Origin: Sanderia malayensis
Lineage: Eukaryota; Cnidaria; Scyphozoa; Semaeostomeae; Pelagiidae
Assembly (NCBI GenBank): GCA_013076295.1
Contig: RQOL01000616.1
Span: 5,918,392-5,982,391, forward strand
Direction: 5' to 3'
Length of the DNA stretch: 64,000 nucleotides
Of this stretch, positions 1 through 64,000 are shown piece after piece. Position 1 is the first letter of the stretch. Each line of letters begins with the position of its first letter. The position numbers and the translations under genes were made by a program. Under the pieces are notes generated by a model that had not been told where the DNA came from, made no database searches, and saw nothing but the letters and a program-made list of their open reading frames with translations.

Positions 1-3000
1 AATACAGCATCAATATTTCCTTGTTAATATTCTCTACATCCCCATGAATCTCAATTGTCCGTTGATTCATATACATTTCTTTGGTTTCGTTGGCAGCGTT
101 GGTCTGTGCTGCTGGCAAATTCTCCAATTTCTTCACATGCATTTCAAATTCCTTGTAGCTGAACTTCTTTTTCAATAATACTTCCTGAGCAACTGAAAAT
201 TAACATCAATTTTCTTACGATGTTTTTCTTATTGGAATAACGACAACTGGTCTGCAACATCATATAATAAAATAACAATAATAAAAATGAAATAAAGAAA
301 CTGTAAGTCATTACTGTCAAACTCCTTATTTAGGTAAGCACAGTATGGAATGAATAGAAAATAAAATGTAAAGGTCAAGAAGCAGACATGCTTAAAGCAA
401 AACAAAAATTTACCGTCTAAATCTTTAAAAACTATCACAGCATCCGTATCTCTAGTAATGACTTCTTCGATATCACCACCGTTTTGCTCAAAGAACATTT
501 CCAGCTTAAATTCATTAAATTTACCAAAGAAATTGCCAGATACAACAACACTCCTTGACATCTTTTCCTTTTCTTCGGAAGAACAGGAACCTAAGACAGA
601 CACCGTGAGTACTTTTCCCTTCAATTCAATCTTCTCTTTCTTGAGAACCCTGTCGATCACTGTGTAACAAAAGAAGGAACAAACATTACTTGAAAAAAAA
701 TTTGGGGACATTATTGTACCAATAGGAAAGATAAACAACATATTCTTGGGAAACAATGGGGAAAAAACATAAAACATAAATTATTTGCAAAAAACGTTCA
801 TCTTGGACATCATCTCCAATATCCCATAAGAAGTTTATTTCAAACAAATTAATTGCCTGCAACTACAGCCACGCAACTGTACCTGATTCATCCTCGAATT
901 CAATAACGGCAGTGTCATTGACCAGCTTAATGCATTTGATGTCTCCTCCACCAGTTTTTCGTTCATGTTCAAAGAAAAGCTGCACAACATCTTCGTTTAT
1001 CCCTTCAGGCAATCCTTGGACTTTCAGTTGTCTTGGAAAGCTTTGTTGCTGTTCTTCATTATCAACTGCTTCGGAAAGACATAGTATAAAGACACTAAAA
1101 GAGTCACAAACCTTATACTACATTATGAACTTTACCGAAGACCTATTCAACCTTTTTTACAATGAAAGTTTATAAAAACGGACACCACGCAACTCTCTCC
1201 AATGATATAATACCATAGGACAGCTGCAGAAAAACTGCTTCAACAGTAACAAGCAGTGTTAACTAACTGCTCTCTTCTCGGCCCTCTATCTTGACACCTT
1301 ACCTTGAATTTCGCATTGAGACGATTGTACCGCCTCCAGCGCCATGCCATGAAACATTTTTTTGAGATCTTCGTTGTTTGTGATCAACTTTTGCACATAC
1401 GTTTGAACATCAATCTGATATGGTTCGACTTTCAGCGTCGTCTCCCTTACTTTATGGAGTGGATAGTTAAAAACATTCTCTGCAGCTGCAAAGGAGCGTT
1501 CATCTTATAGCTACGAATCTGACATGAATTAATTCATTTGGACCACACTATATACCTGCTGATTAATGTTATTTCAAACCAAATTCTTCAAATGTAAGTC
1601 CCATTAGTGGATACCTACTAACAATAGTATAGTTGGATCTAGAAAGGATTGTAGCCATCACAATCTACTTCTGTACAGTACAATGTATACTTGCATTAAG
1701 AGAGGTTGGCCTATCGTTGTCTATCATACAGGAGATACCACCTTTAAGATATGCTTCTATAAAGATTTCAGTCCCTAGATTTATGTACCTTTTTCTGCTT
1801 GGAAAATGATAACAGATCTTGAATTCTCAATTTGAATACTCTCGATATCCCCACCGCCATGCTTTTCATTTCCAAAGTAAAGCCCCAACATGTATTCATC
1901 GATTTTCTCTGTCAAGCCTGATACGATTATCGCCTTTTTATTGAACGTAGATTCCAGATCAAATGCTTTCACAACTACTTCTTGGCCTTTGAACTTGTGC
2001 TGCTTGTTGGTGAGTACTGAAACAACTGTTGCAAGCAAACAAAAATACTTTCGCAAAAAGAATTCAGTAAACAAAGTATACAAACAGTATACTAAAATTA
2101 TTGAACAGTTTTGAAAAATAACGGCAAGCATCGATTAAACGCCGGGGCGTCTACTTAGCTTTTCAATATCAAGACCGGGCCATTCAGGTAATGTACAAAC
2201 ATTACCATAAGGCGGTTAATCTATGAAGGGGCGGTTAATTAATGAGGTGGTGGTTAATATGCGGAAAGGCGGTGAATCGATACGTATGGCTTAAAATGAG
2301 ATGCAGAATACAGAAGGAAGACTATTATTCAAAGCAATTTTCGAACAATTACCAGAGGAGTCAGTGAACGTCACCAAAAAGGCTCCATTGAAAATCTTCT
2401 TGGCATCTGCAACTTCACAACTTACTCCTACCGCACGCGGACTTTCAAAATACAGCTTCAAAAATTCTTCGTCTACATCTTCAGAAGGATGAAATACCAG
2501 CAGTCCGAGATGGTTTGTGATCAAATCTAATACAAAACAATGCGATACAACATGATGTTACTTAAATCTGAAAACAACTCTTAATATATAAACCGGGAGA
2601 ATGAAGGAAGAACATTGCAAAAAATAAAAGAAACATTACGCAAACGACAAACCTTGAGATGATTCACTTGATGCGCAATCTGATACAGAAAGACTTTGGC
2701 ATCCGGCAGGGTCTGAGATTACATCCGCATCCCTCTCAACCATATCACCAGCGGAATTTGAAGCCTGACCTGAATTATTTTCAGCCGGATAAACCTCGCT
2801 TGGAACTTGACAAGCCTCGCTTGAAACCGAATCAGGATAAATTGAAACAGCACCTCCAACATTTAAATCAAGAGCGTCTTTGGTCTTAATTTCTGATACT
2901 TTGCAGCTGTTTAACAAAACTTGATACGTTCTGTTGTTGAAACTGAAAGCTCTTTGTTGACTCAAGTATTCAACAGCTGCAACAAAATAATTTTAGACTA

Positions 3001-3759
3001 AAATAAATCAAAATTCTACTTTTATTCAATCTTGATGAACCTATGTTTAGACTAAAGCTAACAAAAATGGTGAAAAGTTGAAGACAATGATTGAAACCGA
3101 GGTCTAGTCTGATCGAGGCTCAGCTCATTGCGTCCGGCACCCGGTATCGATTGGCCGTACGGGTCGGACCCATAGAATTGTCGGACCAAGCTAACTGCTG
3201 TGGTCTGCTCACCACCGAACCGATGAGAAAAGAAGCTTTATAGGCCAAGGACATGCGGCATTTTGAACCCAAAAAACCCGAGCAAAATAAACTTAAAATT
3301 CGATATTGATAATGCTATCACCTAAATTGAATAATGCAATAGAAAATGAAGTAAATATAAATGTTCATCTCATGACATCAGATTTTTAAAAAGTGCGATA
3401 ATTCAGAAAAAAAAAAGCAAAATGTCGTTGCTCTTACCTTGAGCACCATGTTGTTCGACAATAACTTCAAATTCATTTCCAGTCAAGAAATTAATCCCAT
3501 GAAAACTCAGGTCATCATTACAATTGTTTTGCTTGTTATACTCGGCATTCAGAGCTTCTTTAATTTCTACTGAAGGTCGATCAATTTTAAGGGCTTCGTT
3601 TTCAGGCCAAATTTTGACACGAAAAGATATCGACGTGCTTTCATCTTGCTTTGCTTCCCGCTCGCAAGACGGGTCGTTCCTGTCATTCTTACTCTCACTC
3701 ACAACAGATTGTGCTGACTTTTGTTTTGCATTTGGTTTTACCTTCTTTTTACGTCCCAT
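1..3759 (-). CDS. PARP10/14-like RRM-repeat protein, 5' portion (multi-exon, cut by left edge)
   Basis: Minus-strand gene beginning MGRKKKVKPNAK at 3759. Exons read from splice consensus: 3438-3759, 2653-2976, 2353-2526, 1789-2016, 1303-1485, 883-1065, 414-659 and 1-192 (continues off the edge). Four exons carry an RRM-like unit with the pattern V.V.GL..(x)n..YF/FFE...GGGDI..(x)n..AVI.F.D, for example LKVQGLPEGINEDVVQLFFE in 883-1065 and GGGDIEEV in 414-659. Spacer exons contain LKGK motifs. This arrangement is known from the N-terminal RNA-binding arrays of PARP10/PARP14 and related macrodomain proteins. The catalytic or macrodomain part would lie outside the window, so ADP-ribosyltransferase activity is not shown. 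The exon 2653-2976 encodes a low-complexity Ser/Asp/Ala-rich linker. Start chosen because the Met opens a strongly basic leader and no upstream coding exon is evident. The domain family is fairly secure; the full protein identity is inference. Confidence 0.6.
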
Positions 3760-4586
3760 TTTAACACCAGACCACTTTGTCGTTAATTTCCAACGTCCTT
3801 CGTGAATATGATGTCGCGGCTGTTTGAAAACATAGTTGAAAACGAAACTCAGATAAGGAGGACTCATTGAAAAAAGACAATGGGGATAACAAGGGGATTT
3901 TCCCTCGAATCACAGGCAAACCAAACAAAATCCAATCCAGAAAAGTGTGAGAAAAAGGGCATATAACCTGATCTAATGAAAAAACAGGCAAACTAAAATT
4001 AATTTCTTAATATAAAAACCTTAAGATATAAATATTGGCCTTCTATGTGATGACTTCTATTATCAAGAAGCAGAACACAAGTTCATATGGCAACCCTTTA
4101 ACATATCACATCCTGGAATTCTGAGAATTTATTTTTGATCACAACAGCAGCAGGGCAAAGGGTAACCACCTTTTTTTATCTTTTTATTTCTTTTCTCATT
4201 GAATGAGGGAGACAGAATTATAATTCTGCGGGAAATACCCTCCCACTTCCAAACCTCAATTCGATTCGGCTTGCAAAGTTTTGTTTTATTATTGTTAGCT
4301 GCTACATTTTGTCCAACTTCAACAATAAATCTTGTCCTTTTCCAGTGATCACAGACTCCTTTGATTTATATTAGGAAAATATTACTGGGTTGGCATATAT
4401 CACTCTCGAAAACCTCTATATTAATTGCTATTACTAATAATTCTCATTATTTACAGACTTCTAAAATAGTATAATTTCTGGCCTACTTTTATCTCCTGAC
4501 AAATCTGTCTGAGTTGACGACAACTTGAATTTGCCCCCAGCCAGTCGAGCCGCGCCGCGAGCCTTCTTTCCACTCTCAACTGCAAA
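3760..4586. promoter_or_regulatory. Head-to-head intergenic region between RRM-repeat gene and glutaredoxin
   Basis: About 830 bases separate two divergently oriented start codons, so both promoters should lie here. I see AT-rich sequence with no supported exon and no clear TATA or initiator signal. The short reading frames in this stretch are not similar to anything I recognise. Confidence 0.4.
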
Positions 4587-5088
4587 ATGGCGTCAAACCA
4601 TTGGATTAACTTTGTAAAAAAGTTAGTAACAACTAACAATGTCGTGGTGTTCTCTAAATCATTTTGACCTTTCGCTTCGAGAACGAAAGACATTTTTCGA
4701 TCGCATGGAGTCAAATCACTCTTCGTTCAAGAGCTTGATCAGCATGAAGACGGCCCAAACATCCAGGTAAACTTGCAGCTCAACTTCACGGCCTAGGCGA
4801 TGCATGCTTAGGCCCAATTAACACCGACTTTAATGGGCTTGTTTATAAGCAAGGTTTTTGCCCAGATAAGTTTCTTTGCCAAGGCACAGGTAATAATATG
4901 ATATAATGCATAATAATTTAATGTTGTCGTTTTTACAGGGTGCTTTAAAATCGCTGACAGGAAAAGCAACTGTTCCACATGTATTCATCGATGGCAAATT
5001 CATTGGTGGTGGGGATGAGACTGCCCTCCTCGATAAGTCTGGAAAATTGCAAGACATTTTAAGTGCTTATACCTCAAATGACCAATAA
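4587..5088 (+). CDS. Glutaredoxin with in-frame TGA at the catalytic cysteine (candidate selenoprotein)
   Basis: Two exons, 4587-4766 and 4939-5088, joined in phase 0 (CAG|gtaaac, ttttacag|GGT), give 109 residues, close to vertebrate glutaredoxin-1 size. Exon 1 starts MASNHWINFVKKL in a good Kozak context (A at -3, G at +4), then VVVFSKSF followed by TGA at 4665-4667 (codon 27). The same frame continues PFASRTKDIF and VQELDQHEDGPNIQ. Exon 2 carries the glutathione-binding TVPHVFIDGKFIGGGDET and stops at TAA. TGA sits exactly where the N-terminal Cys of the CPYC redox motif belongs, and the second Cys is Ala, so the site would be U-P-F-A, monothiol-like. Glutaredoxins reduce protein-glutathione mixed disulfides. 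No convincing SECIS element was found by eye downstream. Alternatives are nonsense mutation, a pseudogene or sequence error, but conservation on both sides of the TGA argues for function. AATAAA occurs at 5322. Confidence 0.75.
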
Positions 5089-5894
5089 ATGGGTTTTGTT
5101 AAAACAGACTGAAATCATCAATTTAACCCTTTATCTAAAAAAGAAATCGAATAACTTTTGTTTTGGCTTTTACTTTTTGCGAACGAAAATACATGGCAAA
5201 TGCTTGCATTTTTGCAAATAAGTGCGTGTGGTAAAAGGACATATATCTACATACAATGTATCAAAATTCAGAAGTATTTGTTATACCAATGTATATATTA
5301 TCTACTACATGCTGATGAAGGAATAAACGCAACCTTGCCTTAGGTAAGATGTGAATTCCTGATTGTTTTGACCAATATTTAATATTGGTAGCCATTTGTA
5401 ATGGAAGAATGAACAGTAATAAAATCAAGAAAAATATGAAGTTTTGCCTCTTGTTACCTTCTGCCCATATCAATATCGTCCTCCAGGATGTACAAAACAA
5501 ATAAATTAACAAAATCGATCATAATAATCATTAAAGGAACATATAATACTGATAACTTAAGGACTTTAAAAATTATAAAAATGAGAAATACTAGAAAATT
5601 TACACAAAAAGTAAAAAAATATGTAATTTCTCATTATGATTAAATACTTTGACTACTGTTACCATTGGATTTTAATGCAAACAGTTGGTTTAAGCCAACT
5701 GATAATGTTAATTTGAGAAAAGCTAAAGCTGTTTTAATGTTTATATTAATATCTTGCTGCAACCCACATTCAGTCGAAGACTAATAAATTTAATAAATTT
5801 AATAAAATACTGGAATGCTGAATTGTTCATAATATCATCTAATTGAATTTATAACCATAACAAAAATGATCAAATCATAATTTATAGCAATTTA
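5089..5894. other. 3' flank of glutaredoxin, region searched for SECIS
   Basis: Putative 3' UTR and intergenic sequence. Poly(A)-like AATAAA lies at 5322-5327. ATGA tetramers occur near 5315, 5409, 5436, 5581 and 5637, but I could not fold any of them into the SECIS quartet plus 9-14 bp helix and AA apical loop. A perfect-looking hairpin at 5581-5633 (atgagaaatac paired with gtaatttctcat) uses normal pairs and is not SECIS-like. No coding exon seen. Confidence 0.35.
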
Positions 5895-8800
5895 TCAAGC
5901 CCGCATGGCACTACCAAAGCAAACCAACGAAAATGGGCCTAATCCCTCCCACCTTGCATGCGGCTGATAAATAAAAACCTGCCTTTCCTTTCATAGTTGG
6001 TAATAATTGATTACACGTTCATCGTAGTAAAGTTATTCATTGATTTTATAATCAAATCATACCTTCTTTAAGCACAACAAATCATCAAATGCCAAAATGA
6101 TGCTTTAGGGGCCGTTCAATAATTACGTCACGCTAAATTTGGGTTTTTAGAACCACCCATCCCCCCTCGTCACGCTCCGTCACGGTTTCATGTGAGATCC
6201 CCTTGCGTGACGCCACTCTAGCCAGAGACAACCCCCCTCTTAAAAAAATGCCAGTACTTATGCAACACATGAAAAATTAGAGTAACGCAAGTTAATAATA
6301 TAGCAAATTAACAAAATGTAAATATCAAGTCAATCGCTTCTTCGGTTTAGATAAAAGTTGATCAATCACTTGTCCAGATTGGATCCATATCATTAAGGGC
6401 GGGGGTTCCACTTTTGGGAACAACTTTTGGAATATCTGACTCGTCGTCAAAATCAATTGAGTGCCATTCAGGCTCTTGAAAGGCCATCGCACACAACAAT
6501 TCATTTTGGCTTTTTCACTGCCGAAAACTGCACGACATTCAAATGTTCAAAGCAAAACGAATCAAGTATTTTCGACATCCAAATTACTGTAATTGGAAAC
6601 TTATGTTTTTGAAACATTTGAATTCCAAACTCGAATGTTCTGAAACATTTGAAATCTAAATCCGAATGTTTTGAACCATCTTCAATAAAGCACTCTTTAC
6701 ATGCCATAAAAACGGAAAACAACGTCTTTATCGACAAATCCAAATAAAACTTTATTTCAAATTTTTTTTCTACCGTGACGCCACGGACTTAAAATAAGTA
6801 CTACCCACCCCCTTGATTTACCGTCACGCTGTGTCACGAAAAACTCGAAGAACCACCCACCCCCCTAGCGTGACGTAATTATTGAACGGCCCCTTAAAAT
6901 TAAAGCACAAGACTCAAGAAGATGTTTTCTTATTTGCCAGTGAACAAACCCAAAAGCACGTATGGTATGTACGTATATACTCCTGCCATTGTGTAATAGA
7001 TTAGTACACCAATGCATGCATACTTAAAGCATTTCATGGATTGCACTTACGATGCTGGTCACTGGTGTCTGGAATAAAAATAAATAAAAATCATATATTT
7101 CAAGCCTTTTTCTTGTACACAATGTTTAAGACTTCAATAAACAAAGACCCATTGCAACATGACCCAATTCCTTCCTCGTACAATTGCCCTACGATGGTCT
7201 TATGATAGTTGATACATGGTGAAAATAGACTGCTACACAACAAAGAATTCTTCTAAGATGATTAATACTGGACTAAAAAAACTTGAATAGACTTCTTATT
7301 GGGCAATTGAATGAAAAACTTACCTTGTACTCCTGGCAAACATGACATGCATACTTTCCTCTTCCTTGCGACTGGATGATACCAAAATATCCATTGTTGC
7401 TGATGGAAAATAAAGAAAATTAATTATCAAGTGTAAAGCTAACTCTCAATATATCGCTGAATTTATGCTAAAAACGGTTGATTTATCCAGGCTGTGAATC
7501 TGCACACAGAAAAATCCCAATAGCATGATTCAAGACAACTCAAATCCATGTACCGTATTTCCTCTAATAAGCGCCTGGACGCTTATTAAATATTTGACAA
7601 AATTGGGTGGGTGCTTTTTAAAGGGGGCGCTTATTTCACACTTTTTGATTTTAGGGTGGGCGCTTATTGGAAGGGGTGGTTAAAAGAGGGTGGGCGCTGA
7701 TTAGAGGAAATACGGTATTTGGTGCCTTGGTGGTTCGAGCTATAGAAGTGGTATACAATCCGATATTGACAAACTCACCTTGTTACACCGCAATACGATA
7801 CTGTGTCTAAATCAATGACACGACGAGAAAGTGCCGTCCTCTGTGAGTCACATAAAGTTAAGCCATCTTTTGTTACCTCAAGGAACCCAATCATCATTGC
7901 TCCACCAGATAGTTGCTTTGTTGAAGAAAAAGAAATAACAACAATAACAAAAATAAACAATAACAACACAGGCTGTTTGGAGGAAAGGGGGGGGGTGAGG
8001 AATATGTGCACAATTTGCGAAAGTCGTCCAAAGTGTCCCGAGACGTTTGCTCACTATTGTAGCTACTACATGGCAGGCACTGTATAGATTTGAGTAAAGT
8101 AAAACCATTACAAAATGAAGCTGAGATCTGTGTGATGTTTCTCAAGACAATGTCTTGAAAAAAGGCTTCTGCTTTGATGGCAATTTGGCAGGTAAGAAAT
8201 GCGAGTCGCCATTCCTACCTCAACTGATTCTTGTACAGTTTCAATGCCAGTGCCTAACTCAACTTGCACACATCCAAAATATTTCACCAAATATTCATTT
8301 GCACCAGGCTGAAGAGTTGGCATCTTCTGATCTTGATTTGTCTGGTAAGAATCGTCCTAAAACGAACAAACAAATGATTATAGAAACTCAAACACATTGG
8401 TATCTCTGACCTTATATCATCTGCACGAGTTTACACAACAAAATGCGTGCAATATACAGTACAGTACAGTATACAGTTGCATAAGGTTTGCATTATTCGC
8501 AAAGTGGACAGAAAAATGCCACTTGTGCTGACCTTCTTTTTCGAATCTCTTTTCTGAAGCTTTTGAAATAGCCCCTGCACGCTGCTTTTCAAAGCACTAC
8601 CCTGAAACAAATAGAACCAAAGATCATTGGTAATGGTGCAATGATAAAAGTACGAGTTCTCATTGATTACGTATCTTTGGTCGTCGTATATGTTCTGAAT
8701 TTCCAAGTGTTCAGTACATCCACCTATGCATGACATCCAATACAACAAGGCTAGACGACGTCATACAATAAGACTCCAATTGGAATCATTGGAACCATTG

Positions 8801-11800
8801 TGATTGGAATCATTGGAATCATTGTGATAGATGATTTGTGAGCATAGTAGAATCATTATGATAGATGATTTGTGAGCGTAGTAGAATCATTGTGATAGAT
8901 GACTTGTGAGCGCAGTAGACAGTATTTACAGTATCTAATAGGCAGGGAGAAAATTCCACCTCAAGAACTTTATTATTATGTAGATGAAATGGCATACCTT
9001 TTCTTTTACTGAAGATCTTGGCTGAAATTGTGGCAAACTAGTCTCAACTTCTTGTGCTTGGCTGGGATTTTCGACTGAACTTTTATGCAGAAACTTTTCA
9101 TATCTCAGCTAAATAAAAAAAACAAGCTTCCAAGCTTCAAAGAAATTTTCAGAGAGGATCTTGCGGACTACAAAACTGTACCCCTCGACCCCCACCCAAA
9201 TAAACTATGAAATTTTCAAGAATATTTTTGAAGGTCTCCAATGTTTCCATCTCACTTCTCAATTGCAAAGTTCAAATTGAAGCACAATAGCAATGCTACT
9301 GAATGATTTGCTAACTCACCTTACAGGCCTCTTCCATCGCTCTTGTCAGTGTTCCAGCATGTGGAATGCAACAGAATACGTGACACACAAATGTCTCCAT
9401 TCCAACTGCGACTATATATCCACACATCCTTCAAACAAGAGCAAAACAGATTGCATGCTTAAAATTGTCCACACCCTTTACAAACCAATTGATAGACGAT
9501 TTGAGATAAAGCATCATATACACTTTCATGCACAATGCCATCCAATATAATGTAATGCAATGCAATGTAATGCAATATAATGCGATGTGATGCAATTTAA
9601 AGCACTGTACTGCAATGTAATGCTATGTAAAGCAATGTAAAGCAAGATAATGCTATAAAACGCAATGCAATGCACTGTAATGCAATATAATACAATACCC
9701 ACTCTACTCGATGGTAAGCAAACTTTGTATTATTATAGTTACCTTTCATCCTTGGCCACTCCAAGAAAAGATATGAACCTGACTCTGTCTTCCATCAAAA
9801 CTTCTTGAGTCTGAAATGTTGTGAGACCTCTTTTAGTGCTGATGTTTATTAGAGGAGGGAAAGGAATAACAGAAACAAAAAGAAAAAGAGAGAAGAGATG
9901 AAACACGATGGAGAAAAAGATAGAATCAATATACAAACTGACTTCACTTACTGAACAATCAATGGTCTTGATTTCTGAAATTGTTATCTCCACGAGAACG
10001 GTTTTCCAATTCGTTGGCTCTCTTACAGTCAATAATTTAGTCACTGCTTTATTCAAAGCATCAATCCCTATCAACAAATAAAAACAAACATGGAGATCTA
10101 TACACCTGATTGTAGTAGCAGTAATTTTGTTAAATGTTATAAGAACCAAAGATTGATCAAATTTCCACGTATTCATATGCATTATACATAACATACTGGA
10201 AGCTATTTCATTAATGATATTTTTAATTTCAGATAATCCAGTGATATACTGATAATTGAGTTGCTTTTATCTCGTCGAGCTAGCCAGATAATCTTAACAA
10301 CACAAAAACTAGCAGCTGTATTCATGCTAGAATATCATACCTGAAGATTTCGTTACTTCTGTCCACCCAATGTACTTTGCAGAAAAACACTTCTTCTGTT
10401 CGAAATAGGGTTTTTCGTTGAATGCAGTGTTGCCTAGAAAAACAAAAACAAGTTGGAAAAATCAAGAAACGAGATCTTACAATGCTTATCAACGTCGACT
10501 CAATCGGTCCTGCAGTCGTAGTGAAGACAAAATCAAAGAGAGGTCGTGTGTTGTAATCAAATCTTTCGTCGGGCGGACAAAAAACATGCTTGAGTCTCCG
10601 TTAAATTACAGCTGAATACATGCAAGGCTCTCCAGCAATTTATGCCAGATTACGAATTCCAATATAGCATGCAAGAATGAAGAACGGCGTTGTGCCAGCG
10701 TCAAAAAATGTGATCACAATGAACCCAGTACATAACACTTACAATAATAACATTAGAATGTAACTATGCCCTAAGGCGTAACAACGTGAAAAGGAAAGTT
10801 TTCGTTACAGGTGGAAAGGACCAGCAAAGATTTCCCAAAAAAAAAATAACAAATAGCTGAGCCTAAGATTATAAACTTGCAACGGTCTATAATATAACAC
10901 TTGTCTGAACTATATAGTTATACTATCACTGCAAAATATGTATAACCTGCGTAAAAACAAACATTTCCTCCTCGTGGTCAGTTGTGCAGATCATATACCT
11001 GTTAAAACTATCTGAACAACATTCTAAAACTGCGTTATTTCACCTTACTAACATTGAGACTGAAGATCCTCATCTTGTTTATCTGCAAAGTCTTCCATGT
11101 CTGATAGAAATCCACGAGAGCACGTACGACAATAGCTCTACGTTAGTCGAAGCTCCCTTTTATTTTCACCAACAACACAAAGGATAAAACTGCTGTGGGT
11201 CTAAACTAGCATTTCTGACCTAAAATGTTTGGATGACTCAACTCGAATCATTAACGGGTGAAAAACCATGGGATAACATGAGATAACACGATTGGATACT
11301 ATGAATTATTAAACAGTTAAATTATAAAGAAACGTCTACGATTATTTCGCACATTGAATCACACGTAGAAAAGTAGAGTTTCTCTGTGATAACGTTTACC
11401 AAATATTAAGGCAGGTAATTTTAGCTTCAAATCAAATGCTGAATTGAAGAATTATTATATGACTGTGTGATTAATTAATTACGTGACGTAATGAGTGTGT
11501 GACTACGTGATTTCCATAGTGATGCATTGATTGATATGCTTGATTTACAGTGATGCAATGTGCTTCAACACAATTGATTGACTGATAGCCTCTTATTAGA
11601 TGATGATGATTGGATATGATTAGATGATTAAATTATTATATGACGAAGTGATTTAATAACTAAACAATCAAATAATGAACTGGGTGAATGATTAGATGAT
11701 TGAGTGATCAGATGATTAAATGATTGGGTGATTTGCCTGAATGCTACCTTTGCATACTACCTATGCTCAACTGGCAAACCAAGACATACAAGTACAAGTA

Positions 11801-14800
11801 CTACTGATAGATGGCATAAACACAGCATATAGGACACAAAACAGTAAACAGTCAAATGGTAAACAGCCAAACAGCCAAACAGCAAAACAGCAAACAACTA
11901 AACAGTCAAAGAGAAAAATGTCGAAGAGTCAAAAAGTAAACAGCCAAACAACAAACAGCCTCACCTCTAGCACTTGAGGAAACCGGAGCATTCAGCAAAT
12001 CTGATCCAGTCTTCTGCGCCTTCGCATTCTTCTCTTTGGCACGCCGTTTCTCTTCGAGTACACGGTTGCATATTGCGTGAAGCGTGTTGGTAATAGATCT
12101 GCCTGACACGTTGCCATGACATCGAAACATGTGACACTTGTGTTTGTTTGTCTTTTGATCACGTGCTATGTATGCAAAATCCCTGAAAAAAGAGAGTCAA
12201 CTGAAGTTAGCAACTAACAAGCTATTTCCAAACAAAATCCTGCTAGCAAGGTATATGATAAAGGAGGAGGTAATCAGATAAAAGTAGCCACCTTTGGTCC
12301 TCTTTTCCGACACCCCAAACACGCATTTTTGCAATAGGCTGTACAAGCAGTAAAGCTTTCGACTTTGGTTCGACTAGCTTCAAAGATTCTCCTTCAAGAA
12401 TCAACTTGATGTCCTTACCCTAAAAACCGAAGCACAACGAAAATGTTAATGCAAAAGCTGGCAAGTATGAAAATCATAGATGCGCATAAGAACATGGTTC
12501 ATACCTCTCCCCATGTGTCAGATATCTTCCAGAGATCCTTTCTTTGTTCAGCCAGTGACGAAATACAACGATTGACAGTGTCAGCTAGGACGTTACTCGA
12601 CATTAGATCTTCTTCGACATCTGTCCAGCCCATAGAGTGAACAGGAAAGCTGATTGCTTGCTGCAAATAAAACAAATTCATCAACACTACACCATGAATG
12701 TATTTGAAAAAAAAAAACAAATGGATTTAGGCATCAAGTGGGTGGGAGATACAGGCGGGGCTTCCTACATCCAACATTCAGAAAAAGATGAAATAAGTGT
12801 CCTAGTTAAGACAAGTGAAATAAGTGTCCTAGTTAAGACTTGAGATTATCGAAGAAAAATCCTGAAGCAGATGATCATGACTAACATTAAGGTTAATCAT
12901 GATCACAGGAAAAGGAAAATTGCTCGAAACACTGAGAAGCTCAACTTAAACAGTAGTCAACAAAAACACTGTAGACATGTTTTGTAGCAATGTGTGGCTT
13001 CGTAGTGGGGCAACAGTACCAACAAAAGTATAAGCAAGGAGGAGGTAGAATAGCTATATTCATAAATGATACAAGCAAATATAAAAAGCGCTTTTCTTAC
13101 TCTTGGTTTATCATGTGGAGACTCTGACCTCACTTCAGGACTGTTAAAGAAAGATATATGACAAGGATCAGAATCATAGTAAACGTATACGTCACTGAGG
13201 AATTAAGAGCACATGCATAGCATGCATCTGTCCACACACATATATCAGTGTTACTGCATTGAGTAGGAACCAATCAAAATTGTGTTATTTTCGATCGAAT
13301 TCTGGTAGGAAAAAGTGCACCATGTACCTTTTACGTTGAGTTGCTTTCTCTTGCGGTTCATTTACACTTGGACTCTGCGATGAACTGGGGTCAGAAAATG
13401 GCGGTGATATTGAGCGCGATGACGAAGATGGGGTCTGTTCAGATAAAAATATGTATTAATACAAGTAGCTACAAAACCTATAAAAAGACATTATAGTCTG
13501 TCTGATGATTGCGAAAGCATGAAACTTCGAGTAACAGAGAACTAATCTACTTTCTTGCTTCTATTCTATTATTGCTCTGTACTTCTGTACATCGAGCACT
13601 GTGATGCCAGTATAGACAGTAAGGATCTATAGATAAAAATACATTTATATATATCTGCCATTAGCTTAATGCCAATTTTTTGGCAAACAGGTTATCGTCC
13701 TAAGTGAACAATTTACACTGCCTCTGAGTATCTTACAAAATTCATGACATCTACAAGGCTATTATCATTATTACCACGCGTATATACACAGCTTCATAGA
13801 CATGCATGCATAATTATGCATCGATACTTGTCTTTGCTGTATTTGATTACTTATGCATGCTTCTATACGTGCAAAGTATGTTGAATTGACTTACAGCTGA
13901 TAATACCGGTCTCTCGTACTGAATCGTACCGGTCCAAATATGCCAATAATAGACCTCGCTGCCGTCTCGCACTTCTTGCCAGCCTTCTGGAAGCTCATCA
14001 GATATTAATGCTTCTGCTTTGCGCATCAGTTCACTCATATCGTCGTATGAATTCTCCACTGAAATAACAGACGACAACCATGAATATTCAAAACAGTAAA
14101 GAAGCTTGTCACGTTTAAGAGGCGCGGCACGGAAAAGAGGCGCATGCATAATGATCCTGCTTGCAAAGACTATTGTTTACTTGGGCGGTATATAGTCAGT
14201 AGCTTGCGGGCCGGAGGACTTGCATCACCTCAGACGCAAAATACATGTGTATTTGAGGACTTTAGTAATAGGAAAATCTTTAAAACATGTTCTAAATAAA
14301 CAAATAAATTCAATGCTCACCTGAATCTTTACATTCTTTGGAAACTGAGGCAGTGTCTTCCAGTGAGCTGTCAGCACTAGACTTTCCACTGTACGGTGGT
14401 TGTCCTCCGTTCTCTTTATCACTTGGTGGCGAATTCGTTGGCCTATTAGGTGCAGTTGTATCCTTGTTATCACTCGTCGCTGTTGCATATACCGTAGAAA
14501 TCGTCTCGTGCGATTTCATTCTTCGGTGCCTCTTGTGAAACGACTTCTTCTCGCTCCCTCTCTTCGGCTCTACTTTGCCGACTGTCGTATCGTTTGTCGT
14601 TGATGTAGTCGGCAGTGGATAATGATGATGACTTTGATCCCGTCGCTGAACATGCAAATCACCGGAGAGATTTCTTCGATGTCCCCTCGCCGCCGACTTC
14701 TTCTCGTTGACACCGACGGCCTCGCCGACGACAGCGTACGACGATGAATTCAGCTCTTCGGCCGAGCGATGATAGCTTCGTTCGTCGAACTGCAAGGCCT

Positions 14801-17800
14801 CGCGTGTTCTCGGTGGCAGCTGAGGTGGAAGCGCCACTCTATTAAAGAGCAGGGCTGGTGCCGATTGTTTTCGTCTCGCTAAAGCAAAACAAGATATAAA
14901 CAAAGTGAGATGAAATGTCAAATGCCACAATCAGCGAACTGCATATGTAGTAGTACATGCAAACTCGAATTTCCACTGATCCAATGCGCTTGTTGACAAC
15001 GCTTCTAAATATCGCGTGCTTATATACAGCGTTGAATCATTTTAATCTGGATCAACATATCAGAATGAGTATAATAAGGTACTGTATTGCTATCCGGCCA
15101 TGTGAAGCTATAAAGAAATGTGTGCACATGGCTTGCGAATACAACATGGTGGAGGAATCGAAAGCATAGTCAAATTCAACAAGAATTTTCACTTCATGAC
15201 TGTAACTGAAATTTCTGATTGATTCACGCTAACAACAACAAACTGCAAACTCGAGCAAAATAAGGCTCCTTTGTATTATATTTCGAACAAATCACCAGTT
15301 GAATTTTAATGCAGTAGAAACACAAAGCCGTCCTTCCTTACTCTATGTATTACGGATGAAAAACTCAAGTTGTGGGTTTTAATCGTATGAAATAATAAAA
15401 CATTCATTAAATCGAAGAAAAGAAATCACATCGACCATGAAGCCAGGCATGAAATTTTCCAGACTAATTGAAAGATTTTTGAATTCTAAATAGTAAGGCT
15501 ATATGCACAAGGCTGCGTAGACTTTAAGTTGGAACAAAATCAACTATTTCAAATCTGAGAGGACAATTTATTGAATATGCTTCAAACTCTTCCTACCGTC
15601 TCAATTGCTCCCAAATAAAACTTGCAAAATCGTCCTAAAAATCTTCAAGAATGCTTTCTTTACCAATAGAATTCATCCATCAAATAACCAGGCTGTGTTC
15701 AATTCAAGAGCTAAACTCAACGAAGCAACTGCATGAAACTCCATGTAAATTGAAAATAAATGCACGACAATGAATATTCCTTGAAAATATTCCTTGAAAA
15801 GATTTTCATAATAACACTTAGGTTTTTTTGTATTTCAAACGAACGCCAACGTCAGGTAGCCAGCTTTGTTGATATCCAGCTTAGCTTGAAATTCGCTTTC
15901 CTACTTATCAATTCAACAAAAACGACGATAGCCGCTTTAGGACAACGCCCATTCGACAAACAAATTCACAATTCATCGTAGTTGGATCAATTCTGTTTTG
16001 AAATGCAGATGTTGTCCCTTGATCTATATCAAAACTATCCTGGCTAGACGCTATACGATAACAAATAAAATTTCGGCTTTCTTTCATTTTACATGCAGCA
16101 GCTTCGGCTTACGCAACTCAATCATTCAATTCAAAAAGCTGCCCGTAAACACAATGCGAAGAGATTCTCCTCAGCTTTGTTTTATGTTGCTTGCGATAGC
16201 AGCAATAGCAGGTACAACGACGAGTTAGTTCTTATAGCATCAGCTAGCAGGCTGCACTGAAGATTACACATGGCTCTGTGCTATATTTATTCAGAGCATT
16301 GCGGTGAAACTGATAATAGAGCATGCATGACGTCACAGCATGCTTGGCGGAGTAAGTAATGCGTGTATTTTTAAGGAAATCATTTACAAAAAACGTATCT
16401 CACTTTTTAACATTTTTGCAGAAGATTTTTAATTTCGCTAACGTAAAAACTAAACATTAAGACATCTATTCTCCTTCGCGTTGACTTCAAATGCTCTCCT
16501 TCGCATCGCCCACGAAGCTCAAAATATATTGCCATTCAACTCAGCTATACGTTTTCTTTTATAAAAAGAGTGCTTTATAGGAAAGCAGGACTCGGCTCTT
16601 GAAGGAGTTAAGAAGGTTCTGCGTTGGGTTTTGAAAACCTAAGAAAGTTGAAAAACTTAGATTCAAGGAGAAATTACCGTGCAAACATGAAGTATTAGCC
16701 GTAGCATTGCAACTTCGTTAATGCCTAATAACTTTTATTAGACATTAATTATGCCTAATAATTAATGTCTAATAACGTAAACCGGTTCAATTTTTGCTAA
16801 GAAATTCTTAAGAGAGTTTCAGTACTGAAATCGGAAAATTGCTGAAAGAATTTGCGAACTACTCTGAAAAACTTTCTCGTGACAAAAAAAACGTGTATAT
16901 GATGTTAAGATATTCTACGAACAAATCAGACAATGATATTCAAACAAACTCACCACTAAACGGTTTGGGCATCGGTGGGGGTGTTCCCTCTCTGTTGTCC
17001 GGTATGTCCACAAAGAATTTCGACTTTCCTACCTTTGATGCATCCTTTTTTGCTTGTTTCTCAGTCACTCCATCACCAACAACAGCAACAACATTATTAT
17101 TGTTCGGTTGATTCTCGGCGTTTTCCCGACACAACAGCTGGTCATCACTACTTACAATGTCTTGGTTCGTATAATACGGGCCTATCACGCTTCCTGGGTT
17201 TATAACAGTGCCCTTTTGAGATTTCTTTTTCTTTTTGCTAAAATCAACAGAGGCATACAATTTACTCAATTCTTCTTCACTCGGTCTTGTGTCCACCGGG
17301 TCTTCATACACCTCCAATCTCAGTTTGTCGCGCGAATCGTCGCCGTTACGATGTTTATCGGCGCTCGTTTTTCGTTGAGTAATTCTCGGTGGTGGAAGTC
17401 GCTTCTCGTCACTCTCCTTACGAGAATTTCCGATTTCTATTTCTGCATACGGTGCTGCTTCGAATTGATCCGACGCCGAATGACTTTGAAGCTCGTCATC
17501 CCAGTGATATTCTTCGCTATTCGCAACATCCACATCACGGTCATTATAATCACCCAAAATCTCCGTTTCTCGTTCGTCGCATATCGGCGCGGCGATCATT
17601 CCATCGCCCGTTATAACCGCAGGCCGAAAGTCAATCGACGCATAGCTGTAATTGTCGTGGTCATTCGTCGTCGTAGTATTTCGAAACGAGGCTGGTAGTC
17701 TCGGGCAAGGCAGTGGAGGCCTCTTTGTGGCGTGCTGCTTTTTCTGACTGGCAGGGTGTCCTGTTGACATAGTCCCTGGAGAATGTCTGCTGGTCAGATT

Positions 17801-18488
17801 TACTTGTGTTTCTTGACGGTGCTTCAAATTATCATGCGTAGGTTTATTAATATCAAGGGTTAATTGAAAGGGGCTTTCTAGCAACGTGGACGAACCAGTG
17901 GAGCTCTCCAACCATTCTCTCACAAGATCTATGAGCAACGAAACAGAAAAGAAAACGTCAATTTTCGTCAGGTTTTTAAATCTGCAATAATGCCAAAACA
18001 TATGGATAGAGGATAATGCAAACTCCTGCCTCAGAGTATGTAAACAGTTATTAACACTTTTATAAAAATATCACTTATGAAAATGGTTTGAAAAATGAGA
18101 ATTTATACAGACAGTGATTTGAACAAGAGTTTAGAATTCAATTCAAAGACCCCTCTCTACCAGAAGGCAGGATATTGAACCGTAAACCTTTTCGAAGTCA
18201 TGATTTGAGCCTGAAACATCTTATCTTGTTAATGGAAAAATCCACATTGGGTAAGCTACCATTTTGAGGAAAAGGCAAATTAGATAAAAAGCAGTATAAT
18301 CTCTTAGACTCGCTACATTGCGTCCCTGTGCCTCGCTCGCACTTCCCTCAATGCAAACGAGGCCAGAGCAAAAGCAAGTAAAGACACAGGGACGCAATAT
18401 AGTGAGTCTATAGTAATCTCTGTGGGCATTACCTTTATTGTTGATACTTTCATTGAATCCTGAACTTCTCTGCTTCGTAGGACAATCC
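5895..18488 (-). CDS. Fe65/APBB-like adaptor: WW domain, two Fe65 PTBs and a third C-terminal PTB
   Basis: Multi-exon minus-strand gene. Reading 5' to 3': 18434-18488, 16951-17930, about 14320-14878 (long disordered acidic/Ser-rich N-terminus ending PPPMPKPFSG and continuing RRKQSAP), WW exon about 13894-14058 (LPEGWQEVRDGSEVYYWHI), a Ser/Pro linker, PTB1 in 12661-11967 (MGWTDVEEDL, SLKLVEPKSKALL, VWGVGKED, DFAYIARDQ, KCHMFRCH), PTB2 in 10433 to about 9000 (YIGWTEVTKSSG, VRFISFLGVAKDE, ETFVCHVFCC, LRYEKF), then 8533-8602. These match Fe65 in order and sequence; Fe65 binds the cytoplasmic tail of APP-family receptors and nuclear partners. Splicing continues in phase to a third PTB (8217-8357, about 7779-7915, 7326-7398, microexon 7051-7068). 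A phase-compatible terminal exon at 5895-5963 is only a candidate. No initiating exon upstream of 18488 was identified, so the N-terminus is incomplete. Confidence 0.8.
6108..6893. mobile_element. Non-autonomous DNA transposon (MITE), TTA target duplication
   Basis: Terminal inverted repeats begin GGGGCCGTTCAATAATTACG and run about 30 bases (left from 6108, right ending 6893). They are followed inside by matching GTCACG-rich, CCACCC-rich arms. Direct TTA copies flank both ends (6105-6107 and 6894-6896). A 3-bp TWA-type duplication is characteristic of PIF/Harbinger elements, so that superfamily is inferred. No transposase frame is present. It lies between the microexon and the candidate last exon of the Fe65-like gene. 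Confidence 0.75.
7553..7715. mobile_element. Short MITE with CCGTATTTCCTCTAAT termini, TA target duplication
   Basis: A 163-base element with inverted ends CCGTATTTCCTCTAAT(A/C)AGCG, flanked by TA on each side (7551-7552, 7716-7717). The interior is G-rich with repeated GGGCGCTTATT units. TA duplication suggests Tc1/mariner-like mobilisation, by inference only. It lies in an intron of the third-PTB region. Confidence 0.7.
8760..8925. repeat. Tandem repeat, unit about 36 bases
   Basis: Roughly three copies of tgatagatgatttgtgagc plus gtagtagaatcat follow short ATTGGAATC units. The array is intronic in the Fe65-like gene and has no reading-frame consequence. Confidence 0.65.
9546..9695. repeat. 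Degenerate minisatellite, unit about 10 bases (TGTAATGCAA)
   Basis: About fourteen imperfect copies of a TGTAATGCAA decamer, with AAAGC and ATAAT variants, lie in the intron between two PTB2 exons of the Fe65-like gene. Low sequence complexity; no other function visible. Confidence 0.7.
11420..11960. repeat. Low-complexity intron tract: GATGATT-rich then AAACAGCC-rich
   Basis: The first part (to about 11740) is dominated by degenerate GATGATTAAATGATT words. The second (about 11820-11960) has repeated AAACAGYCAAACAG units immediately next to the splice donor of the PTB1 exon that starts near 11967. Confidence 0.5.
18307..18408. mobile_element. Palindromic 102-base MITE, TA target duplication
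   Basis: Inverted ends GACTCGCTACATTGCGTCCC (left) and its near-perfect complement (right, with one or two changes) leave only about 50 bases between the arms. TA dinucleotides flank both sides. It lies in the intron just 3' of exon 18434-18488 of the Fe65-like gene. Confidence 0.6.
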
Positions 18489-21400
18489 TGGGAGACAAAA
18501 TAAAACTTTATAATCAACAAAATCAAAAGAATGGTTCGCAACTCAGTTTATACATTATAACCACCATTCCAAAACAATGAACCGGTTATCCCTTTTGTTT
18601 TTTGCTTCAGAAACACTCTGAGCTCCTTCACAGCAGCCAAGGCTTGACACGCTACAACGCAGCTCCAATCCATTCAATTGAAATGAAAACGAGGGAGCAA
18701 AAATGATTGTTTTGATCGCCGGCACGTATTATAAGCTTAGGTCAGTAGGATGTTTTACTGCCTACCTCATCATGACAAGAATCGTTACAGTTTCTGCAAA
18801 AGAAACAATCACACTGCATGCAATAAAACACCGCCACGTTCTCATTGCAAACACCGCATGTATTACGCTTTGCCATTATCGTTATCGTAGCTATCTACAA
18901 TGCACTTGTTATCGTCCTCGTAACCTCTAAGCTAACACCAGCCAACACAGATGGGATAAAAGTCTGCACGAATCTTCCTCTCACGGGGTGGTCAAAGAGA
19001 CCAAGACATGTTTTGCGTGCGTTTGCGTGACACGTAATGCTACAATGAGGTTGACTAAATTTCTAACCTCAACTGCTAAATGTTGTAACCAAAATTAACT
19101 GAACGATGAAAGGCGAACAGATGTTTAGAGCAAGTAATGGACGATAATAATAATACGTAATTCTGAACAATGCTGCTCTCTTCTCCCTCGTAACACAATG
19201 CGTTGTTCAAAATCTCCTCTGTTCATGTGTGTTGTGGAAATTTTGTAGTTATGCTATACAGTTGTTAGTATTTGACGTTCCTTCCAACAAACTTTGTTAT
19301 GATGAAGTCAACTTTTTGATAATCCTGGCATCTTCTTCAAGTCGCGGAAACTGGCAGCTTGACATAGTTCACAATGCGAAACGCGATTATACTTTGCAAT
19401 CGGCCATAAAGCACTTAGCACACGATATAAAACACACCAAAAGTTGGATTGACTTTTGTTTTCACCGTCGTGCAAAAGAATGACTTTCAAAACACAGCGG
19501 TGGCTGGCTGGCTGGCTGGCAAGCGACGGCCTAGGCTGCTTATCAAATTCACATTGTACAGGTGATTAGGGTGATTTTAAAGGAGTGTATCATATAGACA
19601 ACAAACAGGTATTTTGTCTGCTTACCATTTGGCACAATAGCTTGTTTTGTTCCGAGCTAATGAGGCAAAGCAGGTAAACTTCGAAAGAAAAGAATAGGAA
19701 CAAACGTGTGCATTTTCTAGCATGCTTTGCGCTCATTCATATTAAAATATTATCAATAAAGCTTGGAAATTCTGCTGCTTTGTTGCTGTTACATGCATAA
19801 ATTCATTTTGTACGTCATCACAATAACAAATTGAATTCAGTGAGAGATTATAGCCTTTGTTTTAATATTGTCGGTCGTCTGAAAAACCAATATTTGGCAA
19901 TTTCAATGCAAACACTTCAAAAGATACAAATATAGGATGGACCAGTTAACTGTTCAAAACTAGTCCAAGCAAAATGTTTTTAGTATCAACTGTTTATCGA
20001 AGCATGGTTTCTGCATGGAAAATTTGACTTTGTAAAGAAATGAATTTTTTCATTTCTTTACAAAGAGAAGTAAAGAGACTTTTTTTATAAATGTGCTTTA
20101 GAGGGGAGTTGCAGGTATACGTTTTCAAAACACAAATGAAAACCATTCGTTTTAACCATTCAAACTTAAACTTTCTGTAGTAATGAAATTGTTAAAACCG
20201 CAGCACATTAAAAATACTGGAGTCAATACCAAGATAACCCACAAAATTAAAAACCATGTACTCAGGATATTGTGGTCTAGTGGCCCTCCCCTTATAACGC
20301 TGAGCATGGTCATTCCATATGGCAGAAGACTCACATGATTATAATGCTGCATGCAACTCAAACCATTTCTAGGGGGTCGCATCAACATTTAAAGGAGGTA
20401 GCCGTTACCTGCCATGCTGCTAAATAAATGAAATTTGCTGCAAGAGGTAGGAGAACAGATACTTGGATTTCCCCTCTGGCTAACGTCGTCACTGCACAAT
20501 TTCATCGTCTCATGCAAGTTCACAATTTTTCCTCCTTTCGTGCAATGATGTTCAATATTTTTCGGCACACACAGATTATTTTTTAATCCTTGTACATGCA
20601 ATGGCATGCCTCTCACTGCCTTAGCTCGGGAAATGCGCGTGCTGTCCGTATGATTTGATGCGAGATGTTACACAGACTTTCATATTATCCAAAAAACGGA
20701 AGGAAATTACTGTATTCAAACTTAAATTGATGACTTAAATTCACCAACTATTAACAATATACCCGCTGAATAAATTTCTGCGTTAGTTTTCCAAGGCTAT
20801 GAAGGTTTATGAGTGTACAAACTTTGACCAAATGTCAAATAATTACATTCCGGTAAACACTGCAAGTAAACTCTAGTTGAACTACTTAGGCCGGCGGGCC
20901 TAAAAACCAACGACTGCAAAAGTACCCAGATTAAAGTCAAAATTGTGTTGGGATTTTTATACAATTATGCAATTCAAGCTCTAAGATATATGATATAAGA
21001 GCTAAGCTCGTAATTACCTTTGTTAAAAGTTGAATTCTGGAAATAAATCTGCTATATCATCCGTCAAACGCGCGACGCCAGCTCTAAAGAACCAACATGA
21101 ACCATCGACAAACTCAGCTCAGTGCGGAGAAAAAGTTTTTCTTCTCCACACCACTTCCTGATCTGATGATATGATAAATACTTGCGATTCCTCCAATTGT
21201 TCTCTTTGTTATGCATCATAATAGACAACAATAGCAATAAAACAGAGACAATAGACTAAGGAAAGAGAAAAGACGGTGCAACTCAGGTTGTCACATGATT
21301 CAGAATGCGTAGCCCTGACCATTGTATTGTGTTCCAATGGAACATCACGAACGGATGACTTGATAAGTTGATATGGGACTTGTCGTGAGACCTTTAGACG

Positions 21401-22563
21401 TATTTTGAGGAAATAATCCCAGGTAGTTTCATAAAGCCAATACTAAAACTGTTCCTGGCTTTTGTTTCAAGTTCAAGTTTATATATATTCAAACAAGAAT
21501 CAGCCTTCAAATTTTCAAAATTGCTTTAAATCATTCTTTAATCAGATATACTTTGAGCATATAATCATTGAATCATTGCTGGTCTTGCATATATATTAAT
21601 TTTATCAATTATCTAATTATTTATTTTAAAACATCATATTCAATCAAATTAAATGCTGACATAACGTTGAGTGCATTTATTTACAATAAAACTCTAGTCA
21701 GAAAATAAAACAACAAAACTCTAATAAAGAAAATAAAGGCATGAACTTGTATAAGAGCTCGGCACAAATTAAATATCGAAAACTTAAATGTGACTGTTGG
21801 TACTGTATACTGGTGTAAGGGTGAAAAGACAAACAAACAACATCAATATTTGAAAGAAATAAAGTTGAGCGAAGGAAAATAAAGTATATATGGAACGAAA
21901 AGAAAAATGTTGAATGAAATAACTGCAAAGTAAAAATTAAGTGAAAGTAAAATCGAAAGTAAAAGTTAAGTGAAATAAAAGTATTGAAAGTATCATGAAG
22001 GGTAATATGACAATGACGTAATGTAAGTGGTGTGTGAAATGCAATATTTAAGAACTGTCGTCAGATTTCATGTTTTTCAAGGCAGTTTCCTGCTTAAAGA
22101 ATTGTACAAACATAGCATCAGCATGTGAACGATTGAATAAACTTTGGTGATTGGTGGAATGAACATGAAAATGCAATAAAATTAGCACTGTGAAGTAATA
22201 AACTAACAATATGGGAAAATGAAACATTTGTTCGACTTTCAGCGAGGGTGAAATATGAAGCATGCGCAATAAAGAAAGTTAAAACCAGGTGTGACAAAAC
22301 ATGATTGACACATAAAGAAACTCGAGTTGAAAGAAAAGTTTCATTGAGCCCCACCCAGGGGCTTGTTCAATTTTCAAAGCTCCAGAAAGGGGGCTGAATA
22401 GAGAAAGGGGGGCTTGACTCAAAATCTTGTTTCAGAAAAGGGGGTTTATTAGAGATGGGGGCACAGTAGAGCTTTTACTTTAACTCGTATCAAGATTCAA
22501 ATGCAGGTCGAAATAAAAATTGGTATAATCAATTTGGCGAGGAATACCTGTATACGAATGCAT
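18489..22563. other. About 4 kb without a supported gene
   Basis: This lies upstream of the first Fe65-like exon I can place and downstream of NSUN7. It probably holds 5' exons or the promoter of the former. Donor-like sites on the minus strand near 20407 (ATGGCAG|gtaac) and 21017 (acaaag|gtaatt) could end leader exons, but the phase of the first does not fit exon 18434-18488. A GGCT microsatellite lies at 19500-19520. No protein similarity recognised. Confidence 0.4.
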
Positions 22564-25500
22564 TTAAAAAAACTTGTGAAAGGGTGTCGCGTTGGTCTCA
22601 TCATCATCATCATCAGCTTTTGGCTCATGTTTAATCGGTTTTTCCTTTTCTTCTTTGGTCATGGTATTTTCTCTGGCATGCTTGTGTGATGCTGCCTGAG
22701 TTGTCAACTTCCTCGTCCGCCCCTTGGATACCAAACCTTTTTTGCTTGCTCGTTCAAGCACCTCTTTGGCAGTCGGCTCGATAAACTAATAAGAAAGAAA
22801 TGGCATCATCTTAAAATGTCTGCTGTTGTACTAATCAAATGTTAATTCAAGTTCTTAGCGTACATGATAATGAATTTTCAGGAGGAAATGATTTCGAATC
22901 AAAATTATTATTATGAATATTATTCAACATTTCAGTGAATAATAATGACAATCAACACAGAAGTGGAGAATAGTTGCGGATTTGAATGTAATTGTCAGCA
23001 GAAGACAAGAAACTTCGTTGAAATCAACTCAAAGGATACTGGGAGAACTTGATAAAATGCATGAAATGGTATTTACCTGTCTTTTTAGCAAAGCTATAAA
23101 GCATCCGTTCATGAAGGAAGATGGTTTCAGCTTCAAATACTTGTCACCTTCAAGAGGACAGAAGAACCATAAATCGATAAGATCTTCTTCGGGATAAATG
23201 GAAAAATGGAACCGCATTGCAGACTAACATGAAACTAAGAATCTTGCAGTTTCTTTCAAACTCTCAACATCATTGATCATTTGATAGCTTAAAAATTACT
23301 AGGAACTTTTCGAGAAGTTTTTAATAATGACAGACCAATAACAGGAGCAACTTACAACACACAGACGGGGGAAGAGGGGGCGGGGGGGGGAGGGTTAAGA
23401 AAGACGGGAAAGAGATCAAAGTATTCGGGGGGCTTAAACTGGACACCCACCACAAAGAAGAACATCAATGATTAGTTTCGTGTGTATGCAGAAAACAAGT
23501 ATATTTAAATTAACCCAAGTAAAACAAATCCACAATAACACAATGGCACATGGTGATGATTTCAAATGCGATACTTACTACTATCGAGTTGCACTGGATT
23601 TTTTGTCGAGGCCTTGTTGTGCTGTTGGTCACTTTGAATTTGTTTCCTCAGACTTGCTACCAAATCCGGCAAGAAATGAGCAAGTTGAAAAGGACTTTTT
23701 GAAGTCGCCTCTTCTCGATGTTCTTTCAATATTTTCATCACCAACTCGTCGTTCTCTACTGCACTGTCCGAAGACGTGAAATACAACACAGACTGCACAT
23801 GAGTGAACTTCAAGGCGTGTCTCAAGATCATACACTCGTCGCTGATAATTGTCTTATGCTTTGCTGCATCGAGTTTGCTGCTCAGGAGCTTCGCAGCCAC
23901 AGTGTTGCCTTCTTGCAGTACAAAGTCCACAGGGTTTACAACACCAGATTTCGAGCAGGGAACATTGCACATGATTATTCTCACTTTCTTGAAGCGTTCG
24001 TCGTTGTGAGCAATGTTGATGAAGTTGTCTTCGATTAGCTCAAAGTCTAGTTACACAACTGTTAAGGATCAATGTTTAAGCAATGACAAAACTACTCTAT
24101 TTCCTCGACTAAATCTCTTCTTCGATTAAGTGCCCCCTCAACCGACCATATTTTGAAATGAGCGCCCCCCTTTCAAATGACAGCCGCACCCACCACTTGA
24201 CAGGGGTGGGTGCGGCTCCTACCCCTGGAATGCTCCACTTACGCATAATCCTTCTCTGAGTGCTTAGCAGAGAGAGGTATCAAGTACTGCTACTGTCTTG
24301 CAAGTCTTCTGTATGACTGGCCTGGAAATTGATCTCATAACTTTGCCGTATCCTTATCAAGGTTGCTAAGATGTACCTAACCTGTTCAGCTATCTCCACT
24401 ACTCTAATGTGTAGCTACCGATAAGCTCACAGCGGACTTATTTTTAATTTCTTACGTCATTGGATTTCATAGCTGAGATGTCTCACTAAATACTCAAATA
24501 ACTTCAAACGAATTTGTCTTATATTGCTGGGCATTTGAAAGTGATACTTTTGACGCCACTTGCTATCATCTTTTGTCCAAGCTCTTGACCAGAGCGTGTA
24601 TGGCAGCCGCATATGAACAACCTTCTTTCAGGATTGATGAAAGCAGCAAGGTGCGTGGATAATGAAGCTGAAAATATTTGATACAGAGATAATCGGTCTA
24701 TACAAACTGATTTTGCTTTCTGAAAATAAACCAGCTCTTATTAGTGGAAGCTGGTGTATACTATTTAAAATCTACCTGAATCTGGGTTTGTTAGAATAAC
24801 ATCATCTCCATCAGTCATAAAAGATTTCATCTCTCCAGGGATCAAAGAATTAGCTTTATCTTTCTGGGCAGCCATTTCTACCAAAAGGCTTTTCATGACT
24901 TCAACTGTGACATACTTTGACTTGTCCTTCAAAATGACAATATTAAACACCATTTACCATCTGAAAATAGTAACCATAAATTCTCTTTTAGTCCCACTCT
25001 CAATTAACCCTTCTCCTACTAGCCTCGCCTTTTCAAAAGAAAAATTCAACTTTCATTAGTTCATAAAATATATTTAAAGTGCTTCCAAGTAACAAAATGT
25101 CTACCTTTCAGAATTTTCTCATATTAAACAAAAGAGTTATTAAACCGCCCTCTCTTATAAGCCCCCCTCTTTAAAGTAATTTTAATCAATTAGCCCCCAG
25201 GGAGCTTAAAGGAAAATCAATGAGAAGGAGAATATTTCTCCAAACAGGTAAATGAATGAACAAATAGAGCTACAACATTTATCAACCTACCTGGGGATAC
25301 AACCACAAATCCATGGTAATATTATGAGAATAAACATCATCTTTGCAATCTTTAGAAAAGGCAAGCATATCGTCAAAATGTGGATCTCTTCTAAACATCT
25401 TACCATTCAGCTCCATTAGATCTGCATTCTCGGCTAAACTGAAGCCCTCGTCAACAAGCATATTGATAACATTATCTGTGCTTGCTTTCATTGTGTTCAC

Positions 25501-26765
25501 TCTTGCATACAATGGTTGTTGGTGAGTGTGCTTGCCAGCCTCTTTAGCATCCTCTGACAGAAGATCTTCCAAGCACAATGCACACTCCTTGATTCTGCAT
25601 CTTGCAAATGCAGCACAAACATGGATGACATGTGCAACTATAGCTTGTTGTATTTCTTCTATCACATCGATTGGGTCCTCTGTATCTTTAGCAATGATGA
25701 CTCGCTTTGAATCACTGAATCTGAAGTTGTGGTCAAAGAAATCCATCAACATGACCATAACTTTATTTTTATGTTTTGCTTCAAACTAAAAAAATGAAAC
25801 AAAACTTCATCAGGCACGAGTGATTTTAAAATTACTTGAGTACATGGTTCTTATTAGTTTCAAGTACCTTTCTTAAAGCTAAAAATTGGAAATCAAAATA
25901 GTGCTAGTTCATTATAGCCCTAAAACATTATTGGGTGATTACCAGGCATGTATTTGTTAAACATTTAGAGAACTAACAAGGTCTTAAAGAAGACAACTGC
26001 TGGTCTATTGAAAACTTGATGCCCTTTGTTCCTTTACATAGAGTAAAGAAATTCTGGAAATATGTACAATATGGTATAGAAATTTCTCACAGTTGAGTAT
26101 GCTGAGAAGAAATTGCTGTCCAACAAAACATCTTTCAAAACTTCTTCATCTACAATAGAAATGTTTTTATTTAAATTATTGGTCGAATTCCATGAGATAA
26201 GAAAACAGATTAATATCAAATCCTTTGAGGGCCATAATTTGTTCAATTATCAAAATAAACAAACAAAAATTGGTCAATGAATACGTCATTCATCCTTACA
26301 TCGTTTCGTGCTAAATGCAACACTGTAGGCTCTCCTTTTTTGATATTCATCAGTAATTGATGGTAGTGACGATGAAGCTATTTCTCCTTTCAGGTAGCTG
26401 TAAATTTCTCCAGAATTGTCGTACATTCTGTGGCTGAACTTGTTTCTTGAAGCCTTCTGTTGTTGTTTGTGTTTACTTCCTTCTTCTTGTTTCTCTTCAT
26501 CTTGAACACCCAATGGGGTAACTTCTTTACCGTCTGATAAAAGACCATCATATGATCCATGAGGCTTGCTTTGTACCAAGTTCATGTCTAAATTCTTCTT
26601 AGAAGATGGGCTGTCACTGCTCTTTCCATGCGTCCCGTTCCTGGAGCCTCCAGCAGGCCTACCTTGCTGTTTCTTGTTGACAGATTTTGGCCGTGGGCTT
26701 TTGGGTCCTTTTCGTCCAGTTTTGGGGGACTTTGGGGGCACAACGCTGTCCCCAGGCTTTAGCAT
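22564..26765 (-). CDS. NSUN7: NSUN7-type putative RNA m5C methyltransferase
   Basis: Seven coding exons on the minus strand: 26300-26765 (start MLKPGDSVVPPKSP, a basic Pro/Lys/Ser-rich leader), 26091-26149, 25292-25785, 24776-24926, 23579-24046, about 23078-23224 and 22564-22785 (stop). The order and wording follow human NSUN7: VLKDVLLDSNFF, VMLMDFFDHNF, CRIKECALCLEDLL, PLYARVNTMKAS, DKSKYVTVEVMKSLL, FINIAHNDERFKKVRIIM, GVVNPVDFVLQEG, HALKFTHVQSV, MNGCFIALL, EVLERASKKGL, then a Lys/Asp-rich tail. NSUN enzymes methylate cytosine-5 in RNA using a Pro-Cys motif IV and a Thr-Cys motif VI. Here motif IV is NVPCSKSG, with its Cys present, but motif VI reads YFTSSDS, so the nucleophile position is Ser. 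The N-terminus could extend into an upstream exon: an acceptor lies 5' of the Met, with open frame between. Confidence 0.88.
23367..23394 (+). other. G-rich tract with quadruplex potential
   Basis: Four runs of three or more G (4, 5, 9 and 3) are separated by 1-4 base linkers in an NSUN7 intron. On the transcribed RNA it is C-rich, so any G-quadruplex would form in the + DNA strand only. Confidence 0.5.
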
Positions 26766-27893
26766 GGTTCTTTTATTCAATTTATCTGTTCTGAAAAGAA
26801 GAAAGAGCAATGCAACTTGATGATACTACCTTGACACTTGGCATGCTTCGAGTGCTTTGGATTTCATTCTAACTTTTGTTGTTAAAACAACTGCTTAAAC
26901 ATTACCAAGACAACAGTGTGGTTTTATTTATCCACAAAACCAACAAAACTTCAATAGTTTGTTTTTATTATTGTCTAAAGTCAACTTACATGTCTGTGTT
27001 GTGTGCCAAGAGTAACCCAATGGATTGTTCAAGCAAAATGTGCAGGAATAAAGAAATGACGACTAATTATCTCAAACATTCTCCAAGAAAATATTGACGT
27101 CTTCACAAAGTTCAAAAAGTAAAACCGAAAAACCAGTTTGCGCAAATTGAGGTCTCGCGGCTGCAAAAACTGTTGAAAATTAAAACATCTTCTGCGTCAA
27201 ATTAGCAAACTTCATTTTGAAGATAATGTTTTTATTGTACAGGCATCACCGCAAAATAAAGCTGCAAAACAACTCTAAACAAAGGGATTATTATAGTTGG
27301 AGAAAATTGTAAGCGCAATAACAACGTCTTTGTTTGAAAAAAGCGATTTAGAATATATGATATTCAAACGTACACTAATTCAGATAAAGAATTACTAACA
27401 ATTCGATTATTATAAACCCTATAAATTGTTATAAAAATATTATATAAATGCAGCATGACAGATAATGTAATGCATTTGTTGTAGTTATACAGCTTTGCGA
27501 GGCTAAAAAGATAAATTCTTAAAAATTTACAACACTCGAACTCGAGACAAAGCTAAAACTATATGTTTAAAATAAAACGATTCATATACATTATAAAACA
27601 GCTACCATGAGCAGAACAAATATAAATTGCTAAATAAACTTTCGAGTCTACAAGTAAATATATTTGTATAAGAGCCTAATAAGGTTAACGCTTTGTATAA
27701 GTACATACAATTGTAATGGGATGAAGAAAAGTATAGCATTGCAATATGTCGGCAATGAAGCTAAGCGACTATAATGTATGTAGCATAATATGATAATGAT
27801 TACATGTTAGCTCAAATATAAAAATTAAAAAATACATGAAAAAGTATTCATACCAATTTGCTAAGGAGAAAGCAGCCTTCTTCTTGAGTAGAG
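26766..27893. other. Intergenic, NSUN7 upstream and LIM-gene 3' end
   Basis: Very AT-rich. It should contain the NSUN7 promoter and the 3' UTR of the LIM gene. No coding exon or structured element seen. Confidence 0.4.
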
Positions 27894-30800
27894 CTACACT
27901 TCAGACAGCTTGTCACCTAAAAAATAAAAAGAATGGTTATCGAATATCTACGATAACCATGTTATACTACACCGTGAAATCACGGTATAACGAGCATCTC
28001 CCCCCCAAATAAAACGAACACCCCCAGTATACGGAGCAAGCAACTGGTCCCTTGAACTGTTTCGTCACCCTACAAATTACCCTCTTTTTCATGAGCTCCA
28101 TGAAAATGAGTCAGTACTGTAAACCTAACAAATTTCGATTCAGGAAACTTACCATTCGTCGAGAAGCAATTAGTGCAATGGAGGCTATCACCAAGAAGTC
28201 TCACTTTGAAATTCTTCATCACTTTCTTCATGGTCATCAATGCAATGCCACATACAACACAGTTGAAGCAAAGAAGATGCCAAAAAACATCCTTGCCATT
28301 AATACTCATCGATGCCTTTTCACGTATCAAGCTATTGCAGGCGGCACAACGAACTCGCTGTTGAATGTCAATGTGAACAAGTCTTGCATCGAATAGCATT
28401 TCATCGTCTTGGACATTCTCTCCAATCGACGTCATTGTGATTTCGTCATCAGAAAAATAAGCACGTGGCGAACACATGGCCACGCCATAATTCTCTCTGC
28501 TGCGATTGAGAGCATCATCATAATCATGATCAGAGAAATATCCAATCGGTTTCACTTGGTTCACAGGTTTCCCTTTTAATATGTCATCTGTTTCTCGATT
28601 TGGCTTCTCGGCCACAACGATTGTCCGATCCTGTCTTGGATCGTCAATCGGGCTTGACAGGGATTTCGGATTCGACGATGAAGATGAACTGCCCCGCTTG
28701 TTGTACCTCACAGCGACTGACGTGATGTGGTATGTCCTCATTTTGCCGTCACATTGTTCCGAGAAAACCCGTTCATTCTTGAGATGATCGAGACCTTTGG
28801 CTACTTCATGTGGGCCTCCTTTATTGCTTGACTTCTGTTCACCTGAAACATCCGTACCACTGTCACTTCTTCTCGATGAATGTTGATTGGATTCTTTAGC
28901 CGAACCACTGTCACCCCAATTTTCATGGTTCTCGGCAGAGCTGGAGCCACGGCTCGAACGATGAGAATCTCGGTTCGAGTGTCGATGCTCGTGATCAGAT
29001 GCACGAGAACCGATCTCGGGGCCGTGTGATCTCTTTTGATAAAGATTCGCCTTTTCATTTACAATAATTTTGTCTTTATACTTTACTTGTTCACGTCTAT
29101 CGTAATCTTCATACCCCCTCTGTCTCTGATCAACCACATTGCTTCTTCCTATTCCTCCATCATAGTTATACAGCGCATTGACATCTCCATTTCGCATTTC
29201 CAAAGCACCAACATCCGAGTAACGATTCTTTGCTTTCGACTGTTTCGCATGATCTGAAGGCGGGAACGAGTACCTCTTGGTACCTTTCGAGTCCACTTGA
29301 TCTGAATTCTTCCCATTAAACGACTTTTGTTTCAAATAGATTTGCATCCCTCTGTCTCTTGAAGGGGGTTTTTTCTCAAAATCAAGCGCATGCGCATCTC
29401 TCTCCTTGCTTTGCTTGGCTCTCTCTTGTCTCTCTGCAAGTTTAACCAGCCTGTCTGCTTCTTTCGCAAGAAATGTCTCTTCAGCCAAACGCAATTGCTC
29501 CAACTGGTCACTTCTCTTCGTTTCACTGTCAACCTTGGCAAACTTTCCCTTCTCGTGCTCTCTTCGTAGTTCTGCGATCTTCTTTTCCTTCTCTGTATCA
29601 TATGCCAGCGTGATATCTCTTTGCTTTTTCTCTTGCGATTCCCTCCATCTTCTCAACTCCACCTGCCTGTTCCAAAACTGTTCCTCTTCCTTGATCAGAC
29701 CGATCAATTCTTCCGACAACCCAAGAGATTTTGCGAACTCTGTGTTGTCTACAGATATTATATCAGCTAACAGTTCACTTCTACTGCTCGAGGAAAGTCT
29801 ACGATCACTGAGATTGTCTCTCACATCTCTGTAGTAGCTTTCTTTTCTTCTCAAATCTCTGCTACCTCTTCTTCCATCTTCTTGTGAACCCTTCTCTCCA
29901 ATTTCATTTTCATCCTTGTCTCTGCTTTCTCTTCTATCTCTGTCTCTGCTTTCCCTTCTATCTCTGTCTCTGCTTTCTCTATCTCCGTCTCTAAATTCCC
30001 TTCTATCTGTTTCTCTGGTTCTTCTTCTATCTTTTTCCACACTTCCTCTTCTATCCTCGCCTTTTCTTTCTCTTCTATCATATTCCCTAATTTCTTTTTG
30101 TTCATCATGTATGTACCTATCCTTTTCCTGTGATCTTGGCGATTTATAGCCCCAGTTTCCATCCTGCATTTCTGGCTTTTCCGGTGTAGTAACTTTGTTG
30201 TTAGATATTTCACTATTCGATCTAATTCGAATCTTTGCACTCTTAATACTTCTATCTGCAACAAAAAATACCAATAAATTAATAGGTGGGGCTGTCCTCA
30301 AAACAACACCACTTCTAGACACACCGCGGAAGCTCTATTAAGCCCTAGGGGAGATATTACTTAATTTTCGGTGTTCCAAAGGGAGGGCTAACTAGAGACG
30401 GGGCTTAATGAGAGGGAGGCTAAAAAGAGCTATTACGATTATTGAGTTTCTCCATCTTAACACAATGCATCAGTATTACTAAGCCTAGTTCAGCCTGGCA
30501 TTATAATCATTTACACAGGTATGAATGCATGTTGTGATACCAAAACTATGCGCACGCAATTTCTTACCAGATGCCCTGGAGTTTACTCTAACAATGGCTT
30601 TCTTCTCACTCTGTCTCGTGACGTCGCCAGATGTTGGCCTGGAAAATACGTTGATTTTCATGCTTTGCGACTTCTGCCTCGTCGGTGACGTAGCAGAAGC
30701 ATCAGCAGTAGGTTCCTCAACTGCATGCGAGGCTGACTTGACAACGAGGCTTTTGGAAGTCTGTGGCGGGATTTCAGTGGGCTCTGTCGTCAACTTCTTC

Positions 30801-33800
30801 GAATAATCATATCTAATTTCTGCAAGAAAACAATATTGAATGACGACGTTAATTACAAAAATAATAATCGAGACACATTATGTTTTCAATTAACACGCCT
30901 ATTTATCTTACCCTTGGATAATAACCATGATTGCAATGGCAATAAAGCGTAAATTGTTAATCAACCCTCCCCCACGCTAGCACACGTTAATCCATATATG
31001 ACTAAAGAGTTCTTGTTGTACTATACCAGATATATGCACACATGACAAATCCTTTTCAAGGGCATTAACTTCAACATTACACCCCGACTGTGGCATGATA
31101 ATATCTCATATTAAATTGTGAGAAGAGACCAGTTGTTAAAGCAACATCGCTTCAAATCACTTCTGAACAAATTTAATTGTCAATGCATTTTACTGAATAA
31201 AACAATAAAAATTAAACTCATCCTCACCATTATTAAAAGGATTAGGTGCATTTTCTCTGACTTTCGATGGCAAAGATGATTGTCCATCTTCAACCTCAAC
31301 TGTTTCTCGCTTCAGGGGTTGAACCCAAGCCTTAGGTGGACTATTTACTTGTCTTTTTGGAAATTCGACAATAGGAGCAGTATTAGCGTATCGGGTTGGT
31401 GAATACTGTTGCTTTGTACTCGAAGTTACAATATTCATTTTCGTCGTGTTCGGTTCCCGGGCACTCATTCTGTGAAACGATTCTGATTTGCCGCGCGATT
31501 CTGACTTGCCGCGCGATTCTGATTTGGCGCGCGGCTCAATTGCGACGGGTTTCTTTCTGTGATTCTCTTCAGATCGTGACCTCTCCATGACAAGAGATTT
31601 TCCCTGACAAACAAACAAAAATAAGGAATACAAATACCCCAAATATCCCATAAGCACTACAATCATTTAAACTGGTCAATTTATATCGTCCACATTAAAT
31701 TGCTCATTCAATGTTAGGTTATATTAAAATGTTCGAAGAGAATGGCATCCCAAACATTATCCATATATTCCACCTCATTCCACCTCGTTTAAACAAGGCG
31801 CATATAGGCATTTAGCATACCAAACTCTGCCCTTCTTAATATTATTCATTCTGCATTATATCAAAAGAGCAGAGTACGATATTATCCAGATTATCTATTT
31901 AGTATGTCAAGTATTAGACAGGGAATTTCTTGTAACCATCTAGCAAACTAGGTAACTGAAATTTTTAAAGGGGATTCCATTTCTATGATGTTTAACTGTT
32001 AATTTAAGCCGGGGTAACATTCTGAAAAATTTGGGGTTATCACATGATCGATGACGTAATATCACGTGGTAAGTTTAAAAAAAGTTTTCTTATTTATATA
32101 AACCAATTACTTTATCTGAAAGAGCTTGTCATCCTGAGCAAAAAAGTATATTACACCAACATGATTTGACTTCTGACAACGCTGTAAAATCCGTCTGAAA
32201 CATATGTGACGTCATCAAAATGGCTGCCATGACGGTTTTCCAAATGTTTGTTTTATACATTTAACCACCAGAGCAACGGAAGTTTTAGAATGAAAATGGC
32301 TTCTTGGGGTAATTAAATATGCAGAAAAACATGAGGTGGGTTATAAACTTGAAATTGGCCTCAATTTCATCTAAACAGGGGGTCATTTGGGTCCAGATCC
32401 TTTGCGAGGTTGTTGATTAATATTTCTGTGAATACAATATAGATTCGGTTCTTGTGAGTAGTTTGAAAAGCTGAATCGCAAAGTAACTCACATCCATACT
32501 CTCCAAAATTTCTTGAATGACTCCGTCAGAGCACAGTCCTTTTGCAAAACTCTTAATTGTAGCAAACAAAACATGATGGGATTGCTCTCTACTCTCGCCT
32601 GGCTATCTATTACCAAAAATCATTGACTGATAGGCGCACTTCGGGCGCTGCATTCGCTACGCTCATGTCCTATTCTCCCCCCCCCTCATTTACAATGCCT
32701 TTGAGCCACACACGTAGAAGCATCACCGTCCCATTTCCACCCATTTCCTTCGAAATTCAAATGCTCCATGTTTTCCTGGCAACATCTTACCCAATGAAAT
32801 ACTTGGTAGTGAACGTGCATGATGGCGTGTTCAACAGAATCTGGATCGGGAGGGAGAGATGATGATGATTTTGACTTCATTGCTTTATATAATCGGACTC
32901 TTTTGCGAGTAGGCGGATCCGTGTGTGCAATTTTTTGCCGCTATAGGCGGCTAAAAAAGACCCTTAATGGCGTTGATCCTTTTTCAAAAGATCACTCCAA
33001 ATCCTTATCGACGGCATCAAAATCGACCGGCTTGTTGTAAATGACATGTTGGGTGCAGCAAGCATTGGTGGAAAGATTTTTTCCGCTTTTTTTCAAGAGA
33101 GACTGGTAGCGGGGTCAGTCAGTTTCTTTGATCCTATTAAAAGAGTCAAGTTCAACACAGGTATTGCTAAAAAAAACAAGTAGGCGTCAGTTACCTCCGA
33201 CCTTTACTAGGAAACCAAAAGAAGTTAGAAGAAAAGGCAAAAGAAATTATGACGAGATGAATGCAGATGAAGCTGATGCAGAATTAACTAATAGTGAGTC
33301 TGAGACCCCTAAGGCTAAGAAAAAGGAAAGATCGAGAACAACGGAAAAGGAATCGAAGAGTACGACGGGGATGTTGAACTGACATGTAGTGATGATTCAT
33401 CCCATGTGGAACATTTCGAGAGTGAGTGGGAAATTTCAGATTTCTCCTCAAGTGATGACTCTGGGGAAGAATGGATGCCCTTCTAGCTCACAAACTAGCA
33501 TGACGATTGGTTTCTATTATTGTTTTGCTTTTACATTCATAATGTTTTGTTTGCTACAATTAAGAGTTTTGCAAAAGGACTGTGCTCTGACGGAGTCATT
33601 CAAGAAATTTTGGAGAGTATGGATGTGAGTTACTTTGCGATTCAGCTTTTCAAACTACTCACAAGAACCGAGTCTATATTGTATTCACAGAAATATTAAT
33701 CAACAACCTCGCAAGGGATCTGGACCCAAATGACCCCCTGTTTAGATGAAATTGAGGCCAATTTCAAGTTTATATCCCACCTCATGTTTTTCTGCATATT

Positions 33801-36800
33801 TAATTACCCCAAGAAGCCATTTTCATTCTAAAACTTCCGTTGCTCTGGTGGTTAAATGTATAAAACAAACATTTGGAAAACCGTCATGGCAGCCATTTTG
33901 ATGACGTCACATATGTTTCAGACGGATTTTACAGCGTTGTCAGAAGTCAAATCATGTTGGTGTAATATACTTTTTTGCTCAGGATGACAAGCTCTTTCAG
34001 ATAAAGTACTTGGTTTATATAAATAAGAAATTTTTTTATAAACTTACCACGTGATATTACGTCATCGATCATGTGATAACCCCAAATTTTCCAGAATGTT
34101 ACCCCGGCTTAAATTAACAGTTAAACATCATAGAAATGGAATCCCCTTTGAAAATTTCAGTTACCCAGTTTGCTAGATGGTTACAAGAAATTCCCTGTCT
34201 ACAGTGCATGATATGGATATGTGGTAAACTTTGCTCCGGGATCTAACAAGATGAAACGTGTTGTAAAAAAATACATGTTGTTAAAGTATCATGATATCAA
34301 ATGAGCGAAGCCCCTGTCAACCAGTCATCTCAATTCCCTCCAATGACTGATGTGATGTTGGCTTACTTTGCAGCAAACCTTATGTCATAAAATTGCACGA
34401 CAAATGATGCTAAAATTAGCAGAATTGTCATGTTTGTAGACCAATTTGAACATGTTTACAACAAATTCGATATCCTTGACTCTTTTAAATCTGATCATTA
34501 AAAAATGAAAAATTATCCGATCCTATGATCCACTTCCGAGACCAGTTTCCCTTGGAAACTAACCTTCTTTTACATTTTAACAATTTATTAGGCTCCATTC
34601 TAATAAGGACAATTTGACTTATCCAAAGGAACATATCTCAAGCGTAAAAACAGATCCATTACCAATGAAAGTGGCTTAACATCTCCTGAATCACTTCCAA
34701 AACGAAAATGATTAGAATTCGTGTCTAGGCCACATATGAAATAGATGATACTAAACGATAATTGTTATTACAAATTTAATTGCATATTACCACGAATTCA
34801 CTGCAATCATTTGAGCAGTTAGTTATCATATCATCAATATATTTCATGTTATTGAAGTCCATCCTCTCCAAATAATCAAGAATCATCTAATGGTATAATG
34901 TTTATAGCAAAGTGTGTGCAATTGCTTATATGATATATAAGCACTTACACATTGCATATATAATTTCACATGTTTTATTCAATGTGGTGAAACCATCCTC
35001 GTGTGTAATTCTATATTTTCCTTTGTTTGAAAATTGTATCACTACTTTAAGATTATTGCAGACCAGCTGGACTATTTCACGACAAAACTAAAAACAGTCA
35101 ACTGGCCGATTAAAGAATTTTATTGGTAATAATAATTATTCTAATTGGTTCCTCGTAGATTTGAGAGGGACTGAAACAAGTTTGTCCCAAAGCAGCAATA
35201 ACGTAATAACTTCAAACACGGACGAGGTTTGTAACCAGAGACAAACTCGTTAATGAAAACGGCTTTTTCATCTTGACCAGCTCAAATATTTACCAAGCAA
35301 AGAAAAGGACTTAACAATTCTTTTCTTACCATTCCCGTTGTGTTTGCCATCTTTTCGAATCGCTTCTGCCTCTCCCTGACATCCACTCTGCTCAGACGAA
35401 GCTCTTCAGCACCCATTTTGTCACGCCCTCCTCCTCTAGCTGTTGTACTCTTTCCTTCTTCTCCCATAGAGCCATATCGTTTGGGTTCTTTGCGCTCAGA
35501 CAGACGTCTGTTGGTCATTTTTTCGCTACCAAAAGCTGTGACTCTCACTGTAGCGATGTTTGCACTCTCGCGAACCTATGAGACATAAACCATCGTTAGT
35601 CAAGTAAAAACAACATACAAACACACTTACAAATCACACCGTCTTGCAGTTTTAGAAACGATCAAGTACAGTGCAAGCAATGCCAAAAGGCTTCCAACTA
35701 TCGTGAATCTCCATGCATAGTTGGTTTACCAGTTGCGAACCTTTTCAATAAACCCTTGATAACCTCTGTTTTCGAGTTGACTAACTCAAGTGTTCGCATA
35801 CAATATATTCTAAAGCCCTGCTTCTCCAACCTTGACTTGAGCCTCGGGACGTAATGACAATTAATTAACAATACTTACTCGACTGTTTGACCGTAAAGCC
35901 TAAAATGAGCGAGTAACAGCAAGGGCAGACATGCAAGAAACCATATATATGGAGTCACATCGTGGACAAAAGTCGATACTGCTTCTTCATGTCGTTCTTT
36001 GTGAATCGTGTCGTGATTCTTCGTGAGTCATGTCGTATTCATTCGTGAATCGTGTCGTGATTCTTCGTGAGTCATGTCGTGATTTGCTGCCACCTTAACG
36101 ACTCGACTCACGAAGATTTTTAATGACCGTGTCATGTCTCACCGATCACTTGCATCAGATTGATCGTGATCAGTCAGAATCAATACTGATTCTCTACAAC
36201 TGCAACAACATTTCAATCACATCAGCACGTACGTGTTTTAAAAAATGGATGACAAGGATTAACAACAACAAGGATCGAGTGGCTTCCATTCTGAGAAATG
36301 CTCTTAGAGAGTTGGAGGGCATAAACTCTAATGAAAATTAACCTCGTCTACCACCTCCACCTCTTTCAACTGGCCTTCCACGACCAACTTTGGGTAGAAA
36401 TGCTGCTTCTCAAGATTTTAGGTAGGCTACCTAACTAGCTTATTTTTTATGCAAAGCTACCTGTTTTTAAATGGATAGCGTGAAATGCCTTCCTGCAGTT
36501 TACAATAACCTTCCTGCAGTTTACAATAACCTTCCAAACTTGCTGTTCTACATTTTTGTTTTATATTGTTTTGTTCACAATTTTTAGGAATGCATTTCCA
36601 AGTTTGGCTGCAGGAGGAAAAAGGCCCCTTCCAACCAAAAGAACAAAAAAAATTGTTTTCTACTCCTAGAACATTTTTTCAACCAAAGGAGACATGGACA
36701 AAATATTTTTGCTTGCTGCCAAACCCAACAGATGACAAAGTTCCATCATTCCTTGAGCTGAACAAGATGAACAGAATGGAAGCCACTCGATCCTTGTTGT

Positions 36801-39800
36801 TCTTATAATACAAAACAAATCCAATAATACAACTCATCCCGTTGATTCAAATAATATGCCTTAATTAATATGCCTTAAATTGTTATTGTTGTTATTACCT
36901 ATTATTATTATTACTATCGATTTTCTTTAATTTTAATTCATTTTTCATTGATTATTCTTTTCTTTTATTTTATCTTTTTTTGTCATTATGGGCTGATCTT
37001 CTACTTAATATCTTTATTATACATTTGAAACATATTTGTGTATATTTTACTTTTATCTATTTTTAACACGTCACTGAGGTCATATGGCTTCGATAGCTCT
37101 TTTCAGAGATCTTTCCATATGTCCTTCAGCAATAACTTTGTAAATTGATGTAATACCTATATTCTTCTCTGTTTGATTAAAAGTTAACTTAAATATTCAT
37201 TATATCGTTTTTTCGTATCATTGTAATTAAATATTGTTATTGTTGAAAAATACATGAAATTGGAAATTGGAAATTCTTATCCTTGTCCTCCATTTTTAAA
37301 AAAACGCACGTGCTGATGTGATTGAAATGTTGTTGCAGTTGTAGAGAATCAGTATTGATTCTGACTGATCACGATCAATCTGATGCAAGTGATCGGTGAG
37401 ACATGACACGGTCATTAAAAATCTTCGTGAGTCGAGTCGTTAAGGTGGCAGCAAATCACGACATGAATCACGAAGAATCACGACACGATTCACGAATGAA
37501 TACGACATGACTCACGAAGAATCACGACACGATTCACGAAAAACGACATGAAGAAGCAGTATCGACTTTTGTCTACGATGTGACTCCATACATATATGAT
37601 GGTCCCTTGCATGTCTCATGATACAGGGCTAAAAGGCTCAGTCTATGGTTTTCAAGGGTTAAACATTGGTGAAAGTATTATATTTTTTGGCTGCATTCAC
37701 ATGTCATGTATGGGTTGCCAAGGTGGTTTTCTGGGATTTGCAGCAAGTCCATAACGAGGCACGTGCTTAAAGTACATACATGGACAAAAAGTCAACAGAT
37801 ATTCATGCATGAACACACGAATTCAACACTGTACCAGTTGGTGGAGCAAACAGAGAGCTGCCCCGGTAGTCCCAATAATTTTCCACCGAAGGATATTACT
37901 TATAATACCCTAAGCTATCTGGGCACTGATACGTGACACAAAAAAGTACGTTTATACTGGATGGTCACCTGATAGCTGTTGTCATAGCTACCACATGGCT
38001 ATGATAGTGGTTATCAATGTGGGCTCAGTTGGTATAACCCCATAGCCCCCAAAATTCTGGGTACTTATGGTAATGTCACATTGTTGATAACGAGACTTGA
38101 ACACAAATACCCACGAATATATTGCTTTGTTGTTAACCAAAATGTATTCTATATGTAATCTACATACCATGTTGAAAAGTTGACTTGTATAGACGAAAAC
38201 CTTTCCTACGAAACAAAAGCAGCAGGTTATAGTACGACCACGTCTATGTCACCATGAAACAGCAATGAGAAGCCAGCAACCAACTCAGCAACACATAAAC
38301 GGAATGAAAAGTGGAACATATGCAAATCACGCAGAAGAAAACACTATCGATACTTGATCAATCTGCAATGCATGCTCTGATACCACACAAAGGAGTTTAG
38401 AGGCAGGGATACTATAGTAAAGAGACACGAGCTGAGACCATAAAGAGCAAATTCATATGTGGTTATAAACTACCTTGTTTTCTTCTACATGCTGATGAAA
38501 AGCTTCTTCGATCACTTTAAAAAGCCGAGTTTGACTTTGTCTCTAAAAGAAAAAAACAGAATCTTATGAACACTTGTCTTGATCTGTATACTCACAGAAG
38601 AGCTGAGACAAGAAACGAAAGACTATTGCTGGCTGTCCTTTGGACTGAAACATTTTGTACATGTGATTAATGATTTAATACCCGTAAATGCAAGGAATTC
38701 GATCTGTGTACTGAACGACATGTGGCCACAAGCAAAACCTATTTAGCGAAATGAGGCTTCTGTTTGTCAAGATTGCGTTTAACACAACAGTCTTCACGAC
38801 AAACTAGAGGCGTTTCACTTAGAATTGCTTTACGTAATGACGACGAATGAACTACATAAAATATAGCTTGCCACTGCTGTAGATATGATTTGAGATTGAC
38901 AATTGCTTCGACCTCATATGATTATGAGTATGATTATGACTATAACTGTAACTGTGACAATGACTGATGTGGTAAAACGTCACGAATATACTATGTACGA
39001 ATACATATATTGATAACGTTTTATTGTTGAAACATTTTGACCATAAGCAAGACCTTGATTACGCAGAGTGGCAAAGTTGTTGATGTAATCCATCACACTG
39101 TGGCTTCGAGTGAGTCAAAGTGTGACTAGAGGCAATGAATGAGAAAACGGAGACAAGTATAGTCAACACATATGAACAAATGATACCACTTACATTCATT
39201 AATTCAAAACTTCAAGAATTCCCCTTGACAAAACTCACAAGAGTTGAAAGTGACTTCAACAAGTTATCAGGAAACTGGAAATATGACCACAGTATTTGCT
39301 TTTCACAATAAGTCCAACAAAACACGGAACAACGAATGAAGCATATATTTGCTCTGCAATTCACAAATGACACACAGTTGCATTGTTTTGGTCCATTCAT
39401 GCAAATGCAACACAACACCACAGCATTGCAAACGCCTTACTATCGTCAGCTATTAAACGCCTGCCTGCTTCTTATTTATTTTCCAGCATCCAGACAAGGC
39501 GTTTAATTGAAAGAGAAGACTTTTATTATTGAAAGTCATCCCGATTGCTTATTGAAGGAGGGGGCGCATAAACGATAGAATGAAACCAAGAGTGTACACA
39601 AGGTGATGACTTGTATAATATTGTTATCATACGCAAGCAAAAATAGATAACTGGGCGTGAAGTACTTTGCGGCGAAGTAAATTTAGCCATCACAGAAATA
39701 TCAATAAACAGTCATCCTTTCATTGCAAAGCAAAGACTAGGCCCAGAGTGCAATTGAAATTTCAGTATTCATATTTTCTCCAAAATCTGCGGAGACTTAA

Positions 39801-42800
39801 CTTTATAACACGCCAAAACCTCTCCAAAAGAGTTCACTTAAGTAGTTAAAATATCAGGCTTTGACAAAAATGGCCTAAATGTTGCAGAAAGAATGCAGGC
39901 TACAACACAAAGAAAGCAAAGCTTGTAACGTCTGAAAACTTCAACTAACCTTTGCATTTTCAGCTTCAGGTTTTGGAGTTGTCTTTTTTGTTTATAAATT
40001 GTGCAAAAGTGAAGAAATCCGTGGACCAAATAAGTATAAAAACGTTAGAATGTTGAGATAAAGTTCGGTGCATTCTTCATTACTTTAGCAATTCAACTAA
40101 TCTTATCATGAATGCATTGTTCTGTTCTCACTCACTCATTCACAGAGTGATTAACTGATGGTCAGTTGAGCAAATACAATAATAATATTCAAAAAACACA
40201 TGGCAGTTGCAGGGAAAATGAATACTTTAAAGTAAAAACTAAAAATTCAAAGCTTTGCAGAGGCTATGTATTGCGAAAAGAACTGGGTAGCATCACTGAC
40301 ACTCAACTTCTGATAATTCATTCAAATTTGATGTAAAATGTGTTGCAAAGATTTCAGAATTTTTGTGCGGTTTCCACTGATGTTTTAAACGAATCCCTTA
40401 ATGATCTAATGAACACAATATTCGCTAATGGTGACGCATTGAAAAGTAAAAGGCAATTTGTTTTGTTGATCGAGTATTTGTAATTACATTCCGTGTGAAT
40501 GAATACTCACAGCACATAACACCAGAGACTGTTGCTATGTGCACCTTGTAATATTCCTCAGTCAAATATTTTTGTCTGGATGAAATATTGGTAGTTTGGG
40601 AATTCAATATTTCAACGGATATGACAACCATACAAAAACAGATATAACGCAAAGTCAAGAATATATGTTTGAGGAAATGTAAATAACTCGCAAAAATGCA
40701 GCTCGACATATTTGAAGACATTCCTGAAATTCCTTGATAAGGAAGAGTTATTTGACTTCAAGATTAAAAACCCACACTTATTTATGAAATTTTGAAAAGA
40801 AAACAATTTTTCAATTGCAGAAATGAACAAACGTGGATTTATAATCCAACAACGAGCTGCTACGTAACAGAATTATGCATAAACAAATTTAAACAGCTCT
40901 CGCGTTGACTATTTTGATTCACTCCCATTCATTCTTGGGAAGCGATAAGTAAAGAAAACACTGAAAATTATGCCCCCAAACAGACAAACAAGTCTTGTGA
41001 ATGGGAGCACATGTTGCCAAGCGAAACCGAACAATGGTTGCTTGTCACATGGCATTTTCATGCCAGAGTTTAATGAAGCCGCCTATGAGAAAAACAAGAA
41101 ACAATAGTAGTCACGTGGAAGGAATACGTCACTTCCTTCGATCGGACCAATAGGAAACGACGTGGGACAATGGCAAAAGGTTTCCCTTTCACAGAGAATT
41201 CCATTACAGTTTTGTGTTGTCTGGAGAAATGTGGTTGAGTTAAGCGTTTCGCTGGGAAGTTGATTAATCTGAAGCACTCACTTATTAAATTCAAAACAAC
41301 AACTTTGCATACGCATAGACAGACACACGTCAAGCGAAATGGAGACAGCAAATTTATTGAAAAATGAAGGCATAACACAAAGACAAGAATCTCCTCTCGA
41401 TGTTTTATCACGGGCAGCTTCAATGATTCAGAAAGAAAGTTCGGGGATTATCGTGGAAAGTAAACTGAAAGAAGGTACCAAATATATTACATATTTATAC
41501 CGTTATGTTAACTCAATTTCCTTCTTAATAAGATAGAATCAGTTAAGACATCGTATCAAAAATACAACGATCTCTCTTGTGTATTTACGAAGCAGTAAAT
41601 TATTTCAATAGGTGCAGGAAGCAACGAGAAGTATTTTTATTCGAGAATTCATTAAATTCCAACGCGCTATATGCGTCAAACGTACGTGGCTTTTTCGACC
41701 ATGGCATTTGTGTTTTGAACTTTAGTCCCAAAACAACCTATGTCTTGTATTCTTACGAATTTTCCATCGTAATACACATATGTTAAAAGCATTTCCAAGC
41801 CATGTGCTCGCTTCCAAACAAGCATTCATAGTTGAACATGTGGATATGTTATCGTGTTGTATAAATAGGCAGGTGGGACTACAAAACTCACAACTTTTGT
41901 TTCATTTGATTTCGTTTCAACGTGAACGACGCACTCGGGCAAACATTGCAAAAATTAAATGCATCCCTCGATAACGCCATTAACAGTTAAGAGTTTACTC
42001 TTGATAATAAGGATTTGCTATTATCCCCGAATTTGAATCAGTTTGCACGCTGTCTGGTGTGTAGTTTGTGTTGCTTCAATTGGGAAAATGAAAAGCGTAA
42101 AAAAGAGTTGTTTTGTTTCATTAAAACCATGCTTCGTCAGGCCAGACAGTGCGGACAGATAATTTTCATCAACAAATAATAATAATAGTTATTTTGAAGT
42201 TTCCGACATTTAAGACCATTTCCGTCGTAATGATGTAGGACAACAAGTCAAAAAGCGAAATTTAACAGAAGCGTGTCATGGTTTCCCCCAGATACTTTGG
42301 AATACTCAAGATAGCTGGAACTTTAATAATATCGAAAACCAGAAAGGGAAGTGCCGATATTTTGCTCATCACTGAAGAAATATATCTTCGCCATTTAAAA
42401 ACTTGGCCGTTAGACAACAAATTGTTGACGGTTTTAAGGCCATTTTCTCTCATCGGAGATTTATTGTCCTGGATGTAAAAACACTTCCATTATGAAGACA
42501 CGTTGTTTTTCAGCCAAAACCACTAATGTAAAACGGCTATTGAAGACAATAGTGCTTTGTTTCGCGAACATATTGGATTGTGGTAATATTGTATTAGTCA
42601 TGCAAACCGAAATCCTAAATTATGATTGGCTGGGCGATCTGGGATGGGACCTTTCTTTCGCATCTCATTATGTAATGAAGGATTTGTGTAGTGTAATGCT
42701 AATATGTTTACGAAAATCACCCTTCGGAATAACAAAACTCCACCTTGTATTATTGTGTAATTGTCCTAATTTCGTAAACATCGAAAAAGAGAAACCGGAT

Positions 42801-45800
42801 GGATGACATCACACGCACAGAAACTATATCAGGTCAATTTTTCTCCAATTACGTCATCTCATGCTGTGAAAGTGTATAAAAAATAATCCAAGCACACTGT
42901 TATTGATTCTCGATGCTGCAGTCATGGAATGGTCCCAGCGAGAAAATAATGGCATGATATTTTCAAAGTAAATCCTCTGCAGTCTTATTTGGATCACGAA
43001 AGTTTTGCAGCATGCTGTGAAAAAATTAAATAAATTTAACTTACGTCATCTTTCAACCATTGTAATTTGACTTCAGTGTCATGACCTGAAACAGTTGTGT
43101 CCACCTTTTCTTTGTGACAAACATTTGATACCTATTATAAAATATCAAAAATAACCACTTTAAGAAACCAGAATTCAAGTCCTTTCTCAGCCATAAATGT
43201 TTACGAATTTTCAATTACCATTTCTGAAATATATCCGAGAGAAATCTTTACTAACCGAAAATCGAAACTATCAAAATTTGTCAACAACAAAATTTCAAAT
43301 ATTCTTTCTTGATCAAAGGTACGGAAAGAGAAAGAAGTTCTGACAGCGGATTTGAAGACGGTCCCAATTCACCGACAAAAATGCATTCATTGCCAGTGTT
43401 CAGTTCATCTTCCAAGATCATGGTTCACAAGGAGAAGAGAGAGAAAAGACAACAGGACAGAAAGTGCACAACTGGTGCCCCAGGATTCTTCACCAAGGAA
43501 AGCGTAGGAAAAGATTTAACTGCCAAACATGAAGATGACATAAAAAGGTACAAATCTTCCTCCTCTAAACCCCATATACACGGAGACCTCCTTTCTGTTG
43601 TCCATTATCGTTTGTTGTACAGTCTCGTCTCTTTGTTGGCAGTGGACGTAAATTACAGTATTTTTATTTAACGTGCCAACAATTTGCTGAATGAATGGAT
43701 GCGCGAGGATGATTAATAATTCTTCTCGTTTTGTATTATTTCCAGACACACCGGCAAAGCATCTCCGGTCGTTTGCAGCAGGAATGACTGCAGAGAATGC
43801 ATCGATGTATCACAGAAACAAAGCCCAAAACAACAGGCGACAGATGTCAATTATCGTGATGCATATAACAGGCACGTGCAGCAGGTAAGAGACTCGCCTT
43901 CTAATAGAATCAAGGTTGAGAAAGAAGAACATCTGCATGATAAATACAGCGCACCGGATAAGGATGAACGAGAGCACAGGATCTATAGATACCCGAGGAT
44001 CCCACCTCCTCCTCTCATCTCTCTGCACCCACATCCATTCTCGTGGTTGCCTCCACCCTACCCGTCACCACTGTCCCTAGTCAGACGTCAGTCGGTGATC
44101 ACGTCAGCCAGCTGTCCGCAGTCCTATACCTCGTCCGAAGGTGGCATGTCGCTGTGTCCTTGCATCGACCCGAAATGCGGCATGCAAGCTGCCTACCCAT
44201 TCGGCAGCACAGGCAGTGGCAGTGGCAAGAACTTGAAAAGCCCGTCTGATATCATGAAAAGAGAAGTTTTCACGGCTGTTCCCCCCGGCTTTGAGCTCCC
44301 GACGGTAGAAGAGCACTTTCGGAAGAGTCTGGGTGACGGCTACGATGATCTGGCTGTCCCAGCCGAGTCACTGAATAGCGTGGATGAACATTTTGCCAAA
44401 GCGTTGGGCAACACATGGTACAATATCAAGTACAAGAAATGCGTCGATCCAACTGCATTCAGAACAAGGGACAGGGTCTTAACTGGCTGCAACCTTTAGA
44501 TATCAGCACCATGCATGTTGTACCGACTACAAGTGACATGGAAAAATGTTAATATATTACGGAGCAACTCTGTACCGAAAATGCGGAGGAGCTGTGTCGG
44601 ATGCTTTTGAATTCATTGAAAGTCAAAGTGGTGAACTTTTTAAAAACGACTGTTTCAGTTTTATGAAGCACAGTAATAATAATTAGTCTTATTATAAACA
44701 ATGACTGTTTGAAGAAACGTAAAAACAAAGTTTCATTTCGCTGCTTATTTGTGAGATATTTTTTGACAATTTGCAAATTTGCTACATGGTTTATTTTTGT
44801 AGAAATAACACCGTGCTTTAGTTTTTCTTATCGTTTGCTCCACGTGCTAATGTTAATATAATATCTGACGTCTATTAGAGAGAAGAGGAGAAAATCATAC
44901 TTATAATATTTCTAAAATTAACTGTAGCTAGTGCTTGTAGATGAAATAGGAGTCGAGATATTTTCGTGTATTTAAATGTAACGTAATTTCATGTAGTTTG
45001 TTGTATTGTCTGTTGTTATATTTAAAATCTCGTTTCACGAATGTTATATAGAGTGGGGAATAATAAAGAATAATCGTAGTGAAAATAACGATGGATTCTT
45101 TGGGTGTGACGTTTCTTGTTTACCATGCGGCAGAGAGAAAACGTGCACGGTTGTTGCACTTGCAGATAGAGGCTATCGCTTTCAATTTCCGTTACTTGGA
45201 CGGCCAAAAGAAAAGGCTTTTGAAAAAACACAAATAATCAATTCTGCAATTTCATTTGCAAATGCTGAAAGGCTTATCTCAAAACATCTTTGTTTGCAAC
45301 GACTGATAATATCTCATATTGAAATGAAACTATTCACAATAAAAAAGCTTTAGTCTAAATCTTGTCTCTAATGAAGCGGGATGGAAGTCGTTCCCCAATT
45401 TCGAATTGTTCTTCCAGAAAGGCATTGTAATTACTTATCTGTGGTCAATCTCCGCTTAATTTCGTGTAGGTGTAGCCTTTAGAATGAGTCAGATTGAACC
45501 GTTATCAAAACACTGAAAGTAGCCTTGCCATGACCGAGGTGTAAAGAGAGGGGGAGAGGGTAAATCAGAAACAACTATTCACCAAAATTGATCAAAGACA
45601 TTATTGTATTAGAAACGTTGGATCGAGGCTGGTTATGGGCGCGGGTTGTAACAATAAGAAAGAACAAGGTTGTTCCTTGTTCTATCACCCTTTTAATTGA
45701 CGCATTACTCATGCAGTGGTTCTATTACTGAAGGTTTGTCGTATGAACACAGGTGGATAGAATAGAGGCATTAGGATTTCCACTCACCTCGCACAGCGCA

Positions 45801-46008
45801 TTGGATTACTCCTATTATCTTCGTCTTTGCATGCAACAATGCCATATCAGCTGCTTCCAAAGCGTTTCGCACAATGGTTTCTCTTCGTCAGACGCCACTC
45901 AACTCAGAAAGCTTTGTCTGCCATCACAAACAAGCTGAATTAGATTAGCAGATGTGCGTTGTGGAAGAGAATGTCGAGGCAAAAACACAAGGTACTCACC
46001 ATTATCAT
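27894..46008 (-). CDS. LMO7/LIMCH1-like protein with coiled coil and C-terminal LIM domain
   Basis: Exons placed by GT-AG sites and continuous phase: 46000-46038 (start MIM at 46008), 43045-43131, 38474-38542, 35331-35575, 31228-31603, 30568-30819, 28153-30255 and 27894-27916 (stop). The large exon has a long charged region of alternating RD/RE/SR dipeptides, then LLADIISVDN and a helical EEEQFWNRQVELRRWRESQE segment rich in Lys/Glu (coiled coil), and near its end one LIM zinc-binding domain with ligands CAAC...HLLC, CVVC and CTNC. LIM domains bind protein partners and no enzyme activity is expected. LMO7/LIMCH1 proteins act at actin and adherens junctions; a calponin-homology domain was not seen, so orthology is tentative. 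A possible non-coding leader exon ends at a donor near 46840. The first two coding exons are small and least certain. Confidence 0.7.
30336..30425. repeat. Fragment of dispersed GGGGCTTAAT-type repeat
   Basis: Intronic piece with AGGGAGGGCTAACTAG and GGGGCTTAATGAGAGG words, similar in style to the repeats at 22380-22460, 25140-25205, 53361-53489 and 57461-57545. Boundaries not clear. Confidence 0.4.
31917..34199. mobile_element. Long-TIR (about 650 bases) DNA element, TA target duplication
   Basis: Inverted termini starting GACAGGGAATTTCTTGTAAC extend from 31917 to about 32570 and from about 33543 to 34199. Arms are near-identical across the whole length with a few substitutions. TA flanks each end (31915-31916, 34200-34201). 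The roughly 970-base interior holds a short minus-strand frame at 32686-32880 (SLPPDPDSVEHAIMHVHYQV), whose LPP...H...YQ pattern resembles C-terminal pieces of transposon-borne proteins that I recall from invertebrate genomes, and broken plus-strand frames. It is probably a decayed, non-autonomous copy. It lies in an intron of the LIM gene. Confidence 0.75.
35927..37616. mobile_element. Long-TIR (about 330 bases) DNA element with internal CGTGA subrepeats
   Basis: Inverted arms from AGACATGCAAG at 35927 to about 36255, and from about 37290 to 37616, match closely. Inside each arm the unit TTCGTGAATCGTGTCGTGAT recurs two or three times. The interior has plus-strand frames 36123-36341 and 36566-36808; the second contains ETWTKYFCLLPNPTDDKVPS, which resembles a segment of HECT-associated mobile proteins in cnidarians (recalled pattern, weak). 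Both frames are degenerate. Target duplication not clear. Intronic in the LIM gene. Confidence 0.7.
39421..39575. repeat. Dispersed-repeat fragment with GGCGTTTAAT core
   Basis: Contains TTAAACGCC and GGCGTTTAATTGAAAG in opposite orientations around 39445-39510, followed by a GGGGGCGCATAAACG word. Resembles the repeat style at 2130-2280. No coding content. Confidence 0.35.
41339..44499 (+). CDS. VGLL4: Vestigial-like 4 (TEAD-binding transcription cofactor)
   Basis: Three exons, 41339-41474, 43319-43547 and 43746-44499, join in phase. The N-terminus has SPLDVLSRAASMIQ, nearly identical to the opening of vertebrate VGLL4. The third exon has RRQSVITSASC and a Cys-rich CPCIDPKC stretch, as in VGLL4, followed by two TONDU motifs, VEEHFRKSLG and VDEHFAKALGNTW. 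VGLL4 competes with Yorkie/YAP for TEAD factors through the paired TONDU motifs and so restrains Hippo-pathway output in the nucleus. The linker is Pro-rich (about residues 170-210). The stop TAG is followed by an AT-rich 3' UTR with AATAAA near 45340. The large first intron contains an exon of the opposite-strand LIM gene. Confidence 0.93.
44500..45999. other. VGLL4 3' UTR and intron of the LIM gene
   Basis: AT-rich plus-strand trailer. Poly(A)-type AATAAA words occur at about 45060 and 45340. The short frames here have no recognisable similarity. Confidence 0.45.
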
Positions 46009-46263
46009 AGCCTCAAGAGAATCGAGCAAAATAAACGTCTGGAATTTTTAATTAATTTTTAGTGACGGATAAGTCGTATAATGACGTATGGTAAATACTT
46101 TGCATAATAAGAGGGGAATTTGTGGAATCTGTGAATTTGCAGAAAAACAACGATGTAACGATGTAAATTGAGGAAACAAAAATGCATCCCAACATCAGGA
46201 ATGCGTTAATCAGTGGGTGTATGGGTATATTCTCCTGTTAAGCAGCTCAAGAGAACATACACT

Positions 46264-46541
46264 AAAGCTAAGGGGCCACGAGGGACATTTTTCATGCGCA
46301 TGCAATGCAACATTGCTCCATTGCAAGCGCACGAAAAAGCTCGCTCGTGGCCCATGGTAATACCTCCTCTGCAATGCAACAAATAACACTGTATGGAGCA
46401 AAAAATTAAAAAGTCTTTCCAACAATTTGTACCTGGCTCCACGAGGAACATTTTCAGGCCCACGCTATGGGACATGTTGCATAACGTGTCCACATGTTGC
46501 ATAACGCATGAAAAATGTTCCTCGTGCCGCCTTACCTTAAG
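46264..46541. mobile_element. Nested inverted-repeat element
   Basis: Outer arms AAGGGGCCACGAGGGACATT (left, about 46268) and the complementary AAAAATGTTCCTCGTGCCGCC (right, ending about 46541), with a second inner pair built from GGCCACGAG and TTGCATTGCA words at 46300-46380. It behaves as a foldback/MITE-like element upstream of the LIM gene start. Target duplication not resolved. Confidence 0.5.
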
Positions 46542-46640
46542 TTATATATATGCAAAGACAAATATATATGGCTCATCGTATCAAGCCCCCTGATCAATAC
46601 AGCTACAATTATCTGTACTGGAAATGTGATATATATGTGA

Positions 46641-46697
46641 TATTTTCTCTTGTTTTAAGATGTCCATATAAAGGACCCCTTAAAACAAGAGAAAATT
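46641..46697. repeat. Strong hairpin, 18-base stem
   Basis: ATTTTCTCTTGTTTTAAG is followed about 20 bases later by its exact complement. No coding content or poly(A) signal is linked to it. Confidence 0.6.
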
Positions 46698-47113
46698 CCA
46701 AGCACGAGAAGCTGTGAATCTGGTCTTTGAACCTCTTCACAGCACAATCTCTACCCTCGAACTCCAATAGAAAACAGTATTATTCACCAGGATTCATTCA
46801 AAGTTAGTCACATCGGAGTCTCGAGGAATATTTCTTACCTTCGTTCAGTATTCAGTAGTCCAAAGGAGGGAGGGAGCAAACAATCCATTCATTTCACGTT
46901 GGCTCACAAAGATGGTGGCAGATGGGATCGTGGGAACAACATCAAGGCTATATATCAAAAGATGGAGTTATCAACCGCAAAGAAACCAAACCCAAAATAC
47001 ACCACCATTCAATTGCATCCAAATTGAGTTTGTCACTATACACGTGATACGAGATACGAGATCATAGAAATCGTTTGTTTTTCATTAAAATAAGAATACT
47101 GGGGCTTCTTATC

Positions 47114-50100
47114 TTATGTCTTCTTGACTCCGGCAAACAATGTCTGACCATGGTACTGTTTCAAATCCGTTTGCTTGGGAATTTCTGCAAACAAAACGAA
47201 ATCATTTGTACTATGTTTGGAATTAGAACACTATAACATAGTATAACATAGTACAACAAGAAAATAATGTCGATGTTTGTTCACTGTGGATTTTGTGTTT
47301 TCGTTACACTGTTGTAGCAGTTATCGCATCCTGAAGGGATTAGGCTATGGTTTTCCGAACTTCAATAGCTTCAAACATTTAAAACACATATTTTGTAACA
47401 TATTTTGAAAGGTGTTTTCAGCTTAACTGATCAGTATCTGCAAAGCTGTCCGCCATAAACAATACTAAAATCCTTTCAAGATATTTCTCACTCTCCTAAA
47501 CACACCATTTTTACACCAACTTTATTCATCAATCCATTCACTTTTTTACCTATTCTCCTCTCAATCGCTGAATTGCATAGGCAACTCAATCATATCCACG
47601 CACCTGGTACATGCATCAGATAGAAGCAAACGTGCTTACCTTGGCTGACAGAGGCATCAGTCGCCAGAACTACATTCAATCCACGCAGACCAAAAATTGC
47701 TGCAACCTGCAGTGAAAAAATAAAACGTTACATGTAAATATAATGACATATTCTTTGTGAATTTCTTTGACATAAAAATTGGGTTTGAAAGCATAAAATC
47801 AAAGTGAAATTTGAGCTTCTTGGAACAGCCGTACCACTCTTTTCACTGGCTGCTATAATATACCTCTTCATGGTATCGCGTACCCCGATAAAAATGATAC
47901 ATACTTATGTTGCATTGGGGGCATCAAAGAAATATTGATTGGGCACTGATTACAGAGCGCTCACACACAGGGACTCCCTACCCACAACACGTTCCATTCA
48001 ACATGTGGCTCTTGCGCAAGCAATGGGGATCTTTGAATCTCGTGGAATAACAAGGCATCTTATCATATCTTATCATATATTATCATAATTATAAACTGTT
48101 GAAATATATTATAATACATTATAACAACAGTGTTCATACCTGACGTTTCAATTCCTCAACACTCAAGGGGAAGTCTCCACGTGGGTTTTCAAGTAAAACG
48201 GTGGCGTGCTTTCCTTTCGCACCCTGCCTTGGATTAGTATCAACAAGCTCGACATTAACGAAACTGCAAACAGGACCCGGGGCATCTTGCTGCACCTGCG
48301 CAGTGCCGCGGTATATCCACAGCTTCAATTTGGCTCCCTTCACCTGTGAGTGAAATAAATACAACATTAGATTAAAGCGCAGTTAACATTCGTTATCATG
48401 ACTACAATACAACCTCTGTGTAGCAGAAACATGTGTATTCAAGTAGTGATGAGCTGTCTGTTGTACAGAATATTACTATGATAGCTCCGATACCTTCCAG
48501 AACCAATGTTTCATAAAACAAAGGTCTGCTGCGAGGAAGTTCCACTATAACCGTACATCATAATTCCTTAAGTATTTAAGCGTGAATTTACACTGCTAAC
48601 CCCTTAAAATAGCGAGAACATCTTTTATTTACACCAGGAAATTATATCTTTTAAGGGGGTAAGACACGTCAACATTCAAGCTCCACCTTTATGTGTGTAT
48701 ATACAGTGGAAGGAGCTGATATGAGTTTATAGGCAAAGATAAAAACACGCGAAAAAATAAAACAGGACCACATAACCCCCTGGAATTGTATCAATTGACA
48801 CTGCTGTCAATGAGATAGACGGGAGTATGATGACATCAATTCATATCATCCATACCTCTGTTTCTTCTTCAATGGCTTCCTTGAGGCCTCTTGGACCGGG
48901 TGCTTTGACAATCGGTTTCTTCACACTGTCAGTCAGATAACTCGAGTGAGATTCGACTATTGCAGCCAGAGATTTAGCCGCAGCCCGTTCGACGTCAGTC
49001 GAGCCGATTGCTAAAACTTCATACGCAATTGTGATGTCATCGGTTGGCACGAGTTTGGCCTGGGTGAAAATAAAAACCGCATTGTGGTTAATATAGAAAA
49101 CAATACATCAATGCAGCTTGCTACAGCAAAGGATACTGTTGCTCATAAAAGACTTCTATGAGCAGGTATTAGAAACAGTAATAGGAATAACACTACATGC
49201 CCTCAAAAATAGAATGATAGCAGTAAAAAATCTGAACGGCAGTACAATAGCAAATGGATAGCAGTACTATAGCAAATAGATAGTAAATAGACAACAAATA
49301 GATTGTAAATAACAAGCAATACAATAACAAATGGATAGCAGTGCGATGATAGCGAATAGATAGCAAGAGCACATGTAAGATGACCAGTCAATTCACCAAA
49401 TTACCTTTTTGCGAAGTCTTTGTATACGATTGACAACCTCTCTTGCAATTCCTTCGTTCATCATGCTCTGGTCAGGAGTTATGTCCAACAATATCAAAAC
49501 CTAAATCAATCGCAGCTAATCGTCATGAGCAGAGCAGTAATAAGGACTTCATACAGTTCAGTTGGCTTAGAGTATCTTTCACGTACGACTAAATGAGCAA
49601 TCAATCTCACCTCTCCATCAGAATGAGGCTCGTACTTCAAAGACAGCTCTTCGTGGTCTCCAAATGTGTAGTTAAGCTGCAAAGAGAGAATCAGCAAAAT
49701 GTTATTTTTACTTGAAATAATAAAAATAAAATAAAAAGTGACATTAGACTTGCCTTGAGATCAGTTCCAGAAAGTTCATGTCCGGCAACAGTCAATTTAC
49801 CGATCTCTTGAAATTGCTTTAGTTCTTCTTCCTTCACATCTAAGAACAAGTAAATCACAGAAAATTAGTCGCAAACAAAACTCCTTACTAACAAATAGAC
49901 ACTTCTATAATACCAAAGGGTCTGCAAAGTGGATAGAATAACACTGCAATGTTCCTGGTGTCATACTTGAGTTCCTCTGAAGGACAGCTCCTTATCTATC
50001 ACTCTAATACTTGATATAATTTTAAGTGAGGGTCACCTTTCAAAGCTTCCAAGACCTTTTTGAAATCTCCTTTTAATCGCCGACCGAGGATCTGAAAGTC

Positions 50101-53100
50101 CGCATCGGCCCTGAGCTTCAAGCCATACTTCTCTTTGTCAGAAGATATAGTCAGTTTCTTTACATTCAACTCCTGTTAAAGCACATAATTCAAATCATCA
50201 AGTCAACATAGGCTTAAAAAGGTATTAATTCATCCTTCAATATTCGCTCTCAACCACCACAACCTTGAGTTATAATGTGACTCAAGAAAAGAAATAGATA
50301 CGTGAACATTCTCAGCAATTCTCAAACAGGGATATATCGACTTAGAGGTTTCTATTCAATTCAAAGACTATAAAAAGACATTCAAAAGAATCTCTAAAAA
50401 TAGACCATCCTTCTCGGTTCCGGAATGTCAACATGACCACTGGAGCTAAAAGCAGATATACATTTCCGGGCTAAATTCTCAAACACTGACGCATACTGGT
50501 ATTGTAACAATGAGCTTTGCTGAAATCTTACCTCGGATATGTAGCTATTGAGTGAGGATACGTCAGAAAGATACGTCGAATCTTTGTGGATGACAATAAC
50601 CTCAGGAAGTGGATACTTGAAGAAAAACCAACACGAGGCTTAAAACACATACGAGGCTTAGGATTCACGGCATAACATAAATAACAAGAACTGGTGAATA
50701 CACTCTTGGTCATACATCTTAGTACATAAGACAAGCGTGCCAAAGAGCATCTTTACAGCCAGGTATAGTTCTGTGAAGTATTTTGAGGTGAAACACAATC
50801 CAGTAGTAATACATACTTTAATAGGCAGTGTTTTCCTGTCTCTTGCAACTCTTCCCAGCTCAATAACAGTCTGCATACGCGACACAGCTCTTTCGACTTC
50901 TTCATGGATGAACTCGGTTCTGAAAAAACAACATAGCATCTTATTTAAACCACCCAAGTTGTACCAGACAAAAGCAACAGTAAGTGATGAAGTTGTAGCA
51001 GATCAAGGTAAAAGTCGTCACAAATAAAGATAAAGCTAAATACTATTTAAAATCGCTGCAAATAGACATAAAGCTAATTGCAACGATGTGAAAGATGGAG
51101 CCCAAACTGAATGATGCAGGCAAAGAAGACGGAGTGAAAGGTAAAAACAATGCCAAACTAAAGAAAATATAGATAATAAGACTGAGTGAAGATAAATGGC
51201 ACAACTGTGGTAAAAAGTTACAACAGTGGTGCCATTAATAGCAATAGCAAGACTAATATAATGAGTTATTTCTTACCTTGCTTTGGGTAGCATCAGGTAA
51301 TGGACACTTGCATCGTCTACGTCACTTCCGTTCTCCTCTTTGACAATGAAGTGCTTCAGGTTCTGGTACATGTGCTCGGTCAAAAATGGCGTAAATGGAC
51401 TCATGACCTTCACCATTGTCAGGACAACAGAGAACAGCGTGTGCAATGCAATGTCACTATCTTTAGGCCCAAACTCACCCTGAAAGCAATACGCAATGAT
51501 AAAGAGACATTTGATAATCACACATATACGTGTATGGTGGACAACAAACACAAGCCAGAATGAAAAGGTGCGGTATAGTGAGGTTATGCTAGCAACGACC
51601 AGAGACAGTAAGAGTTAGGTGAATTGTATTCTGTTGAAAATGAAAGACAAGATTAGATCCTAAGTCAAATTACCTTCAATCTCTTTCTGTTTGATCTTAC
51701 ATACCAATTTGTTAGATTATCAATGAATTTCACAAGTCGGGGAACAACGGTGTACAATCTATAAGCTGAAGATAAAGATATCTGTAGTTGTCAATAAAAA
51801 ATTACAAAGAATCAAGACTCATAAAGATTAGCAAAACAGAGTCAAATAGTATACAAACGAAGCAAAGAACGGAGAAGAAATTATAGGTACGTTAAAATTT
51901 CAACTTACCATCCATTTCTTGCTTGACAAAGAGTAACAAACTCTGAGTAAAAGACAGAATCCACCGATCCATGTAATTACTGGATTCTTGGAGCTTCTTT
52001 TCTTCATAAACAAAATCTACGCCATGGTCCTAATGAAAAGAGATGAATTCTTTCGAATAGATTCTCATTTTCACAGACAATGGAAAAACTCACAGAGCAA
52101 ATACTATAAGCTAATACAAAAAAATACCAAAGTCCTAACAAGAGCAAATCAGAAGAGATCTATAAGCGGTGTTAGAAAATAGCTTCATGTGACACACTGA
52201 AAGCAAGTAACATGCATTGAAATGGGATTAGTTGTTGTAAATACCACGCAGTTTATGCAAACCTCTCACATAACATACTTCATTTTCTTATATTCACTTT
52301 CCATTTAATCCGGAGTTTCTTACTGAGTAAGACCAATAATAGCAGTAAGATAATGACAGTACAGTAGACAAGTGCTTACCTTGTTGAAAAGCTCGATGTT
52401 TTGAACCAAAAAGCGGTATGCATTATACCACGGTAGAAAGACGTCTTTAATCACGTCCTTCACGCCAGATTCTTGGAAGCGTAGCGTGTCGGCCCTCACA
52501 ACTGGTGAGTTGATAAGATACAACCTAAAAATTGAAAGAATTTTACAATAAAAAGAATCCAAACACAAAATAATGTCGCATATTAGTTACATTTGTCACC
52601 CCAAGGTACCTATGTTATTTCAATAGTTAAATGACACATATGTGTGTGTGGAAAGCAAATATTTTAACTTGTAGCACTTTACAGCACTATACTTCATGAA
52701 TGTACTTAAGCCCTTCAATGGACAGAAACTTCAGTTTCAAAGAGAGAGATAATCATATTATGACAGATCGTTAATAGTTGGCCAACGTTAGTGTTCATTT
52801 CAGACCTTCGTAAGTGTTCTTCAAACTTACCTCAGTGCGTCTGAACCATATTTGTTGACGACTTCCAACGGATCAGGGTAGTTCTTCTTTCTTTTACTCA
52901 TCTTTGCACCATCCCTGATAAAAAACGACCAAGAGTCACAGAAAAACAGAGAAATAATCACAAAAATAGACATTCACAACCACTTCATAACTACTTACGA
53001 GGCAAGGACAAGTCCGTTGACGATGAGATTCTTGAAAGGAGGCTTATCAAACAGGGCGGTCGACAGCACAAGCAAAGTGTAAAACCTTTGAAAAATAAAA

Positions 53101-56100
53101 ATATACATCATTGTGGCATAACGCCCTTACAGTAAAATGCAATGCAAAAAGCAGTGTTCAATCTATTGCGTACCATCCTCTGGTCTGGTCGATACCTTCA
53201 GCAATGAAGTCGGCAGGAAACGCCTCTTCAAACCTTTGTTTATTCTCAAACGGATAATGTGACTGAGCGTAGGGCATACTAAAATAAAAAATATTACAAC
53301 TGACAATCCATAATAAAAAATACAGTAACACTCTTGAAATAAAAACTTAAAACGTAATTAAGCCCCGTATGGGACCTCATGGGGCTTCATAATTTTTGAG
53401 GTTCAACTAATTAGAGAGGGGGGATAACAGAAGGGGGTTAATAAAAAGGGGGCTAAATAGAGAGGGAACTTAATAAAGCTTATACGGTAGTTACTTTTAA
53501 ATGTCCAGATACCTATATACAATACCCACATACAATATAAAACAGACACAATACCCATACAATATTAAAGGTTTTGATCATTTGCAGTATATACCTTCCA
53601 CTTTCAAACCAGCAGTCGAATACCTCAGTTACCCTGCGAAGTACTCCGTTTCCTTTTTGCGATGGTATGGTAATACCATCAACGCTACAAAAGAAACAAA
53701 GCAAAAACTACTACATTGTCCCACAATATAGACCAAAGTGTGTTAAATTGATGAACCAAACAGTTGGGAGGGAGGAAAAATTAAAGGCAAGACATAAATT
53801 AAACAGTTGCAAATTATAGCCCGCAAATGCTACACAAATACTCTAATGCCTTGTAAATACTGTTTCCAAGAACCCACCAAGTAAAATTATGTTTCTAAAT
53901 GGTTTTTTCATCTTACCTTTCTCGGTGAAGATCAGACACTTTTACGCCAGACAACCTTTCGAGCTCATCAATCGAACCAACACAAACAACCTGGAGTGAA
54001 ATGAACACCAGTCTTAAATACATCAACACCCGTGCTTCAAAACAATTTCCACCGGTATTCCACAATGAAAAGCAGCCAAAGACGGGGGTAAGAGCTCGTA
54101 CTTACTTCTTTGAAATCTTCACTGACCCACAGGGGAATAGGAGTGCCCCAGTATCGGTTACGAGATATGTTCCAATCACGTGCATTCTCCAGCCAATTAT
54201 GAAATCGTTTCTCCTTTACAAATTCCGGAACCCTGGAAAATAATCGGGCAGTGATACATACATATATATACACTCGTATCGAAGTCTGTGTTTCGGTTTC
54301 CCGTAAGAGTGCTCAATAATTTTAAGTAGAGCTAGACATATACGAAGGAGAAAGGAGTCAAGAGACTAAACTCTGTATCTCTACAAGCCTATTTCGTGGT
54401 TTCCCACTCATCAGGAATATATACTTGTATCAATCGACATCTTCTGAAGAATGAGCCAATCACAAAACAAGCTTGTAGAGATGTTTGAAAACAGTTGTTT
54501 GATTTTTCCTAATCTAAGCATACTCGTATACAATACATACAGGGAAGATGTATATATAATACACAAGGTATGCTAAAACTCATTTCAAACAATAATCATA
54601 TATGGTAAATGTGTACTAAAGACATACCAGTAGCATTTCTTATTGTTAGCAAGCAATTTCTGAACGATGCCTTCAACTGCAACAAACCACCCTGGCACAG
54701 CTTTGTAAATAAGAGGAGTGTCAGACCTGCAATTGAAAATTCCATTCACTCATCAGTAAAGGTAGCTAATTCGTAGTGTGAAGAAATGGCCTCTACACGA
54801 ATCTCCACCACTCATCCCAATATCGTAAAGAAATAGATTCAGCCTTCTCTCACCTCCAACAGAACGGATAACTGTGCTTGATGTTGCTTTGGTGAATAAG
54901 ACGGCCGTTCTGCTTGAGCATCTTCACAATATGCTTGTCTGCATCCTGCACAATCACACATACAACAGAAACCATCAACAGAATGTAATACAGACTGCGT
55001 TAAAATCTTCTATGGTATTCAAAACAGATCAAAACTCAAAATCGACCTTTCCTAAAAGCTGTTTTGACACATATATACAGTCAACTCTGTCTAATTCGAA
55101 CACCCCGGGGAAGCGTGAAAATGTTCGAATTACAAAAAGTTCGAATTATAGAGGTTTGTTTTATAAAAATTGGTTCATTAGTGATCCTTGAAGGGACGGA
55201 GAATTTCGTTCGAATTACACGAGTTCGAACTATGCAGATTTGACTGTAATCTTGGATCAGTGTAAACTAAGGAGTACATATACTGAACCACGTGAGACCA
55301 ATGCCTTTGTGCATTGTAAAGGAGTGTCCGTTGTGTGGAAGGTTTTGCTGGGACAGTTTCAGACAAAATCCCCGGTTATTCGGAGCTGTCAAATCATTAA
55401 TGGAGGTTCCACTGTAGACACAACAAAATTTTGAATATATTACCTTGACATATTGATCCTTGAAGTCAGAAACAGGGTCAGTAAATAAACCACTGGCATC
55501 CACAGGACATGGCAGTTCGCCGCCTTTCTTGATCACACCACGTGCCATACACACTCTATAATCATCCTGAATTGAAAACATAAAATACACATCATATAAA
55601 CACCGTCAAAGCTTTCATGTCACTACACCCCCCGTGAACAGAACGTGCGATCAATTGTAAATCAATGCAATATCAAGACTGTGCGGGGTGAACCTGCTCT
55701 AACGAGCCATATTGTCAGGGCGTCCATGAGAAGCTACTCTTATTGCCGTTAACAATTACATTTGATTGACACACTATTCGATCATCTTAAATTTTACGCC
55801 GAGTTTTACTGCTTTGCTGCGTTAGAGAGAAAGAGAGAAAGTAGAAGTCTTTCCTTTTGAATGAAATAAGTTGTGTTATAATTCAAAATTATTATTTGCT
55901 CTTCAAAATAACTAGGAAGCTTGGAAAGCCAAAACCCCAGATATTATTATGCTACTCCCTTGACAAATTAGAAATTGCATTGAGAATCACCGACAAGCAA
56001 ACCAAAATAACGTGGGTAAAGACTATTACTACTGAAGATCTATTGTTTACCTCTCCAAATGCTGGAGCTGAATGGACGACGCCTGTACCACTATCATCAG

Positions 56101-59100
56101 TGACGTAATCATCGGCAAATATCTGAAAAGCTCCGTGTTCTCTCATCTACAAAACAAACCAGGTCATGGTTACATGAAGTACATCAGCCTACGCTCATCA
56201 AACCATGCTGACAATGATCAGTACAGTAATGACATTGACGACTCACGTTTTCAAAATATTTAAAAGGTGGGACATATTGTTTCCCTTGAAGACTGGCACC
56301 TTTAAACCTAGGCAACGAAAAAGTGGGGATTAGAAATAGCTCGAACTCAAAACAAACAGTAAATTCAAATGACGACTTCCCAAGATAAAAGACAAGCGAA
56401 TTAGATACCTTTCAAGGATGGTATACTCTGATTCTTTTTTAAACAGCGCCGCAAGTCTCGCTTCCATCATTATGTAAGTATTATTGGTCTTATTATCTGC
56501 AAAATAATAATATATAACACAGTGCTTTGAAAATCCATGCCGCCGTCCTAGTTGTCTTGCGGCTGCATGTAACATTTGATCTCTTTCATCAAGATCTCAG
56601 TTTCAATCTTACTTAAACAACAAGGGACTCTAAATAAATGGTTGAAATTTCGAAGAACTAGGGAAATCTCGTTGGAAAACTCTACTTTGTGTCTTCATTA
56701 ATAATAAACTAGACAAAGCACGAACTCCACTAATCTTGATACATATTAACGCATTTGGCAAGTAACATTGGAAAAAGCATTCAGCATACCATTAACTTTG
56801 ACGTAGTCAAGTTTGGGATTAACTACCAAAGCGAGGTTGCTGGGCAGGGTCCAAGGCGTGGTCGTCCATGCAATCATGCTGACGTCAGGACTTTCAACCA
56901 GTGGAAAACTGATGATCACTACAAAGATACAGCAATAACTAAGAAAGGAGCTTAAAGCGATCTCAAACCAGGTAAAACAGCATATATTAGTCACACATGA
57001 AAAGACAGGAAAGACGAGGCCAGAAATTTGTCCCCTTCACCATGTTGACAAATCGAAAAAGAAAATTTTATTCGTCGTACGAACCTGCCGGATCATTAAC
57101 TTCTTTGTAGTTCTGGTTGGATTCGAAGTTTGATAATGGCGTGTTGCATTTGGTTGAGTATGGCATAACCTACAATGACGCAATAGGTTCAATTAGCTTT
57201 TAGGTCAAAAAGCACAGCTGTACTTTACACTGAGGTAAGCAGCGATGCAATGAGAGTTGTTAAATGATCCTTACGCGAAAGCCTCTGTACACCATGTCCT
57301 TTTCAAATAATTGCTTGAACACCCACCTAGAGGATGAAAATGGTTAAATTTTAACAAAAATCTCAGACCACGTCATCTTCAGATGTGAAAGATTGTTTTG
57401 ATAGTGTTGAAAATTCAGAAGGTTCAGAAGCAAAAGATTACAATAAGAGCTCTATCGAATCCCAGGGAGGGGGGCATATTTAATTTTTGAGGTTCAAAGG
57501 GGGGTGGTGTATTAGAAGGGGGGATTAAATAGGGCCTTTACGGTATTCCAATGTTTTGCAGTTAAGCTTTCCACAATGATCAAGGTAACAAATATCACAC
57601 TGACTCACCACACAGACTCCATAAACCAAGGATACAGAGTTTTGTAATCATTTTCGAAATCAATCCATCTTCCTAATCGTTTGATGGTGAACTAGAATAA
57701 AAGATGCAAACAAATGACATACACTATAGTAGCTGAATAATGCATACAAACAAACGCAACACTTACACTGCAATAATCTGAAAGCAAAAGAAGGAGGTCA
57801 CAAGCAGAAACAAGCAAGGACAGAAGAGGATTGTGAAAATTCAAATATAGCATGGCTGCACATTGCACAGTGAACAGTACAGATTATTTAAGAGAGCTTT
57901 GAGACCACCGGCGCATACAGTTACTAGACCCTGGCAGCTTAGAGTGAGAGTACTATGGCTTACACTCAACTAACCTCCCATTCAGCAGAATATCTCATGA
58001 CAATCTTCCTGCATTCTTCATTGTACTTGTCAATTCCCATCTTCATGACATCTTCTGGACCCTGATACACAAGGCAATCAAGTTCTCAAATGGTAAAATC
58101 AGACACTATCTCATGGCATTTTGAAAAACATACTGTCTCTACTCTGATCAGCATAGAAAATTTATTCAACAACTCAAACAACTTTTTGATTATTTATGTG
58201 TTGAAAGTATTAAAAAAATGTCTGACAGACAGTTGAAACAACAATAATAATGATTGTACCTTTATTCCAAGTTTTTGGTCAATTTCAAACTCCTGCAATA
58301 AAAATTTTTTTATTTATCTTTTACAGCAAATAAAAATGTTCTGTCATTATTTTTGGTCAGCAATAGCTTAAAAGATGGACTAGATCAACAGCACAATCCA
58401 ACAACTTACGACTGGAAGACCATGACAATCCCAACCAAATCTTCGTTCAACATGAAATCCAGATTGATGAGCATGTCTTGTTACAATATCCTATGAAAAG
58501 ACACAAAAAAATAATGCACAATGAATTCCAAGAATAACATACATCCACAAACAGAATCACGAAAGGAGATGGGGCACCTAAAAGTAAAATGGTATCATCA
58601 CCTTAATTGTTCCTGCAAGAATGTGACCATAATGTGGCATTCCAGTTGCAAATGGTGGTCCATCATAAAATGTGTACCTGAAAAAAGATTATTCAAAAGA
58701 TTTCATGATCAAGTGTGCTTTGATGCAGAATAATACACTGGTACACTAGCTTATCCAGCCCTCTTAACCAGTATGTGCTTTAATTTTTGGACACCTTTCA
58801 CTTTCAGTTCAGAGTGTTCAGGGTATGAAGCAACCTGCCCCTCCCACTTGGTGGTCACAAAATCAGACACGCGTGCCCACATTCCAATTGCATTTTTCAC
58901 AGATGTGATGAATGGACGATGTTGTGATGATGCAATTACGTCATTGGTGTTTATTAAGGAAAGTCAGGTGGGCCACTGGTAAAAGACCGTCCCCAATTCA
59001 AAACAAAAGAATTATGAAAATAGATTTCAATTATGAAAAAATCTGTATTTTACCTGGGCTTTCCTTCAGACTGTTTCAGTGAAGTTTTGAAGGCATCTAG

Positions 59101-59337
59101 CTTATTCCAAAGCTCGATAATTTTTTCTTCTTCTTTTGGAAAATTGTGGTGCTCTCCAACTGACTTGGCCATATCGTCCTCCACGTGACTTCTACCATAC
59201 AATGAATTCGATAGTTTTCTGCAAAATCTTCTAGACAGCGACTGATGTGTATTCGAAAGAGCCGAGCAGACTGTAGATGGTGTAATCTTACTCCTGTAAA
59301 TTCCGTTCTTCAGACTGGACGAAAACAGAAAGGACAT
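47114..59337 (-). CDS. IARS1: Isoleucyl-tRNA synthetase, cytosolic type, with possible mitochondrial leader
   Basis: More than twenty exons on the minus strand. First exon 59054-59337 joins in phase 2 to 58602-58677, which carries [20 protein letters not shown] with the HIGH-type HYGH ATP site. Further on: editing-domain [12 protein letters not shown] (about 56850), [13 protein letters not shown] (about 56070), [12 protein letters not shown] (about 54140), FDCWFESG (about 53610), catalytic KMSKR (about 52895), [14 protein letters not shown] (about 52510), anticodon-binding region ([16 protein letters not shown], 51390) and a C-terminal extension ending in [10 protein letters not shown] and a Lys-rich tail. 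It charges tRNA-Ile and hydrolyses mischarged Val-tRNA. Eukaryotic-cytosolic in type throughout. Human IARS1 ends in two similar C-terminal repeats; only one is visible here. The first ATG (59337) follows an in-frame TAA and precedes a basic Ser/Arg-rich leader; a second in-frame ATG at 59172 begins the segment that aligns with human IARS1. Confidence 0.92.
49200..49375. repeat. Degenerate tandem AAATAGATAGCAGTA repeat
   Basis: Repeated TAGCAAATAGATAG / ACAAATAGAT words in an intron of IleRS, about 10-25 base units. Confidence 0.5.
53361..53489. repeat. Dispersed repeat, copy 1 (ends TACGGTA)
   Basis: Intronic in IleRS. Shares TAATTTTTGAGGTTCAA, G-rich TTAATA units and a terminal TACGGTA with the copy at 57461-57545, so the two are one family. 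The terminus also resembles the MITE at 7553-7715. Confidence 0.55.
55078..55246. mobile_element. 169-base MITE with CAGTCAA termini, TA target duplication
   Basis: Inverted ends CAGTCAACTCTG and CAGATTTGACTG (complement of CAGTCAAATCTG) flanked by TA on both sides. The interior repeats GTTCGAATTA/TTCGAATTAC words in both orientations. Intronic in IleRS. TA duplication suggests a Tc1/mariner-related source, by inference. Confidence 0.7.
57461..57545. repeat. Dispersed repeat, copy 2 (ends TACGGTA)
   Basis: Shorter relative of the element at 53361-53489, again in an IleRS intron and in the same orientation. Confidence 0.5.
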
Positions 59338-59525
59338 TTACAGCGGAGAAGAGTTTACTACAGCTCACGTTTCTTCTCCTTCAACATTGTTGCATCAGCA
59401 AAGCCTCGTAGTTGAAAGCAAAATGTGAAATCGAGGCTCCTTCTTAGGCCCACGGAAAGCGATGATAATTAATATCAACGGTCAAAATTAGGCAGTTGCT
59501 GTTGTCGTGAGTCGAGAAGCACAAA
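59338..59525. promoter_or_regulatory. Bidirectional promoter region, IleRS / NDUFA5
   Basis: Only 188 bases lie between the divergent start codons of IleRS (long form) and NDUFA5, so both promoters must share it. I see no TATA box. A cross-regulated pair of housekeeping/mitochondrial genes is a reasonable inference. Confidence 0.6.
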
Positions 59526-60557
59526 ATGGCTGGTCCACTGAAAAGGGTGAGCTAATTCATGGGCTTGTTTATTTATGCTGCTGTTTTACTATTTCAAATA
59601 TCTCATAAATGCGGTTCAATGAATTTTTTACTTTTAAATTACATGAATTTAATTGCATAATGTCAGTCAATTTTCTCTAATTCAATAGTTGTAATGATCC
59701 TAGAATATTTATAGGGGATTTAAAGGTTAATTTCATTCATGAAATACGTTTCTCTCTTGCAGTCGACATTCTTTGCTGGGCTGCAGGTAGCAACAAAGCC
59801 CCGTGAAGTAAGTAACTATAACTAGGAAGTTCAGGTCAATTTGAGGAGATGCAGAGAATTCTAATTTTCCATGACGATCATCACATCAGCACAAAGAAAC
59901 AAATACAATTCCTACTATACAATAGAGGTCTGTTGGTGTGTATCTTTGCAAAGTAAATGTATTTGTTGTTTTAGACTTTGCTGGGGCTGTACAATCAAAC
60001 AATGGCAGTGCTGAACAGAATGCCTGAAGATGCTCATTACAGAAAAGAGACTGAAAAATTGACACAGGACAGATTAAAATTAGTTCAACAGGTGATATTT
60101 TAAGCTCTCAAAATTAATCTCTCAGTAGTTCAACAAAACAGGAGTGCATATCATCATGCTACTTCATATCATCAACTCAACCAAGTTTTGTCAAACAGCT
60201 GTACATGCAGTGACCAATCGTATTTCATCAGTGGAGCCCTCAACATTGAGGTTGCTGATTAACTAATGTAGATGTAGATGTAGATGCTATTTATATACCT
60301 CGTTTGGAGATTTTAAGAAGACAATAACTATTTATCAAGACATAATAATTCTGAAATTTGACCTTGTGATAAAATCTTTTAACAATCTGCAGGAATCAGA
60401 TGTAAGCAAATTGGAAAGCTTAATCAATGACGGGCAGATTGAAGAAGTTATCATGCAGGCAAAGAGTGAGTTATCCTTAGCAGAGAAAATGGAAGAATGG
60501 AAAGCATGGGAGCCATTGCAAACTGAAGCACCACCTGGACAATGGAAATGGCCTTAG
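59526..60557 (+). CDS. NDUFA5: NADH dehydrogenase (complex I) subunit NDUFA5/B13
   Basis: Four exons: 59526-59546, 59763-59807, 59975-60091 and 60393-60557, all with GT-AG borders and continuous frame. The product of about 115 residues begins [17 protein letters not shown] and carries [49 protein letters not shown] and the family-typical C-terminus [21 protein letters not shown]5 is an accessory subunit on the matrix arm of mitochondrial complex I, roughly the same length in other animals. AATAAA at 60863 is a likely poly(A) signal. Confidence 0.95.
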
Positions 60558-60930
60558 TTGACTTTTCTTTCATATCTGATAATAATAACTATTGCTTAGT
60601 AAAAACAATGGTTGTTACCGTTTTTATTAATCTCTGTGTTCTTGTGTTTGCTGTGCGTGTTTGCTGTGCGTGTTTGCATGCTGAAATCAAAGCTGTTATT
60701 GCAATTTAATTGATAAAATCATTGACATGAGTGATAATTGTATCTTTTTTCCTATATTGTGTCACCTCTTTCTGGCAACTATCATGCTACTTACTGAACA
60801 TAATACCATCTGAAAATTTACACTATCCATATTCTTTATGTGCAAGTGCAATAACACACATGTAAATAAAACAGCATTAATATGTACACCCTATGATTGT
60901 TCACCTTTTAAAAAGAAAAGTTAATATTGT
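60558..60930. terminator. Convergent 3' ends of NDUFA5 and BBS7
   Basis: Tail-to-tail spacing of 373 bases. A plus-strand AATAAA lies at 60863, and a minus-strand AATAAA (TTTATT on plus) lies at about 60623, inside the NDUFA5 trailer. If both are used, the two mRNAs overlap at their 3' ends by roughly 240 bases. Contains a short GTTTGCTGTGCGT duplication at 60645-60675. Confidence 0.4.
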
Positions 60931-63900
60931 TTAGTTCCCTTGAAAGAACTCAATCAGTGTATCAAGGTCGTAATTATCCAAGATTTCCATCAATATGGAT
61001 ACTTTATTTTTCACATTCTGTCCCTAGATAAAATAAGCAATCAAAGATAAGTTACAGTAATTTGGCACTGCAATGCTACTGCAATGCTACTGAAAAGCAT
61101 AAGTAAGGGCATGGATGAAAATAGATGTTATCTTATGACAATGCAATTATGAGATTGTTAAAAAAACAATGGGGTTTTTTCAGTGCTTTGTTGAGAGTCA
61201 ACTAGTATCTGGAACCAGTGGGGAATTAATAAAATAAAAACTCAAACTTTGAGAAAGCCAAGAGAATTGTGTATCAATACCTTGAACTTGTTCTTGTCAA
61301 TGTATAAATCAGTAATCATGCCTAAAACAAATGAAAACACTTAGCAATGATTGACAATTAAAGCATTACTTACGCATGTATATATGTTTACACATAATAC
61401 CATGCTACTACCTATACTAAACACATAACAGACTTCATATACAAAGACGAAGAAAGCGTTTATGATATTCGAATTCGAATCTTACCATACAATCGTTCGA
61501 GGTGACATGGCTGTATTTTGAATTCTTCAAGAAGGCGTTCTGAGGATTCTAGTTTGACAAACACAACCATTAGTTACGATTTTCGTTAATACACCAATAT
61601 GAATCGGCACTTTAAGGAATATCGAACATAAAATCCCAAAAATATTGACTGAAAAGAAATCGATAAAGGAATTGACACGACTTACGGAGAATCTCCTGGT
61701 ATTCTTGTCCAAGAAAACTGATGTCATTCTCATACACCTGTAATTCCTAAAATAAAACAACTCTAATAATACTCATGCATAGAATACTGAGAGCATCTTA
61801 TAAAGACTGCATTGCTGAAAAGCGTTGCTTGTTGGTTCTATTCTTCGTTCCAACATCTCAAAAGAACATTCAACCCTCACAGGATTGTTTTAGCTTTTTT
61901 TGAAAATAAAAACTCTCAACCATACCTTTAGTCCATCGATAAGTTGGACCTTCTTTGCCAAAAGAAGTTGATGATCAAGTTTGGGATGAATTCGTTTCAA
62001 AACATTTGGAATAGAATCCTCGTTAAGCTCTGCGAATAAATTTAAATATAAGCATCACATACAATAATAACACAATAAATTGCCTGATTAGTGCGCAAGC
62101 ACGAAACTCAGAGTTGCAGCGAATCATGCGTCTTTTTCACTGAGTAGCGCTTAATTCTATATACCGCTCTACACATATGTGTATTGAGCACTATTCAACG
62201 GTGTTTGCTGAAAATTCCTCTTATTGTTACAACAAAAATCAATAATTATTTGTCTTCTTCCCAAATAAAGCGAATTACTAACAACGAAAACAATGCCAGA
62301 ACCCTAAGAAGTAGTGTTACGTCATCGCATCGTATACATATTTAGGTGGTGTTCTACCAGAGTATCAATCTTTCAAGCAACATACATTTTTATCTTTGAA
62401 TTTTATCCGTAGCAAGAAAGATAAAGAAGGTCAGCAAGAGAAGATGTATGGACAGCTATGAAGATCAAGCCCTCCTAACAACTCTGAAAGCGAGAAGAGT
62501 GAAAAACCATGATCGAGGATATAATTCAAGTGAAATCAACACACCGTAGGACATATTGAGATTGATTTTCTTCTTTGTTGCTTCCTTTGACAGAACATCC
62601 TTGAGTATAGATATTGTTGAGATGTTATCTGCCCGGAAGATTGCCTGTCCCTTCCTGACGATAGAAACAAAACTGGGCATAAATAAATGAACTAAAACAC
62701 ATCCTGATTAAGCCATGAAATGCACAAACCAAGTTGCATTCAATTAAAACCAATTCACAATACGAACTTGTAATTGCATTCAAGATGCGTTTCCAGAAAC
62801 GTCGACATGAAATTGAATGTTACTTCATCTCCAGCTGGGGTCCTTAAACAATAAGTTTATATCAGGTAAGCACAGTTGGTTGAGAAAATGATATATCAGA
62901 TGTTAAACTACATGTAAGTAAAGCTGCACTTCATGAATGCTATTTCAACTACTTCAAAATCAAAACAGTAGAGTTCAGGTACAACGAACTTGAAGAGACC
63001 AAGAATATTTTATGACATCGACGTTTGTTGGTTAAACTGAAGGAAAACTGTGCTATATTAAGCAGTTCATGAGATCAGGCAATGAGTACATTATTCCAAG
63101 AAATTCTTAACCCCCGCCATAAATACGAATTCCACAGTGTTCACCTATTGATCATGTGCTCATTGCAGGGGGTCACGCGCCTCGTGTATTATTAGGTTCA
63201 ACAACATACCGTTCGGGAACTTCAGGTAAGACCATTGTTATCCACGAATGCACCTCGGATAGGCTGAATGCACCAGTCAATCTCAATGTGTTATACGGCC
63301 TAAAAAGTATAAATTAATTGACATAGAATAAAATATTAAACAACTCTTGTCAAGGACAAAAGAGCAAAGTTTTTGGACAAGCATCTTTCAATTCAAAGCA
63401 AAAACCGTACCGTTGAAAAAGAGCCAACAAGACCAGCATGGAGTGACAAATTATATCGAACATCGTATACTAACCACATACAGACAGTAAAATGGACATA
63501 TACTGACCACATGTTGACGGTAAACTGGGCATATACTAAATGACCTACAGACCGTAAAATGGACATATACTATCCACATATACCCACATACTGACAGTAA
63601 ACTATGCATATACAAAATTTTGCTTTTAAGTTTACCTGTCTTCGTCAAACACGTGGGTTCTTTGATGCAATGACAATGGTTTGACTTGATATTGTCGAAC
63701 CTGGCATGTCTTCGGTTGAATTCGCGGTGTAACATAGGCTTGTATAATGCCATGCTGTCCTTCGATGGTTCGTATCTACAATAGCAAGGCAATCAAATAT
63801 GATAGAGCCATACAAGTCAAAATACTCTTGCTAGGATCATGTTACCCACTGTAAAGGAACTGTTATAATGCTCAAAATGTCTTATCGACACTTAAAAACG

Positions 63901-64000
63901 GATAACGATTTGTTAGCATGGTATGCCATTTACCTTGAGTTCAAGTCTTGTCGTATTAGCTTGACATCGATAAGTCGCCAGCAAAAAGTTTCCACCCTGA
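60931..64000 (-). CDS. BBS7: Bardet-Biedl syndrome 7 protein (BBSome subunit), C-terminal portion
   Basis: Minus-strand gene entering from the right edge. Exons seen: from about 63934 to the edge ([18 protein letters not shown]), about 63637-63775 ([33 protein letters not shown]), about 63212-63300 ([19 protein letters not shown]), about 62760-62847, about 62543-62675 ([20 protein letters not shown]), 61926-62030 ([14 protein letters not shown]), 61686-61745, 61486-61550, 61282-61321 and 60931-61023 ([17 protein letters not shown], stop). Similarity to human BBS7 is very high in every exon. BBS7 forms the BBSome with BBS1/2/4/5/8/9/18, which moves receptors out of cilia; the visible part covers the GAE, platform and C-terminal helical regions. 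The N-terminal beta-propeller is outside the window. Its presence means the organism has a conserved ciliary trafficking system. Confidence 0.94.
63460..63612. repeat. Degenerate tandem repeat in a BBS7 intron
   Basis: Three or four copies of a unit containing GACAGTAAAATGGACATATAC and ACCACAT, about 40-60 bases each. Confidence 0.6.

Follow-up and report, generated by a model that had tools for sequence, protein, structure and literature searches.

A putative selenocysteine-containing glutaredoxin gene in the scyphozoan Sanderia malayensis

Known selenocysteine glutaredoxins and the window gene

In a limited number of bacteria, glutaredoxins carry selenocysteine (Sec) at the catalytic position within a U/CxxC/S motif (PMC13188914), and a Sec-containing glutaredoxin has also been reported in several SAR and haptophyte algae, those groups being the only ones among the algae surveyed; Fragilariopsis cylindrus has a closely related duplicated pair, one member of which bears Cys (PMC7539508). 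In animals, TGR/TXNRD3 is a metazoan selenoprotein with a glutaredoxin domain, which is found in the genome studied here too (L007, L023/L024), where Sec lies at the far C-terminus (GCUG) while the glutaredoxin domain keeps its Cys (CPFC in L007). A survey of six invertebrates gives 21 selenoprotein families in its Table 1, with no glutaredoxin among them, and its main text uses neither "glutaredoxin" nor "Grx" (PMC3473315). Passages of a vertebrate survey treat glutaredoxin as a domain of TR1/TGR (PMC3316567), and a review table includes Grx among the known selenoproteins, probably in its prokaryotic column (PMC7435645). No stand-alone animal Sec-glutaredoxin appeared among the open-access papers listed, as judged from titles, the starts of abstracts and selected passages. 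This agrees with an earlier reading of the DNA from its letters alone (the sequence-only reading), which knew of no described stand-alone animal example; Sec-glutaredoxins as such do, however, occur in bacteria and algae (PMC13188914, PMC7539508).

The gene considered here lies in the window, namely the whole stretch of 64,000 nucleotides of Sanderia malayensis DNA that was analysed, and its features are collected in Table 1. Like the bacterial proteins it has its proposed Sec at the catalytic position, and like the algal ones it would be a eukaryotic Sec glutaredoxin, with two close copies as in F. cylindrus; it differs from the UxxC form tabulated for bacteria (PMC13188914) in its U-P-F-A motif, in being free of Cys and in having a SECIS candidate in the 3' UTR. 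In our view the gene is functional and encodes a selenoprotein glutaredoxin in which UGA codon 27 is read as Sec, with a probability of roughly 0.88. The proposal of a Sec-containing glutaredoxin, already made by the sequence-only reading, is supported by the conservation between two copies of the gene, by a W at the site in the related protein P0002, by a tRNA-Sec and other selenoprotein genes in the genome, and by the candidate SECIS.

Three other glutaredoxin loci were found in the genome: a CPFC dithiol form (L005), a Grx5-type form (L006) and the TGR domain (L007). The first resembles the window gene in its domain, its related glutathione motifs and its two exons, but it has the CPFC active site, is 37% identical over the matched stretch, is followed by no SECIS candidate over the next 1183 nt and, unlike the window protein, groups with a sea-star glutaredoxin (99/92). 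It was also considered as a second TGA example and rejected, as its TGA lies in an intron.

Table 1. Features of the putative selenoprotein glutaredoxin gene, in window coordinates
Feature	Position	Strand	Basis or remark
Coding exon 1, codons 1-60	4587..4766	+	Start context GCAAAATGG; ATG at 4587; sequence, Pfam Glutaredoxin
In-frame TGA, codon 27, proposed Sec, FSKSF-U-PFA	4665..4667	+	At first active-site Cys position
Intron, GT (4767)...AG (4937-4938)	4767..4938	+	Sequence; splice sites identical in copy 2
Coding exon 2, codons 61-109 and TAA stop	4939..5088	+	TVP and GGGDET motifs (glutathione site)
Candidate SECIS, form 2 like	5300..5380	+	ATGA 5315-5318, AA 5331-5332, TGAT 5360-5363, apical hairpin
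AATAAA, first poly(A) signal motif 3' of SECIS candidate	5418..5423	+	Sequence

Reading frame, active site and the two copies

Joined together, 4587-4766 and 4939-5088 give 109 codons followed by TAA, and the TGA at codon 27 is the sole interruption. If the TGA is entered as Cys, the product matches the Pfam Glutaredoxin profile PF00462 over its positions 1-60 of 60 (E 2.1e-15, 57.1 bits), and PDB glutaredoxins match the 109-residue product (best 3.3e-21) with the TGA aligned to the first active-site Cys. The reading, the Pfam match and the PDB alignment thereby confirm what the sequence-only reading had claimed, that the frame is broken by this TGA alone and exactly at the catalytic Cys; the splice sites that it had named were likewise borne out and are present in the second copy too, and the glutathione-binding region that it saw after the TGA can be recognised in the alignment as TVP and GGGDET. 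In fact the alignment contains all parts of a glutathione site, i.e. the Lys before the motif (in FSKSF), TVP and the GG-D residues of GGGDET, which we take to play their glutathione-site roles in the window protein. The catalytic position is thus occupied by a TGA codon, from which Sec at this position is inferred. The active site would then be U-P-F-A, a motif without the second Cys, so that the monothiol type proposed before is right; moreover, no Cys occurs anywhere in the protein.

Given these features, the following scheme can be suggested. At UGA codon 27, tRNA-Sec would insert Sec under the control of a 3' UTR SECIS hairpin (about 5315-5363), and the 109-residue protein is predicted to have a glutaredoxin fold with a glutathione site. 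As U-P-F-A comes with no cysteine, only the monothiol (here monoselenol) route would be available, in which the selenolate of the putative enzyme would form Se-SG with the glutathione of a glutathionylated target, and a second glutathione would reduce Se-SG.

The genome searched is a 184-Mb assembly of 918 contigs, and the window is part of contig C569. The assembly gave no COX1 match. Its intronless HSP70 (L070), with 7992 candidates scored and the best 120 considered, matches a EukProt protein at 94%, a JGI protein at 81% and ENA proteins near 79%; among named matches with full coverage Rhopilema esculentum (78%) comes first, and various animals follow. A TGR fused to a glutaredoxin domain likewise fits an animal. 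About 24 kb upstream of the gene, a second glutaredoxin copy (G000:C569:5899122-5899631) carries the identical TGA, which argues that the TGA is not a one-place error. The copies differ at five sites in 330 coding bases, all of them 3' of the TGA, namely P57L and four silent changes; one of five codon differences thus alters the protein while 72% would be expected to be non-silent (P = 0.024). With all five differences after the TGA and four of them silent, the stretch downstream of the TGA seems to be conserved as protein, though five changes are few. Accordingly, an in-frame TGA is accompanied by coding conservation beyond it, as seen from the copy comparison and from the Pfam match, which runs past the TGA. 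These observations bear on a decaying pseudogene, where a Cys codon TGT or TGC would have mutated to the stop TGA and full translation been lost. Though one point change suffices for such a mutation, the TGA is identical in both copies with four of the five changes silent, and start, frame and splice sites are intact in both, hence we consider decay of this kind improbable.

The copies belong to a larger repeat, in which a block of about 23 kb (C569:5881514-5904555) is repeated head to tail at 5904558-5928931 with pieces 89-95% identical, the second unit covering the window from position 1 to about 10540. This might be a tandem duplication, or it might represent two haplotypes placed in series by the assembler; the near-exact adjacency of the units fits the haplotypes as well, in which case the glutaredoxin copies would be two alleles and not two genes. 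Within the second unit, about 6107-6893 of the window is an insertion missing from the other copy, with terminal inverted repeats of about 23 bp (GGGGCCGTTCAATAATTACGTCA) beside TTAA-like bases; it is probably a small DNA transposon, inserted after the duplication. Upstream of the duplicated block, C569:5870870-5873522 is a self-complementary stretch of 2.65 kb (88.8%).

Candidate SECIS and selenocysteine use in the genome

In bacteria the SECIS adjoins the UGA. For eukaryotes the textbook core rules were built into our scanner, the third version of which requires the core, holds the spacing of AA constant and admits an apical hairpin. Downstream of the window gene, a hairpin at 5315-5363, about 227 nt past the stop and 55 nt ahead of the AATAAA at 5418, has 12 bases between ATGA and AA, then the apical hairpin, then TGAT. 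It scores -12.1 with version 3, which we devised once the candidate was already known, and no other candidate lies within 2 kb after the stop. Within up to 2 kb downstream of other genes in the genome, the same version finds elements at three of four glutathione peroxidase (GPx) genes with TGA (scores -11.8, -11.0 and -8.0), none at the fourth and none at the Cys-GPx, and only a poor element at TGR (-4.4); it gives no SECIS candidate after two other glutaredoxins, in 1183 nt (L005) and 1449 nt respectively. When the 1 kb following the stop was shuffled, -12.1 was reached in 2/1500 and -8 in 12/1500, and in 234 kb of real sequence from ten sources, on both strands, 12 other sites reach -8, two of which reach -12.1. 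The earlier scanners do not favour this element: version 1 does not list it, while version 2 scores it at -5.3 among 65 sites, itself included, that reach -5 on both strands of the window.

As for the structure, helix I contributes little stability (-0.3 kcal/mol), and a 3/1 internal loop interrupts helix II. The Rfam SECIS models give no match in 5250-5420 even at E 10, nor in 4400-7500 with permissive thresholds, and at gathering level there is none across the window. The block 5300-5380 is identical between the two copies, while 5089-5299 shows 16 substitutions and 4 indels in 211 positions; as 5431-6107 is also little changed (8 substitutions and 1 indel in 677), the identity at the candidate is only suggestive. 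Searched against the genome at the DNA level, 5250-5430 hit only the two glutaredoxin loci among the best candidates scored, so that the region does not look like a repeat. Taken together, the SECIS that the sequence-only reading had failed to see by eye in 5089-5900 seems to be present at 5315-5363 as a candidate: it has the core, lies in the 3' UTR and outscores most shuffles, against which stand the missing Rfam match and the weak helix I. The weakness of this outer helix is also what a decaying pseudogene could show, while the use of Sec by the genome, described below, speaks against decay.

The genome contains a tRNA-Sec at C479:1388826 (77.5 bits), to which ARAGORN assigns the anticodon tca. 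The search gave 53 matches, with one further match above the cut-off (L018, 47.6 bits), which sits in a run of weaker matches at C569:1257445-1270003 where ARAGORN reports tRNA-Ser in the examined part (L019). This run (L018-L020) is a long tandem array of tRNA-Ser(gct)-like sequences with a unit of about 160 bp, 19 copies of which lie in the 3.1 kb of L019. For GPx, seven exon matches were found at five loci, and at four of these the codon of the Sec site itself is TGA (NVASFUG twice, NLASQUG and NTASLUG), while the fifth has Cys; moreover, the TGR (thioredoxin-glutathione reductase) C-terminus reads DTAASGCUG-stop. With a tRNA-Sec, four TGA-GPx genes and the GCUG end of TGR, the genome has what is predicted of a host that decodes Sec.

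Sec decoding in the host and the position of the codon also bear on the possibility that readthrough places a standard amino acid instead of Sec at the UGA, giving a protein in a non-redox role. Stop-codon readthrough exists in animals, and the SECIS here is a candidate only. Nevertheless, such readthrough would have to fall exactly on the catalytic Cys position of an otherwise Cys-free protein, in a genome with tRNA-Sec and other TGA-containing selenoprotein genes and with a SECIS-like hairpin in place, and we regard it as very unlikely.

A genome-wide search with RF00031 scored 134 of 3754 first-look candidates. Among those scored, two matches below the cut-off were obtained, one of which belongs to the GPx gene at C809:1908946 and is found by our scanner as well. 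The other, the best match listed (L008, C781:1588076-1588141, minus strand, 26.1 bits), has no evident selenoprotein in the frames upstream of it. What the scanner proposes for the C655 and C616 GPx genes is missing among these matches, which says little either way, as 134 of 3754 were scored. A genome search for SelW/SelT/SelH (PF10262) found nothing, perhaps because the exons are short.

Relatives of the window protein

A first protein search yielded 14 proteins out of 15 candidates; a second one, with alignment A1, had 218 of 757 candidates at E 0.001, and the best 120 of them brought in P0016. The protein P0001 (EukProt) equals the window protein minus 20 residues around the TGA and is apparently a gene model of the same gene that avoids the stop. 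It raises the alternative that the gene is real and the TGA-bearing stretch of 60 nt an intron, leaving an 89-residue protein without the active site; exactly these 20 residues are absent from P0001, and a GT...AG pair would permit the splicing. On the other hand, the stretch supplies, in frame, the first strand and the active-site loop of the glutaredoxin domain, the copies are identical over 4557-4755, the stretch is kept as coding in P0002, and P0001 is more simply explained by a predictor that steered around a stop. An intron at this place is therefore highly improbable in our estimation.

The Sec-glutaredoxin reading gains instead from two other proteins. P0002 (JGI, 107 aa), the nearest full-length relative, is 63% identical over 93% and has FSKSFWPFA, with W at the catalytic Cys position, which probably reflects a TGA translated by code 4, the codon being deduced from the protein. 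P0016 (EukProt, 108 aa) matches both flanks of the active site and is dissimilar across the active site itself. The W in this 63% identical relative and the garbled model P0016 speak against a pseudogene as well. P0002 and P0016 are unlike each other, yet could be from one species. In a tree of 41 glutaredoxins (38 from the collected proteins and three of the genome itself), where most inner branches (28 of 38) lack resolution and bootstrap values had not converged, the window protein groups with P0002 (C for W) and P0016 in a single clade (98/93). The Cys form P0109 (JP448141.1, EukProt; CPFA) falls outside this clade, and P0013 (NCBI) covers exon 2 only. Just five of the 125 collected proteins are free of Cys: P0001, P0002, P0016, P0015, which is the window's own exon 1, and P0114, which has 72 aa and lacks the active site. 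As the clade members have no Cys, Sec would be the only redox residue in the clade. As to the alternation between TGA and Cys codons at this site, proposed earlier as a check, P0002 has W (probably TGA) and more distant glutaredoxins have Cys; within the clade no true alternation was seen.

These relatives make it fairly likely that animals have a further selenoprotein family, so far unreported, whose members would be monoselenol glutaredoxins free of Cys, conserved in at least two and probably three species. In every full-length case found here a gene finder has skipped, garbled or misread the TGA, which would explain why the family escaped notice, and the case shows how TGA genes vanish from annotation. 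If true, a stand-alone Sec-glutaredoxin adds an animal selenoprotein family and may link selenium directly to the control of glutathionylation in animals; moreover, one Sec with no Cys would offer a clean natural test of what selenium contributes to the monothiol mechanism. Beyond these species, no relative was found in viral contigs with P0002 as query, and A1 matched 36 bacterial or bacterial-MAG loci in the contigs of other genomes, with best segments 27-50% identical. The automatic EukProt models P0016 and P0001, which garble or cut the TGA stretch, provide a route to other hidden selenoproteins.
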